DNA of 50,262 bases. Source: Spirochaetales bacterium (GTDB lineage Bacteria > Spirochaetota > Spirochaetia > Sphaerochaetales > Sphaerochaetaceae). The notes below the pieces were generated by a model. The model saw only the letters and a program-made list of their open reading frames with translations, was not told where the DNA came from and did not search any database. Below are positions 1-50,262 of the stretch, in pieces (position 1 is the first letter of the stretch; every line of letters begins with the position of its first letter). The stretch lies in the NCBI GenBank assembly GCA_012523305.1, contig JAAYIV010000021.1, positions 1 to 50,262 on the forward strand, read 5' to 3'. The position numbers and the translations under genes were made by a program.

Positions 1-450
1 AAATTTTTTCGCCAGAAGGTACGACATGACTAATGCGGCCAATCCAAAGAATGTCGCGGATACTTGGATGAGTATCGGAGAATATCCGAAGAACACTATC
101 GTCGCGGCTGCCCCGAAAGAAGCTCCTTGGGAAACTCCCAAAAACCCGGGTTCGACCAACGGATTGGCAAAAAGCAGTTGGAATACGAATCCGGCACAGG
201 CGAGCATCGCTCCCCCGAAGATGGCCAACAACACTCTCGGCAGACGTAGGTCACGGATGATCGACAACATCATGGGATCGCCGGTTATCGCTTCAGCCAT
301 AGCGATCCCGGGTTTGGGATACCTTCCCGCAAGTAACGATATTAGGATGGCGAATAGTAACAACACCACGAGCATCAGTACATTGTTTCTTGAGCGATAC
401 AATGTTTGTCTGTATTTTCTAAGTTGGATATCCTGGAATGAATCGGACAT
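1..450 (-). CDS. FecCD-family ABC transporter permease (5' part; runs off window)
   Basis: Inner-membrane permease of an iron-siderophore, haem or cobalamin importer. Reading the minus strand from the ATG at 450 gives an open frame to the window edge (150 residues). It has a first hydrophobic segment at about residues 25-45, then the family hallmarks RLPRVLLAIFGGAMLACAG and NPLVEPGFLGVSQGAS, as in BtuC/FhuB/FecD proteins (usually about 330 residues). The start lies 5 bases after the stop of the binding-protein gene, with AGGAA about 11 bases upstream, so the two are one operon. The ATPase gene is expected beyond the left edge. The substrate cannot be told from this fragment. Confidence 0.9.
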   Translation of the reverse strand, partial: MSDSFQDIQLRKYRQTLYRSRNNVLMLVVLLLFAILISLLAGRYPKPGIAMAEAITGDPMMLSIIRDLRLPRVLLAIFGGAMLACAGFVFQLLFANPLVEPGFLGVSQGASFGAAATIVFFGYSPILIQVSATFFGLAALVMSYLLAKKF

Positions 451-455
451 GATGA

Positions 456-1547
456 TTAGTATTTCCTGTATGCCTCAATAATAGTATCGAGGACCTGCTT
501 ATCTTGTATATGGTATAAGTCCTGGTAAAAAGAACGTATCTGGGATTCCATATCGAATAGTGGGAATTGTTTCGGATGAAGGTCTGCGGCGATGAACTCC
601 AAAGCGAGTATCCAGCGGCTATCAGGTTGACCGTAACTGACATAATCTGCGGGAATCGCCTTGACACGATTATTTTTGACAGCATCCAACAAATTCCATC
701 GTTCATTTGCATAGATGTCTGAAAGGATGTTTGCCGGACTTTGGCGATATTGCACAAGATAGATCACATCCGGATTCCAGTTGGCTATCTGTTCAAACGT
801 AACAATTTTCCAAGCATGTTCCATAAGAGCACTGTCCGTCCAGATCGGAAGCCCGCCGGCTTTTTTCACCATCTCTGTCTGTATCCAGGTCGAAGGGGCA
901 ACAGAAAATGTGGTTGCCCCGTCTGAGGTGGCAACTTGCAATATCAGAACACTCGGTTTTTTTTGTTCGTCTATCTGCTTGATCATATCGGTCACAATTT
1001 TTTCTCGATTGTAATAAAATAAATTGATTTGTTCAGCTCTGTCCGGATTGCCGAGCAACGACCCGAGTTGCGTGATTTCATCTTTCCACTGCTGGCTTGA
1101 TTCCAGATCCATGTAGAATAGGGGGATGCCAAACAAATCGAGTTTATTTGACAGCGCTTCATAGTTATTCGTTTTGGTAATCACCAGTGAAGGTTTTAGC
1201 GCGACTATCTGTTCGATCGATATCTGTTGCGATATACGTTCTTGTTGTGATTGCTTCGGGATAATCAGGTCGTAAAAATCTCCGAGGCCTTGGTTGGTAT
1301 TCGACATGGTGACCGGAATCTGATTGGCTTCAAAAAATAGGTACAACGCATCGGCAGGCATCAATGCAGCTCTTCCTGGGATTAGAATGCTCTCGATTTC
1401 CTGATTGATAGTCACGGTCCGTCCTTTTGCATCGATCGCGTGGTTGACCGTTTGCCTTGGTGTTTCTTGCAATCCTTGTGAAAATAACACGCTTGTAATC
1501 ACTAATATGATGATGATTGCCACCGAGCGGTTGTGAATTTTATTCAT
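456..1547 (-). CDS. ABC transporter substrate-binding protein (iron/cobalamin type)
   Basis: A 363-residue periplasmic binding protein of the BtuF/FepB (peripla_BP_2) fold. Residues 1-23 form a signal peptide with a long Ile/Val-rich core. No cysteine follows it, so it looks secreted rather than lipid-anchored, which is unusual for this class outside Proteobacteria. The mature part shows the class pattern: an N-terminal strand with VNHAIDAKGRTVTI, then 'IEQIVALKPSLVIT' near residue 110, a long linking helix, and 'NPDVIYLVQY' near residue 260. GAGGAG lies just before the ATG. It is followed 5 bases later by the FecCD permease. I see no clear Fur-type operator upstream; TTGTGT-17-TACAGT (1568-1596, minus) is a weak promoter candidate. 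Confidence 0.82.
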   Translation of the reverse strand: MNKIHNRSVAIIIILVITSVLFSQGLQETPRQTVNHAIDAKGRTVTINQEIESILIPGRAALMPADALYLFFEANQIPVTMSNTNQGLGDFYDLIIPKQSQQERISQQISIEQIVALKPSLVITKTNNYEALSNKLDLFGIPLFYMDLESSQQWKDEITQLGSLLGNPDRAEQINLFYYNREKIVTDMIKQIDEQKKPSVLILQVATSDGATTFSVAPSTWIQTEMVKKAGGLPIWTDSALMEHAWKIVTFEQIANWNPDVIYLVQYRQSPANILSDIYANERWNLLDAVKNNRVKAIPADYVSYGQPDSRWILALEFIAADLHPKQFPLFDMESQIRSFYQDLYHIQDKQVLDTIIEAYRKY

Positions 1548-1608
1548 AATTGACTCCTCGGACTACAACTGTACCATTATGTATTTGAAAACACAATGGA
1601 GGAAGGCA

Positions 1609-1637
1609 TTGATTCGACTACTAATTCGAGGTAATCT
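1609..1637 (+). promoter_or_regulatory. Candidate sigma-70-type promoter for proAB
   Basis: TTGATT (1609-1614), a 17-base spacer, then TAATCT (1632-1637). Initiation would fall near 1644, leaving a leader of about 20 bases that holds the GAGGGG ribosome site of proA. Found by eye only. Confidence 0.45.
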
Positions 1638-1663
1638 GATGTGCAGATATGTTCGAGGGGAAA

Positions 1664-2977
1664 ATGGTGAATAAAATTGACAGCAGAATACAGATAGCTG
1701 AAGCGCGTAGAATCCAACGGTTGTTGGCAACCTGTGATCGCGACGAACGGGATGCCATGTTATTGGCCATAGCAAAGCAATTGGAGCATGATGCTCAGTT
1801 ATTGTTCGCAGCGAACCAAATTGATGTGGACGCCGCGACGAGAGACCAATTGCCGATACCTTTGCGCAAGCGCTTGGTGTTCGACTCTCAGAAGTTGGAA
1901 GCTTCTTGCATCCAGATTCGTGAGGTTGCCGTCTTGGATGATCCGTTACGAATCGTAGCTGAGCGTCGCGTTTTGGATGAAGGCCTTTTATTACAACGAA
2001 TAAGCGTGCCCATCGGAGTGATAGGAATGGTGTTCGAATCCCGGCCTGACGCACTTATCCAGATTGTCTGTCTTTGCCTAAAGAGTGGAAACGCCATCGT
2101 ATTGAAGGGGGGAAGGGAAGCCTTGGCCACCAACAGGGCCCTGATAGATTCGATTCGTCGCGCCCTCATGCCATTTGCCGCCGGATCAGGTTGGATCGTG
2201 CACCTCGAGAGCCGCGAGGATGTAAATGCAATGTTAGTTATGGATGATCTAATCGATCTGATGATTCCCCGTGGATCGAACGAATTCGTAAGACACATCA
2301 TGGATTCAACCAGAATACCAGTTCTTGGGCATGCGGACGGACTCTGTGCGATATATGTGGACTCAAAAGTCGACCTTGAAATGGCAGTATCGGTGATAAC
2401 CGATTCAAAGTGCCAATATCCTGCGGTATGCAATGCCGTGGAAACACTTTTGATTCATGAAGATATCGCATCAAGGTTACTACCAGATGTGAAGAAATCG
2501 CTAGACCGATATTCGGTGGTTATCCATGGAGATGAAAAAGTATCCAAGATCATCGGCTGCATAGCGGCTACTTCAAAAGATTGGGATACGGAATACCTGA
2601 ACTATGAAATCGCGATAAAGGTGGTCTCTTCGATAGATGAGGCGATAGACCATATAACAATGCACGGATCCGGCCATACCGATTGCATACTCACAAAAGA
2701 TGAGGCGATGGCCACGCGGTTTCTCACCGCAATCGATTCGGCCGATGTGTTTTGGAATTGTAGTACCCGTTTTTCGGATGGGTACCGCTATGGTCTTGGA
2801 GCCGAGGTTGGCATAAGTACCCAGAAAATTCATGCACGCGGGCCAGTCGGTCTTTCCGGACTTACGACAAGTAAATGGTTGCTTACCGGGCAAGGACATA
2901 TTGTGGCAACATATTCTGGAGAAAATGCCAAACCGTTCATCCATAAAAATGTCCCGGTAAAAGGAATCATGCGATGA
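1664..2977 (+). CDS. proA: Glutamate-5-semialdehyde dehydrogenase (gamma-glutamyl phosphate reductase)
   Basis: Reduces gamma-glutamyl phosphate to glutamate-5-semialdehyde with NADPH, the second step of proline synthesis, in the cytoplasm. The protein is 437 residues, normal for ProA. I chose ATG 1664 because GAGGGG sits 3 bases before it; the in-frame ATG at 1649 has no such site. Visible signatures are PIGVIGMVFESRPDA (about 116-130), the NADP-binding region with LKGGREA (147-153), and the catalytic cysteine Cys256 in YPAVCNAVET. The stop overlaps the proB start (ATGA), so kinase and reductase are translationally coupled, in the order proA-proB. ProC is encoded separately at 8548-9360. Confidence 0.96.
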   Translation: MVNKIDSRIQIAEARRIQRLLATCDRDERDAMLLAIAKQLEHDAQLLFAANQIDVDAATRDQLPIPLRKRLVFDSQKLEASCIQIREVAVLDDPLRIVAERRVLDEGLLLQRISVPIGVIGMVFESRPDALIQIVCLCLKSGNAIVLKGGREALATNRALIDSIRRALMPFAAGSGWIVHLESREDVNAMLVMDDLIDLMIPRGSNEFVRHIMDSTRIPVLGHADGLCAIYVDSKVDLEMAVSVITDSKCQYPAVCNAVETLLIHEDIASRLLPDVKKSLDRYSVVIHGDEKVSKIIGCIAATSKDWDTEYLNYEIAIKVVSSIDEAIDHITMHGSGHTDCILTKDEAMATRFLTAIDSADVFWNCSTRFSDGYRYGLGAEVGISTQKIHARGPVGLSGLTTSKWLLTGQGHIVATYSGENAKPFIHKNVPVKGIMR

Positions 2978-4083
2978 GCCGCGATTTTTCCCACGTAAAG
3001 CGTGTAGTTATAAAAGTCGGTACAAATCTACTCACCAACTCAAAAGGTATCGATACGAACCGGATCGACCAAGTTGTGGACAGTATCGTTGCGTTGCGTG
3101 AGAAGAATTTACAGGTATTGTTGGTCACTTCCGGTGCTATCGGACTCGGTGCCAAGGAACTTGGGCATGCCAATGCGGTAAAACAGATTGCACTGCGTCA
3201 GGCTTGTGCGTCGATAGGACAACCGATTCTCATGTATCATTACCGTTCTGCATTCAAACGCCATAACGTCGTCTGTTCACAAATTTTGTTAACGAGAAGT
3301 GAGATGAATGACCGGCGAACATTTGTCAACCTCAAGAATTCGGTAAGTACGTTGCTTGATCTCGGTGTGGTGCCGATCTTCAATGAAAATGATACGGTAA
3401 GCACCGCAGAGATCGGGACCGCTTTTGGTGATAATGACCGTATGAGTGCTTTGGTCGCCAGCAAGATCGATGCGGAGTTGCTGATAATTCTTACCGATAT
3501 CGAAGGATTATATACCGGAGATCCAAAGAAAGACAAACATGCCACATTGATTTCTGAATTGGACAAACTGGACGATTCGGTAATGGCTTTTGCGGGAAAA
3601 GCCGGCAGTACATTTTCAACCGGAGGGATGAAAACCAAATTACTTGCCGCCAAGATTGCTCGGCAAGGCGGTTGCACTTCGGTGATTGCGAGCGGATTCG
3701 AACCCGATGTCATCATTAGGATACTTGCAGGAGAACCTGTCGGTACCTGCATTCTTCCGGAGAAACGGCTTTCTCAACGGGCTCGTTGGATTTTGAACAG
3801 TACTCCGATGGGAACGATTCGTGTGGATACCGGTGCTGAAAAAGCGTTGCGTTCACATAAAAGCCTGTTGCCTTCGGGTATCATTGCGGTCGAAGGGGCT
3901 TTCAACGCCGGAGATGTGGTGATGATCAATGATTTTGCGAAAGCCGTACCATATTACAATAGCACGCAAATTATCGAGCTTGAAGGATGTCAAAGTAATG
4001 AAATTCCGGTTAGACTGGGAAAAGGGAAAGCAGATGTAATTTTCAGACCGGAGGATATAGTATTTATTGACCATGCAGAATAA
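2974..4083 (+). CDS. proB: Glutamate 5-kinase with PUA domain
   Basis: Phosphorylates L-glutamate to gamma-glutamyl phosphate, the first and normally proline-inhibited step of proline synthesis. At 369 residues it has the full two-domain layout. The amino-acid-kinase domain (about 1-255) starts with VVIKVGTNLL, then SGAIGLGAKELG, NENDTVS and FGDNDRMSALVA. A C-terminal PUA domain (about 275-365) includes GIIAVEGAFNAGDVV. The kinase loop STGGMKTKLLAAKIA is intact. Its start overlaps the proA stop by four bases, and its end overlaps the next gene by about 11 bases. Confidence 0.96.
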   Translation: MSRDFSHVKRVVIKVGTNLLTNSKGIDTNRIDQVVDSIVALREKNLQVLLVTSGAIGLGAKELGHANAVKQIALRQACASIGQPILMYHYRSAFKRHNVVCSQILLTRSEMNDRRTFVNLKNSVSTLLDLGVVPIFNENDTVSTAEIGTAFGDNDRMSALVASKIDAELLIILTDIEGLYTGDPKKDKHATLISELDKLDDSVMAFAGKAGSTFSTGGMKTKLLAAKIARQGGCTSVIASGFEPDVIIRILAGEPVGTCILPEKRLSQRARWILNSTPMGTIRVDTGAEKALRSHKSLLPSGIIAVEGAFNAGDVVMINDFAKAVPYYNSTQIIELEGCQSNEIPVRLGKGKADVIFRPEDIVFIDHAE

Positions 4084-4987
4084 TTATCAGGTGTTCCACA
4101 GAAAACAAGATATTGGCAAACGTATCAGCCAGCTGCACAGGGAAGAACAGCTGTCGATAGGCATAGTAGCTACAGGGACGGTCGATGAATTGATTAGTAC
4201 GTTAGATGACTATGCTTCAAGAATACCGTGGGCATTGGTCGTTCTGATGTATGAAGAATTCGGCCGGATCGTTGAATTACGGATGCAATATCCGAGCGTC
4301 ACGTTTATCGTATTCACAAATCCGGTTCCGTTGGGGATGATGATCAATGCCATGGCCGACGAATGTTACACGACATACTTTTGGATCACTCGTAGCGATC
4401 TGTCGATTATCCGATTTGAACAGGAACTGTTGTTTACATTATTACGGCGAAGCGATCGGCCTGCCGCCATCATCCCGATTTTTGCAAATCGTAACGGGGA
4501 GGTCGTCCCATCGATCCAAGCTCCGATGATCCGGAGCGATCGAATTGATCCGATACCATTTTTTCCGATAGGGGAAGTGGTTCCCACCCTCTATCCGTTC
4601 TTTGGGATAGGGATGTACGAAAGGGCACTTTTTCAACGACTAAGGGGATTCGATGCCAATATCTCCAGTGATTTTTGGCAATTTCTTGATTTTGGAATTC
4701 GTTGTTGGTTGTATGGTTATCCATTATTCGCTCATCCGCAGTTCGTGTTACAATTCATATCACGCCAATCGGTGATAGAGGATCGTTCCGATTTGCATGG
4801 AATGGAACGTTGTCATACCAAGGCTTTGGGAATTCGCCAGATCAATGGGAAAAATTACATCCGGAAATTTGGAAAATACACCGACAACAGGATGTTACAT
4901 TCTGAAGTGAAAAAGCGTATCGCCCTGTATAAAAGTGATTTTTATCAGCTCATGGATGAATGGAAAGCCCCGGAGGAACCTCGTTGA
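4073..4987 (+). CDS. Glycosyltransferase-like protein of unknown function
   Basis: A cytoplasmic protein of about 304 residues without signal peptide or membrane segment. Around residues 183-225 it reads FGIGMYERALFQRLRGFD, then a short gap and a DFGIRCWLYGY-type segment. This resembles the acceptor-side motif of family-2 (GT-A) glycosyltransferases, where an acidic residue precedes an R-x-W-x-x-G-Y stretch. The N-terminal half has a Rossmann-like strand pattern (GIVATGTVDEL, VTFIVFTNP). I do not see a convincing DxD sugar-nucleotide site, so activity is uncertain. ATG 4073 is chosen; TTG 4067 is also possible and lies closer to the GGAGG at 4050. It sits between proB and a cell-wall amidase with overlaps on both sides, so an envelope-glycan role is a guess from context. 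Confidence 0.55.
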   Translation: MQNNYQVFHRKQDIGKRISQLHREEQLSIGIVATGTVDELISTLDDYASRIPWALVVLMYEEFGRIVELRMQYPSVTFIVFTNPVPLGMMINAMADECYTTYFWITRSDLSIIRFEQELLFTLLRRSDRPAAIIPIFANRNGEVVPSIQAPMIRSDRIDPIPFFPIGEVVPTLYPFFGIGMYERALFQRLRGFDANISSDFWQFLDFGIRCWLYGYPLFAHPQFVLQFISRQSVIEDRSDLHGMERCHTKALGIRQINGKNYIRKFGKYTDNRMLHSEVKKRIALYKSDFYQLMDEWKAPEEPR

Positions 4988-5736
4988 AGCACAAGACAAA
5001 ATATGTATTCTTCATCATCTTGCTGTGCTTTTTATCCGGACTTGCGGCATACAGCGTATTTGATTTGCCTGTTTCGACAATCATACTGGATCCTGGGCAT
5101 GGAGGGACCGATCCGGGTGCTGTATCGCAATTCAACGGGCATCTGATGGAAAAAGATGTGGTGTTGGCTATCGCATTGGAGATACGGGAGATAATCAAAG
5201 CAAAACACCCTGGACTCAGCGTAGTCATGACACGCGAGGATGACTCATTCATCCCGCTAGATCAACGTGCAGCGATTGCCAGAACCACCGACCCAGGTCC
5301 GAACGAACAGGCCGTATTCATATCAATCCATACCAATAGTATCGGTATCGAATCTGTATCAGGGTTTGAAATCCTCATAAAATCTATGAATAAAAAGATT
5401 CAATTCTTTACTTCAGGCATCCAGGGATGGCAATTGCTTCGTTATGCGAAAGAGAGCGATTCTCAACTGAATGCGGCCTTAAACAGGGCTAATACCATGT
5501 TGGCATCGGCTATTCGTTCTTCCGTAACCGATATGTTTCCCGATATGCGTGACAGAGGAGTGAAGGAGCAGGACGTTTGGGTGTTGAATGCAAGTGCCAT
5601 ACCGTCTGTGCTCGTAGAAACATCGTTCATAAGCAATGAGCAGGATTCGAATAATATGGCCAGTTCCGAATGGATAACCGCTATGGCTCATGCGATAGCG
5701 GAAGGGATTCTCAATTTTGTTGCAATCATCCAATAA
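4984..5736 (+). CDS. N-acetylmuramoyl-L-alanine amidase (Amidase_3), membrane-anchored or exported
   Basis: Zinc hydrolase that cuts the bond between N-acetylmuramic acid and L-alanine in peptidoglycan; it acts in the periplasm. The likely start is TTG 4984, because GGAGG (4972-4976) lies 7 bases upstream and TTGA overlaps the previous stop; an ATG at 4960 is less likely. The 250-residue product has an N-terminal hydrophobic signal or anchor (about 8-25) and then the catalytic domain with zinc ligands His39 (DPGHGGTDPG), Glu56 (MEKDVV) and His116 (SIHTNS). The catalytic glutamate is in VLVETSFISN near the end. No LysM or SPOR domain is present. The last 11 bases overlap tail-to-tail with pncB. 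Confidence 0.9.
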   Translation: MKHKTKYVFFIILLCFLSGLAAYSVFDLPVSTIILDPGHGGTDPGAVSQFNGHLMEKDVVLAIALEIREIIKAKHPGLSVVMTREDDSFIPLDQRAAIARTTDPGPNEQAVFISIHTNSIGIESVSGFEILIKSMNKKIQFFTSGIQGWQLLRYAKESDSQLNAALNRANTMLASAIRSSVTDMFPDMRDRGVKEQDVWVLNASAIPSVLVETSFISNEQDSNNMASSEWITAMAHAIAEGILNFVAIIQ

Positions 5737-7189
5737 TGTGGCCGTTGCGTTGTGCTTTTTGTCTTCCTTCGATAGTGAGCCGCATTTTTAAATCCTTCAG
5801 TTTACGTGAGAGCGAAACCTTGTAAATGTGGGGATTTATCATCCGCTTGTACGAACCATGGAATGTCGAAAGACTGTTTCTGACCGCTTGCTGCAGTTCA
5901 TTGATACTCTTCGCCTTATTGGCAGGCTTACCGTCTTTCATCTGTAATACAAGCATCGGTTTGCAATAGGCTTGTCGTGCTGCCTTGAGCACGAAATAAT
6001 CAGCTTCATTGGCAGGATGGTGGAAAATGATATCCATTCCGGTCTCGACATTCTCATCATCCAATGCTATGAGGTCGGCTATCGCAAGATGTTCGCTATC
6101 ATAAAATCTCCAGACTTGCTTGATTCCAGGATTCGTGGCCTTCTCGAAACTATTGCTTATTTTCATGGTAGGGATAAATGATCCGTCAGAAGCTTGTTTC
6201 GCTGAGAGCTTATAGACTCCATTGAGCGAACTTTGTACCCCTCCGGTGACCAAATGGGTCCCCACGCCCCAAGAATCGATCGGTACTTGATCACGTACCA
6301 ACGCTTCGATGATTTCTTCGGTAAGATCATTGGAAACATAGATTCGAGCATCCGTCAGATCATGTTCGTCAAGTTTCTTTCTGATTTCTCTTGAGAGATA
6401 ACTCAAATCTCCGCTATCGATGCGAACTCCAAGTCGTTTTCCTTTTTTCTTCAGCTCCTTACCGACGATGATCGCGTTTTCAATTCCAGAGCCCAAAGTA
6501 TCATAGGTGTCGATCAATAAAATGCAATTATCCGGATAGATGTCGGCAAATTCTCTGAATGCTTTCAATTCATCCTCAAATGCCATGATCCATGAATGGG
6601 CCATAGTCCCTGCAACGGGAATGTTATAATACTTACCTGCAAGCGTATTGCTCGTGGCGGAGGCTCCTCCTATGAAAGCAGCCTTCGAAGCACTGAGGGC
6701 TCCGTTTGGACCTTGGGCTCGGCGTAAGCCGAATTCCATGATCTGTCCGTAATTTGTCGCGATACTCATCCTGCTGGTCTTTGTTGCGATCAGCGACTGG
6801 AAATTGATAGTATTCAAAAGCATTCCTTCTATCAACTGCGCTTCAATCAAGTTGGTTTCTATCCTGATCAATGGTTCCGAAGGAAATACCACCGTGCCTT
6901 CATCCATCGCATACATTGTCCCGGTGAACTTGAAGCCTTCCAAGTATTCCAGGAACCTCGGATCGAATCGATTGAGTTCTTTTAAATACGCTATATCCCC
7001 GGGAGTGAAGGAAAAATGGAGTAACTTTTCAATCAAATCGGAAAGACCTGCGAAAATCACATATCCTCCGTTATATGGGTTGTTCCTATAAAACATGTCG
7101 AAGATCACCTGAGGGTTGTGTCGGGTAAGAAAATATCCTTGAGCCATTGTCAGTTCATAAAAATCTGTTTGCAATGCCGTTTGTTCCAT
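5726..7189 (-). CDS. pncB: Nicotinate phosphoribosyltransferase
   Basis: Makes nicotinate mononucleotide from nicotinate and PRPP in the NAD salvage pathway. The 487-residue length fits the Gram-positive/eukaryote-like NAPRTase group rather than the roughly 400-residue E. coli type. Signatures are LQTDFYELTMAQGYF (7-20), EFGLRRAQGPNGA (152-164), His198 in AGTMAHSW (the position that is phosphorylated in the family), and DTYDTLGSGIENAI. GAGGAG lies 6 bases before the ATG. It is the last gene of the minus-strand murE-to-pncB series, 24 bases after serS, and its end overlaps the opposing amidase. Confidence 0.93.
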   Translation of the reverse strand: MEQTALQTDFYELTMAQGYFLTRHNPQVIFDMFYRNNPYNGGYVIFAGLSDLIEKLLHFSFTPGDIAYLKELNRFDPRFLEYLEGFKFTGTMYAMDEGTVVFPSEPLIRIETNLIEAQLIEGMLLNTINFQSLIATKTSRMSIATNYGQIMEFGLRRAQGPNGALSASKAAFIGGASATSNTLAGKYYNIPVAGTMAHSWIMAFEDELKAFREFADIYPDNCILLIDTYDTLGSGIENAIIVGKELKKKGKRLGVRIDSGDLSYLSREIRKKLDEHDLTDARIYVSNDLTEEIIEALVRDQVPIDSWGVGTHLVTGGVQSSLNGVYKLSAKQASDGSFIPTMKISNSFEKATNPGIKQVWRFYDSEHLAIADLIALDDENVETGMDIIFHHPANEADYFVLKAARQAYCKPMLVLQMKDGKPANKAKSINELQQAVRNSLSTFHGSYKRMINPHIYKVSLSRKLKDLKMRLTIEGRQKAQRNGHIIG

Positions 7190-7213
7190 CTGTGTCTCCT
7201 CGAATGGATATTG

Positions 7214-8488
7214 TCAGCGAATAATGCGGTCGAATCCCAAATACGGGACAAGTTTCTTCGGCATTCTGACCGATCCGTCTTGCTGTTGGAAATTTTCCAA
7301 GATCGCAACGATTGCCCTTGAAACCGCCACTGCCGTCCCATTTAGCAGATGCACGAATTGGCTTTTCCCATCATCTTCACGATAACGAATATTTAGGCTT
7401 CTTGCTTGATAATCGGTACAATTGCTCGTACTGGTTACTTCACCGTATTCCCCCTGATCGCCTCTGCCAGGCATCCAAGCTTCAATATCAAACTTCCTAT
7501 AAGCCGGAGCTCCCAGGTCTCCGGTACACGTATCGACAACCCGATAGGGTATTTCGAGTCCCTGGAAAATTTCTTCTTCAATCTCCAGCAGTTCTTTGTG
7601 GATGATATCCGATTGTCCGGGCAAACAATAGACAAACATCTCTACCTTAGAAAATTGGTGGACCCTGTACAATCCTTTCGAGAACTGGCCGGCACTTCCG
7701 GCCTCTCTTCTGAAACAATGGGATAGCCCTGCCATCTTTATCGGTAATTGCTCTTTGTCCAGAATACTGCCAGCGTGATATCCTCCCAATGTGATTTCCG
7801 CTGTTCCTACCAGACACGTTCCGGTACCTTCAATAGTATAAATATTACTTTCCTCTCCCCGCGGGTTGAATCCGATTCCTTCGAGTATCTCTTCTTTCGC
7901 GATGTCAGGAGTGATGGTCAAGGTAAAGCCATGAGATCTGAGGATATCCAAAGCGTATCGCTCGAGAGCAAGCTCAAGAAGGACCGCCTCGTTCTTGAGA
8001 TAATAGAACTTAGCACCGCTGACCCGTGTTGCGGTATCGAAATCAATCAGGTCAAGGCTTTGACCTAGTTCAACATGATCTTTTGGAATGAAGTCAAATG
8101 CAGTGGGGTTCCCCCAAGTTTTTATTTGCAGGTTGTCCGCATCCAATTTTCCAACGGGAACTTCGGGGTGGGTGTAGTTGGGAATCGATTTGGCCATCGA
8201 AAGGTATGTGATTTCGATTTCGTTCAAAGCGGCTTCTTTAACGGCGATTGCTTCCTTTAAAGCTTTTCCTTCAGCGATGAGCAGGACTCTACGATCCGCA
8301 TCAAGTTTGCTTTTCATCATGGCTGCATTTTCGTTACGTTGTTTTCTGAGGTGTTCTGTTTCTTGGAGCAGTTCACTTCTCTGATGCTGTAGTCTGATTA
8401 TTTCATCAAGATCGATGTTCATATTTCGATGTTTGATGTTTTTACCGATTATCGTGCGCTTTTCTTTCAATTCCTTCAGATCAATCAT
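7214..8488 (-). CDS. serS: Seryl-tRNA synthetase
   Basis: Class II aminoacyl-tRNA synthetase charging tRNA-Ser (and tRNA-Sec where present). At 424 residues it is normal length. The N-terminal antiparallel coiled-coil arm, which contacts the long variable arm of tRNA-Ser, spans about residues 25-100 with heptad-rich sequence. The core holds motif 2 (YRVHQFSKVEMF) and motif 3 (LNGTAVAVSRAIVAILEN), with the active-site segment GRGDQGEYGEVTSTSNCTDYQ between them. AGGGAT precedes the ATG. It lies downstream of proC and has its own promoter candidate overlapping the proC stop. Confidence 0.97.
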   Translation of the reverse strand: MIDLKELKEKRTIIGKNIKHRNMNIDLDEIIRLQHQRSELLQETEHLRKQRNENAAMMKSKLDADRRVLLIAEGKALKEAIAVKEAALNEIEITYLSMAKSIPNYTHPEVPVGKLDADNLQIKTWGNPTAFDFIPKDHVELGQSLDLIDFDTATRVSGAKFYYLKNEAVLLELALERYALDILRSHGFTLTITPDIAKEEILEGIGFNPRGEESNIYTIEGTGTCLVGTAEITLGGYHAGSILDKEQLPIKMAGLSHCFRREAGSAGQFSKGLYRVHQFSKVEMFVYCLPGQSDIIHKELLEIEEEIFQGLEIPYRVVDTCTGDLGAPAYRKFDIEAWMPGRGDQGEYGEVTSTSNCTDYQARSLNIRYREDDGKSQFVHLLNGTAVAVSRAIVAILENFQQQDGSVRMPKKLVPYLGFDRIIR

Positions 8489-8522
8489 TTCTATCCCTTC
8501 CTAACAGATGCAATTTTGTCTT

Positions 8523-8551
8523 ATCCTATGAATTCTTTAGCGTGTAATCAA
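8523..8551 (-). promoter_or_regulatory. Candidate internal promoter for serS-pncB
   Basis: On the minus strand TTGATT (8551-8546) and TAGGAT (8528-8523) are separated by 17 bases. The -35 box overlaps the proC stop codon. The mRNA leader to the serS ATG would be about 30 bases. It would allow serS expression apart from the upstream genes. Confidence 0.38.
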
Positions 8552-9360
8552 TCCTTTGCAGCTTGTGAGGCTGACAATTCATCAAGTAATCGTACCTTAT
8601 CGGCAGTTGCTCTTACAGCATCCATCAGGATGCCTTGGAATGCACCCTGTTCAAGTACCTGCATCATTTCGATGGTCGTGCCACCGGGCGAACATACGGT
8701 GGTGAGCAAGTCAACCGGATGTTTCTGAGATTCTCTTACTATCGCACTGGCACTTTCGGCGGTATCCCGGATCAATGAAAGGGCCATAGGGTAGGAAAGG
8801 CCTTGAGCCACTCCTCCCATGGCGATCCCGTGTAGGAATGAAAGGCAAGCAGCGATTCCGGAACCTGAGACCCCGGTAAAAGCAGGGATGAGCGATTCAG
8901 GTATTTGGTATGCGCTTCCGAGCTTGCGTACGATTGCACATGTGGTTTCTACAAATGAATTTTCTGCTCTTTCATGAGCAGCCACGGCGGTGACTGCTTT
9001 GCCAACCCGAGCAGCGATATTTGGCTGAATCCTGACTATCTGATTACTGCGCAACCTTTTTTCCAATGTGTCGAGCGTTACGCCTGCCATCAGGCTTATC
9101 CATGAGCATGTGGAAGAATATGGGTATAATTCTTTGTATAAAGAACCGATAACTTGAGGTTTGACTGCCAAAACGACGATTTCACTCTGTTTTAGGAGCT
9201 CGGTCAAAGGATAATATGACGCTCCAAGGGAAGTAGCTATGTCTTTTGCATATTCTTGACGGATATCGTATAGCAACACGTTCCAATCTTTGTCATTACT
9301 CAAGGCTGCGGCTACCGCAGACCCCATATTTCCGCATCCGACGATACCGACAGTTTTCAT
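8548..9360 (-). CDS. proC: Pyrroline-5-carboxylate reductase
   Basis: Reduces 1-pyrroline-5-carboxylate to L-proline with NAD(P)H, completing the pathway begun by ProA and ProB. The start at 9360 is preferred over an upstream in-frame ATG because GGGGGAAA lies directly upstream and the protein then opens with the dinucleotide-binding strand MKTVGIVGCGNMGSAVA. The product is 270 residues, typical of the family. The C-terminal P5CR dimerisation domain carries FTGVSGSGIAACL and the signature LLTTVCSPGGTTIEMMQVLE. It is separated by 11 bases from trmL upstream and is followed by serS. Confidence 0.94.
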   Translation of the reverse strand: MKTVGIVGCGNMGSAVAAALSNDKDWNVLLYDIRQEYAKDIATSLGASYYPLTELLKQSEIVVLAVKPQVIGSLYKELYPYSSTCSWISLMAGVTLDTLEKRLRSNQIVRIQPNIAARVGKAVTAVAAHERAENSFVETTCAIVRKLGSAYQIPESLIPAFTGVSGSGIAACLSFLHGIAMGGVAQGLSYPMALSLIRDTAESASAIVRESQKHPVDLLTTVCSPGGTTIEMMQVLEQGAFQGILMDAVRATADKVRLLDELSASQAAKD

Positions 9361-9371
9361 ATCATTTCCCC

Positions 9372-9881
9372 CTATTGACATTCTACGGTCCACTGGAGGC
9401 GATGTAACCTTCCAGAAGCCTGCATTCCTTCGAATTGTTTTTGCCGGTGATATTCGTAAGCGGCAATCGCAACTGAATTTGATAAGTTAAGTGAACGAGC
9501 TTCATCGATCATGGGTATTCGCAGACAGTTTCGTCGGTGATCAACCAGAATTTCTTCGGGAATCCCCGCCGATTCTTTTCCGAACACGAGATAGGCATCA
9601 TCGCCATAATTAACTTCAACGTATGTTCTCGGTGCCTTTGTCGTGAAAAACCATAATGCGGCACCTTTGTTATGTTCAAGAAATTGGGTGACGGAATCCC
9701 ATTGGACGATTTTCAAAAGATGCCAGTAATCAAGTCCTGCACGCTTGAGATAGCGGCTATCCAAAGAAAATCCTAACGGATGTACCAAGTGCAATTCAGA
9801 ACCGAGGGCAGCACATGTACGGGCGATGTTGCCGGTGTTTTGAGGAATTTCTGGTTCGAGCAGAACGATATGCAATGCCAT
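9372..9881 (-). CDS. trmL: tRNA (cytidine/uridine-2'-O)-methyltransferase TrmL (SPOUT)
   Basis: Methylates the ribose 2'-OH of the wobble nucleotide 34 in tRNA-Leu isoacceptors using S-adenosylmethionine. The 169-residue protein is a minimal SPOUT enzyme with all three knot motifs: EPEIPQNTGNIARTCAA (9-25), VFGKESAGIPEEI (about 95-110) and IPMIDEARSLNLSNSVAIAAYE (split across about 120-145). The length equals the E. coli TrmL/YibK core plus about 12 residues. GAGAGG precedes the ATG. It lies between dinB and proC on the minus strand. Confidence 0.9.
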   Translation of the reverse strand: MALHIVLLEPEIPQNTGNIARTCAALGSELHLVHPLGFSLDSRYLKRAGLDYWHLLKIVQWDSVTQFLEHNKGAALWFFTTKAPRTYVEVNYGDDAYLVFGKESAGIPEEILVDHRRNCLRIPMIDEARSLNLSNSVAIAAYEYHRQKQFEGMQASGRLHRLQWTVECQ

Positions 9882-9927
9882 GATTACCTCTCATTGCCTC
9901 TACTGTAGCACCAATCACACGGAACCA

Positions 9928-11091
9928 TCAATCATGCTTGATTAATGAGGTTGCTTTTTCTACCTTCTGACCTTTGGAACGTAATGAGAGGACGGTCTTT
10001 TCCAATTCACGCTTTCGTTTGAATTCATCATCGAACAATTCATGTTGTATCGGAGCGTCCCCATCGTACAATTGATACAGGCCAACTCCTATGAGACGGA
10101 TTTTTTGGGATCGTTTCCATCGCTGTTCTAGTAACGTGTAGGCGATCACATAGATTTCTTCGGCCGAATAGATGGGCTTGTCAGGGGTGATCTGTGCGCT
10201 GATGGTAGTGAAATCACCATAGCGTAACTTAATAGCCACAGTTTTCCCCATAACCTGTTCATCAAGAGCCCTGAACATCACTTCATGACTCATCCGAAGT
10301 AGATATTGTTTTAATAATTCAATATCATTAATATCCTGAGCAAACGTTGTTTCGGTGCTGATCGATCGTGATTTCGTCTCCCCTGTATAGATGCCGGGAT
10401 CTATTCCCCGACTCACTTTGTAATAAAATTCTCCTGCAGCCTCACCGAATAACTTTTGTAACCTGGACACTTGAAATGTGCGCAACTGTTGCGGATTATC
10501 AATTCGATATTTCTTTAGCATGGCAAGGGAGCTTTCTCCCAGCCCCCATAACCTAGCCAACCCCAGCTTGTCGACGAATGCCATTTCATCTCCCGGTGCA
10601 ACTCGATACAGGCCGTCGGGCTTGCCATAGGAAGATGCCATTTTTGCTATATAACGCGAAGCACCGATCCCTACCGATATCACCAATCGAGTCTTTTCTA
10701 AAACTGTTCGTTTTAATAATCTCGCAGCTTCTTCGGCAGGTCCGAACAAACGAAAAGTCCCTGTCATATCCAAGAACGCTTCATCGATTGAAATCTGTTG
10801 AACGCTGGGAGAGAAGGTTTTAAGGATCTCGACAATTTTTTGGCTTTCTTCGCTATAACGATGCATACGACCTTGTACATATATTCCATGGGGACATAAT
10901 TGCTTCGCTTTGAACATCGGCATCGCTGAGTGAACCCCATAGGCGCGTGCTTCGTAGGAGCATGAGGAGACCACTCCACGAGAGCCCATGCCTCCAACTA
11001 TCAATGGCTGCCCCTGATAGCGCGGATGATCAAGGCTTTCCACGGATGCGAAAAAAGCATCCATGTCAACATGAAAGAATATCGTCTCCAT
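9928..11091 (-). CDS. dinB: DNA polymerase IV (Y-family translesion polymerase)
   Basis: Error-prone polymerase that bypasses damaged template bases. The 387-residue protein has the Y-family order of palm, fingers, thumb and little-finger domains. Metal-binding carboxylates are visible as Asp9 in HVDMDAFF and Asp103/Glu104 in SIDEAFLD. Phe13 is the steric-gate residue expected for DinB. GIGASRYIAKMASSYGKPDG and the thumb helix-hairpin-helix follow. The C-terminus continues past the little finger but shows no clear QLxLF-type clamp motif. The ribosome site is weak. The gene sits between ddl and trmL, and I see no LexA-type box nearby. Confidence 0.95.
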   Translation of the reverse strand: METIFFHVDMDAFFASVESLDHPRYQGQPLIVGGMGSRGVVSSCSYEARAYGVHSAMPMFKAKQLCPHGIYVQGRMHRYSEESQKIVEILKTFSPSVQQISIDEAFLDMTGTFRLFGPAEEAARLLKRTVLEKTRLVISVGIGASRYIAKMASSYGKPDGLYRVAPGDEMAFVDKLGLARLWGLGESSLAMLKKYRIDNPQQLRTFQVSRLQKLFGEAAGEFYYKVSRGIDPGIYTGETKSRSISTETTFAQDINDIELLKQYLLRMSHEVMFRALDEQVMGKTVAIKLRYGDFTTISAQITPDKPIYSAEEIYVIAYTLLEQRWKRSQKIRLIGVGLYQLYDGDAPIQHELFDDEFKRKRELEKTVLSLRSKGQKVEKATSLIKHD

Positions 11092-11102
11092 CCAAATTGT
11101 CC

Positions 11103-12218
11103 CTATCGATTAATCTTCAATGAATCCATCATCGAAAATCTGGTCGTTGCAGATTCAAATAAGGCCAAGAGTATTTTTTCCCAAGTATATCCTTGGTGAG
11201 CCATCAGCCGAGGGAAATGGCTGTTTGCCGTCATCCCCGGTAACGTGTTGATTTCATTGAACAAAATGATTCCGGTTCTTGGCTGGTAAAAGAAATCGAC
11301 CCGTGCAAAACCGCGGATGTTTACAGCTAGTCCGAATTGAACGGCATACTGTCGTATGCGGCGTGCATGATCGTCGATAATCGGAGCTGGGATGATCATC
11401 GTGGCACAATGAGTCGGATCATATTTCTTTTCGTAGGAAAGAAACTGAAGCCCTGTCGAGTCATCGTTATGCACCATGCCACAGCCTGAAACTATCAAAT
11501 GCCCGTGTTCTTCTAACAGCCCACATTCAATTTCAACCATTTCGGTGATATGCGGTTCGATCAAACATGATTCAGAGTAGCTCAAAACTTCGTTGATCGC
11601 ATGCAACACCGCATCGGATGCGTTTCTCTGTACTACGTGAACACCGACAGATGAACCTCCGTCCACCGGTTTTAGGACAATCGTATCGCTGAAATCAAAA
11701 AGATCGTTCATGCAAAAGGATTCAAGATACGTTGCATCCTCTTTCATCCTCTTGGCAGTTGCCACATCGACTGTTTTCCAGCGTGAAGTGGGAATGCCGA
11801 GATGACTGGCAATAATCTTTGAAAATTGCTTTTGCATCCCCAAAGCGCTGGAGTGTACCGGACTGCCTACATATGGAATCCTGGCAGCGTCCAATACGCC
11901 TTGGAGCACGCCGTCTTCCCCGTTTGAACCGTGAACGATTGGAAAGCATATATCAATATCAAGCTGTTCACCATTCATTTTAAAGAGGATGCCCTTACCC
12001 ATCTGCAATAGAAGTTCGTTTGCATCCGACGAAAGGTGTGGCAACAGCATGTCTGTCGCTGTTTGCAGGTACCAGCGGCCCGTTTTTGATATCCAGATCG
12101 GATATACTATGAAACCCGCGTCAATCAAATGCCGGTGGATATTGGAAGCTGAAGCGATGGAAATCTCGTGTTCGACTGAGCGTCCGCCATATAACAGTGC
12201 GACTCGTTTGATATTCAT
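11103..12218 (-). CDS. ddl: D-alanine--D-alanine ligase
   Basis: ATP-grasp enzyme joining two D-alanines for the peptidoglycan stem peptide. The 371-residue protein opens with ALLYGGRSVEHEISIAS and has PYVGSPVHSSALGMQKQFSK, the ATP-grasp loop VDGGSSVGVHVV and the C-terminal metal/substrate motif FNEINTLPGMTANSHFPRL. It carries an extra N-terminal stretch of the VanA-like/DdlA size class. The start codon overlaps the murE stop (ATGA) behind AAGGAGGAG, so the two wall genes are coupled. Confidence 0.96.
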   Translation of the reverse strand: MNIKRVALLYGGRSVEHEISIASASNIHRHLIDAGFIVYPIWISKTGRWYLQTATDMLLPHLSSDANELLLQMGKGILFKMNGEQLDIDICFPIVHGSNGEDGVLQGVLDAARIPYVGSPVHSSALGMQKQFSKIIASHLGIPTSRWKTVDVATAKRMKEDATYLESFCMNDLFDFSDTIVLKPVDGGSSVGVHVVQRNASDAVLHAINEVLSYSESCLIEPHITEMVEIECGLLEEHGHLIVSGCGMVHNDDSTGLQFLSYEKKYDPTHCATMIIPAPIIDDHARRIRQYAVQFGLAVNIRGFARVDFFYQPRTGIILFNEINTLPGMTANSHFPRLMAHQGYTWEKILLALFESATTRFSMMDSLKINR

Positions 12219-13738
12219 AGCTCCTCCTTGTGCCCCATGGTGTCGGCTTGTCGAAGTACTTCCTTCTCATCGTGCCAAGGAATCGAGTAATCTCCATACT
12301 GAATGGATGTTTCGTGACCTTTTCCCAACACAAGGAGTAGGTCACCTTGTTTACAATAATTCAAAGCATTAGCGATAGCTGCGCTCCGATCGGGAATTTC
12401 GAATACGCGGGTCAAAGAATTCTCTGGGATTCCTGATGTAATATCATCAAAAATTGCTTGCGATGATTCACAACGTGGATCCTCGTCAGTGAGAAACAAT
12501 GCTTGGCAGTAGAGTGAAGCTTGAAAGCCCATCGGAGCGCGTTTTGATCGGTCCCTGTCACCGGCGGCACCGAACAATGCCACGGTATGTTCTTTGGTAA
12601 AAAAATTATGTACATGGGAGAATAACTTGGCGAAGGCATCAGCCGTATGGGCAAAATCGACGATGATTGAAAAAGGTAGTTCTGTCTTTAGGAGATTGAA
12701 CCGGCCTTCAATTGGTTTAATTGACAAAAGGTTTTGGGCAACGGTCAATGCATGTACGCCAATAATCCGGGAACATGCCAACACAGCTCCCAAAGCGTTC
12801 GAGGCATACACCGAAGGTCCGTACGCAAAACTTGTTTCCATAAAAGAATTATCAGAAACTATAAAAAGCTGTCGATCAGTAAGCGATACGCGAACGCTGG
12901 AGGCAACAACATCAGACTCAAGGTGGTGTTCGTCCAAACTGTAGGTAAATAATGATGCTTGCGAAGGCATCAATTCGATTATTCTATCCAAGTGTTGGAA
13001 AGAAGACGGAGCAATAATGAACCCGTCGCTTTTTAATTGGCGGACTAGATTCATTTTCGCATCAAGGTATCGGGCCAAAGATTCGTGGAATTCTAGATGT
13101 TCACTCGTGAAGGTTGTGAATACCGCTCCGGAAAACTCAATATCGGACATCCGTGAAAATTCGTCTGATAATCCATGGCTGGTTGATTCCAGAATAACTA
13201 CTTCTACCTTGTTTTGGACGCATCGGGCAAGAAAAGGGTACAGGTCGGTTACCTCGGGGGTGCTTTGACGATATGGTGAAAGGACTCGACCGGAACCGTC
13301 ATCAATAGCAACTGTATCGAGTAATCCGCATTTAATGTTGTTCTTTGAAAGCAATTGCCATAGAAATTCACATGTCGTTGTCTTTCCGTCAGTGCCGGTG
13401 ACTCCAATTATATTAAGCTGTTTCTCAGGATTATCCCAAAAAATTGCGGTCAACGCACTTAAAGCCTTCCTCGGCGATTCGGTTTTCAAGTAGGCAATTT
13501 CCCTATGATATTGTGTAAGATTCTCGCTGTGAATAATTGCCACAGCGCCGTTTATGATTGCCTCTTCAACGAACCGATGGCCATCAGAATGAGTTCCTTT
13601 CAAAGCAACGAAGAGTGAATTTGGTAGTGTTGAGCGAGAATCAAATGTGATATGCTTAATTATATGATCGGTAAAGAGAGGGAATCTGCATTCAGAAAAC
13701 AACTTGCCATTTCCGACTAATGCTGATAATCTTTTCAT
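12215..13738 (-). CDS. murE: UDP-N-acetylmuramoyl-tripeptide synthetase MurE
   Basis: Adds the third, diamino residue to UDP-MurNAc-L-Ala-D-Glu in the cytoplasm. The 507-residue protein has the Mur-ligase layout: the N-terminal UDP-binding domain, the P-loop GVTGTDGKTTT (112-122), central STSHGL and HLEFHESLARYLDAKMNLV, and a C-terminal domain with VALFGAAGDRDRSKR. The specificity loop reads TDEDPR (417-422) instead of the DNPR that marks meso-diaminopimelate enzymes. That agrees with an L-ornithine- or L-lysine-adding enzyme, as known in treponemes, but specificity is an inference. It is first in the minus-strand series and is preceded by a promoter candidate. Confidence 0.94.
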   Translation of the reverse strand: MKRLSALVGNGKLFSECRFPLFTDHIIKHITFDSRSTLPNSLFVALKGTHSDGHRFVEEAIINGAVAIIHSENLTQYHREIAYLKTESPRKALSALTAIFWDNPEKQLNIIGVTGTDGKTTTCEFLWQLLSKNNIKCGLLDTVAIDDGSGRVLSPYRQSTPEVTDLYPFLARCVQNKVEVVILESTSHGLSDEFSRMSDIEFSGAVFTTFTSEHLEFHESLARYLDAKMNLVRQLKSDGFIIAPSSFQHLDRIIELMPSQASLFTYSLDEHHLESDVVASSVRVSLTDRQLFIVSDNSFMETSFAYGPSVYASNALGAVLACSRIIGVHALTVAQNLLSIKPIEGRFNLLKTELPFSIIVDFAHTADAFAKLFSHVHNFFTKEHTVALFGAAGDRDRSKRAPMGFQASLYCQALFLTDEDPRCESSQAIFDDITSGIPENSLTRVFEIPDRSAAIANALNYCKQGDLLLVLGKGHETSIQYGDYSIPWHDEKEVLRQADTMGHKEEL

Positions 13739-13759
13739 ATGAAGCCCTTATCACGGTAA

Positions 13760-13788
13760 ATGGTAGCAGGCTTCACACCTATTTACAA
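13760..13788 (-). promoter_or_regulatory. Candidate promoter for murE-ddl
   Basis: Minus strand TTGTAA (13788-13783), 17-base spacer, TACCAT (13765-13760); initiation near 13753, 15 bases before the ATG. A dyad GCTTCAC (13770-13776) / GTGAAGC (13797-13803) flanks the -35 box and could be an operator. Confidence 0.42.
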
Positions 13789-13830
13789 GGCAATTGGTGA
13801 AGCTGGAACGAGGATCGGGAGTCTGCTGCT

Positions 13831-15477
13831 ATGCTATATCAAATCCCGGAATATGAAAGTGACCAACTCATTTCCATCATAGGTACAAAGCGTCCCTTAC
13901 AGGAAGAACTCCGTTCGATTATTTCCCAACTATTACCAAAGAAGGGAACATCGTTATTCATCGATGCATTCTGTGGAAGTGGTGCCGTGGCGAGAGTCGC
14001 ACGATCATTGGGGTGTAGGGTGATAGCTTCCGATGTCGAAGCGTTCACTTTTATCACTAATTATGTATATCTTGCCTTGCATGCCGAAGATATTTCAACC
14101 ATGTTCGCTGAATTCGGTGGTATTGACGCGTATTTGACGATTCTTAACCTACAAGGGTTATATGCATCAACGGTCAACAAGGATATTCCCAACGGTTTTC
14201 TGAGCACCTATTATGCTCCGTCTGACGACACATCGTACGATGGTAATCGGGAACGATTATTTTTCACACGTTCCAATGCTCTGTTCTTGGATACCGTACG
14301 TGAAGAAATCGAGCAGAATTGGATAGCTAAAAAAATCAATGCTGCAGAAAAATGTGTTGCCTTGGCATCGGTGCTTTACGAAGCTTCGAGAAAAGCAAAT
14401 ACGGGCGGAACCTTTACTTCATACTACAAACGATTCGGATCGTACGAACAGACTGCGTTATCCAGGATCGGTACGAATTGTGAACTTCACGCTCCGGTAC
14501 TTCCTGACATGCCGATACCAAGAGGATCGGTTCGCCTTGAAAGTGCAGACAAGGTCGTGTCTTCTCACAGCGCTGATATTTGTTTTATAGATCCTCCGGC
14601 CACGGTCCATCAATACTCCAGTGCATACCACTTACTCAATTCGATTGCGATTTGGGACAAACCACCGATTGATGAAAGAAGAAACCCGGATGGAACATTA
14701 GTCAATAAAAGTGGAATGAGAGAGGATAGGGCATCGACAAAATCCCCTTTCTGCTCGTTGAAACATGCGGATGCCGCATTTGTCCATCTCATCGGATCCA
14801 TCGACGCGAGAACCGTGATTACGACATATCCGAATTCGGGGATCGTAAGCGCTGAAAGGATTCGTCAGCTGTTGTCTCCCAGATTCAGATCGGTTTCATC
14901 ATTGATTCTCAGAAAGAGAAACCAAGGCGGACGTCAACCGTTGGATCGATCTAAGGACACCTTTGAGCACGTAATCATCGCTGGCAATCCCGAGACCGTT
15001 TCGGTCGTGGTTGAAACGGATGTTGAAATCATCGAATATCTTCGAATATTGCATGAGATGGAATCGAGGGTGTTTAATCCTCGAGATGATATCGAACCAT
15101 TTCAATTTGTCGGAGGAATTCTGATCAGACATCCTGTCGATCCTTTTGAATTACAAAAAAAAGAGAAGAGCAAATTGTCCATGTTGGCGCATGCCTTGGA
15201 ACATTCATGTTGCACAACAGCTGAACAATCGATCGATGTATTGACAAAAGCACTTCGAAAGGAACATTCATATCCGATCGACGGTGAAGGTCGTTTAAAG
15301 ATTGAGAAAAAAATCGTATCATTATTACGGCAGCATTGCAGTGTTGCCACTGCCCGGGTATTTTTTGAATTGTTTGAAACTGTTGAACAACGTCTGGCTG
15401 ATATCGATAATTCTAAAAGGCTTGAGATGCACTTAAGGCGATTGAAATCAGTTACTCAGATGAGGTTGATGCAATGA
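13831..15477 (+). CDS. DNA adenine methylase-like protein with altered catalytic motif
   Basis: A 548-residue protein resembling D12-class (Dam-like) N6-adenine methyltransferases. The SAM-binding motif I is FIDAFCGSGAVARVA (43-57), followed by an acidic Asp68 in VIASDVEAFTF. Motif IV, normally DPPY, reads DPPA at residues 254-257 (codons 14590-14601). The context FIDPPATVHQYSSAYHLLN otherwise matches the DPPY-x3-RQY-x3-YHLL pattern of the family, so the catalytic tyrosine is replaced by alanine. The last 160 residues are an extension I do not recognise. No restriction gene is adjacent, so it is an orphan. It overlaps the outer-membrane protein gene by four bases (ATGA). Whether it still methylates DNA is unknown. 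Confidence 0.72.
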   Translation: MLYQIPEYESDQLISIIGTKRPLQEELRSIISQLLPKKGTSLFIDAFCGSGAVARVARSLGCRVIASDVEAFTFITNYVYLALHAEDISTMFAEFGGIDAYLTILNLQGLYASTVNKDIPNGFLSTYYAPSDDTSYDGNRERLFFTRSNALFLDTVREEIEQNWIAKKINAAEKCVALASVLYEASRKANTGGTFTSYYKRFGSYEQTALSRIGTNCELHAPVLPDMPIPRGSVRLESADKVVSSHSADICFIDPPATVHQYSSAYHLLNSIAIWDKPPIDERRNPDGTLVNKSGMREDRASTKSPFCSLKHADAAFVHLIGSIDARTVITTYPNSGIVSAERIRQLLSPRFRSVSSLILRKRNQGGRQPLDRSKDTFEHVIIAGNPETVSVVVETDVEIIEYLRILHEMESRVFNPRDDIEPFQFVGGILIRHPVDPFELQKKEKSKLSMLAHALEHSCCTTAEQSIDVLTKALRKEHSYPIDGEGRLKIEKKIVSLLRQHCSVATARVFFELFETVEQRLADIDNSKRLEMHLRRLKSVTQMRLMQ

Positions 15478-16571
15478 ACCACACTGGCATAAACATGAAT
15501 AAGCGGTTGGCCTCAATCATCTTAGCACTGATCGTGCTGATCGTACCTGTAAAAATGGATGCACGCAATGTACATCTTCGGACTTTGGCGATGGGTTCTG
15601 CTGGAGTGGCGGTAATAGGATCTCTCGGACCATTATCCATAAATCCTGCCAGTTTGTTTTATCAAACCGATACCCAGTTAATGATTAACGCTGTAGCATC
15701 GAATACGTTTATTCCATACGAACGCCAGCAGCAACAAGTGTTACCTTCATGGCAAACACCGAGTGTCGAAGCACGGTTTCTTTTCAGTAGTCGTTATCTT
15801 TCGCTTTCGATCGAATTGGAAAATGAATTGATACACCGAAGAGTTTCCCCTACCAATGATAGCGTTGCCTTCGTAGCGAACAATTACTCAAATCTTCAGT
15901 TGAATATTGCCTATGGTAATGAAAATGTCGCCCTGGGATTATTTGCGAGAGGAGGGACGCATACCGAACGTCCTATCAGTCTGGACGTGAATTTTCCGGT
16001 TACTGATTATATCCAGCAGGTATTTTTTGAGCGCTATTATCCTATCCCCGAGAATCAGTTTTTCAATGCAGGTGCGGGATTGTTATTATCATATGAATGG
16101 GTTGCATTGGGATTGGCAACCGAATCGTTATTCAGGATGGATTATAATAGCAACCAGTTGATTCTTGACGCTGGCAGCGTCATCGACGATTTGACTGTCG
16201 GTCTTGCATTCACATCACCCAAATACGATCGATTCGATGAATTGAACCTGATGGTATTCACCGCCGCGATCGATTTGTCTTCCGTCGGCAATCCCATACG
16301 CCGAAGGCTTCATTTTGGTGTTGAAATGAATATTCAATTGTCACCTCAGTATTCAATCGCCTTGCAAGGTGGTTATAGTGAAGTGAGATCTTCATTGGGC
16401 TCGCTATTCTCTTTGAATGGGAACAGCGGGGTGACTACTTTCGGGATATCGGGAACAATTGATAAATTCGAAATCAATACCCTGCTTGAAGTTCCGATTT
16501 CTTCATATGATGGGGTTTGGCAAGCGGACGAAGCGCTTTCATTTCGCATCGGAATGATGTGGATACCATAA
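15474..16571 (+). CDS. Probable outer-membrane beta-barrel protein (PorV/UPF0164-like)
   Basis: A 365-residue exported protein. A signal peptide (about 1-30, hydrophobic core LASIILALIVLIVPV, Ala-rich cleavage region MDA-R) is followed by the segment LAMGSAGVAVIGSLGPLSIN and then PASL. That matches the start of PorV/FadL-like barrels, where small residues and N-P-A-(G/S)-L form the plug region. Alternating polar/hydrophobic strands fill the rest and the chain ends in an aromatic/Ile-rich strand (FRIGMMWIP). GAGG lies 8 bases before ATG 15474, which overlaps the methylase stop; ATG 15495 would give a shorter signal peptide. The function is unknown; spirochaetes carry families of such proteins. 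Confidence 0.65.
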   Translation: MNHTGINMNKRLASIILALIVLIVPVKMDARNVHLRTLAMGSAGVAVIGSLGPLSINPASLFYQTDTQLMINAVASNTFIPYERQQQQVLPSWQTPSVEARFLFSSRYLSLSIELENELIHRRVSPTNDSVAFVANNYSNLQLNIAYGNENVALGLFARGGTHTERPISLDVNFPVTDYIQQVFFERYYPIPENQFFNAGAGLLLSYEWVALGLATESLFRMDYNSNQLILDAGSVIDDLTVGLAFTSPKYDRFDELNLMVFTAAIDLSSVGNPIRRRLHFGVEMNIQLSPQYSIALQGGYSEVRSSLGSLFSLNGNSGVTTFGISGTIDKFEINTLLEVPISSYDGVWQADEALSFRIGMMWIP

Positions 16572-16580
16572 GGTCCTTGC

Positions 16581-16609
16581 TTGACAATCATTGGGATGAC
16601 CACTATATT
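16581..16609 (+). promoter_or_regulatory. Strong consensus promoter for the zinc-ribbon gene
   Basis: TTGACA (16581-16586), exactly 17 bases, TATATT (16604-16609). This is the closest match to the sigma-70 consensus I found in the window. Initiation near 16616 gives a leader of about 27 bases containing AAGGAG at 16631-16636. Confidence 0.72.
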
Positions 16610-16642
16610 CATACCGTACTGAATTCACGCAAGGAGTGTTCC

Positions 16643-16813
16643 ATGGCAAAAGCACATAGAGGAGCCGGTATCCGTGATCGGCAGAACAATGGGCGCGGAC
16701 AATGTCCTGTTTGTAAAAGAACCGCTATCAAGTTGTTGTATGAAAACGAAGTCGAAGGTAATAAGACATTAGTTTGCAAGCAGTGCAATGCATCGATCAG
16801 GAATTCGAAATAA
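16643..16813 (+). CDS. Small zinc-ribbon protein, unknown function
   Basis: A 56-residue basic protein. Two CxxC pairs (Cys21/Cys24 and Cys45/Cys48) spaced by 20 residues form a rubredoxin-like zinc ribbon. The N-terminus is rich in Lys/Arg/Gly/His (MAKAHRGAGIRDRQNNGRG), which suggests RNA or ribosome contact, like several small ribosomal zinc-ribbon proteins. It does not match L28, L31, L32, L33, L36 or S14 by motif. ATG 16643 is chosen because AAGGAG lies 6 bases upstream. It is a single-gene unit with a consensus promoter before it and a perfect hairpin terminator after it. The strong promoter suggests high expression. I recall similar proteins only from spirochaetes, but that was not checked. 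Confidence 0.7.
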   Translation: MAKAHRGAGIRDRQNNGRGQCPVCKRTAIKLLYENEVEGNKTLVCKQCNASIRNSK

Positions 16814-16834
16814 CCACTTCAATTCCAGGTTCCC

Positions 16835-16860
16835 AAGACTGTCTGAGGACAGTCTTTTTA
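16835..16860 (+). terminator. Rho-independent terminator after the zinc-ribbon gene
   Basis: A perfect 9-base-pair stem AAGACTGTC / GACAGTCTT with loop TGAG, running into TTTA. It ends the zinc-ribbon transcript 19 bases before murC, so murC must be read from read-through or a start I did not find. Confidence 0.85.
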
Positions 16861-16878
16861 TTGCAAGAAGGTAATCGG

Positions 16879-18321
16879 ATGAATTTCCATGCATACCTTG
16901 AAGGCAAACGATTGTATTTTGTCGGTATAAAAGGAACCGGCATGTCATCACTGGCTGTCATGCTGACCGAAGCAGGTGTTCATGTCGAAGGTTCCGATAG
17001 CATCGAAGTGTTCCAGACCGATTGGATTCTATCTTCACAGACAATACACATCGATGATTGGTCAACGACGGCTGAACTACCTGATTACATCGATATCGTT
17101 GTGTATTCGGCCGCTTGCTCGTTTGCCACACATGTACAGATCAGACAAGCGGTCGAGAAAGGATTGCCTGTATATTCATATCCCCAATTCTTAGCGCTAT
17201 TGACTCGAATATCAACTTGTTACGGTATTGCAGGCACGCACGGCAAAACAACCAGCACCGGATGTGTTTCGCATATGCTCCAGCATACGGGACTTCCTTA
17301 TTATGCGATCTATGGGGCGACGCGCCAGCAGGAAAAGCCATCATATTATTACGGAGACGAAATCGGTATCATCGAATCATGCGAATACAGGGACCATTTC
17401 CTTTCATATGAACTCAAAGGAGCTCTGGTTACCACCATTGATTATGATCATCCTGATTTTTTTGCAACAGAGCAGGAAGTCGAAAGATCATTTTGGCAAT
17501 TTGCTTCGCGCATTGCTCGCGGCGGATTCTTGATCATCTGCACCGATAGTGACGCTACATCTGCTTTGGCACTGCGCATGCAACAATCATGTCCGCAGGT
17601 AACGACCATCACCTATGGCAAGCATTCGGATATGTTCCGTCTGTACGACTATTCGTATGAAACCAACCAGAGTTTTTACAAACTGGCACCGCTGGAAGGA
17701 ATTTTTTCTTCAAGGCTGGCAGGAATCCCTTTATGTCTCGATATTGTCGGAGCTGCACTTTTATCGGCCTGCATACTCTTATTCGATAACAAAAACGTCG
17801 ATGTAGAGGTATTGAAAAGGGATGGTATCCTTTCTGCCATGCTTAGGGAAGGAGAGCGGTTTTTGGGGTGTACGACAAGAAGCGAGATCATGGGAACGGA
17901 TGACCAGATTACTTTCATCAATGATTACGCTCACCATCCTACCGAGATTAAGATCACCTTGGAAGCCTTGCGCCTACACTATCCAGAGTCGAGAATCATT
18001 GTCATTTTTTCACCACATACGGTTTCAAGGACAAAAGCATTTTTCAATGGCTTTGTCCAGTCTCTTTCTTGTGCCGATTTACTTTTTATAAGAAATGTCG
18101 CTCCTTCTGCTCGTGATGACGGCGATGTAACCTTGTGCCAGACTTTGGCCGACTCCCTTGCGCATACGGCCAATGCTCTGTATATCCCAGATGACGATGT
18201 CCTGGTGCGGCGTTTATCCGGAGAGTTGCACAGCGGCGATGTGTGCGTTACGATGGGGGCAGGCAATACCACGTCGCTTATTCAGCGGTTGGTTGCTTTA
18301 TTTAGGAGAAGTGCAGAATGA
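16879..18321 (+). CDS. murC: UDP-N-acetylmuramate--L-alanine ligase (MurC family)
   Basis: Adds L-alanine to UDP-MurNAc, the first stem-peptide step. The product is 480 residues from ATG 16879, where the protein starts with the nucleotide-sugar-binding strand YFVGIKGTGMSSLA. The ATP loop is GTHGKTT (119-125) and the C-terminal domain has the hallmark DYAHHPTEI. The central stretch EYRDHF...DYDHPDFF follows the MurC pattern EACEYRRSF...DHLDYY. The recycling ligase Mpl has the same folds, and the NEYDTAFFDKR-type motif that marks Mpl is absent, so MurC is preferred. AAGAAGG precedes the start. The stop overlaps yicC (ATGA). Confidence 0.88.
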   Translation: MNFHAYLEGKRLYFVGIKGTGMSSLAVMLTEAGVHVEGSDSIEVFQTDWILSSQTIHIDDWSTTAELPDYIDIVVYSAACSFATHVQIRQAVEKGLPVYSYPQFLALLTRISTCYGIAGTHGKTTSTGCVSHMLQHTGLPYYAIYGATRQQEKPSYYYGDEIGIIESCEYRDHFLSYELKGALVTTIDYDHPDFFATEQEVERSFWQFASRIARGGFLIICTDSDATSALALRMQQSCPQVTTITYGKHSDMFRLYDYSYETNQSFYKLAPLEGIFSSRLAGIPLCLDIVGAALLSACILLFDNKNVDVEVLKRDGILSAMLREGERFLGCTTRSEIMGTDDQITFINDYAHHPTEIKITLEALRLHYPESRIIVIFSPHTVSRTKAFFNGFVQSLSCADLLFIRNVAPSARDDGDVTLCQTLADSLAHTANALYIPDDDVLVRRLSGELHSGDVCVTMGAGNTTSLIQRLVALFRRSAE

Positions 18322-19187
18322 ATAGTATGACCGGCTATGGTTTTACGGAAGAACTGACTGAGCAATCGTACATGTCGGTTGAATTGAAATCCTATAACAA
18401 TCGTTATCTTGAAATCAATCATAATATCCCATATTTCCTCAGTTGTTTTGAATCCGAGATAGATGCCAGATTGAAACAGGTTTTATTTCGTGGTCATATC
18501 GATGTGAACATCAGGGTGAAACAATTGGCTTCATCGATGGACTTGCATGTGGATATTGAAGCGGTCAGCCGCTATTCCGAGGCATTTAAGAAAATTGCAG
18601 ATGCTGTTAATATTGCCTTCAATCCGACTCTGGCTGATTTTCTCGGTAGTGAAGGCGTCTTGGTCAATGTTGCCGGTCAGGATTCCAAACAATACGCCGA
18701 ACCATTGTTTAGATTGTTAAATCAAGCTTTGGAACAATTGTTAGAAAATCGACATCGCGAAGGTGAATCAACCTGCAGGGATCTGAGGCGGTTGGGAGAT
18801 TCGCTTGAAAGCGGTCTCGCCGTAGTATCAAAGCATGCCGATGAACTGGAAAAGCGTTTGAAGGAAAATCTCAAGAGCCGTTTTGATGAAATGCTCGGGA
18901 CAAAAGGGTATGATGAACATCGATTCTTGCAAGAAATAGCGGTGATGTTGACAAGGTATTCCATAAATGAGGAATTGGTTAGGCTGGCCGCCCACATCAA
19001 GGAATACAGAACCTTGCTTGAAAATAATAATCCTGTCGGGAAACGATTGGATTTTCTTTGCCAAGAAATGAATCGGGAAGTGAACACCATCGGTAGCAAA
19101 AGTACGATGGTTGAAGTTAACCACCAAGTTGTGACGATGAAGGATGATGTTGAAAACATACGCGAACAGATTCGTAATATTGAATAG
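18318..19187 (+). CDS. yicC: YicC-family endoribonuclease
   Basis: A 289-residue YicC/YloC protein; the family are metal-dependent endoribonucleases affecting small-RNA and mRNA turnover. The N-terminal half has MNSMTGYG (the near-universal family start), ELKSYNNRYLEIN and RGHIDVNIRVK. The C-terminal DUF1732 half holds the basic, conserved tail NPVGKRLDFLCQEMNREVNT, then IGSKSTMVEVNHQVVTMKDDVENIREQ (split across about 250-285). The length is standard. It starts inside the murC stop codon, with GGAG upstream, and is followed 17 bases later by the CMP-kinase-like gene. YicC is often next to a nucleotide kinase (usually gmk). Confidence 0.9.
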   Translation: MNSMTGYGFTEELTEQSYMSVELKSYNNRYLEINHNIPYFLSCFESEIDARLKQVLFRGHIDVNIRVKQLASSMDLHVDIEAVSRYSEAFKKIADAVNIAFNPTLADFLGSEGVLVNVAGQDSKQYAEPLFRLLNQALEQLLENRHREGESTCRDLRRLGDSLESGLAVVSKHADELEKRLKENLKSRFDEMLGTKGYDEHRFLQEIAVMLTRYSINEELVRLAAHIKEYRTLLENNNPVGKRLDFLCQEMNREVNTIGSKSTMVEVNHQVVTMKDDVENIREQIRNIE

Positions 19188-19204
19188 ACAGGGCGGTACT
19201 AACG

Positions 19205-19735
19205 ATGCGAATAGCGATTTCAGGAAAAAGTGGATGTGGGAATACTACTGTCAGTACGCTTGTTGCCAACGAGTTGCAGTACCCGCTGATAAATTTTACA
19301 TTCAGGAATTTAGCCAGGGAACGGAATATGGAGTTCTGGGAGTTTTGCCGACTCGCTGAGCAGGATGACGCAATCGACAGGGAACTCGATGAACGCCAGG
19401 TGGCCATGGCGTTAGCCCAAGACGATTGTGTTCTCGGTTCTCGGTTAGCCATATGGGTCTTGAAAGAAGCTGATTTGAAAGTCTACTTGACCGCATCGGT
19501 GGAAACACGTGCCCAAAGAATATATTTGCGGGAGGGCGGAGACCCTGACAAACGTCTTGAAGAAACCGTGCAGCGCGATAAGCATGACGCAGCCCGGTAC
19601 AAACGGATTTACGACATCGATAATAGCGATGCATCAATTGCCGACATGGTTATCGATACCGAACACCACAATGCGACGGAAATTGCACAGATGATAGTGA
19701 CAAAGGTTCGTGAAATGCTGACTCATAAGGAATGA
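19205..19735 (+). CDS. Cytidylate kinase-like P-loop kinase
   Basis: A 176-residue nucleoside-monophosphate kinase of the short CMP-kinase type common in archaea and spirochaetes. The P-loop is SGKSGCGNTTVS (6-17), and the Asn before TT is typical of cytidylate kinases. LGSRLAIWVLKEADLKVYLTA provides the Arg and core strand, and RAQRIYLREGG resembles the lid. The protein is shorter than the roughly 220-residue bacterial Cmk. It lies in the murC-yicC unit. Function as CMP/dCMP kinase is likely but not proven; a second, different cytidylate-kinase-like protein is at 43043-43678. Confidence 0.75.
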   Translation: MRIAISGKSGCGNTTVSTLVANELQYPLINFTFRNLARERNMEFWEFCRLAEQDDAIDRELDERQVAMALAQDDCVLGSRLAIWVLKEADLKVYLTASVETRAQRIYLREGGDPDKRLEETVQRDKHDAARYKRIYDIDNSDASIADMVIDTEHHNATEIAQMIVTKVREMLTHKE

Positions 19736-19766
19736 ACCGTAAAGATGCGCGTGGTATATACCCATC

Positions 19767-19795
19767 TGTACAAAGATTGAAAAGTAATGTACTAT
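19767..19795 (+). promoter_or_regulatory. Candidate promoter for the omega-like gene and miaA
   Basis: TGTACA (19767-19772), 17 bases, TACTAT (19790-19795). The -35 matches only four of six consensus bases. A leader of about 30 bases would hold GAGGAG at 19819-19824. Confidence 0.33.
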
Positions 19796-19831
19796 TGCGA
19801 AGTTGCAACTTAACTTCCGAGGAGATAAGCC

Positions 19832-20029
19832 TTGAGCATTCCGTTAGATATTCTGATTGACAATGATAGAAACGTCTATGAGTTGACTTGTGTCGCCATC
19901 AGCATGGCAAACGTATTGTCAGCCAATGGCGATGAAGAAATCGAAAACAACAATGGTAAAGTCGTCTCCACCGTTTTGGATAAGGTGTTGACGGAGCATG
20001 TTGAATATTCATCAGACGATAAAGAATAA
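19832..20029 (+). CDS. rpoZ: RNA polymerase omega-like subunit
   Basis: A 65-residue acidic protein starting at TTG 19832, 7 bases after GAGGAG. The segment NVYELTCVAISMANVLSANG, then DEEIENNNGKVVSTVLDKVL, follows the omega pattern (N-R-Y-x-L-x-x-x-A-x-x-R-A, acidic stretch, K-x-V-x-x-A-L), although the usual RAR-type basic residues are replaced by SMAN. Omega helps assemble RNA polymerase by binding beta-prime. Its place directly before miaA is plausible for a housekeeping gene. The assignment rests on this short pattern, so confidence is moderate. The gene overlaps miaA by 32 bases. Confidence 0.6.
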   Translation: MSIPLDILIDNDRNVYELTCVAISMANVLSANGDEEIENNNGKVVSTVLDKVLTEHVEYSSDDKE

Positions 20030-20942
20030 CCCTTTGGTGTTCCTGTTCGGTCCTACAGGGGTGGGTAAGACAGAGTTGTTGCTCCACCTCGAACCAGGAT
20101 CGTGTTCAGTTGTAAATGCCGATTCGAAACAAGTATATCGTCATCTCGATATCGGATCAGCAAAACCGGAGAACCATGTCCTTCATGCAATTACTCATTA
20201 TCTCATCGATATCCGCGATCCATGGGAACAATTTACAGTCGGTGATTTTGTAAATCTCGCAGATGAAGCATGCGTTTCAATATACAAGAACAATCAAGTC
20301 CCTGTAATCTGCGGGGGCACAGCATATTATTTCAAGCATTTTTTTTATGGTTTGCCTTCCTCACCGCCTAGCGACCCTGCCATCCGGGATGAGATTGCGA
20401 CTTTAGCCCGAGAAAAGGGACTGCAATGGTGCCATGACCAACTTGCTTCGATCGATTCGATTTCCGCGGGAAGAATTCATCCTTCCGACGGATACAGGAT
20501 CACACGGGCGTTGGAAGTGTATCGTACGACCGGCAAGCCGCTTTCGAGTTATATTGTCCCATCGACAGCTCGGAATAATCTTGATCCGTTGATTATCGGA
20601 TTGCAAAGAGACAAGAAAGAGTTGGATGAACGGATTAATAACCGGGTAAGTGCGATGTTTGATTCGGGACTCGAAGAAGAAATCAGGAACCTCATCGATA
20701 TGGGTGCGACCGAGCAATGGCCGGGAATTCAAGGGATCGGATATCGTGAGTTTTTCATCGCTGCTTCACAAGGAATAACCGATCGTAGCGAGATAGCAGA
20801 AATGATTCGCAAGAATAGCAGAGCGTATGCAAAACGACAAATGACTTTTTTTAAAAGCTTACCGAACGTGCATTGGATTCATCCGGAGGATACAGGACGG
20901 TTAGACCGACTTCTCAATGAGTATCTAGAACATCATCGGTGA
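19998..20942 (+). CDS. miaA: tRNA dimethylallyltransferase
   Basis: Transfers a dimethylallyl group to adenine 37 in tRNAs reading codons that start with U. The 314-residue protein has the P-loop LFGPTGVGKTE (16-26), then NADSKQVYRHLDIGSAKP, in which the Asp-Ser-x-Gln-Val-Tyr stretch is the family signature. HYLIDIRDPWEQFTVGDFV and VICGGTAYYFKHFFYG follow, and a C-terminal region with GIQGIGYREF and KRQMTFFK ends the catalytic part. The start lies inside the omega-like gene. The 3' end overlaps tail-to-tail by 18 bases with the minus-strand membrane protein. Confidence 0.96.
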   Translation: MLNIHQTIKNNPLVFLFGPTGVGKTELLLHLEPGSCSVVNADSKQVYRHLDIGSAKPENHVLHAITHYLIDIRDPWEQFTVGDFVNLADEACVSIYKNNQVPVICGGTAYYFKHFFYGLPSSPPSDPAIRDEIATLAREKGLQWCHDQLASIDSISAGRIHPSDGYRITRALEVYRTTGKPLSSYIVPSTARNNLDPLIIGLQRDKKELDERINNRVSAMFDSGLEEEIRNLIDMGATEQWPGIQGIGYREFFIAASQGITDRSEIAEMIRKNSRAYAKRQMTFFKSLPNVHWIHPEDTGRLDRLLNEYLEHHR

Positions 20943-22421
20943 CATGGTTGTTTCCACTTCATGGGTTTCAATCATATACGTCCCAACAGGTACACTCGAG
21001 ACGACTTGGATGTCCTGAATTTGCCAATAATCTTTTTGATCGGTCAATACGAAATCCATGACCATCTCACTTTCTGAAACCCAATATCCAGGAGCTTTCT
21101 TGTTTCCCGAAGCGCCAAAGGTTTCGTCCGCAGGGGCATCGGGGTCTTCATCGGGTATGAAATATCTGAACAGCGCACGATATGAGTTCTCTTTTGTTTG
21201 TACTATTCGAACATCGGCAACTCCATAGATCATCGCATAAGAAGGAATTGATGGTTTACCATTTTCAACCCATTGGTCGGCTGTGATTATGGTATCCTTT
21301 CCTTCATATGCCATCCTTACCTTTGAGTTGACGAAAAGGCTGGTGACTTCATGTTCGAACGGATTTTTAACCCTTCGTGCAAAACTTGCTTCCATCCTCG
21401 TGGCATCAAGAGCATTCAGTGAATCGAAAAATTCGGAAATAATCATTGGCCCATCCATTCCTGCCGTATACGGAGGTTTTAATTGTTGAACGACATAATT
21501 ACCAATGATCGACAACACGATTGCTGAAGCCAAAGTCACAGAAATGATTAGCGCACCTTTCTTGCGCCAAAATACCCTTTGTGATGCTCTTCGGCGTTGT
21601 TGGGTGAGAAACGATCGTGCTTCGGAGCTTTGTCCGACCATTTCTTCAAAAGATCGCGTTTCGGTAATAGTGATATGGTCAAACTGAGCGGTTTCTCGCA
21701 GCCACCAACTGAGATTCTGTGCCGAACTGGAAGCGGCGCTCGTCACTTCTCGTTGTGTCCGATATCCGATAACGAGATTCTGGTCTATCCATCGGGCAAG
21801 TTGCCCATCGATCTTACATTGTAAAATACTCAAAGGCATATGATTCCAGCGATCTTCACGTACATCCCTATCATGATACGGTGTTTTTAGCGTACATGCC
21901 GTATAAAGTAGTTGGGTGAATTGATGGCAAAGCGCAAAGGGGACTTCGGTCTGAGCTTTAACGAATTGTCCGTACATTTCATATCTAATTTCATCATCTG
22001 CTGTGAACAGAATAATATCGGATAAGGTTTTAGGAAGAAATAAAAATGATTCGTGGGTGATTACGAAGATACGCCACAGTTCGATAAATCCATTATGGGA
22101 TTGAATGAAGTCGGTAGGGAGCTTTGTCATTGCAAAAGCTAGATTGCGAAGGATTTTGACCATATCGGTCCGATCGGTGGTGAAGAGCCGCGAAAATGGG
22201 ACCACTTCCAATTCGCGAAAAATCAAATAACGTTTTCCCCCACGATCAATCACATTATCCCAATACCATTCTGTGACTGTATCCTTGTTAACGATATAGC
22301 CTGTTTCCTTAGTACCTTGCATCAGATGTCTGGGCAATTCACCAGAGACTTGTCCTAAGACCATGTGGGTCATAACTCGTTGATGTGCTTCGACCCGGAT
22401 TGTTTCAAATACATCCTTCAT
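20925..22421 (-). CDS. Single-pass membrane protein with a divergent kinase-like N-terminal region, unknown function
   Basis: A 498-residue protein I do not recognise. Start 22421 has GGAAG upstream and its ATG overlaps the previous stop (ATGA). Residues 1-220 are predicted cytoplasmic and are mainly helical. RYLIFRELEVVPFSRLF and PYHDRDVREDRWNHMPLSIL, then a CKIDGQLARWIDQNL stretch near 202-216, loosely resemble the hinge and late C-lobe of protein-kinase-like folds. No VAIK lysine, HRD or DFG motif is visible, so it would be a pseudokinase at best. A basic stretch (276-288) precedes one transmembrane helix (about 288-310). The C-terminal 185 residues face outside and look like an NTF2/SnoaL-type domain (FFDSLNALDATRMEASFA). 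The orientation is inferred from the positive-inside rule. Confidence 0.55.
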   Translation of the reverse strand: MKDVFETIRVEAHQRVMTHMVLGQVSGELPRHLMQGTKETGYIVNKDTVTEWYWDNVIDRGGKRYLIFRELEVVPFSRLFTTDRTDMVKILRNLAFAMTKLPTDFIQSHNGFIELWRIFVITHESFLFLPKTLSDIILFTADDEIRYEMYGQFVKAQTEVPFALCHQFTQLLYTACTLKTPYHDRDVREDRWNHMPLSILQCKIDGQLARWIDQNLVIGYRTQREVTSAASSSAQNLSWWLRETAQFDHITITETRSFEEMVGQSSEARSFLTQQRRRASQRVFWRKKGALIISVTLASAIVLSIIGNYVVQQLKPPYTAGMDGPMIISEFFDSLNALDATRMEASFARRVKNPFEHEVTSLFVNSKVRMAYEGKDTIITADQWVENGKPSIPSYAMIYGVADVRIVQTKENSYRALFRYFIPDEDPDAPADETFGASGNKKAPGYWVSESEMVMDFVLTDQKDYWQIQDIQVVSSVPVGTYMIETHEVETTMSPMMF

Positions 22422-23143
22422 GAAAGCTTCCTTATAGCACCAGCATACCATACATCGGCCACCGGTGCGCGTCTCGATTCAATGATCTGCCAAGGAAAAA
22501 AAGGAAAATCTGAGAACAAAGAACCGAACGGATGTTCGATATCGTTCTGTATCTTCGGGTCGGTATTGAGGTTGGCAGCAATGATATACAATGTGTCCCG
22601 ACAAGTATTGCATACTATTTCGATTGCTTCTTTGGCAATCGAATACGATGCATGCTTGGTTTCGATCAGCATAGGGATGACTGGAACATGTTGATAATAA
22701 TAAGCGATGAACGGGGAAATCAGTTCAAAAGCATATTCTTCTTTGAAATAGATATCGATACACTTCGTGCGCAATTCATTACTGTCGCGCAACATCTCGA
22801 TGGCATCGCGATCGATTGGAATGATCCCCGCATTGGAAACAATCGTATCGGTTGCAGGAAAGAATAGTGAATCGCGAGTGTCCGATTCAATCGGAGGGCG
22901 ATGCAAGCCTGAGATGATGACAATGCGTTTAGGTTTGAGTACGCTCACTACCCGCATAGTCTTTTGCAGAATCGAAAGGATATACTCATACGAAGCAGAT
23001 GGAATCCATGCAACCAGAGGAAGATGGTCAACTTTTTCAATTTCACCCATATTCTCAGCAAAACCAAGGATTTCTTTCAATTCTATTTCATCAGCAGGAT
23101 AGAGGATTCCCGATAGGCTAGGTATGAGCGGTTGGGTCTTCAT
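22418..23143 (-). CDS. Memo-like (AmmeMemoRadiSam protein B) family, degenerate metal site
   Basis: A 241-residue protein with the Memo/LigB-type fold order: SGILYPADEIELKEIL at the N-terminus (compare AGxFYPxDxxEL), then IPSASYEY (47-54) where Memo proteins have PHAGYxYSG. SGLHRPP (78-84) stands for GPSH, EEYAFELISPF (135-145) for EHSLEVQLPF, and AANLNTDP (189-196) for SSDLSHY. The overall frame is clear, but three of the four histidine positions are lost. The start is ATG 23143; a weak ribosome site and a 26-base overlap with rqcH suggest coupled translation. It overlaps the downstream membrane protein gene. No AMMECR1 or radical-SAM partner lies in the window. Function unknown. Confidence 0.68.
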   Translation of the reverse strand: MKTQPLIPSLSGILYPADEIELKEILGFAENMGEIEKVDHLPLVAWIPSASYEYILSILQKTMRVVSVLKPKRIVIISGLHRPPIESDTRDSLFFPATDTIVSNAGIIPIDRDAIEMLRDSNELRTKCIDIYFKEEYAFELISPFIAYYYQHVPVIPMLIETKHASYSIAKEAIEIVCNTCRDTLYIIAANLNTDPKIQNDIEHPFGSLFSDFPFFPWQIIESRRAPVADVWYAGAIRKLS

Positions 23144-24581
23144 TGTTAGAGAATAGCCGTTTGAGCCGTGATTCGTCCAGAACGATTGAAAAGTTTTTTT
23201 CCTGTGTCGGAAGGACTGTTCCGATCTTTGCACCTTTTGCTCTTCGTAAATATTTTGCTTGGGTGTAATAGAGATCCGCTTTTCCTGCATCTTTTGCTTT
23301 CGAATACACCAAAGCTAACGTTGCTGCATCGAGTAATGTTTCCAATGGGACGCTTTTGGAAGGTATCGACTTGATGAACACATAACCACCGGGAACATCG
23401 CGCGTATGCATCCACCAGTCATTACCTTTTACCCATCGGCGTAACAGCTCATCATTTTCTTTTGCATTACGCCCGACAAGCAATGTGAACAATCCCGATT
23501 TGAATTGTAATCCCGGAGCCGATGCAAATTGATTTTTCTGTTCTGCTGGAGCTCCTTCGATGTCTCCAAGAAGCTTTTTTATTGCTTCGCTATCTATCGG
23601 GTCACTGTCCAATATTTGGGCGTATCGGTCGACAATTGCGTTCACATTTGATTCAGCAAGACTTAATTCATTGCATAGATTCTCATAGCGGCCTTTTGCC
23701 TTCTGATATTTCTTATAATAAGTATCGATGTTCCCTGAGGCATCCAACTTCGGATCCAACTCAATTTCAATGGTGGAACCATCGGATGAATTCCAGTTTG
23801 GAACCGTGATCCACTTGGCACCGTCTGTAATCAGATGTCTGAACGATGCGAGCAAATCGGCTGTTTCTTTATAACTCATGAAGGAATTGGCCAATGCCAT
23901 GCGCTGTCGCAATGTTTGGACAGTATTCATAGCCTGTGAAATTTCGGCATCGCGCTTGGATCGGACACGAAGGAGCAATTGATCAAGATCTTCTTTCGGA
24001 TAGGTATTGCCATACTCACGTTCCAACTGTTCATTGAACGTGAGAGCTTCTTCACGATCACGGATATGGTACTGTCTTGATCCTGATGCCAATTTCGTAT
24101 CGGTAGGTATGGACAATGGTTTACCGGCTATTTCATCTCTGTTGGGTCTTCTGAATAACAGTTCCAGGATTATACTTTCGCCAGTACACACGATAATATT
24201 AGCCCCGGGTCCGCTATATAGGCGGAAAAACAGTTGAAGCTGTTCGTCATAACGTCTGATGTCAAGTCGAACAAGACGGTCTTTGCCTAACTGTTCTACG
24301 CCAGTGATCACTCCATGTTCTACGTTTGCCCGAAGAAATTGTATGAAGCGCTGTAGTTTAGTGGTTTTTTTTGGTTTTAATTGATTGAATGTCGCAACGA
24401 CCCTGTGGATTCTACTTTCAGTGGTTCCCACCTCGACATAGAGGTTCCAGCGTCCTTGATCGTGGTGAAAAAGTTCCATGAGCAATCCGTGGAATCCAAT
24501 TTGATACGTTTTTTGAATACTGCTGCCGACCAATGGTAATTCCGACAACACCTGCTCAATTTCTTTCCAATTCAGTGACAT
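23118..24581 (-). CDS. rqcH: NFACT-family ribosome-quality-control protein (RqcH/Rqc2-like)
   Basis: Binds 50S subunits carrying stalled peptidyl-tRNA and in other bacteria recruits tRNA-Ala to add C-terminal alanine tails. The 487-residue protein has NFACT-N (1-180) with the conserved Asp101-Arg102 in LGKDRLVRLDI, a coiled-coil/HhH middle (about 180-350), and the C-terminal NFACT-R (DUF814) domain with LLVGRNAKENDELLRRW, WWMHTRDVPGGYVFIK and YYTQAKYLRRAKGAKIGTV. It is about 80 residues shorter than B. subtilis RqcH (roughly 570). It overlaps folC by 10 bases and the Memo-like gene by 26. The gene name is used in the family sense. Confidence 0.87.
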   Translation of the reverse strand: MSLNWKEIEQVLSELPLVGSSIQKTYQIGFHGLLMELFHHDQGRWNLYVEVGTTESRIHRVVATFNQLKPKKTTKLQRFIQFLRANVEHGVITGVEQLGKDRLVRLDIRRYDEQLQLFFRLYSGPGANIIVCTGESIILELLFRRPNRDEIAGKPLSIPTDTKLASGSRQYHIRDREEALTFNEQLEREYGNTYPKEDLDQLLLRVRSKRDAEISQAMNTVQTLRQRMALANSFMSYKETADLLASFRHLITDGAKWITVPNWNSSDGSTIEIELDPKLDASGNIDTYYKKYQKAKGRYENLCNELSLAESNVNAIVDRYAQILDSDPIDSEAIKKLLGDIEGAPAEQKNQFASAPGLQFKSGLFTLLVGRNAKENDELLRRWVKGNDWWMHTRDVPGGYVFIKSIPSKSVPLETLLDAATLALVYSKAKDAGKADLYYTQAKYLRRAKGAKIGTVLPTQEKNFSIVLDESRLKRLFSNNEDPTAHT

Positions 24582-25951
24582 CCCGCAACCGCCTGTGCAA
24601 GGCCACGTTCCCGTTGTAGTTGTTCGTGAGCCTTAACGATATCTCCGGCAAGATAGAACGATCCTGTGCAAAGTATTGCTCCTTCCGCAGAAACCGATTT
24701 CATGGCCAATTCTAATGCTTTGACCGGATCTTGCTCAAGATATAACCTGACATTCGGGTATTCCGATAATTCTTCCTTGAAAAGAAGAAACAGCGCTTCG
24801 GGATCACTTTTCTTGAACGTCCCCGGCCTGGATATGATGATATGGTTAAAATAGGGCAAAAGCAGGTGGCTCATATGAACATGGTCTTTATCGAGCAAGG
24901 CTCCGTAAATGACAGTATTTGCACCTCCTGGAAACATCTGGTTGAATGTATTCACCAGATGCCTAAGGCTTTGCACCGTATGCGCTCCGTCGACATACAC
25001 CGGAGGAACTTCAGAAATCTTATCAAGTCTTCCCGGTAGCCGAGCGTGTTCAAGGGCTTTTTCAGTGGCTCCTGCACGATAGAGATCCATGGATTTGAGA
25101 ACTATCAATGCCAACGCAGCATTCTCGGCCTGTACTTCTCCGAGCATCGAAAGTGAGAGAAAGGTTTCTTCACCCGAACGCCATTCAATCGTACATTGTT
25201 GACGTTCGCGCTCAGTGTGGGTATGTAACCGTTCCACCTCGGCAACCAGATCATACAGTCTGCTATGCTTTTGTGCAGCTTCTTCGGCGAACACGTTCCT
25301 AGCTTCTTCAGGTTGTCTGGAGATAAAGACCGGAATCCCACTTTTTATGATTTTTGATTTTTCAATCGCAATCAGGTTGATCGTATGTCCGAGTATGGCA
25401 GTATGCTCAAGCTCGATCGGCGTGATGACCGATGCTTGCGGAACAATCGTATTGGTGGCATCCAAACGCCCCCCCAGTCCGGTTTCGATGACTGCCCATT
25501 GGCATTTTGTCAGTGAAAATAGCATAAAGGAAAAGGTGGTAAATAATTCAAAAGCCGTTGGATCCGATTGGCCTAATTCATCAGAAAAAGAAAACCCTTT
25601 CAAACGGTCGACCAATTCATTAGCTGCATCCACAAGCTGCTCTTCAGGAAAAAACGATCCGGCAAGAGTAAATCGTTCACGATAATCATGAAGATGAGGT
25701 GAAAGATACAGCCCTGTTTTAAATCCTAGGGTTTCAAGTCCTTTTGCTAGAAAGCAAGCTGTGCTTCCTTTCCCTTTCGAACCGGCAACATGAATCGAAA
25801 GAAAGTCTTTTTCAGGATGTCCTATGTGATCGAGGATCGCATGCATCCTGTCTAGACGATAATGGCGGACTGAATAGGTACCTGTACGCTTCTCAAGGTT
25901 CATGAATGATTCCATGAATGAGCAAAACTGATTGAAGTCTGTAAATTGCAT
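24572..25951 (-). CDS. folC: Bifunctional folylpolyglutamate synthase/dihydrofolate synthase
   Basis: Mur-ligase-related enzyme that adds glutamates to (dihydro)folate. From ATG 25951 the protein has 459 residues. TYSVRHYRLDRMHAILDHIG, then SIHVAGSKGKGSTACFLA (the ATP loop), YLSPHLHDYRERF and ETGLGGRLDATN are diagnostic. VYVDGAHT begins the C-terminal domain. ATG 25951 lies 12 bases after a good -10 box and has no ribosome site (CCTCC precedes it), so the leader would be about 5 bases. In-frame ATGs at 25915 and 25903 are alternatives. It heads the folC-rqcH-Memo-membrane protein unit. Confidence 0.92.
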   Translation of the reverse strand: MQFTDFNQFCSFMESFMNLEKRTGTYSVRHYRLDRMHAILDHIGHPEKDFLSIHVAGSKGKGSTACFLAKGLETLGFKTGLYLSPHLHDYRERFTLAGSFFPEEQLVDAANELVDRLKGFSFSDELGQSDPTAFELFTTFSFMLFSLTKCQWAVIETGLGGRLDATNTIVPQASVITPIELEHTAILGHTINLIAIEKSKIIKSGIPVFISRQPEEARNVFAEEAAQKHSRLYDLVAEVERLHTHTERERQQCTIEWRSGEETFLSLSMLGEVQAENAALALIVLKSMDLYRAGATEKALEHARLPGRLDKISEVPPVYVDGAHTVQSLRHLVNTFNQMFPGGANTVIYGALLDKDHVHMSHLLLPYFNHIIISRPGTFKKSDPEALFLLFKEELSEYPNVRLYLEQDPVKALELAMKSVSAEGAILCTGSFYLAGDIVKAHEQLQRERGLAQAVAGCH

Positions 25952-25962
25952 GGAGGTACTGT

Positions 25963-25992
25963 AGTATACCCGATAGGTTTGGTCAATGTCAC
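25963..25992 (-). promoter_or_regulatory. Promoter candidate for the folC unit
   Basis: Minus strand GTGACA (25992-25987), 18 bases, TATACT (25968-25963). Each box has five of six consensus bases. Initiation would be near 25956, only about 5 bases before the folC ATG. Confidence 0.52.
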
Positions 25993-26055
25993 AAGAATTT
26001 GTACTAATTGGTATATTACAACTTGACGCTTCACGAAACATTGTTCATTAAAGGA

Positions 26056-26085
26056 TTGATTTTTTCCTTTGTATGGTTTTATAGT
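26056..26085 (+). promoter_or_regulatory. Promoter candidate for acyl-CoA synthetase-yhbY
   Basis: TTGATT (26056-26061), 18 bases, TATAGT (26080-26085), in an AT-rich stretch. It is divergent from the folC promoter within a 210-base intergenic region. Confidence 0.48.
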
Positions 26086-26161
26086 TTATTATAAGGGATG
26101 ATGAGTGAACGATGACCGGCGGTCAAAATTTCAATACGACAGTTATCCCCAGGAGACTGCA

Positions 26162-27913
26162 ATGGCAAAAAATAAAGTAGATGTTCGACCTTGGGATTTC
26201 CTTGCTGAATACAGGGGTACTGTATTCGAGGGTGAATGGCCGACTATCCCCCAAATGTTCGAGATTACGGTCAAACGGCATCCATCAAATCGTTGTTTTA
26301 CCGCTTTTTCTCCAGTTGAAATGACTTTGACCTATGCCGAGGTATTGAAGAAAGTCAAACAAGTATCTGGTTATCTGCACACCAAAGGCATTGGATTGAA
26401 CAGTAAGGTCGCGGTTACAGGTAAAAACAGTCCTGAATGGGCGATAGCTTATCTGGCGATTCTTTTTACCGGTGCGACTGTCGTTCCTCTGGACTTCCAG
26501 TTGAAGGATGAAGAAATAAACTTCCTTTTGAAGTTTGCCGGAGTCGAATATTTGTTTATCGACGCAGAACGTATAGATGACATTGATAAACAGGGTAACA
26601 TCGGTCTGGTTGAGAAAATCTCCTTAGAACCAAATCATCCGAATTATGTGATGGATCTTGACGGTTCGTTCGATGAACATACCGAAAAAGCCAGCGAATC
26701 CGATCTTGCGGCTATCCTTTTCACAAGCGGAACAACAGGAAATCCGAAAGGCGTCATGCTTTCCCACTCGAATCTCGTGAGCGACTGCTACCTGGCACAG
26801 GATTTGTTGACTGTCCTTCCTACCGATGTCTTCTACGCATTGTTACCGATTCACCATTCATACACGATGCTTGCCGTATTCATCGAAGCCATTTCAATCG
26901 GATCCGAAATCGTATTCGGCAAGAAACTGATCGTAACCCAGATACTCAAAGAATTGAAAAAGGGAAAGGTGACCATGTTCCTTGCCGTTCCGATGCTGTT
27001 CAACAAAATGCTGAAAGGCCTTATGAATGGTATCAAGGAAAAAGGTGCTCTCGTGTACGGATTGATTCGATTCTTGATGGGAATCAGCGGATTTATCAAA
27101 AAAGTATTCAGAAAGAATCCGGGGAACAAGATGTTCAAAGGAATTCTTGAAAAACTCTCCCTCGATAATATCAGGATTTGTATCTGCGGTGGCGGGCCGC
27201 TTCCCGCATCTACGTTCAAGATGTTCAACCAGCTGGGTATCGATTTCGTACAAGGGTACGGTCTGACCGAAACAAGTCCGATCCTGACGCTCAATCCCAT
27301 CGATGCGTATATCGAAACATCCGTTGGAAAAGTCCTTCCGAGGACTGAAATGAAAATCATTGACACCGATGAGAAAGGTGTTGGTGAAATTACTGTCAGG
27401 GGCCCGATGGTGATGCAAGGATATTATAAGAATCCTGAAGCGACTGCGGAAATTCTCGATGAGAACAGATGGTTGAAAACCGGTGATGCGGGGTACCTTG
27501 ATGCAAATAACTATTTATATCTGACCGGAAGAAAAAAATCTTTGATTGTTACCGAAGGGGGAAAGAATGTCTTTCCCGAAGAAATCGAAGATGAGTTCCA
27601 GTTGTATGATGAAATAGATCAGATTTGTGTGTTGGGCTTCGTTTTGGACGAGAAGATGAAGACCGAAGGCATCAGGGCTTTGGTCCATCCATCAGAAAAA
27701 TTTGTTGATGAAATGAAACAAAGGTTTCCGGATGACAAGCAACGTAAAGCCGAGATGAACAAACATATGGATGAAATCGTTGAAAAGGTCAACAAAGACT
27801 TGCTTCCTTACAAGAGAATCAGTAGAGTCGATTTGGTGGACGAACCGTTCGAAATGTCATCGACTAAAAAAATCAAACGGTTCATCTATGCTGAAAAGTA
27901 CAAGTATCTATAG
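26162..27913 (+). CDS. AMP-binding long-chain acyl-CoA (or acyl-ACP) synthetase
   Basis: Activates fatty acids as acyl-AMP and transfers them to CoA or acyl carrier protein. The start is ATG 26162, with AGGAG 6 bases upstream; an earlier in-frame ATG at 26105 lacks one. The 583-residue protein has motif A1 ILFTSGTTGNPKGVMLSHSN, GYGLTETSPIL, and the linker WLKTGDAGYLD...TGRKKSLIVTEGGKNVFPEE. It ends with the catalytic lysine region SSTKKIKRFIYAEKY. No membrane segment is clear, but a basic patch near 310 could touch the membrane. It is followed 8 bases later by yhbY. A paralogue is at 38010-39761. Confidence 0.88.
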   Translation: MAKNKVDVRPWDFLAEYRGTVFEGEWPTIPQMFEITVKRHPSNRCFTAFSPVEMTLTYAEVLKKVKQVSGYLHTKGIGLNSKVAVTGKNSPEWAIAYLAILFTGATVVPLDFQLKDEEINFLLKFAGVEYLFIDAERIDDIDKQGNIGLVEKISLEPNHPNYVMDLDGSFDEHTEKASESDLAAILFTSGTTGNPKGVMLSHSNLVSDCYLAQDLLTVLPTDVFYALLPIHHSYTMLAVFIEAISIGSEIVFGKKLIVTQILKELKKGKVTMFLAVPMLFNKMLKGLMNGIKEKGALVYGLIRFLMGISGFIKKVFRKNPGNKMFKGILEKLSLDNIRICICGGGPLPASTFKMFNQLGIDFVQGYGLTETSPILTLNPIDAYIETSVGKVLPRTEMKIIDTDEKGVGEITVRGPMVMQGYYKNPEATAEILDENRWLKTGDAGYLDANNYLYLTGRKKSLIVTEGGKNVFPEEIEDEFQLYDEIDQICVLGFVLDEKMKTEGIRALVHPSEKFVDEMKQRFPDDKQRKAEMNKHMDEIVEKVNKDLLPYKRISRVDLVDEPFEMSSTKKIKRFIYAEKYKYL

Positions 27914-27921
27914 GAGCAAGG

Positions 27922-28230
27922 ATGAATAGCCACGTAAGGAACTTCCTTAGGCAACGGGCGCATGAATTGCAGCCCGTTGTCATGATAGGGCAACTCGGTG
28001 TTGACGGGAGAATCGTCAGGGCCTTGGATGAAGCGCTTACTTCTCATGAATTGGTAAAGGTTCGCTTCCAAGCACATGAGGACGAACGGCGTGCCATCGC
28101 AAGCGATTTGGCGGAAGCGACCCGTGCCGAAGTCGTGAGCATCATCGGGCATGTTGCGACTTTTTTTAGACAGAATCCGGATCAGGAACATCAACTGATT
28201 CATATACCAAAGCATATGCGTTCACTATAA
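27922..28230 (+). CDS. yhbY: YhbY-family (CRM domain) RNA-binding protein
   Basis: A 102-residue single CRM-domain protein of the kind that binds pre-50S ribosomes. LRQRAHELQPVVMIGQLGVD contains the GxxG loop (IGQLG), and VKVRFQAHEDERRAIASDLA with VVSIIGHVATFFRQN complete the alpha-beta fold. Length is standard (about 97). TAGGAGCAAGG precedes the ATG. It overlaps the last 6 bases of the opposing hexosaminidase gene. Confidence 0.92.
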   Translation: MNSHVRNFLRQRAHELQPVVMIGQLGVDGRIVRALDEALTSHELVKVRFQAHEDERRAIASDLAEATRAEVVSIIGHVATFFRQNPDQEHQLIHIPKHMRSL

Positions 28231-29733
28231 TTCGCCTTGATAGTAACGTATGTTCAAAGCTTCCAGTCGTTTGGCATGGTGATGCCATCGCCTGACAAAT
28301 GAATCATAGTCTTTTTTCTCAACCGGTAACCACAGAGCTTCGCTGATAGCGCATAATCGCGGGAACAGCATGTATTGTGCTTCTTCCGGATCAGTAATAT
28401 ATTCTGTCCACAAATTCCCCTGACCTCCGATAAATTGTTCTTGATATACCGAATCCTCTGGTTTCATAGGAGAGAAATCATAAGATTGGCGAACCGTGGT
28501 GATGCCGATATTTCCTCGTTCATGCCGATCTGCCGTATGTCGATAGTCAAGGTAACATCCGTCATCTTTTAACGAGGATATCACATCGAATCCTGCCGAT
28601 ACCGCTTTTTGGCATCTCTTGTGCCCTCTCCATGCCATGATCGTGAGCTTGTTCGTGTCGCGCTCGGGGTCAATACTCTCAAGCACTTCATCCCATGCGA
28701 TTGCCTTCTTGTTCAGGCCAGATATGATATTGATAGCCTGTCTGGTGAACCATCCTTGTATCGATTCGATATTTCTAAGGCGCTCTCGATGCATCAGTTC
28801 ATTGCATGCAGTACAAGATTTCCAACGAACCGTAGGACATTCATCCCCACCGATATGTACATAAGCAGATGTAAAGCAATTTGCTAGTTCACCATAAGTT
28901 TCTTCCATGAATCGTATGATATGGTTTGAACCGGCGCAGAGCACATCTTCAAATATTCCCCAAGTGGTCGGTACGTGATAGGGGCCTTTTGTACACCCGA
29001 GGTCTGGATAGGCGGCAAGGGCTGCTGTCGTATGGCCAGGCATATCGATTTCAGGAATTACCATCACATGTCGTTTTTGGGCATAAGCCACAATATCCTG
29101 AATCTCTTTGTGTGAATATACTCCTCCGACACGCAAAGAGTTTTCACTACGCCATGCACCTACATCTTCCAAGTTTGGAAATGTTTTTACAGGAAAGCGC
29201 CAGCCTTGATCATCTGTGAGATGCCAATGGAAACGATTCATTCGTAACATCGAGATCATATCGATGAGGGAAGTGATGAAATCAGATGAAAAATAATGAC
29301 GTGAACAATCGAGCATCAAGCCTCTATATCCATAATGAGGCCCATCGCAAATCGTACAGCAAGGAATGTTGTTTCCATATGTCATGGCCAATTGGCGAAG
29401 GATTTGCACCGCATGCCAAATTCCCTCCGCAGTGGAGGATTCGCACAAGATATGCAGTGGTGTTATTTCTATCCTAAACGCGCATTCGTTAAGAGCTTCC
29501 GTTTCAACGCGTATGCGCAATTGTATCGAAGATGTTGTTTCTGTTCTAATTTTTAAAGAGTCTGCATGTATTGCCGATCCCAATTGAATCGCTGCCAGAT
29601 GAGATTCTTGTTCAAGTACATGATCAAACATGATTGAAGATGTTGCCAGATTAAAAAAACCTGGAGTGTCCACAATCACCAAGGGACGGGGAATCAGGAC
29701 TTCGCTTGGCCTCGGAGTCTTAGGCTTCTCCAT
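28225..29733 (-). CDS. Beta-N-acetylhexosaminidase (GH20), cytoplasmic
   Basis: Removes terminal N-acetylglucosamine/galactosamine by substrate-assisted catalysis. From ATG 29733 the protein has 502 residues. An N-terminal GH20b domain (about 1-125) precedes the barrel, which starts with YRGLMLDCSRHYFSSDFI and has FHWHLTDDQGWRFPVKTFP. The catalytic pair is Asp297-Glu298 in HIGGDECP. No signal peptide is present, so it probably works on imported oligosaccharides, perhaps recycled peptidoglycan sugars or chitobiose. There is no ribosome site; a promoter ends six bases before the ATG, suggesting a leaderless mRNA. A longer start at TTG 29799 would lie upstream of that promoter and is rejected. 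Confidence 0.92.
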   Translation of the reverse strand: MEKPKTPRPSEVLIPRPLVIVDTPGFFNLATSSIMFDHVLEQESHLAAIQLGSAIHADSLKIRTETTSSIQLRIRVETEALNECAFRIEITPLHILCESSTAEGIWHAVQILRQLAMTYGNNIPCCTICDGPHYGYRGLMLDCSRHYFSSDFITSLIDMISMLRMNRFHWHLTDDQGWRFPVKTFPNLEDVGAWRSENSLRVGGVYSHKEIQDIVAYAQKRHVMVIPEIDMPGHTTAALAAYPDLGCTKGPYHVPTTWGIFEDVLCAGSNHIIRFMEETYGELANCFTSAYVHIGGDECPTVRWKSCTACNELMHRERLRNIESIQGWFTRQAINIISGLNKKAIAWDEVLESIDPERDTNKLTIMAWRGHKRCQKAVSAGFDVISSLKDDGCYLDYRHTADRHERGNIGITTVRQSYDFSPMKPEDSVYQEQFIGGQGNLWTEYITDPEEAQYMLFPRLCAISEALWLPVEKKDYDSFVRRWHHHAKRLEALNIRYYQGEL

Positions 29734-29739
29734 GAACAA

Positions 29740-29768
29740 ATTACAACACGGTACATCATCATTGTCAA
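29740..29768 (-). promoter_or_regulatory. Consensus promoter giving a leaderless hexosaminidase mRNA
   Basis: Minus strand TTGACA (29768-29763), 17 bases, TGTAAT (29745-29740), then six bases TTGTTC and the ATG. The expected first transcribed base is the A of the start codon. Confidence 0.62.
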
Positions 29769-29810
29769 ATAATAATAAGGCAATGAGAAATGGTTTCAAA
29801 TATTGCGGAT

Positions 29811-29848
29811 AAAAAAAGCAGACGGTTCATGTTGCGAAGCGTCTGCTT
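29811..29848 (-). terminator. Rho-independent terminator of the phosphofructokinase gene
   Basis: On the minus strand the stem AAGCAGACG / CGTCTGCTT (9 pairs) with a 15-base loop runs into seven T residues. It begins 9 bases after the stop codon. Confidence 0.85.
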
Positions 29849-29856
29849 ACTGACAA

Positions 29857-31515
29857 TTATTCCTGATGTTCCAACTTCAATGTCATCGTCGGTTGGTCAC
29901 ATACCTCTGCCGGACCGAAATATTGAATGGCTCCGGGATACGTGAAGCTTGTGGTATAGGCCCATGTATCCCGATGGCTTGCGAAATACTTGAACGGTTT
30001 GCCTTCAAGTTCGACCAACGCCTTCTTTATGACCGGTTTCATATGACCATGGCGCATTTCCATATTCATCATCATGGTGATGGGCACGCCGCCAGCTTTC
30101 CATTGCTCTGCGGGTTTGGTGAGTCCGGTAATTGAAGAGATATATCCGTTGCACCCATGAACGATGAGTAGAAATGCATTATATCCCAAACTATAACAGT
30201 AATCAGCATCGAAATTTGAAGGGAATCCGCAACGACCTTCATACCCGAAGAAATGGATGTTGGTACTGAATTTTCCCCTGTAAGAACCTTCATGCTTCAT
30301 CTGCTCCAAAGTATGAGAAACCATGTGGGCAAGCAAACGTTCCGTTTCGATCCGTGACACCTGTACGTTACCGTGCGGGTCCCGGTCCATAAGCAATTGT
30401 TTGCGAATTTCAACGGGTAGGGATTGGAATGCATCGCAAGAGACTTTGGAAAGACGTTCGATGATAAAAGTTTGGCGATCATCCCAATCCTGAATGGTAC
30501 CATAGCGATTCCCGTCTTTTGCAAGCAAAGTATTCAACTCACCGATGAGTAGTTTCATCTCGGGAATGAATTCGATCAATCCCTCAGGAACGAGGACTAC
30601 TCCGAAATTCTCATTTGATTCAGAGCGTTTGGCGACTATTGCGGCGATGTAGTCCACGATTTCTTGTAGTGTCGTTCCTTCTTTCTCAATCTCTTCGGAG
30701 ATCAAAGTGATAGTCGGTTGTGTCTGCAGGGCGCACTCCAATGTGATGTGGCTGGCACTTCTTCCCATCAGTTTGATGAAATGCCAATATTTACGCGCGC
30801 TGTTCGCATCTCGCTCGATATTACCGATCAATTCACTATACGTCTTGACCGCGGTATCGAAGCCAAACGAAATCTCGATCGATTCATTCTTTAGATCGCC
30901 ATCGATTGTCTTGGGACAACCAACAACTTGTATGGCGTGATTGTGCGATGCGAAATATTCAGCTAGTACCGCTGCATTGGTATTCGAATCATCTCCACCA
31001 ATAATTACAAGAGCTGTTATGTCATGTTCCTCACATACTTGCGCACAACGAGCGAATTGCTCATTGGTTTCAAGTTTCGTCCTACCGCTTCCGATCATAT
31101 CAAAACCGCCAGTGTTGCGATAGGAATCAACAATTTCATCGGTCAGAATGAGAAAATCATCATTTAGTATTCCAGAAGGGCCACCTTTGAAACCAAACAG
31201 TTTGGAAGCCTTATTGGCATGTTTCAATGCATCGAACAAACCGCAAATCACATTATGTCCGCCTGGAGCTTGACCTCCGCTGAGAATAACGGCGACATGT
31301 ATCGGATCGAACGCACGTTTTGTCTCGCTTTTCTCAAAAATGATGCCGGGCAAACCATAGGTATGTGAAAATTGTGACTGTAATGCTTCATGATCGCTTT
31401 CGCTCCTTGAAGGAGCTCCGTGACGAGCACCTATCATATGGATATCTTCGCGTAGGATCGCAGGTAATTTGGGGCTGTATTTATAACGGATTTCCTGCAA
31501 AATCGAATTCTTCAT
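29857..31515 (-). CDS. pfp: Pyrophosphate-dependent 6-phosphofructokinase (long, beta-subunit-like form)
   Basis: Phosphorylates fructose-6-phosphate reversibly with pyrophosphate instead of ATP in glycolysis. Start ATG 31515 has GAGGAG 6 bases upstream. The 552-residue length matches the spirochaetal/plant PFP-beta type. Residues 76-90 hold [20 protein letters not shown] (173-177) carries the Asp that marks PPi users where ATP enzymes have Gly; [10 protein letters not shown] (201-210) is the catalytic loop; [19 protein letters not shown] follows. A consensus promoter precedes it and a terminator follows, so it is a single-gene unit. Confidence 0.94.
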
Positions 31516-31551
31516 CGTACATCTCCTCAAGCATTGGTTTGAATTAAGAAA

Positions 31552-31580
31552 AATATAGCGACTTTAGGTAGGACTTGCAA
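31552..31580 (-). promoter_or_regulatory. Promoter for pfp
   Basis: Minus strand TTGCAA (31580-31575), 17 bases, TATATT (31557-31552); initiation near 31545, leader about 30 bases with GAGGAG. It is back-to-back with the beta-galactosidase promoter. Confidence 0.6.
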
Positions 31581-31585
31581 TAGGA

Positions 31586-31615
31586 GTGCCACTGCCCGAA
31601 TTTGTATGGTATAGT
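31586..31615 (+). promoter_or_regulatory. Promoter candidate for the beta-galactosidase unit
   Basis: GTGCCA (31586-31591), 18 bases, TATAGT (31610-31615), preceded by TGG (extended -10 element). Initiation near 31622 leaves a short leader with GGAGGAACC. Confidence 0.45.
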
Positions 31616-31638
31616 ATCCTCACCATATCGGAGGAACC

Positions 31639-34029
31639 ATGAGAAACACAATCCCGTTGAATTACGGATGGAAATTTTTCAAGGGCGATGACCCGTCTTA
31701 TGCTCTTCCCGATTATGATGATTCTACATGGGTAACAGTCGATATTCCTCATACTGTGAAAGAATTACCTTTACATTATTTTGATGATCAGTCCTTTGCC
31801 TTCATCAGTTGGTATAGATATACCATTCCCGTTGGGTTGATAAAAGGGCAGAAGTATCGAAAAGTTCGTTTCGAAGGAGTCGCGACTTATGCCCAAGTTT
31901 ATGCGAACGGGCAATTGATCGGTTCACATAAAGGTGGGTACACACCGTTCGAATGTAGTTTGGATGCCATCGCACATGATGAATCGATTGTGCTGAGCGT
32001 AAGAGTCGATGCAAGCGAACGGCCTGAAATACCTCCGTTTGGGAATGTCATTGATTATCTCACCTATGGCGGTATATATAGGGAAGTGTATCTGGAAATC
32101 TTTCAGACAGCACGCTTGGAGGATGTGTGGGTGCACACTTCGAATGAATTGTCTGAAACCAAACATGTGTATGTCGATTATCTGATTGAAAATAATGAAA
32201 AAGTTCCATGCTCACTGGAAATCCGGATGTTAGGTGAGAATGACTCGATACTGCATAGTACATGGATACAGGTTGAAGATAGACATGCTAAAGTCGACTT
32301 TGAGATACGTGGTGCATCATTATGGGATATGGAATCGCCTGTGATGTATACGTTGAGGACAACGTTACTGGTGGACAGCCAACCGGCTGACGTAACATCA
32401 GTTCGCTTTGGGTTTCGTTCTGTCAAATTTACTGAAGAAAAGGTCATTTTCAATGGAAAGAAAATCCAGTTACGAGGATTAAACCGCCATCAATGTTATC
32501 CGTATGTCGGATATGCGATGCCGGCTTCACAACAAATCGCTGATGCGGATCTGTTAAAATTCTCATTGGGAGTAGATATAGTAAGGACTAGTCATTACCC
32601 GCAGCACCGTGCATTCTTGGACCGTTGCGATGAAATAGGATTACTTGTCTTCCCGGAAATTCCGGGTTGGCAGCATATCGGGCAGAGCGAAGAATGGAAA
32701 GCGTTGGTCCTGGATCATTTGCGTGAAATGATCATGAGAGACCGCAATCATCCTTCGATCGTATTATGGGGAGTGAGGATCAATGAAAGCAAAGATGATG
32801 ATGAGTTATATAAGCGAACCAACGAACTTGCCCATTGGCTCGATCCTACTAGACAAACCGCCGGAGTGAGAAATTTCAAACAAAGTCGTCTATATGAGGA
32901 TGTATACACATACAATGATTTTGTACACAGAGGCGACAACCAGGTGCTTGATTCTCCTGATAGCGTATGCGGTGGCAAGAGATATCCCTACATGGTAACG
33001 GAACATACGGGACACATGTTTCCGACAAAACCATTTGACAATGAACAAAGACGTCTTGATCATGCACTACGCCATGCGCGAATTATCGATTACATGTATG
33101 GCAATAGCAGAATGTGCGGTGTTATAGGATGGTGTATGGCCGATTACAATACGCATCGGTATTTCGGCAGCGGAGACCAAGTCTGTTACCATGGAGTGAC
33201 CGACATGTTCAGGATTCCGAAATTAGCCGCTGCTGTCTATGCCTCCCAAAGTAATCGGAAACCGGTAATGGAAGTTTCAAGCCATATGGATATTGGAGAG
33301 TCCTCCGGACATCATATCGGTAACGTATATGTATTTACAAATTGTGATCGAATTGAAGTTGCTTATAATCATACGGTCATCGGAACCTATTTCCCCGATA
33401 CATTGAATTTCCCGCATTTACCTCATCCTCCCGTGGTCATCAGTGATTTTATTGGTAACCGTCTTGAAAGCGAACAGCACTTCCGGCCAAAGGATCGAAA
33501 AGTGTTGAAGCGGCTGCTCCTTGAAGCTTCCGAAAAAGGTTTTGACCTCCATCTCAGAGACAAGCTGTCGATGGTAAGGTTGATGAAGTCATACAAAATG
33601 GGATTGCCTGAAGTGATACGCTTGTATGAGACGTATGTAGGATGCTGGGATGTTAAAGACAAGGTGTGGACATTCATGGGTTATAGCAATGACCGAATGG
33701 TATGCACGAAGGAGTTTAGAAGCGCAAACAGGAGCTCCATAGAATTACAGGCCGATACAGATACGTTATACGTAAAAAAGGAAACATATGATGTGGTGCG
33801 ATTGACGGTGAGAGCTGTGAGTGAATATGGTATCACCTTGAACTACGCTAGTGATCCTCTTATGATAACATGCGAGGGACCAATTAGACTTATCGGTCCT
33901 GATTTAATTTCCCTGAATGCAGGAAATGCTGGAATTTATATTAGGACAATTGGTTTAACTGGAAGAGCAACAGTAAAAATCGCTTCTCCATTTCTTGGTG
34001 ATACATCAATTTCATTGAATGTGGAGTAG
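31639..34029 (+). CDS. Glycoside hydrolase family 2 (beta-galactosidase-like), cytoplasmic
   Basis: Retaining beta-glycosidase of 796 residues. Domain order: jelly-roll sugar-binding domain (1-165; LNYGWKFFKGD...STWVTVDIPHT), immunoglobulin-like domain (about 170-265), then the TIM barrel with QLRGLNRHQCYPYVGYAM and VDIVRTSHYPQHRAFLDRCD. Glu383 in WGVRINES is the acid/base and Glu455 in MVTEHTG the nucleophile. The C-terminal third holds further beta-sandwich domains of the bacterial type. No signal peptide. Substrate (galactoside, glucuronide or other) cannot be read from this. A GGAGG site 7 bases before ATG fixes the start. The next gene follows after 6 bases. Confidence 0.88.
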   Translation: MRNTIPLNYGWKFFKGDDPSYALPDYDDSTWVTVDIPHTVKELPLHYFDDQSFAFISWYRYTIPVGLIKGQKYRKVRFEGVATYAQVYANGQLIGSHKGGYTPFECSLDAIAHDESIVLSVRVDASERPEIPPFGNVIDYLTYGGIYREVYLEIFQTARLEDVWVHTSNELSETKHVYVDYLIENNEKVPCSLEIRMLGENDSILHSTWIQVEDRHAKVDFEIRGASLWDMESPVMYTLRTTLLVDSQPADVTSVRFGFRSVKFTEEKVIFNGKKIQLRGLNRHQCYPYVGYAMPASQQIADADLLKFSLGVDIVRTSHYPQHRAFLDRCDEIGLLVFPEIPGWQHIGQSEEWKALVLDHLREMIMRDRNHPSIVLWGVRINESKDDDELYKRTNELAHWLDPTRQTAGVRNFKQSRLYEDVYTYNDFVHRGDNQVLDSPDSVCGGKRYPYMVTEHTGHMFPTKPFDNEQRRLDHALRHARIIDYMYGNSRMCGVIGWCMADYNTHRYFGSGDQVCYHGVTDMFRIPKLAAAVYASQSNRKPVMEVSSHMDIGESSGHHIGNVYVFTNCDRIEVAYNHTVIGTYFPDTLNFPHLPHPPVVISDFIGNRLESEQHFRPKDRKVLKRLLLEASEKGFDLHLRDKLSMVRLMKSYKMGLPEVIRLYETYVGCWDVKDKVWTFMGYSNDRMVCTKEFRSANRSSIELQADTDTLYVKKETYDVVRLTVRAVSEYGITLNYASDPLMITCEGPIRLIGPDLISLNAGNAGIYIRTIGLTGRATVKIASPFLGDTSISLNVE

Positions 34030-34035
34030 CTAGGA

Positions 34036-34563
34036 ATGCCTGAATTGATGAATATTGAAAGTGAGCATGTGATGTTGTTTGTCGATGCCGATTCGTGCCC
34101 TCGACAATTGCGGTCCATCATCCTGAAAGCGGTAATCTCAAGAAAAGTTCCTGTCCTTTTTGCAGCTGACCGACCTCTGCCGGATGTAGTCGATCTCGTG
34201 CAGAATGATGGTGTCAAACCGGAACAACTACCGTTGATCCAATTGGCAATTGTTCCCGAAGGTATGGACAGTGCGGATGATTTCCTTGTTGAAAAAGCCC
34301 GGGCGGGCATGCTTGCCATCACGCGGGATGTCATTTTAGCCGATCGATTGGCTACAAAAGATCTCGTGGTACTTGATGACAGGGGAGGGGTGTTCACGAA
34401 AGAAACGATTCGTGAACGCTTGTCTATGCGTAATCTTATGACAGCCTTGCGCGAACAAGGGGTGTTCGCTGAAAAAACCAAACCTTTGGGACCTCGCGAA
34501 ATCCATCAGTTTGCAAATGCGCTGGACAGAGAATTGGTCAAACTGCAAAAGAATAATCAGTGA
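34036..34563 (+). CDS. YaiI/YqxD-family protein (DUF188)
   Basis: A 175-residue PIN-like-fold protein of the widely conserved UPF0178 family, function unknown. FVDADSCPRQLRSII (D-x-D-x-C-P motif), then DSADDFLVEKARAGMLAITRDVILADRL and DDRGGVFTKETIRERLSMRNLM follow the family pattern closely. The acidic cluster at D-A-D and S-A-D-D resembles a nuclease metal site. The ribosome site is poor (AGGA adjacent to ATG), which suggests coupling with the preceding gene. The regulator gene starts 46 bases later. Confidence 0.85.
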   Translation: MPELMNIESEHVMLFVDADSCPRQLRSIILKAVISRKVPVLFAADRPLPDVVDLVQNDGVKPEQLPLIQLAIVPEGMDSADDFLVEKARAGMLAITRDVILADRLATKDLVVLDDRGGVFTKETIRERLSMRNLMTALREQGVFAEKTKPLGPREIHQFANALDRELVKLQKNNQ

Positions 34564-34609
34564 ATCCTTAGTGAATCAACTTACGCTTTGGCGGTATCTA
34601 TCGGTTGAT

Positions 34610-35290
34610 ATGAAAAAACGAATCCTATGCATTGCTGTTTCTCCCAAAGATTTGGATGCGTTGCGAACATGTTTTCTTTATGCTTCGACGTTTGAGCATC
34701 CTATCGGAGTCGCACTAGCCGGCGACAGTCATGCTCCCATGATTTCGTACACTTGCGATATCGCTGTTGCCATTGCCCATTCGATTGATGAGTTGGTTTC
34801 GATCTGTCAATTGATTAGGCTGCTCAACGTCGACAATCCTCAATGCCAAGCTTTGATAGCTTGTCGGTCGTTATGTTGTTGTACTTCGAGTATTGCTCCT
34901 GATTTGACACGATTGACATGCATAGCGGGCTCATGTGATTTCGAAGCGTTATATTATCTGGCCGAACATATGTGTGGCACAACACCCTATGTAAACAAGG
35001 CATTGAAACAACGATTGGATTATCTTTCTCCAAGAGAGCGTGAAGTCTTTCATCTCATGGCAAAAGGGCATAATTCAAAGGAGATAGCCTTTGAATTACA
35101 AATATCGCCAAATACGGTGGCAGCACACAGAAAGAGCCTGTATAGGAAGCTGGAGGTTCAGACAATCCAACAACTCATGGTGATCGCAACCCGTTATGAT
35201 GACGAATTGACCTTAGGCAATATCAGAAATCTGCTTGTTTCACAGCACGCGGATACGGAATTACATCACGAATGTTTTGCATACCGGTAA
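34610..35290 (+). CDS. LuxR-type transcriptional regulator with a cysteine-rich N-terminal half
   Basis: A 226-residue regulator. The C-terminal LuxR/GerE helix-turn-helix (about 137-195) is canonical: LSPREREVFHLMAKGHNSKE, then IAFELQISPNTVAAHRKSLY. The N-terminal 130 residues do not have receiver features (no acidic pair after the first strand, no phospho-acceptor Asp-loop). They carry 12 cysteines by residue 122, including CRSLCCC (85-91). A metal- or redox-sensing role is an inference. Start ATG 34610 is used; the ribosome site is weak, and GTG 34571 in frame is an alternative. The last 68 bases, coding for a 22-residue tail after the HTH, overlap the end of asnS on the other strand. Confidence 0.78.
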   Translation: MKKRILCIAVSPKDLDALRTCFLYASTFEHPIGVALAGDSHAPMISYTCDIAVAIAHSIDELVSICQLIRLLNVDNPQCQALIACRSLCCCTSSIAPDLTRLTCIAGSCDFEALYYLAEHMCGTTPYVNKALKQRLDYLSPREREVFHLMAKGHNSKEIAFELQISPNTVAAHRKSLYRKLEVQTIQQLMVIATRYDDELTLGNIRNLLVSQHADTELHHECFAYR

Positions 35291-36611
35291 CATATTGGAC
35301 TACCCGTTCGAATCCAAGGCCGAATCCGGCGTGAGGAGCACTTCCAAAACGTCTTAGATCCAAAAACCACCAATAATCTTCAGGATTGAGGGCAAGTGCT
35401 CTCATACGGCGTTCAAGTACGTCCAATCTGCTCTCACGTTCGCTGCCGCCGATAATTTCTCCAAGACGGGGAACAAGAACGTCCATCGCGCGAACAGTTT
35501 TATCATCATCATTCAGTTTCATATAGAATGCTTTGATTTCTTTGGGGTAATCGGTGACTATCACCGGCCCGTTGCATACCTGCTCTGTAAGGAATCGCTC
35601 ATGTTCTGTTTGTAAATCACTTCCCCAGTGTACCGGGTAGTCAAATGTCGCATTGGCCTTTTCCAATTCAACTAATGCATCTGTATACGTCATGTGGACA
35701 AATGGTGTCTCGATTACTTTTAAAAGTACATCCTGAACACCTTTCTCGACCCATTGCGAGAAAAACCTCATATCCTCATCACATCGTTGTAAGACTCGTT
35801 TGAACAGGAATTTCAAAAATTCTTCTGCGACAGCCATGTTCTCTTCCAGATTACAGAAAGCCATTTCAGGTTCGATCATCCAAAATTCTGCCAAATGTCG
35901 TTTTGTATTCGAATTCTCTGCTCTGAAGGTCGGACCGAATGTGTAAATGTTTTTCATCGCAAGCGCATACGTTTCACCTTCAAGCTGTCCACTTACGGTG
36001 AGTTTGGTTTGTTTCCCAAAAAAATCTTTTGAAAAATCGACCGAACCATTTTTTGTTTTTGGAACATTGGCCAGATCTAACGTGGTAACGGTAAACTGTT
36101 CGCCCGCTCCTTCAGCATCGCTCGCACTGATTATCGGAGTATGTACATACATGAACCCTTTCTGCTGAAAGAATTCGTGTATGGCAAATGAAAGTACGTT
36201 ACGCACTCGGGTTACAGCTCCAATAGTATTCGTCCGTGCCCTGAGATGGGCAATTTCCCGAAGATATTCCAACGTATGGCGTTTTTTCTGTAACGGATAA
36301 GTATCTACTGGAGCTTCGCCGAATAATTCTATCGAATCTGCTTTCAGTTCAACTTCTTGATTTCCTCCTATGGACGAAACCAGCTTACCGGTACATGCTA
36401 TGGCGGCACCGGTCGTAATCCGTAGGAGCAATTCAGGTTGCCCGAAGGTTTCCACATCGACAACCACTTGCAACCCTTTCAATGTTGAACCATCATTCAA
36501 CTCGAAAAAGCACACCGTTTTACTTTCACGCTTGGTACGTACCCATCCTTCCGCGACTACAATCTCGGAGCCGGGTGATTGTTGTAATAATTGGGAAATC
36601 CTGGGTTTCAT
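35223..36611 (-). CDS. asnS: Asparaginyl-tRNA synthetase
   Basis: Class IIb synthetase charging tRNA-Asn. Start ATG 36611 has AAGGAG 8 bases upstream. The 462-residue protein has an N-terminal OB-fold anticodon domain (about 15-110, VAEGWVRTKRESKTVCFFEL) and class II motif 2 (FGPTFRAENSNTKRHLAEFWMIEPE). Motif 3 near the end is GFGLGFERVVQYVTGMQNIRDV. AsnRS rather than AspRS is shown by AEFWMIEPEMAF and the end IPYPRAVKQADF. Direct Asn charging means this organism need not use the amidotransferase route for Asn-tRNA. Confidence 0.96.
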   Translation of the reverse strand: MKPRISQLLQQSPGSEIVVAEGWVRTKRESKTVCFFELNDGSTLKGLQVVVDVETFGQPELLLRITTGAAIACTGKLVSSIGGNQEVELKADSIELFGEAPVDTYPLQKKRHTLEYLREIAHLRARTNTIGAVTRVRNVLSFAIHEFFQQKGFMYVHTPIISASDAEGAGEQFTVTTLDLANVPKTKNGSVDFSKDFFGKQTKLTVSGQLEGETYALAMKNIYTFGPTFRAENSNTKRHLAEFWMIEPEMAFCNLEENMAVAEEFLKFLFKRVLQRCDEDMRFFSQWVEKGVQDVLLKVIETPFVHMTYTDALVELEKANATFDYPVHWGSDLQTEHERFLTEQVCNGPVIVTDYPKEIKAFYMKLNDDDKTVRAMDVLVPRLGEIIGGSERESRLDVLERRMRALALNPEDYWWFLDLRRFGSAPHAGFGLGFERVVQYVTGMQNIRDVIPYPRAVKQADF

Positions 36612-36652
36612 GTAAAACACTCCTTGAAACATGCTGTATGAAGCATACGCGA

Positions 36653-36682
36653 ACTATTCCACGTTCGACGATGATTTGTCAA
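36653..36682 (-). promoter_or_regulatory. Promoter for asnS
   Basis: Minus strand TTGACA (36682-36677), 18 bases, AATAGT (36658-36653); initiation near 36646. A short hairpin GTATG-CTT-CATAC (36648-36636) would form at the very start of the mRNA, too small to call an attenuator. Confidence 0.55.
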
Positions 36683-36739
36683 CACTCACCGATGGCATAA
36701 AGATACCACTTGTTACTACGAAGTCACCTGCTACGACTT

Positions 36740-36761
36740 GATCCGGACAATCGGATCCGGA
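36740..36761. repeat. GATCCGGA direct repeat with internal dyad
   Basis: GATCCGGA occurs at 36740-36747 and 36754-36761, 14 bases apart, and ATCCG (36741-36745) pairs with CGGAT (36752-36756). It lies between the divergent asnS and Spx-like promoters and may be a regulator site. The rest of this 256-base intergenic stretch shows nothing else to me. Confidence 0.4.
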
Positions 36762-36813
36762 AAGGGTTTTGGACAGCTTTTAAATGTAATGTCGAAATAA
36801 AGAAGCCAACTAC

Positions 36814-36843
36814 TAGACCGAGCAAACTATGACAAGGTATACT
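36814..36843 (+). promoter_or_regulatory. Promoter candidate for the Spx-like gene
   Basis: TAGACC (36814-36819), 18 bases, TATACT (36838-36843). Initiation near 36850 leaves about 18 bases before GTG 36868 and includes GGAGG (36858-36862). Confidence 0.48.
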
Positions 36844-36867
36844 TTACACTAAGTCATGGAGGAACCG

Positions 36868-37206
36868 GTGCTACAAATAATTGGAAGGAAATCGTGTCGA
36901 GAAACTCAAAAAGCCCTACGATATTGCAAAGAAAGAAGGTTGGAATTTCAATTTGTAGACTTGCGTGAACGGGAGCTCTCAGACGGAGAATTGAACAGAA
37001 TTTGCAAGTGCGTCGATCCGTTGGAATTGGTTGATACGGGCGGAGCATATTATATCAAAGAAGGGTATGCTTATAGAGATTTCGAACCTATCGAAGAAAT
37101 ACAAAGCCATCCAGAATTGATCAAAACTCCGATTCTACGCCAAGGTGACAATTCTGTTATTGGGTTTGATGAACATTGGATCAATCTTAGAGGTACATTC
37201 CGGTGA
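36868..37206 (+). CDS. ArsC/Spx/YffB-family thioredoxin-fold protein
   Basis: A 112-residue thioredoxin-fold protein. GTG 36868 is chosen because GGAGG lies 5 bases upstream; the ATG at 36856 would overlap that ribosome site. IIGRKSCRETQKALRYCKER has one active-site-position cysteine (Cys10) followed by R-E-T rather than the S-T-C-R of arsenate reductases. TPILRQGDNSVIGFDEHW is the family C-terminal strand with the cis-Pro region. The second cysteine of a CxxC pair is absent, so arsenate reductase activity is doubtful; a Spx/YffB-like redox role is more general. It is coupled to the next gene by GTGA overlap. Confidence 0.78.
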   Translation: MLQIIGRKSCRETQKALRYCKERRLEFQFVDLRERELSDGELNRICKCVDPLELVDTGGAYYIKEGYAYRDFEPIEEIQSHPELIKTPILRQGDNSVIGFDEHWINLRGTFR

Positions 37207-37985
37207 TCCGCTATTCTGTATTGGGAAGCGGATCCTCAGGTAATAGCTACGTAATTTCATATGAGGGCACATCGTTACTCTTTGATATTGGATTTTCATT
37301 GAAGGAAATCAGGTATCGGCTCGCCCGAACAAATGTTGATATTGCTTCCGTGAATGCGTTGTTCATCACACATTTTCATCCTGACCATAGTAGGGGAGCG
37401 GGAGTATTTGCCAGGCAAACCAAAAAACCGGTGTATGTTCATCAGGAAATCATCGAAGCAAAGATACCGGAGTTACTGGTTCTCGGGATTCCTGAACATC
37501 TTCTTTGTGGTTTTGAACCAGATTCGCCGGTAATGATCGGACCGTTTGAGGTCTCAGCTTTTCCCACCAGTCACGATTCACCACATTCTCTGGGATATTC
37601 GATTTCGGTCAACGGTAGAGAATTTTTGTTATTGACGGACACGGGACGGACTAACAACCAAATGAAGGAAAAGGCTAAAAAAGCGGATGTCATTTTTCTT
37701 GAATCCAACTATGAGGCAAAAATGTTGGAGCAAGGGCCTTATCCAAGGATGCTTAAGAAACGAATCGCTGGAGAGCAAGGGCACTTATCCAATCATGAGG
37801 CCATTCAATTGCTATCAGCATCATCCGATTGCAATGGGAGATGCCGCAGGGTATATCTTTGCCATTTGTCAAAAGTGAACAACAGTCCGGAAGTACTGCT
37901 CAAACGGTTACAAGAACTTCCAATATTGGATGCTGAAATCACCGTATGCCATAATAGTATTCAGTATTTGGATGAAATTAGCTGA
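37203..37985 (+). CDS. Metallo-beta-lactamase-fold hydrolase (YycJ/WalJ-like)
   Basis: A 260-residue MBL-fold protein starting at GTG 37203 inside the previous stop. VLGSGSSGNSYVI is the N-terminal signature of the YycJ group. Zinc motif HFHPDH lies near residue 58, the next histidine is in SHDSPHSLGYSI, the bridging Asp is in LLLTDTG, and QGHLSNHEAIQLL with CHLSKVNNSPE close the site. YycJ-type enzymes are 5'-to-3' exonuclease-like proteins linked to DNA or cell-wall control in Firmicutes. Here it simply lies upstream of an acyl-CoA synthetase, with a perfect 13-base dyad (GCTGAAATTCAGC) over its stop codon. Confidence 0.88.
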   Translation: MIRYSVLGSGSSGNSYVISYEGTSLLFDIGFSLKEIRYRLARTNVDIASVNALFITHFHPDHSRGAGVFARQTKKPVYVHQEIIEAKIPELLVLGIPEHLLCGFEPDSPVMIGPFEVSAFPTSHDSPHSLGYSISVNGREFLLLTDTGRTNNQMKEKAKKADVIFLESNYEAKMLEQGPYPRMLKKRIAGEQGHLSNHEAIQLLSASSDCNGRCRRVYLCHLSKVNNSPEVLLKRLQELPILDAEITVCHNSIQYLDEIS

Positions 37986-38009
37986 AATTCAGCAAGGAGA
38001 TTATTAAAA

Positions 38010-39761
38010 ATGAAAGAAGAATTTATCTTTACCATACGACATGTAATAGAGCGTGGGGCAAGGTTATACGGAAAGAAAACAGCGTTGGCCCTTGCAGGAT
38101 CGGATCCTGCCGATGCCATCAGCTTCTCATCGGTGCTGCAACAAGCCAATGCGTTCGCCTCACATTTGATTTCCCAGGGAATCGGCACATCTGATAAGGT
38201 TGCTCTTTTGGGTGATAGCCAGCCCAATTGGCCAATCGCGTATTTTGGAATCATCTCCGTCGGAGCTGTCGCGGTTCCCTTGCTTCCCGATTTTTCTAAG
38301 AAAGAAATCCATACGATTCTTGCTCACAGCGGTGCGAAAGTATTGGTGGTTTCTTCAAAATTAGCGAATAAATCAGTTCAATTCATCACCGATCAAGACC
38401 ATGCGGTATATCGTCTTGACGATCTTTTCTTTGTTCCGAAAAAAGCATGCCAAACCTTTGTCGAAACAGAAGCGTTTGGAAGTCTTCCCGGAGTCGACAC
38501 CATGAAAACCAAAGTGAATCTTGAAAAGATTTCACAATCAACTCCTCAAGAGAATGACTTGGCTTCGATAATTTATACGAGTGGAACTACGGGAGCATCG
38601 AAAGGTGTGATGCTTTCGCATAAAAATATTACCAGTAACGCATACGCGTGTAGAAAACAATTTGTTAGTTTACGGCCCGGCGATATCATGCTCTCGATCT
38701 TGCCACTTTCACATTCGTACGAATTCACGATCGGGCTCATTCTCCCGATGATCCAGGGCTGTGAGGTCCATTATCTGGGAAAAGCTCCCGCGGCAAGCAT
38801 TCTGTTGCCATTGTTAAAAAAAGTTCGGCCACATGTGATGCTTTCAGTGCCACTGCTTATAGAGAAGATTTACAAAAGCTCGGTGTTACCAAAAATATCA
38901 TCCAACAAAAAGATTGCCCGGTTATATTTAAAACCGTTTATGAGGAAATTCATCAACAGGACAATCGGGCGTAAATTAAAACAGACGTTCGGGGGAAGAT
39001 TGAAATTTTTCGGCGTCGGGGGAGCGGCCCTCGATCCAAATGTCGAGCAATTCTTGAAAGAAGCCCGATTCCCGTATGCTATAGGGTATGGTTTGACAGA
39101 GACAGCTCCCTTATTGGCCGGTGCAGGACCGAAGCAAACAAAAGTAGGTACTACCGGATACGTGCTCAATAATGTTGAGTTGCGGATCGTATCCAGTGAA
39201 CAGAATGGTGATGTGGGCGAGATACAGGCCCGCGGGCCGAATATCATGCAAGGGTATTATCTTAATGAGGATTTGACCAATGAGGTATTTACTGATGACC
39301 GTTGGTTCAAAACAGGAGACCTTGGTTCTATCTCCAAAGGGCGATTGTCGATACGAGGACGCCTCAAGACAATGATTTTAGGTCCGGGCGGTGAAAACAT
39401 CTATCCCGAACTAATCGAAATGCTGATCAACAACCATCAATATGTGGAAGAGTCCCTGGTCGTCGAAAATGGGGGAGGACTCGCTGCGATGATTAAGCTG
39501 AATCTTGAAGCTATGGCAGAAAACCTTATGACCACCGTAGGCGACGTGAAGGACGATGCTGTGAAATATCTCGCTAAGATTCGGGAGGAAGTAAATCGGG
39601 ATCTGGGGATTTTCTCCAGGATATCATCTGTTCATCTCCAAGATGAGCCCTTTGAGCGAACTCCTACGTTGAAAATCAAACGATACTTATACAATCTCAA
39701 GGAAAAATTGATCCATCCGAATTCCCATAAGGATTCCGACTCCACGTTGCCTCAGAATTGA
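38010..39761 (+). CDS. Second AMP-binding long-chain acyl-CoA (or acyl-ACP) synthetase
   Basis: A 583-residue paralogue of the protein at 26162-27913. Motif A1 is IIYTSGTTGASKGVMLSHKN, then GYGLTETAPLLAGAG, the hinge WFKTGDLGSISKGRLSIRGR, and GPGGENIYPELIE. The catalytic lysine lies in TPTLKIKRYLYN. AAGGAG precedes ATG 38010 by 10 bases. A basic segment about 290-330 (KKIARLYLKPFMRKFINR) could associate with the membrane. The two paralogues may differ in fatty acid or acceptor (CoA versus ACP); the sequence alone does not decide. Confidence 0.87.
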   Translation: MKEEFIFTIRHVIERGARLYGKKTALALAGSDPADAISFSSVLQQANAFASHLISQGIGTSDKVALLGDSQPNWPIAYFGIISVGAVAVPLLPDFSKKEIHTILAHSGAKVLVVSSKLANKSVQFITDQDHAVYRLDDLFFVPKKACQTFVETEAFGSLPGVDTMKTKVNLEKISQSTPQENDLASIIYTSGTTGASKGVMLSHKNITSNAYACRKQFVSLRPGDIMLSILPLSHSYEFTIGLILPMIQGCEVHYLGKAPAASILLPLLKKVRPHVMLSVPLLIEKIYKSSVLPKISSNKKIARLYLKPFMRKFINRTIGRKLKQTFGGRLKFFGVGGAALDPNVEQFLKEARFPYAIGYGLTETAPLLAGAGPKQTKVGTTGYVLNNVELRIVSSEQNGDVGEIQARGPNIMQGYYLNEDLTNEVFTDDRWFKTGDLGSISKGRLSIRGRLKTMILGPGGENIYPELIEMLINNHQYVEESLVVENGGGLAAMIKLNLEAMAENLMTTVGDVKDDAVKYLAKIREEVNRDLGIFSRISSVHLQDEPFERTPTLKIKRYLYNLKEKLIHPNSHKDSDSTLPQN

Positions 39762-39798
39762 ACTTGTGATATACAAAGACAGAGGTTGTTGTAACAAC

Positions 39799-40857
39799 AT
39801 GCACAAAACTATCGATATTAGGATCAAATCGCTCGAACCTTTGATCAGCCCGGCCCAGTTGTCATCCGCTTTACCGGTTTCTGACGAGCTTGTGGATTTT
39901 ATCGCTCAATCACGTACCGTTGTAAACGATATCATCAAGGGAAGAGATACAAGGCTGCTGGGTATTGTCGGACCATGTTCTATCCATGATCCCGATGCAG
40001 CATTGGAATATGCTGAGAAATTGAAAAAACTATCTGAAGAAGTATCAGATAAAATGTATTTGGTCATGCGGACCTATTTCGAAAAGCCGAGGACAATAGG
40101 CGGATGGAAGGGTCTGATCATCGATCCGATGCTTGATGGGTCGTACGATATACAAAAAGGCATTTCCATCGCCAGAAAATTATTGATTGACATTACATCC
40201 ATCGGTATGCCCGTAGGATGTGAGATGCTCGACCCGATAGTTCCGCAGTATATCGATGAATTGCTTTCATGGTGTGCTATCGGTGCTCGGACAACAGAAA
40301 GTCAGACCCACAGGACCTTGGCTAGCGGAATGTCGGTTGCCGTCGGTTTTAAAAACAGCACAAGCGGTGAGTTGCCCCCTGCAATCAATGCCATCAAGTC
40401 TGCGGCTGAATGTGCCGCCTTTGTCGGTATTGATAAGCACGGTCATACATCCATATTACGGACGACTGGAAATGATTGTGGGCACCTGATCCTCAGAGGC
40501 GGTGACAGTGCCCCAAATTATTATGAAGAGGAAGTAGAACAAGCTGTTGAATTGATGACTCATTTAAATGTAAATCCTTCCATCTTAATCGATTGTAGCC
40601 ATGCGAATTCACGTAAGGATGCAAAACGCCAAAAGCGAGTGTTAAGAGCGGTTATCGACCAGATCGTCTGGGGACAGAAAGCCATAAAAGGATTCATGTT
40701 GGAGAGCAATTTGTTTCCAGGTTGCCAAAGTCTGACCAATGATATCTCTCGATTACAGTACGGCGTATCGGTTACGGATGCATGCATCGGATGGGAGGAA
40801 ACGGAAGCGGTGATTCGCAACGCGTATCGATCGCTTGTTCTCGGAGAAAATGATTAG
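39799..40857 (+). CDS. aroG: 3-deoxy-7-phosphoheptulonate synthase (type I DAHP synthase)
   Basis: Joins phosphoenolpyruvate and erythrose-4-phosphate in the first step of the shikimate pathway. The 352-residue protein has LGIVGPCSIHDPDAALEYA, MRTYFEKPRTIGGWKGLI (usual form PRTTVGWKG), the substrate loop GARTTESQTHR and DCSHANSRKD. This is the E. coli AroF/G/H class, usually feedback-inhibited by an aromatic amino acid; which one cannot be told here. ATG 39799 is chosen; the ribosome site is weak (AGAGG 13 bases upstream). It follows the acyl-CoA synthetase by 37 bases and precedes the DJ-1 gene by 11. Confidence 0.94.
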   Translation: MHKTIDIRIKSLEPLISPAQLSSALPVSDELVDFIAQSRTVVNDIIKGRDTRLLGIVGPCSIHDPDAALEYAEKLKKLSEEVSDKMYLVMRTYFEKPRTIGGWKGLIIDPMLDGSYDIQKGISIARKLLIDITSIGMPVGCEMLDPIVPQYIDELLSWCAIGARTTESQTHRTLASGMSVAVGFKNSTSGELPPAINAIKSAAECAAFVGIDKHGHTSILRTTGNDCGHLILRGGDSAPNYYEEEVEQAVELMTHLNVNPSILIDCSHANSRKDAKRQKRVLRAVIDQIVWGQKAIKGFMLESNLFPGCQSLTNDISRLQYGVSVTDACIGWEETEAVIRNAYRSLVLGEND

Positions 40858-40868
40858 TAGGAGCATGT

Positions 40869-41435
40869 ATGAACGATCAGAAAACTAATAAACACGTATT
40901 GGTCGTATTTGCCGAAGGATTCGAAGAAATCGAAGCGCTTGTCCCGGTTGATATTTTGCGTAGGGCAGGAATCGATGTGACTATGGCCGGAGTCGGATCA
41001 AATACCATCGAAGGCAGCCACGGTATCAAAGTAAGCTGTGACCTTCTCATAGAAGATGCGGGTACCGATTACGATGCGATAGTGTTACCGGGCGGTGGAG
41101 TCGGAGCGAAAAATCTTGCTGCTTCTTGGGATGTTAATGAGAAAATGCTGATTATCGCCAACAATGGTGCGATTGTAGCTGCGATATGTGCATCGCCGGC
41201 CGTAGTTCTGTATCCGACCGGATTGCTAGAAGGCCATAAAGCTGTTTGTTATCCCGGAATGGAAGAACATTGCCCGAATTTTACGTTTGGAACGGAACGG
41301 GTTTGTGTGGACGGGAATGTAATCACTGCGAGGGCTGCCGGTTGCGCATTGGAGTTTTCTTTGGCAATCGTGGAAGCTTTGGCGGGGCGGGCTACGAAAG
41401 AGACGGTCGCAGCATCGATTCTTTTTAAAGAATGA
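40869..41435 (+). CDS. DJ-1/PfpI-family protein (YajL-like)
   Basis: A 188-residue DJ-1-superfamily protein. VLVVFAEGFEEIEALVPVDIL contains the conserved glutamate (about Glu20; EGFEE), followed by LRRAGIDVTMAG. The nucleophile elbow is AAICASPAVV with Cys107, and AARAAGCALEFSL-type sequence follows near the C-terminus. The family includes chaperone/deglycase-like YajL and ThiJ proteins; the exact activity is debated. TAGGAGC precedes the ATG. The DUF1846 start follows 17 bases after its stop. Confidence 0.9.
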   Translation: MNDQKTNKHVLVVFAEGFEEIEALVPVDILRRAGIDVTMAGVGSNTIEGSHGIKVSCDLLIEDAGTDYDAIVLPGGGVGAKNLAASWDVNEKMLIIANNGAIVAAICASPAVVLYPTGLLEGHKAVCYPGMEEHCPNFTFGTERVCVDGNVITARAAGCALEFSLAIVEALAGRATKETVAASILFKE

Positions 41436-41452
41436 AATATGAGGAAAAGTTA

Positions 41453-42976
41453 ATGTCCGGTGCACAACTTGTGGGATTCGACAACGACAGTTATTTACAG
41501 CAACAAACCGAGGCAATAATTGAAAGGATGAATAAGTGCAACGGTAAGCTTTATCTGGAATGCGGAGGTAAATTACTTTATGATTACCATGCCTCCCGCG
41601 TACTTCCGGGGTTTGACCCGAATGTAAAGATGAAGGTATTCAAAACACTAAAAGACAAAATCGATGTGATTATCTGTATTTATGCAAATGACATCGAACG
41701 TAGAAAAGTCCGGAGTGATTTTGGCATCACCTATGATACCGATGTGTTCAAGATGATCGATGATTTCGCCGATTGGGGAATCGTGGTCAACAAAGTAGTG
41801 GTGACTCGTTTTTCAGGGCAACCCAGTGCGATATTGTTCATCAATCGATTGAATCGGAGAGGAATAAAAGTCTATACCCATAAAGCGACCAGTGGATATC
41901 CTTCAAATGTTGAGCTGATAGTCAGCGATGAAGGATATGGTGAAAATCCATACATTGAGACTGACAGACCGCTGGTGCTTGTCACGGCCCCTGGGCCTGG
42001 AAGCGGCAAGCTAGCAACGTGTCTTTCCCAGTTATACCATGATTATACAGCAGGAAAGCGAAGCGGTTATGCCAAGTTCGAAACATTTCCCATCTGGAAT
42101 CTTCCGATTGACCATCCGGTGAATGTCGCTTATGAAGCGGCAACCGCAGATATCGGTGATATCAACCAAATAGATCACTTCCATTTAACAGCCTACGGTA
42201 TGCAGGCGGTCAATTATTCTCGAGACATGGAAGCATTTCCTCTCCTGAAAAGGATCATTGAGAGCATCACCAAAGAGCCGTCGTTCTATAAATCACCGAC
42301 TGACATGGGAGTGAACCGTTGTGGATTCGGAATAATCGACGATGAAGCTGTCAGACATGCCGCCTATCAGGAGATTATTCGCAGATATTATACTTCGGCA
42401 TGCGATTATGCTCAGGGAATCGGGACACTTGAAGCGGTGAACAGGATTCGGATCATGATGGATAATCTCCATCTCAATACGTTGATGCGAAAGACCGTGC
42501 CTGCGGCGGAAGAGGCCTTGAAGAATGCTGTCTCGAAAGGAAAGGGCCATGATGGTATTGTCTGCGCCGCTGCGATTGAATTGTCAGACGGCAGCATCAT
42601 CACCGGTTCCAACTCGGACATTCTTCATGCCTCGTCAGCGTTGATCCTCAACGCAACCAAATTTCTTGCAGGAATTCCGAAAGCGATCGATTTGATTCCA
42701 AAGAATACGATCGAATCGATTCGCAGAATGAAACGCGATGTGCTTAACGGAAGACGTGTCAGCCTTGATTTGGATGAAACGCTCATATGTCTTGCGATGT
42801 CGGCTGCTGTAAATCCTTCTGCCCAGACCGCGCTTGATAAGCTTCCGTTACTCCGTGGATGTGAAGTCCATATGACGCACTTGCCGTCGGTCGGTGATGC
42901 GAATGGATTGAGAAAACTTGGATTACATACTACAAGCGAACCAAAATTCCCTACTTCTAACTTGCTTGATGAATGA
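41453..42976 (+). CDS. DUF1846 (UPF0371) protein
   Basis: A 507-residue member of the UPF0371 family, which has solved structures but no settled function. Start ATG 41453 has GAGGA 7 bases upstream; an earlier ATG (41432) overlaps the DJ-1 stop and has no good site. Visible features: ECGGKLLYDYHASRVLPGFD (36-55), a P-loop-like TAPGPGSGKLATCLSQ (178-193), KFETFPIWNLPIDHPVN, YKSPTDMGVNRCGF and the C-terminal LPLLRGCEVHMTHLPSVGD. These are the usual family blocks. The P-loop-like stretch suggests nucleotide binding (inference). It closes the unit that begins at 36868. Confidence 0.9.
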   Translation: MSGAQLVGFDNDSYLQQQTEAIIERMNKCNGKLYLECGGKLLYDYHASRVLPGFDPNVKMKVFKTLKDKIDVIICIYANDIERRKVRSDFGITYDTDVFKMIDDFADWGIVVNKVVVTRFSGQPSAILFINRLNRRGIKVYTHKATSGYPSNVELIVSDEGYGENPYIETDRPLVLVTAPGPGSGKLATCLSQLYHDYTAGKRSGYAKFETFPIWNLPIDHPVNVAYEAATADIGDINQIDHFHLTAYGMQAVNYSRDMEAFPLLKRIIESITKEPSFYKSPTDMGVNRCGFGIIDDEAVRHAAYQEIIRRYYTSACDYAQGIGTLEAVNRIRIMMDNLHLNTLMRKTVPAAEEALKNAVSKGKGHDGIVCAAAIELSDGSIITGSNSDILHASSALILNATKFLAGIPKAIDLIPKNTIESIRRMKRDVLNGRRVSLDLDETLICLAMSAAVNPSAQTALDKLPLLRGCEVHMTHLPSVGDANGLRKLGLHTTSEPKFPTSNLLDE

Positions 42977-43042
42977 ATAAGACTTTCTTGACAGCACAAT
43001 TCGCGGTACAATGAAGAAGAAAAGTCCGACAAGGAGGTGCAC

Positions 43043-43678
43043 ATGGGAATCCATACAGTAATCTCGATCAGCAGACAATTTGGAAGTGGCGGTAGAGAAA
43101 TCGGGAGAGAAGTGGCCGCCCAGCTGAGCATTCCATTCTATGATAGCGCACTAATTCGATTGGCTGCCGAAAAGAGCGGTATGAGTGAAAAAGTACTTGA
43201 GAATCTGGATGAAAAAGCAGCAAACCGGTTTCTTTATACGATGCCATCGGGAATTTCAACGTTAGGACATGCCTCAACCGCAATCTACAATATGCCACTG
43301 AGCGACACATTATTCTTGACCCAATATGAAATCATCAAACAACTAGCTGCAGAAGGTCCTTGCGTGATTGTCGGCCGTTGTTCCGACTACATCCTGAAAG
43401 AAAATCATAACCATATCTCGGTATTCATTCATGCCGATGAATCGTTTCGGGCCGAACGGATCGCCGAATATGAAAAGATCAGCAAGGAAGATGCGATGTC
43501 ACGGATTTCGAAGTATGACCGTGAACGCAAGAAGTACCATGATTATTATGCTGCAGGTACGTGGGGAATTGCTTCGTTTTATGATCTGACTATAAATTCA
43601 GGTTTGATAGGGATCCAAAATTCGGTACGCATGGTTTTAAAATTCGTAAACCTGTTGGAACAAGAGGCAAAACAATAA
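43043..43678 (+). CDS. Cytidylate kinase-like family protein (Cytidylate_kin2)
   Basis: A 211-residue P-loop kinase. ISISRQFGSGGREIGREVA opens the family, with the Walker-A variant GSGGREIG lacking the classical GKS/T lysine arrangement. Then FYDSALIRLAAEKSG and CVIVGRCSDYIL follow, and the lid holds KYDRERKKYHDYYAAGTWG. Such proteins occur alone or fused to regulatory domains, and their true substrate is not established. Start ATG 43043 follows AAGGAGGTGC. Upstream, TTGACA (42988) and TACAAT (43007) are only 13 bases apart, too close for a normal promoter. A hairpin terminator follows, so it is a single-gene unit. Confidence 0.82.
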   Translation: MGIHTVISISRQFGSGGREIGREVAAQLSIPFYDSALIRLAAEKSGMSEKVLENLDEKAANRFLYTMPSGISTLGHASTAIYNMPLSDTLFLTQYEIIKQLAAEGPCVIVGRCSDYILKENHNHISVFIHADESFRAERIAEYEKISKEDAMSRISKYDRERKKYHDYYAAGTWGIASFYDLTINSGLIGIQNSVRMVLKFVNLLEQEAKQ

Positions 43679-43683
43679 TAGTA

Positions 43684-43712
43684 AAACAGCAGCCATCGGC
43701 TGCTGTTTGTTT
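43684..43712. terminator. Bidirectional hairpin terminator between the kinase and ackA
   Basis: Perfect 11-base-pair stem AAACAGCAGCC / GGCTGCTGTTT with loop ATC. T-rich sequence follows on the plus strand (GTTTAT) and TTTTAC on the minus strand. It can serve both converging genes. Confidence 0.82.
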
Positions 43713-43727
43713 ATCAAGATGCAAAAA

Positions 43728-45062
43728 TCATAAGGGGCGAGCGATGAGCGGAATCAATTCTGGTCGTTTAGCCAAATCAGCTGTCAATCCTTCTTCTCTT
43801 GCCTTGTTAACGTAATCCTTATGTTGGAAAGAATAAGTAAAATTGATGTGAACATCATAAGTTCCATGTACCAATGCATATGCATCTTCGGTCATTACGA
43901 GTTCTTCATCAGTCGGGATAACGAAAATTTTAACAGGTGAATCATCCGTATTGATTGCCAGTTCTGCATTTCTGCATTGGGCGAGTCTGTTCTTTTCAAG
44001 ATCTAGCTTGATTCCGATGTTATCCAAACCTTTTGCAGAACCCAATCTGATATGGGGAGCCATTTCTCCGACTCCGGCTGTGAACACCAATGCATCGACT
44101 TTTCCCAACAAAGCGCTGTAAGCACCGATGTATTTTTTCAAGCGATGACATTCCATGTCGATTGCCAATTGAGCTCGTTCGTTTCCTTCAAGCGATGATT
44201 TCAAGACGTCGCGTCTGTCGGACATTCCGCAAATGCCCATCAATCCGCTTTTTTTGTTCAACGTGGTATCCATCTCTTTCGGAGACAAACCAGTCCTGTT
44301 CATAATGAACGGTAGGATTGCAGGATCCAGATCCCCGCTTCTCGTTCCCATAACGAGACCTTCAAGGGGTGTCAGTCCCATTGAAGTATCGACACACACA
44401 CCATTTCTGACCGCACTTACCGAAGCCCCGTTACCGATATGACAGATAATCAGATTGGTATCCTTAGGCTCTCTGCCCAGCAATACCGAAGCTCGTTTCG
44501 CAGTATAGATAAAACTCGTTCCATGGAAACCATACCGTCGAACATTGTATGTCGTATACCATTCATAAGGAACGGCATACATGAATGCACTGGCTGGCAT
44601 TGTTTGGTGCCAGGCTGTGTCCATAACAATCGCGTGGGGAATATCTGGCATGACTTTTCTCGCGGCTTCAATACCCATTATGTTGGCAGGCATGTGAAGC
44701 GGCCCCAATGGAATCAATTCTTTTAACTTTATCACTACATCATCATCGACCAGGGCCGATTTTTTAAAAAGCTCGCCACCATGCAATACACGGTGTCCGA
44801 CCGCTCCGATTTCCTTCACATTTGCGATTACTCCGAGTTCTTTATCAAGTAACAGTTTAATGATTAGTTCTATTGCTTCTTTGTGAGTAGGACAAGGAGA
44901 TTTGTCATGGAATTCTTGTTTGCCGACAGCTTTATGTTCTATCAATGAATAGTCGAGTCCGATTCTTTCAACCACTCCTACGGCAAGTACCGCTTTCTTG
45001 TTCCAATCATACACCTGATACTTTGCGGAAGAGCTGCCGCAATTTAATGTGAGAATTACCAT
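43728..45062 (-). CDS. ackA: Acetate kinase with a C-terminal extension
   Basis: Interconverts acetyl phosphate + ADP and acetate + ATP, giving ATP in fermentation. The start ATG 45062 lies 5 bases after [56 protein letters not shown] and [15 protein letters not shown] are the ASKHA-fold motifs of AckA. The protein has 444 residues, against about 400 usually. The core ends at [19 protein letters not shown], and about 44 further residues ([18 protein letters not shown] and on) extend it. No pta gene is nearby in the window. A promoter candidate lies in the AT-rich upstream region. Confidence 0.95.
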
Positions 45063-45084
45063 CAAAACCTCCTAAGAACCACAA

Positions 45085-45112
45085 AATGTAAATGATTTAA
45101 AATAATAACCAA
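45085..45112 (-). promoter_or_regulatory. Promoter candidate for ackA
   Basis: Minus strand TTGGTT (45112-45107), 16 bases, TACATT (45090-45085), with GGAGG downstream. The -35 overlaps a CCAAATGTT element (45109-45117) that recurs at 45170-45178. Confidence 0.4.
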
Positions 45113-45196
45113 ATGTTATCATGACATGCTGAAAAGAAAAAATCAATAAACCAAACCGAATGAATCACTCCAAATGTTGCAAGCGTGTTTTAAAGT

Positions 45197-46543
45197 ATGG
45201 GCCGACGTAAAAATTTTAACATTATTTTGATCCTATTACTATCAATCATCATCAATCCGCATTGCATACGCGCAAAAGATTCAATTGGATTTGGCATGCG
45301 ATTGAAGACTGATAGCAACACATTGACCTGGGAATTGGAGAAGGATTTCATTTCTTTGCATGGGATTTTGTTGAACACAACATTGGTAACATCAATCTCA
45401 AGTAGCGATCTGCTCCCCGCTAATCGAATTGAAATCGAAATGAAAGGGAGGGTTCGAACAATAATACATGAATATCTTACCTTATCATTGGGAAACCTGG
45501 ATACCTCCAACATGCTTTCAGTTGTCATCGATCCTATCGAAACACCCAGGTTGCCTGCAAAAAACATGAACCGTTATGTTCCTGGGCTCGCCGGTGCATC
45601 ATCAAATTCGACGGTCGCTTTTGAAGGAATCGTCTGTACTTACACACCGAAAAATGTTGATGTTTCGATCCAGCCGTTCGTGTTTATCCCGCTTACGAGA
45701 ACTATGGGAGTTTCGGGATGCGGAATTGTTCTGGGAGGAAACACCATGGCATTTTCTGCGTATCATATGGTTAAAAACCATGTTACGCACACAGAGCCTT
45801 TGATTCCGTGGTATGCCATGCCACTTGAAGAATCAGCGGTTGTAGAAGTTTTTTGGGATACCTCAGAAATCAATGAATGGTTTGGTATCGCTGGAACTTG
45901 TAGGTGGAACCTATCACCAGGATATGGTTATGGCATGTCGACTCGTTGTGCAATTCGCGGAATATTAGGTTCGATGCGCTATGAAATAATTCGATGGATC
46001 AATTCCAAGAATAATTTTGAGTTATCATTACAGTCATCTCTTCATGAACGATTATCGACAAAGCAAGTTTGTACGATTACGCAACATGCTTTTTGTACGT
46101 CGATAATGATGAGTGTATGGTTCAAAGGCCCGTTTGCAGGACAATACCAAAAGAGAAGTCTGAAAACATCCTCTGATATTAGTTTTGAGAATTCAATATG
46201 TCCGATGACCTTTTCGTTGAATTCCGAAATATCCTTGAATGAAAAGGGAAATAAAAATCATCAGGAAAAGCTTTCGATAGCAGGTACGTTCTCATTCACT
46301 CCTACCGACATATTGATCCGTGCTCACATCCCTTGGAACCAAAAAGGTGTTCGAAACATTAGCATTGACGTAGAAGTCGATCGCATACCATATGCCGACA
46401 ACCTGTCTTCGATAACGGTGAATATTGGTAAAAATAAGATCGAAGCTTCGATTGAATGGGAGGTAACGACAGCAGGTTTCGACATGAAGGTTTCGTTCGA
46501 TTCATCCCGTAAGCTTACGATCAGTCTGACCAATCGCCCATGA
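45197..46543 (+). CDS. Probable outer-membrane/exported protein, unknown function
   Basis: A 448-residue protein with an N-terminal signal peptide (basic MGRRKN, then the Ile/Leu core IILILLLSIII, cleavage near Ala26 in CIRA-K). The mature part is a series of alternating beta-strands (MRLKTDSNTLTWELEKDF, SFTPTDILIRAHIPW and others), ending SSRKLTISLTNRP. This suggests a beta-barrel, but no family is recognised. There is no ribosome site before the ATG (TTTTAAAGT), and no -10 box is placed for a leaderless start, so expression may be low or the start may be wrong. Base usage is slightly more AT-rich than its neighbours. The last 23 bases overlap murB tail-to-tail. Confidence 0.6.
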   Translation: MGRRKNFNIILILLLSIIINPHCIRAKDSIGFGMRLKTDSNTLTWELEKDFISLHGILLNTTLVTSISSSDLLPANRIEIEMKGRVRTIIHEYLTLSLGNLDTSNMLSVVIDPIETPRLPAKNMNRYVPGLAGASSNSTVAFEGIVCTYTPKNVDVSIQPFVFIPLTRTMGVSGCGIVLGGNTMAFSAYHMVKNHVTHTEPLIPWYAMPLEESAVVEVFWDTSEINEWFGIAGTCRWNLSPGYGYGMSTRCAIRGILGSMRYEIIRWINSKNNFELSLQSSLHERLSTKQVCTITQHAFCTSIMMSVWFKGPFAGQYQKRSLKTSSDISFENSICPMTFSLNSEISLNEKGNKNHQEKLSIAGTFSFTPTDILIRAHIPWNQKGVRNISIDVEVDRIPYADNLSSITVNIGKNKIEASIEWEVTTAGFDMKVSFDSSRKLTISLTNRP

Positions 46544-47441
46544 ATTGCACTTCATATTCAAGGTCGATGTCCAATTGTTTTTTTACCTGAGTCGCCACTT
46601 CTTGCGCTAAAGAACGGACATCGTTACTGGAAGCCGATCCTGTTTGATTCACAATGAAGTTAGCATGGAACGGACTAACCATCGCACCATTCACATTTTT
46701 TTGTTTCAACCCAATTTTTTCAATCATCGCACCTGCCGATAATCCTTCTGGATTTTTAAATATGCAACCTGCTGACGCAAAAGCGTACTGTCCCGCATCC
46801 AACCGTTCTTTCCTACTTTGTTCCTTTAGACGCATGGCTTCCGAAGTTGCTTTATTGGGTATCAATCGGAAGGCTACTTCATAAATGATTCCGGTCGTTT
46901 CTGAAAAAAAGGAATGTTTGTACGAAAAATCCAATTCTTCTTTATGGGTACGCATGAGATTTCCGCTATGATCCAGATAATCGACCCATTCCACCAAATC
47001 TCCGATATGGACCTGATGAACACCGGCATTCCCGCGGACCGCTCCTCCGATTGTTCCGGGAAGTCCTCCAAGTAATTCCATTCCGCTTAAAGCATGTTCG
47101 ATCGATCCTTGGATTATCCTATCAATAGAACATCCTGCTTGTGCGCAGAGCAGCGTTCCCCTGATATGGAAATTTTTCAAATGTGCTGTGTGGATAGTCA
47201 AGCCTTTTATTCCCTTATCGGAAATCAAGACATTGGTCCCTCCCCCTAAGACCGTGATGGGCAGATCGTTTTCACGGGCATAAGCGATAAGCATGCGTAA
47301 TTCGTGCAAATTCGAAGGAGTACCGAATATATCGGCAGATCCTCCGGTATGAAATGAACAGAAAGGTTTCAGGCTGACATCATGTGTCAAAAACCTCGTC
47401 GTATTGATTTTTTCATGTGCATTCCTTATTGTGGTACTCAC
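46521..47441 (-). CDS. murB: UDP-N-acetylenolpyruvoylglucosamine reductase
   Basis: FAD- and NADPH-dependent reductase making UDP-MurNAc. The 306-residue type II MurB starts at GTG 47441. The FAD-binding domain has FHTGGSADIFGTPSN and VLGGGTNVLISDKG, then LLGGLPGTIGGAVRGNAG. In the substrate domain FASAGCIFKNPEG puts Cys226 where many enzymes have the proton-donor serine; the cysteine variant occurs naturally in the family. The end is normal. No ribosome site precedes GTG. A promoter whose -10 ends six bases upstream implies a leaderless mRNA. Confidence 0.94.
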   Translation of the reverse strand: MSTTIRNAHEKINTTRFLTHDVSLKPFCSFHTGGSADIFGTPSNLHELRMLIAYARENDLPITVLGGGTNVLISDKGIKGLTIHTAHLKNFHIRGTLLCAQAGCSIDRIIQGSIEHALSGMELLGGLPGTIGGAVRGNAGVHQVHIGDLVEWVDYLDHSGNLMRTHKEELDFSYKHSFFSETTGIIYEVAFRLIPNKATSEAMRLKEQSRKERLDAGQYAFASAGCIFKNPEGLSAGAMIEKIGLKQKNVNGAMVSPFHANFIVNQTGSASSNDVRSLAQEVATQVKKQLDIDLEYEVQFMGDWSD

Positions 47442-47447
47442 AAGGGC

Positions 47448-47476
47448 ATACTACATGAAAAAACTCCGGCGGACAA
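47448..47476 (-). promoter_or_regulatory. Promoter giving a leaderless murB mRNA
   Basis: Minus strand TTGTCC (47476-47471), 17 bases, TAGTAT (47453-47448), then GCCCTT and the GTG start codon. The predicted first base is the G of GTG. Confidence 0.5.
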
Positions 47477-47509
47477 TCCGTTCGGGGTCCATCTAACCAA
47501 GGAGCCATA

Positions 47510-48937
47510 ATGAAAGTTTCCATTTTCAATACGATGTCACGGTCAATCGAACAATTTGAACCACTTTCAGCAGATACTGTGAGAATGTATTGTTGTGGGC
47601 CGACAGTCTATAATTTTGCACACATAGGGAATCTGAGGACCTATGTGTTTGAGGATATTTTACGAAAGACATTGGAATATGCCGGATATCGCGTGGAACA
47701 TGTAATGAATGTAACCGATGTCGGACACCTTACCGACGATGCTGACGATGGTATCGATAAAATGGTGAAATCTTCTCAAGAGATGGGCAAGGATGTCTAT
47801 GAGATTGCTAGATTTTATACCGATGCATTTTTTAAGGATATCGATGAATTGAATATAGCCAGGCCTACCGTGACGTGCCATGCAACTGAACATATCGGTG
47901 ATATGATCGAATTGATCAAACGTTTAGAGAAAAACGGGCATACTTATTTTGCCGGAGGTAACGTCTATTTCAGCATCGACACTTTTCCGCAATATGGCAA
48001 TCTGGCAAAGTTGAATCTCGAAGATCTGCGATCGGGTGCTCGCATCAACGTTGATCCGAATAAAAGGAATCCAAAAGATTTCGTGTTGTGGTTTACTAAC
48101 TCGAAATTCGAACGTCAAGCAATGCTTTGGGATTCACCCTGGGGAATCGGATATCCAGGATGGCATATCGAGTGTTCGGCGATGAGCATGAAATATCTCG
48201 GGGAGTCATTTGATATTCATTGTGGGGGAATAGATCACATTCCCGTGCACCATACGAACGAAATCGCTCAAAGCGAGGCCGCGACAGGCAAGCAATGGGT
48301 GAGCTATTGGGTTCACGGAGAATTCTTAATTAACGATACGGGGAAGATGTCAAAATCAAAAGGGAGTTTCCTTACTCTTCAATTATTAAAAGAGAAAGGG
48401 TTTGATCCTGTGGATTACCGCTATTTTTGTTTGGGTGGGCACTATAGGTCTCAGCTACAATTTTCTTGGGATTCGATGCAAAGTGCACGAAATGCTCGAT
48501 TGAACCTTTTTCAACGAATCGTATCGCTTCGAAAAGAAACCAAAGATCAGAATATCAAGAACCTTGGCGCTGCAGAAAAATATGTACAATTATTTGAAAA
48601 CCATATGGCGCAAGATATGAATGCTCCTCGAGCATTGGCTGAATTATGGAGCATGCTGAAAGATCCTGAATTGGCCGCGACCGAGAAACTCGCCGGTGCG
48701 TTGAGGATGGATAGCATACTTTCACTGGGGCTGAAAAATATCTCTATTGATACAGATGAAGATGAGATTCCGCAAGAAATTTTGGATTTGGTAGAAGAAC
48801 GCAGAATCGCAAAAGTTCAGAAGAATTATGCCCGTGCCGACCAGTTGCGTGCTATAGTGGAAAAAGCTGGGTACCAATTGAAAGATACTCCTGAAAATTC
48901 GATTGTGGTGCGAATTTGTAACCAAATGCATAAATGA
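47510..48937 (+). CDS. cysS: Cysteinyl-tRNA synthetase
   Basis: Class I synthetase charging tRNA-Cys. The 475-residue protein has the zinc cysteine Cys29 in YCCGPTVYNFAHIGN, the HIGH-type motif HIGN (38-41), GWHIECSAMSMKYLG and HCGGIDHIPVHHTNEIAQSE for the zinc site. KMSKS is at residues 279-283. The C-terminal DALR-like helical domain ends ARADQLRAIVEKAGYQL. AAGGAG lies 6 bases before the ATG. The sigma-factor gene follows after 12 bases, so stress-sigma expression may ride on the cysS transcript. Confidence 0.97.
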   Translation: MKVSIFNTMSRSIEQFEPLSADTVRMYCCGPTVYNFAHIGNLRTYVFEDILRKTLEYAGYRVEHVMNVTDVGHLTDDADDGIDKMVKSSQEMGKDVYEIARFYTDAFFKDIDELNIARPTVTCHATEHIGDMIELIKRLEKNGHTYFAGGNVYFSIDTFPQYGNLAKLNLEDLRSGARINVDPNKRNPKDFVLWFTNSKFERQAMLWDSPWGIGYPGWHIECSAMSMKYLGESFDIHCGGIDHIPVHHTNEIAQSEAATGKQWVSYWVHGEFLINDTGKMSKSKGSFLTLQLLKEKGFDPVDYRYFCLGGHYRSQLQFSWDSMQSARNARLNLFQRIVSLRKETKDQNIKNLGAAEKYVQLFENHMAQDMNAPRALAELWSMLKDPELAATEKLAGALRMDSILSLGLKNISIDTDEDEIPQEILDLVEERRIAKVQKNYARADQLRAIVEKAGYQLKDTPENSIVVRICNQMHK

Positions 48938-48949
48938 GTTGTTAAGCGT

Positions 48950-49477
48950 ATGGAAATAAACAGCAGCGAAGGCAAGGCGTTCAGGCTTGTGTACGAGCAG
49001 GTCTTCCCCGTGGTGATGAGAGTAGCGTATCACATCACCTATAATATGGACGTCTCCGAAGATATCTGCCAGGAAGCGTTCATACGGTTTTATGAAAAAG
49101 CAATTGTATTTCGTTCGGTTGATGAAGCAAAATATTGGTTGATACGGGTTACTAAAAACATGTCAATCAATATCATCAAACGGAAAGCGAGGGAACAGGC
49201 GACTGTCGAACGATTGAAAAAGATTCCCTCAACAGCTGCCCCCAATGGTGAACAATCATTATTGGGAAATGAAACGAGATTATTGGTACGTGAAGCTGTG
49301 GAGAAGCTTCCTGAGAAACTGAAAGCCGTGCTGGTGTTGAAGGAATATGCCGATTTGAATTATAAGCAGATTGCGCAAATCCTTCGCATTTCCGAAAGTA
49401 ATGTTAAGGTCAGGGTACATCGAGCAAGAAAAATCATGGAATCGATGCTTGACCGGGAGGAGATGCATGTGTCTTGA
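48950..49477 (+). CDS. ECF-like RNA polymerase sigma factor
   Basis: A 175-residue sigma-70-family factor with only regions 2 and 4. Region 2 (about 12-80) has VYEQVFPVVMRVAYHITYNM and DICQEAFIRFYEKA, then YWLIRVTKNMSINIIKRKARE. Region 4 (about 112-165) has AVEKLPEKLKAVLVLKEYAD and the helix-turn-helix YKQIAQILRISESNVKVRVHRAR. It directs polymerase to a small regulon. Its 3' end overlaps the anti-sigma gene by 11 bases, the usual arrangement. The ribosome site before ATG 48950 is weak, so translation may depend on cysS. Confidence 0.9.
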   Translation: MEINSSEGKAFRLVYEQVFPVVMRVAYHITYNMDVSEDICQEAFIRFYEKAIVFRSVDEAKYWLIRVTKNMSINIIKRKAREQATVERLKKIPSTAAPNGEQSLLGNETRLLVREAVEKLPEKLKAVLVLKEYADLNYKQIAQILRISESNVKVRVHRARKIMESMLDREEMHVS

Positions 49478-50090
49478 TGACCAAATACTTAACACCTATC
49501 TTGACGGTGAATTAGCTGAACCATGGAATACTCAGGTTATTGAACATTTGCGCTATTGTGTCGCATGCAGTGCAAGACTTGACCAGCTGAAGGAACTACA
49601 CCAGAGGCTATCACAAGTTAAACTCACTGACGATGAAATCACGCCTCATCGTGAAAAAGTGCTTAAATTCATAGAAAATAATCACATTAACAAAAGACGA
49701 GCGTTTAAATTCATGAATCGCAGCTTTCGTGTGACTGTTCCGATGGCGATGGCGAGTGCGGCTGCATTTGTAGTCATCCTTACTGTAGCTCTATTAGTGG
49801 GAAATCAGGCTATCGAACAACCTGGTGAGATTATCCCACAAGTTTCCGTTCCAGCGACTGGTTCGGTGATACAGGTTCGAGCTACTGAAAATCTTTCAGC
49901 CAGTCAATTACTCGAGAATTTCACTTTGGAAGAAATCTTGCAATACCTAAATTCGAAAGGGTATGAAGTCGAAGTGAAAATGAAGGGCATACAACCGCTG
50001 ACCCATGGGGATATCGACAGTCAAGTTCCACCCGCAACAGATCCGCAAAAAAGTGATGATAGTGAAGTTGATACAGTAGTATCTGAATAA
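49467..50090 (+). CDS. Anti-sigma factor with zinc-finger (zf-HC2) and one membrane helix
   Basis: A 207-residue partner of the upstream sigma factor. ATG 49467 is chosen for the GGAGGAG just upstream. The N-terminal zinc-binding anti-sigma domain has YLDGELAEPWNTQVIEHLRYC with His27, Cys31 and Cys34 (HxxxCxxC). A linker leads to one transmembrane helix (about 90-112, PMAMASAAAFVVILTVALLV). The C-terminal 95 residues lie outside the membrane and are acidic (TDPQKSDDSEVDTVVSE); they hold a small predicted alpha-beta segment (LLENFTLEEILQYLNSKGYE). The signal that releases the sigma factor is unknown. Confidence 0.85.
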   Translation: MCLDDQILNTYLDGELAEPWNTQVIEHLRYCVACSARLDQLKELHQRLSQVKLTDDEITPHREKVLKFIENNHINKRRAFKFMNRSFRVTVPMAMASAAAFVVILTVALLVGNQAIEQPGEIIPQVSVPATGSVIQVRATENLSASQLLENFTLEEILQYLNSKGYEVEVKMKGIQPLTHGDIDSQVPPATDPQKSDDSEVDTVVSE

Positions 50091-50112
50091 AACTACTTTG
50101 CTCGTATGTAGG

Positions 50113-50139
50113 AATGGGATTTTCATAATCCCATTTTTT
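50113..50139 (+). terminator. Rho-independent terminator of the cysS-sigma-anti-sigma operon
   Basis: Perfect 9-base-pair stem AATGGGATT (50113-50121) / AATCCCATT (50127-50135), loop TTCAT, running into TTTT and A. It also forms the probable insertion target of the intron that follows at once. Confidence 0.88.
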
Positions 50140-50140
50140 A

Positions 50141-50262
50141 GTATGACGGGCATGTCATCATTCTTGGGTGAAATTCCCAAGGGGCGTAGTTGCCGACGAA
50201 CCCGATAGCGACTTGCAAGTCTCACACCGCGAGGTGTGGGAGGGAAGAAGCAATAGCGAAAT
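50141..50262 (+). mobile_element. Group II intron, 5' end (class C-like), continues past window
   Basis: The sequence starting GTATGACGGGCATGTCAT right after the terminator matches the layout of domain I of bacterial group II introns. It has a GTATG boundary (consensus GUGYG) and a stem ATGAC/GTCAT around GGGC. A GGGTGAAATTCCC hairpin has the 6-base stem CTTGGG/CCCAAG at 50163-50181. GACTT/AAGTC (50210-50221) follows, then a CACACC/GGTGTG hairpin capped by a GCGA tetraloop (50223-50238) and the GGAAGAAGC segment. From memory, the order resembles the Oceanobacillus iheyensis intron, but no alignment was run. Insertion directly after a terminator hairpin is the known habit of class C introns. 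The reverse transcriptase/maturase gene should lie in later domains, outside the window. Confidence 0.82.

Follow-up and report, generated by a model that had tools for sequence, protein, structure and literature searches.

Locus and genomic context

The stretch analysed here (the window) is the entire contig C49, 50,262 bases long, from a draft genome (G000) of 2.56 Mb in 187 contigs. The features that matter lie at its right-hand end:

47510..48937, forward strand: upstream context, an ORF of 475 aa that we take, from sequence knowledge, to be cysS (cysteinyl-tRNA synthetase)
48950..49477, forward strand: gene for an ECF-type sigma-70 factor (Pfam Sigma70_r2 and Sigma70_r4_2; NCBIfam sigma70-ECF above cut-off)
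49467..50090, forward strand: gene for a probable anti-sigma factor of 207 aa, the last of the operon (NCBIfam 'antisigma'; adjoins the sigma gene)
50110..50139, forward strand: intrinsic terminator, the 5' exon and insertion target of the intron (sequence, fold and site statistics)
50141..50262, forward strand: 5' end of the outer class C intron, its first 122 nt, in domain I and cut by the contig end (homology)

The 'antisigma' match of the 207-aa protein is weak (E 4.8e-5, under the cut-off). By sequence inspection, the terminator has a perfect 9-bp stem formed by AATGGGATT (50113-50121) and AATCCCATT (50127-50135) around the loop TTCAT (50122-50126), and the stem extends to 12 bp if two G-U pairs and one A-U pair are counted. 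A T-tract (50134-50139) and A50140 follow, and the intron starts with GTATG at 50141. Within the stub we found the GGGTGAAATTCCC hairpin (50166-50178), a GCGA-capped stem (CACACC-GCGA-GGTGTG, 50223-50238) and GGAAGAAGC (50243-50251). An earlier note on this DNA had described a perfect 9-bp hairpin with a T-tract ending at 50139, the GTATG boundary and these three domain I features, and all of them are present. The 158-nt stretch at this end folds at -58.9 kcal/mol (z = -5.7 versus shuffles).

At gathering scores, Rfam returned no match over the 50,262-base contig, and when the settings were relaxed, the short stub matched a group II model at best with E = 0.54 (D1D4-4), because the stub stops inside domain I. 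Longer copies of the same intron match RF02001 at 60 to 114 bits. On the window alone, the refuting condition set in the earlier note would thus leave the question undecided. The reverse transcriptase (RT) and domain V that were to be sought near the stub are absent from C49 because the contig stops there; both were found in homologues and domain V also on the other flank of the insertion, and these decide the matter. Judged by homology, the stub is the start of a class C (IIC) group II intron.

The other flank was located by synteny. In at least 14 relatives, valS lies directly 3' of the sigma/anti-sigma operon. In G000, contig C138 opens with a 127-nt intron 3' end (nt 1-127, locus L058) that has a domain V at 62.3 bits, and valS comes next as its first gene. 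C49 and C138 are not physically joined and contig C32 shares this 3' end, so it is synteny with valS that singles out C138; on this basis, C138 nt 1-127 is the 3' end of the same insertion as the C49 stub. The intron would thus separate the anti-sigma terminator from the valS promoter. A comparison with intron-free relatives, as the earlier note had advised, revealed empty sites consisting of the terminator, a promoter-like sequence (TTGTAA-17-TAGTAT, clearest in G001, which is of the same genus) and valS, without an intron. The suggestion that the insertion could alter termination found no support, as upstream the hairpin and its six Ts are untouched, and so is the conserved promoter-like sequence of valS downstream. 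With both the sigma operon and valS unbroken, there is no ground to expect changed termination.

The lengths of the two contig ends match: 122 intron nt plus TTTTA make 127 on C49, and C138 contributes 127. All six domain V matches in G000 also sit near contig ends. Together, these lengths and positions suggest that the assembly broke at multi-copy introns. A further multi-copy group II intron at which the assembly broke is seen on C165 (1-127) and C4 (18992-19118), with identical intron 3' ends (domain V at 37.7 bits, ending CCTACCCGGATT) that precede different sequences. A second class-C-like 5' end, GTGCGCTCGG, lies behind a GGACCCCGGACGGGGTCC terminator on C14 (L064, 7890-8256); this intron is an internally deleted copy, whose domain I is shortened and whose RT frame starts at about residue 73. 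A search of G000 for an RT of either type belonging to the C49/C138 copy found none; the RT fragments on C14 and C52 were rejected, as neither carries the 5' end of the stub.

Relatives and insertion sites of the outer intron

Searched with the stub by blastn, a plasmid collection yielded matches on two Bacillota plasmids that cover at least 80% of the query: Tetragenococcus muriaticus pHDC-Tm (76% identity) and Streptococcus agalactiae pGB2002 (71%). A group II RT is present at both loci, annotated as ltrA in pGB2002 and as an unannotated 402-aa ORF in pHDC-Tm; both have Rfam D1-D4 matches and pGB2002 also has a domain V match. The same intron 5' end was found at 94 to 97% identity in G001, G035, G493 and G498, all of its own family, with shorter or more diverged copies in other relatives. 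The records with a near-identical 5' end are metagenome genomes of Sphaerochaetaceae / Spirochaetales. Since the host genes of the intron-bearing relatives are about 69 to 71% identical to those of C49, compared with 94 to 97% for the intron, the outer intron has probably spread horizontally.

The intact homologue in the closed genome G493 is 96% identical to the stub. Its RT matches the GsI-IIC RT at 366 bits, the group II RT 7uim at 340 and LtrA at 134. A domain search of this protein gave RVT_1 and GIIM only, with no match to an endonuclease domain. The same RT (L172, P0001) has GTPQEGP where GTPQGGP is conserved and a short N-terminus relative to G035:C183; given these two features, the protein may function poorly and depend on other class C RTs in G493. 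In G498 (L173, C16 2123-5569), the RT gene of an outer-family copy is split at GTPQ/GG by a 3.45-kb element that has inverted ends and three tyrosine-recombinase-like ORFs in a row, resembling a RIT (recombinase in trio) element.

To describe the insertion sites, we assembled 24 of them from the outer intron family and its plasmid relatives. A strong hairpin with a T-tract ends at the intron in 21 of the 24, compared with 1.4% of 5000 random positions, and the 45 nt preceding the intron at the 24 sites have a mean fold energy of -19.1 kcal/mol versus -7.7 kcal/mol in controls. The sequences upstream are mutually unrelated (mean identity 31%). With homologues that carry an RT and a domain V, a GsI-IIC-like RT, this site preference and the valS flank, the central proposal of the earlier note, a class C intron at the sigma-operon terminator, is supported.

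A composite 3' end and its nested counterparts

The 127-nt end on C138 is composite. Nucleotides 16-91 match the 3' ends of RmInt1-like introns in G041 and G036, and nt 90-126 are 100% identical to the 3' ends of the class C family in G001 and G035, with which its domain VI (TGAGAGGTTGGGACC..CTACTCGATT) agrees fully. The RmInt1-like part stops exactly at a splice point, CTCGAC/TGAGAGG (the slash marks the junction). The outer domain V is not visible on C138 and is seen in homologues. This composite 3' end occurs twice in G000, 100% identical, at C138 1-127 and C32 27857-27980. Two identical composite ends suggest that G000 has gained extra copies of the nested element or of its inner part; the composite could move as a unit, or the inner intron could have homed twice.

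The intact copy in G493 explains this structure, with a second intron following the outer domain V. Its outer intron (nt 1-1753) comprises D1-D4, the RT and a domain V (GAACCGCC...GGTGGTG). Exactly after this domain V, an inner intron (nt 1754-3576) starts with GTGTG, has a D1D4-2 match, its own RT of 424 aa and a domain V at 64.4 bits, and ends with CTACTCGAC. The outer domain VI (TGAGAGG...CTACTCGATT) then resumes. On plasmid EAL2_808p of Peptoclostridium acidaminophilum, an element of the same nested layout follows a terminator; it has two RT genes and shares with G493 the junctions GTACGGTGGTG/GTGTG...ACTCGAC/TGAGAGG. Removal of the inner intron from either copy restores GGTGGTGTGAGAGG, the same as in uninterrupted copies. 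These two are the only fully sequenced nested copies that we found. The junctions are identical in three genomes, in G000 for the 3' junction only. A piece on G462:C16 has the same 3' junction but is truncated on its 5' side up to the inner domain V region; we counted it as supporting only.

The inner RTs of G493 and Peptoclostridium are 63% identical, and their next relatives include copies in Sinorhizobium meliloti GR4 (56% identical). S. meliloti is the host of RmInt1, which suggests a link between the inner RT and that intron. Among 393 Spirochaetota genomes, the junction pattern was found only in the two copies of G000 itself (C138 and C32), and the 3' junction pattern had no match in viral contigs. 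Nine viral-contig matches to CGTACGGTGGTGGTGTG were discarded as unrelated; they are apparently coding sequence with no intron behind. The introns of G041 and G036 were also considered as the same inner element and proved to be related introns at other sites. Related introns were observed within the RT genes of other group II introns, in several copies in G041 (L123-L129) and on plasmids of Priestia (L214) and Megaera (L215), where split RT ORFs adjoin the introns.

Interpretation and alternatives

Overall, the element at C49/C138 is most likely a twintron. We consider it highly probable that a class C intron lies behind the sigma/anti-sigma terminator with an RmInt1-like intron between its domains V and VI, for a total of about 3.6 kb. 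Since the interior is unassembled in G000, we infer the inner intron of this copy from its 3' 89 nt. With 127 nt of the 3' side assembled and the outer domain V out of sight on C138, the same end could also belong to a plain class C intron on C49, the composite on C138 being a recombinant in which an RmInt1-like domain V replaced the original one. Many outer-family copies in relatives do lack an inner intron. However, the outer domain V is intact upstream of the inner intron in G493 and on the Peptoclostridium plasmid, with the same junction, and the inner 3' end on C138 stops at the exact splice point, which leaves this explanation a small chance.

It is very improbable that the 122 nt are a dead, truncated 5' remnant next to an accidental contig break. 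Short pieces of the intron do exist in G003, G006, G008, G027 and G032:C121, but the match here reaches the last base of C49, the stub and the shared TTTTA add up to the length of the C138 end, as expected for an assembly-graph break at a repeat, and the domain V matches of G000 cluster near contig ends, with a 3' end on the partner flank. To another structured RNA behind the terminator, such as a riboswitch or an sRNA leader, we give practically no credence. The FMN riboswitch and pemK RNA came up in Rfam with weak matches at chance level, far under gathering scores, whereas the stub is a dispersed repeat behind unrelated terminators that aligns to RT-carrying group II introns; homologues with RT and domain V refute this idea.

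Taking the twintron as the preferred reading, the class C intron would insert by hairpin recognition behind the Rho-independent terminator, leaving the terminator and the valS promoter intact. The inner intron would then locate the 3' strand of the outer domain V through EBS1-IBS1 pairing (CRCCAC with GTGGTG) and reverse-splice into the domain V/VI junction. Candidate EBS1 sequences occur at aligned positions 222/223 of the inner introns, CGCCAC in G493 and CACCAC in Peptoclostridium; both pair with GTGGTG, since pairing is preserved despite the G/A difference. No part of group II introns is more conserved than domain V, and the target of the inner intron is therefore present in many class C introns. 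A search of the plasmid collection recovered the outer domain V sequence at >90% identity from 165 records. With the outer domains V and VI 1.8 kb apart, ordered splicing is expected: the inner intron would splice first and bring the two domains together again, after which the outer intron could splice and move to other terminators, using an RT of its own or one supplied in trans. Ordered splicing has been shown for the Trichodesmium twintron (PMC4649490). A broader proposal is that an RmInt1-like lineage has become a specialised hyperparasite of class C introns. It would recognise, through base pairing, the 3' strand of domain V, which no part of the class C ribozyme exceeds in conservation, and could therefore invade diverged class C introns across phyla (Spirochaetota, Bacillota); the outer ribozyme would then work only after the invader has spliced out. 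We see the chances for and against this proposal as evenly balanced.

Recurrent insertion between domains V and VI of a class C ribozyme, if real, would mean that a retroelement exploits the conserved catalytic core of a second one as a target both safe and widespread. The G493 and Peptoclostridium copies offer small intact natural constructs for studying ordered splicing and the mobility of composites as units. The case also illustrates how draft assemblies conceal nested elements, with six out of six domain V matches near contig ends.

Comparison with known systems

Class C introns habitually insert behind terminators (PMC4424553; PMC8919778), a targeting for which Robart et al. (2007) is the work cited in the review PMC4424553. 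Insertion at a terminator by such an intron is therefore already known, and the stub alone is ordinary. The outer intron resembles the class C introns B.h.I1, O.i.I1 and GsI-IIC in the type of its 5' end and in the D1D4-3 RNA family, and shares with GsI-IIC and its class C kin an En-less RT and insertion directly behind a hairpin and T-tract. Unlike these three, the C49 copy most likely has another intron between its domains V and VI. The introns of pGB2002 and pHDC-Tm are, like the outer intron, adjacent to a terminator, equipped with an RT and terminated by CTACTCGATT; they differ from the C49/C138 element in having no inner intron and in their hosts.

In the openly accessible literature that we searched, we found no account of group II introns that home to the boundary between domains V and VI of class C introns. 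The inner element resembles RmInt1 of Sinorhizobium meliloti (class D / IIB3) in its En-less RT of about 420 aa. RmInt1 targets an insertion sequence, whereas the inner element targets a class C domain V. The psbF twintron of the Euglena chloroplast, the first described in Euglena, reportedly has its internal intron in domain V, and in this location in or at the outer domain V it is like the C49/C138 element. Euglena chloroplast twintrons are organellar and degenerate and have no class C partner, unlike the element described here.

Bacterial twintrons are known but rare. In T. elongatus, TeI3 is nested in TeI4 between two ATGs of the outer ORF (PMC2882425), in Trichodesmium the inner intron lies in domain I (PMC4649490), and nested introns of archaeal Methanosarcina are cited in the latter paper as having inner sites in related ORFs. 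Like the C49/C138 element, these are group II introns within group II introns, often at a recurrent site. Their inner introns lie elsewhere in the host intron, whereas the site used here is the boundary between domains V and VI of a class C ribozyme.
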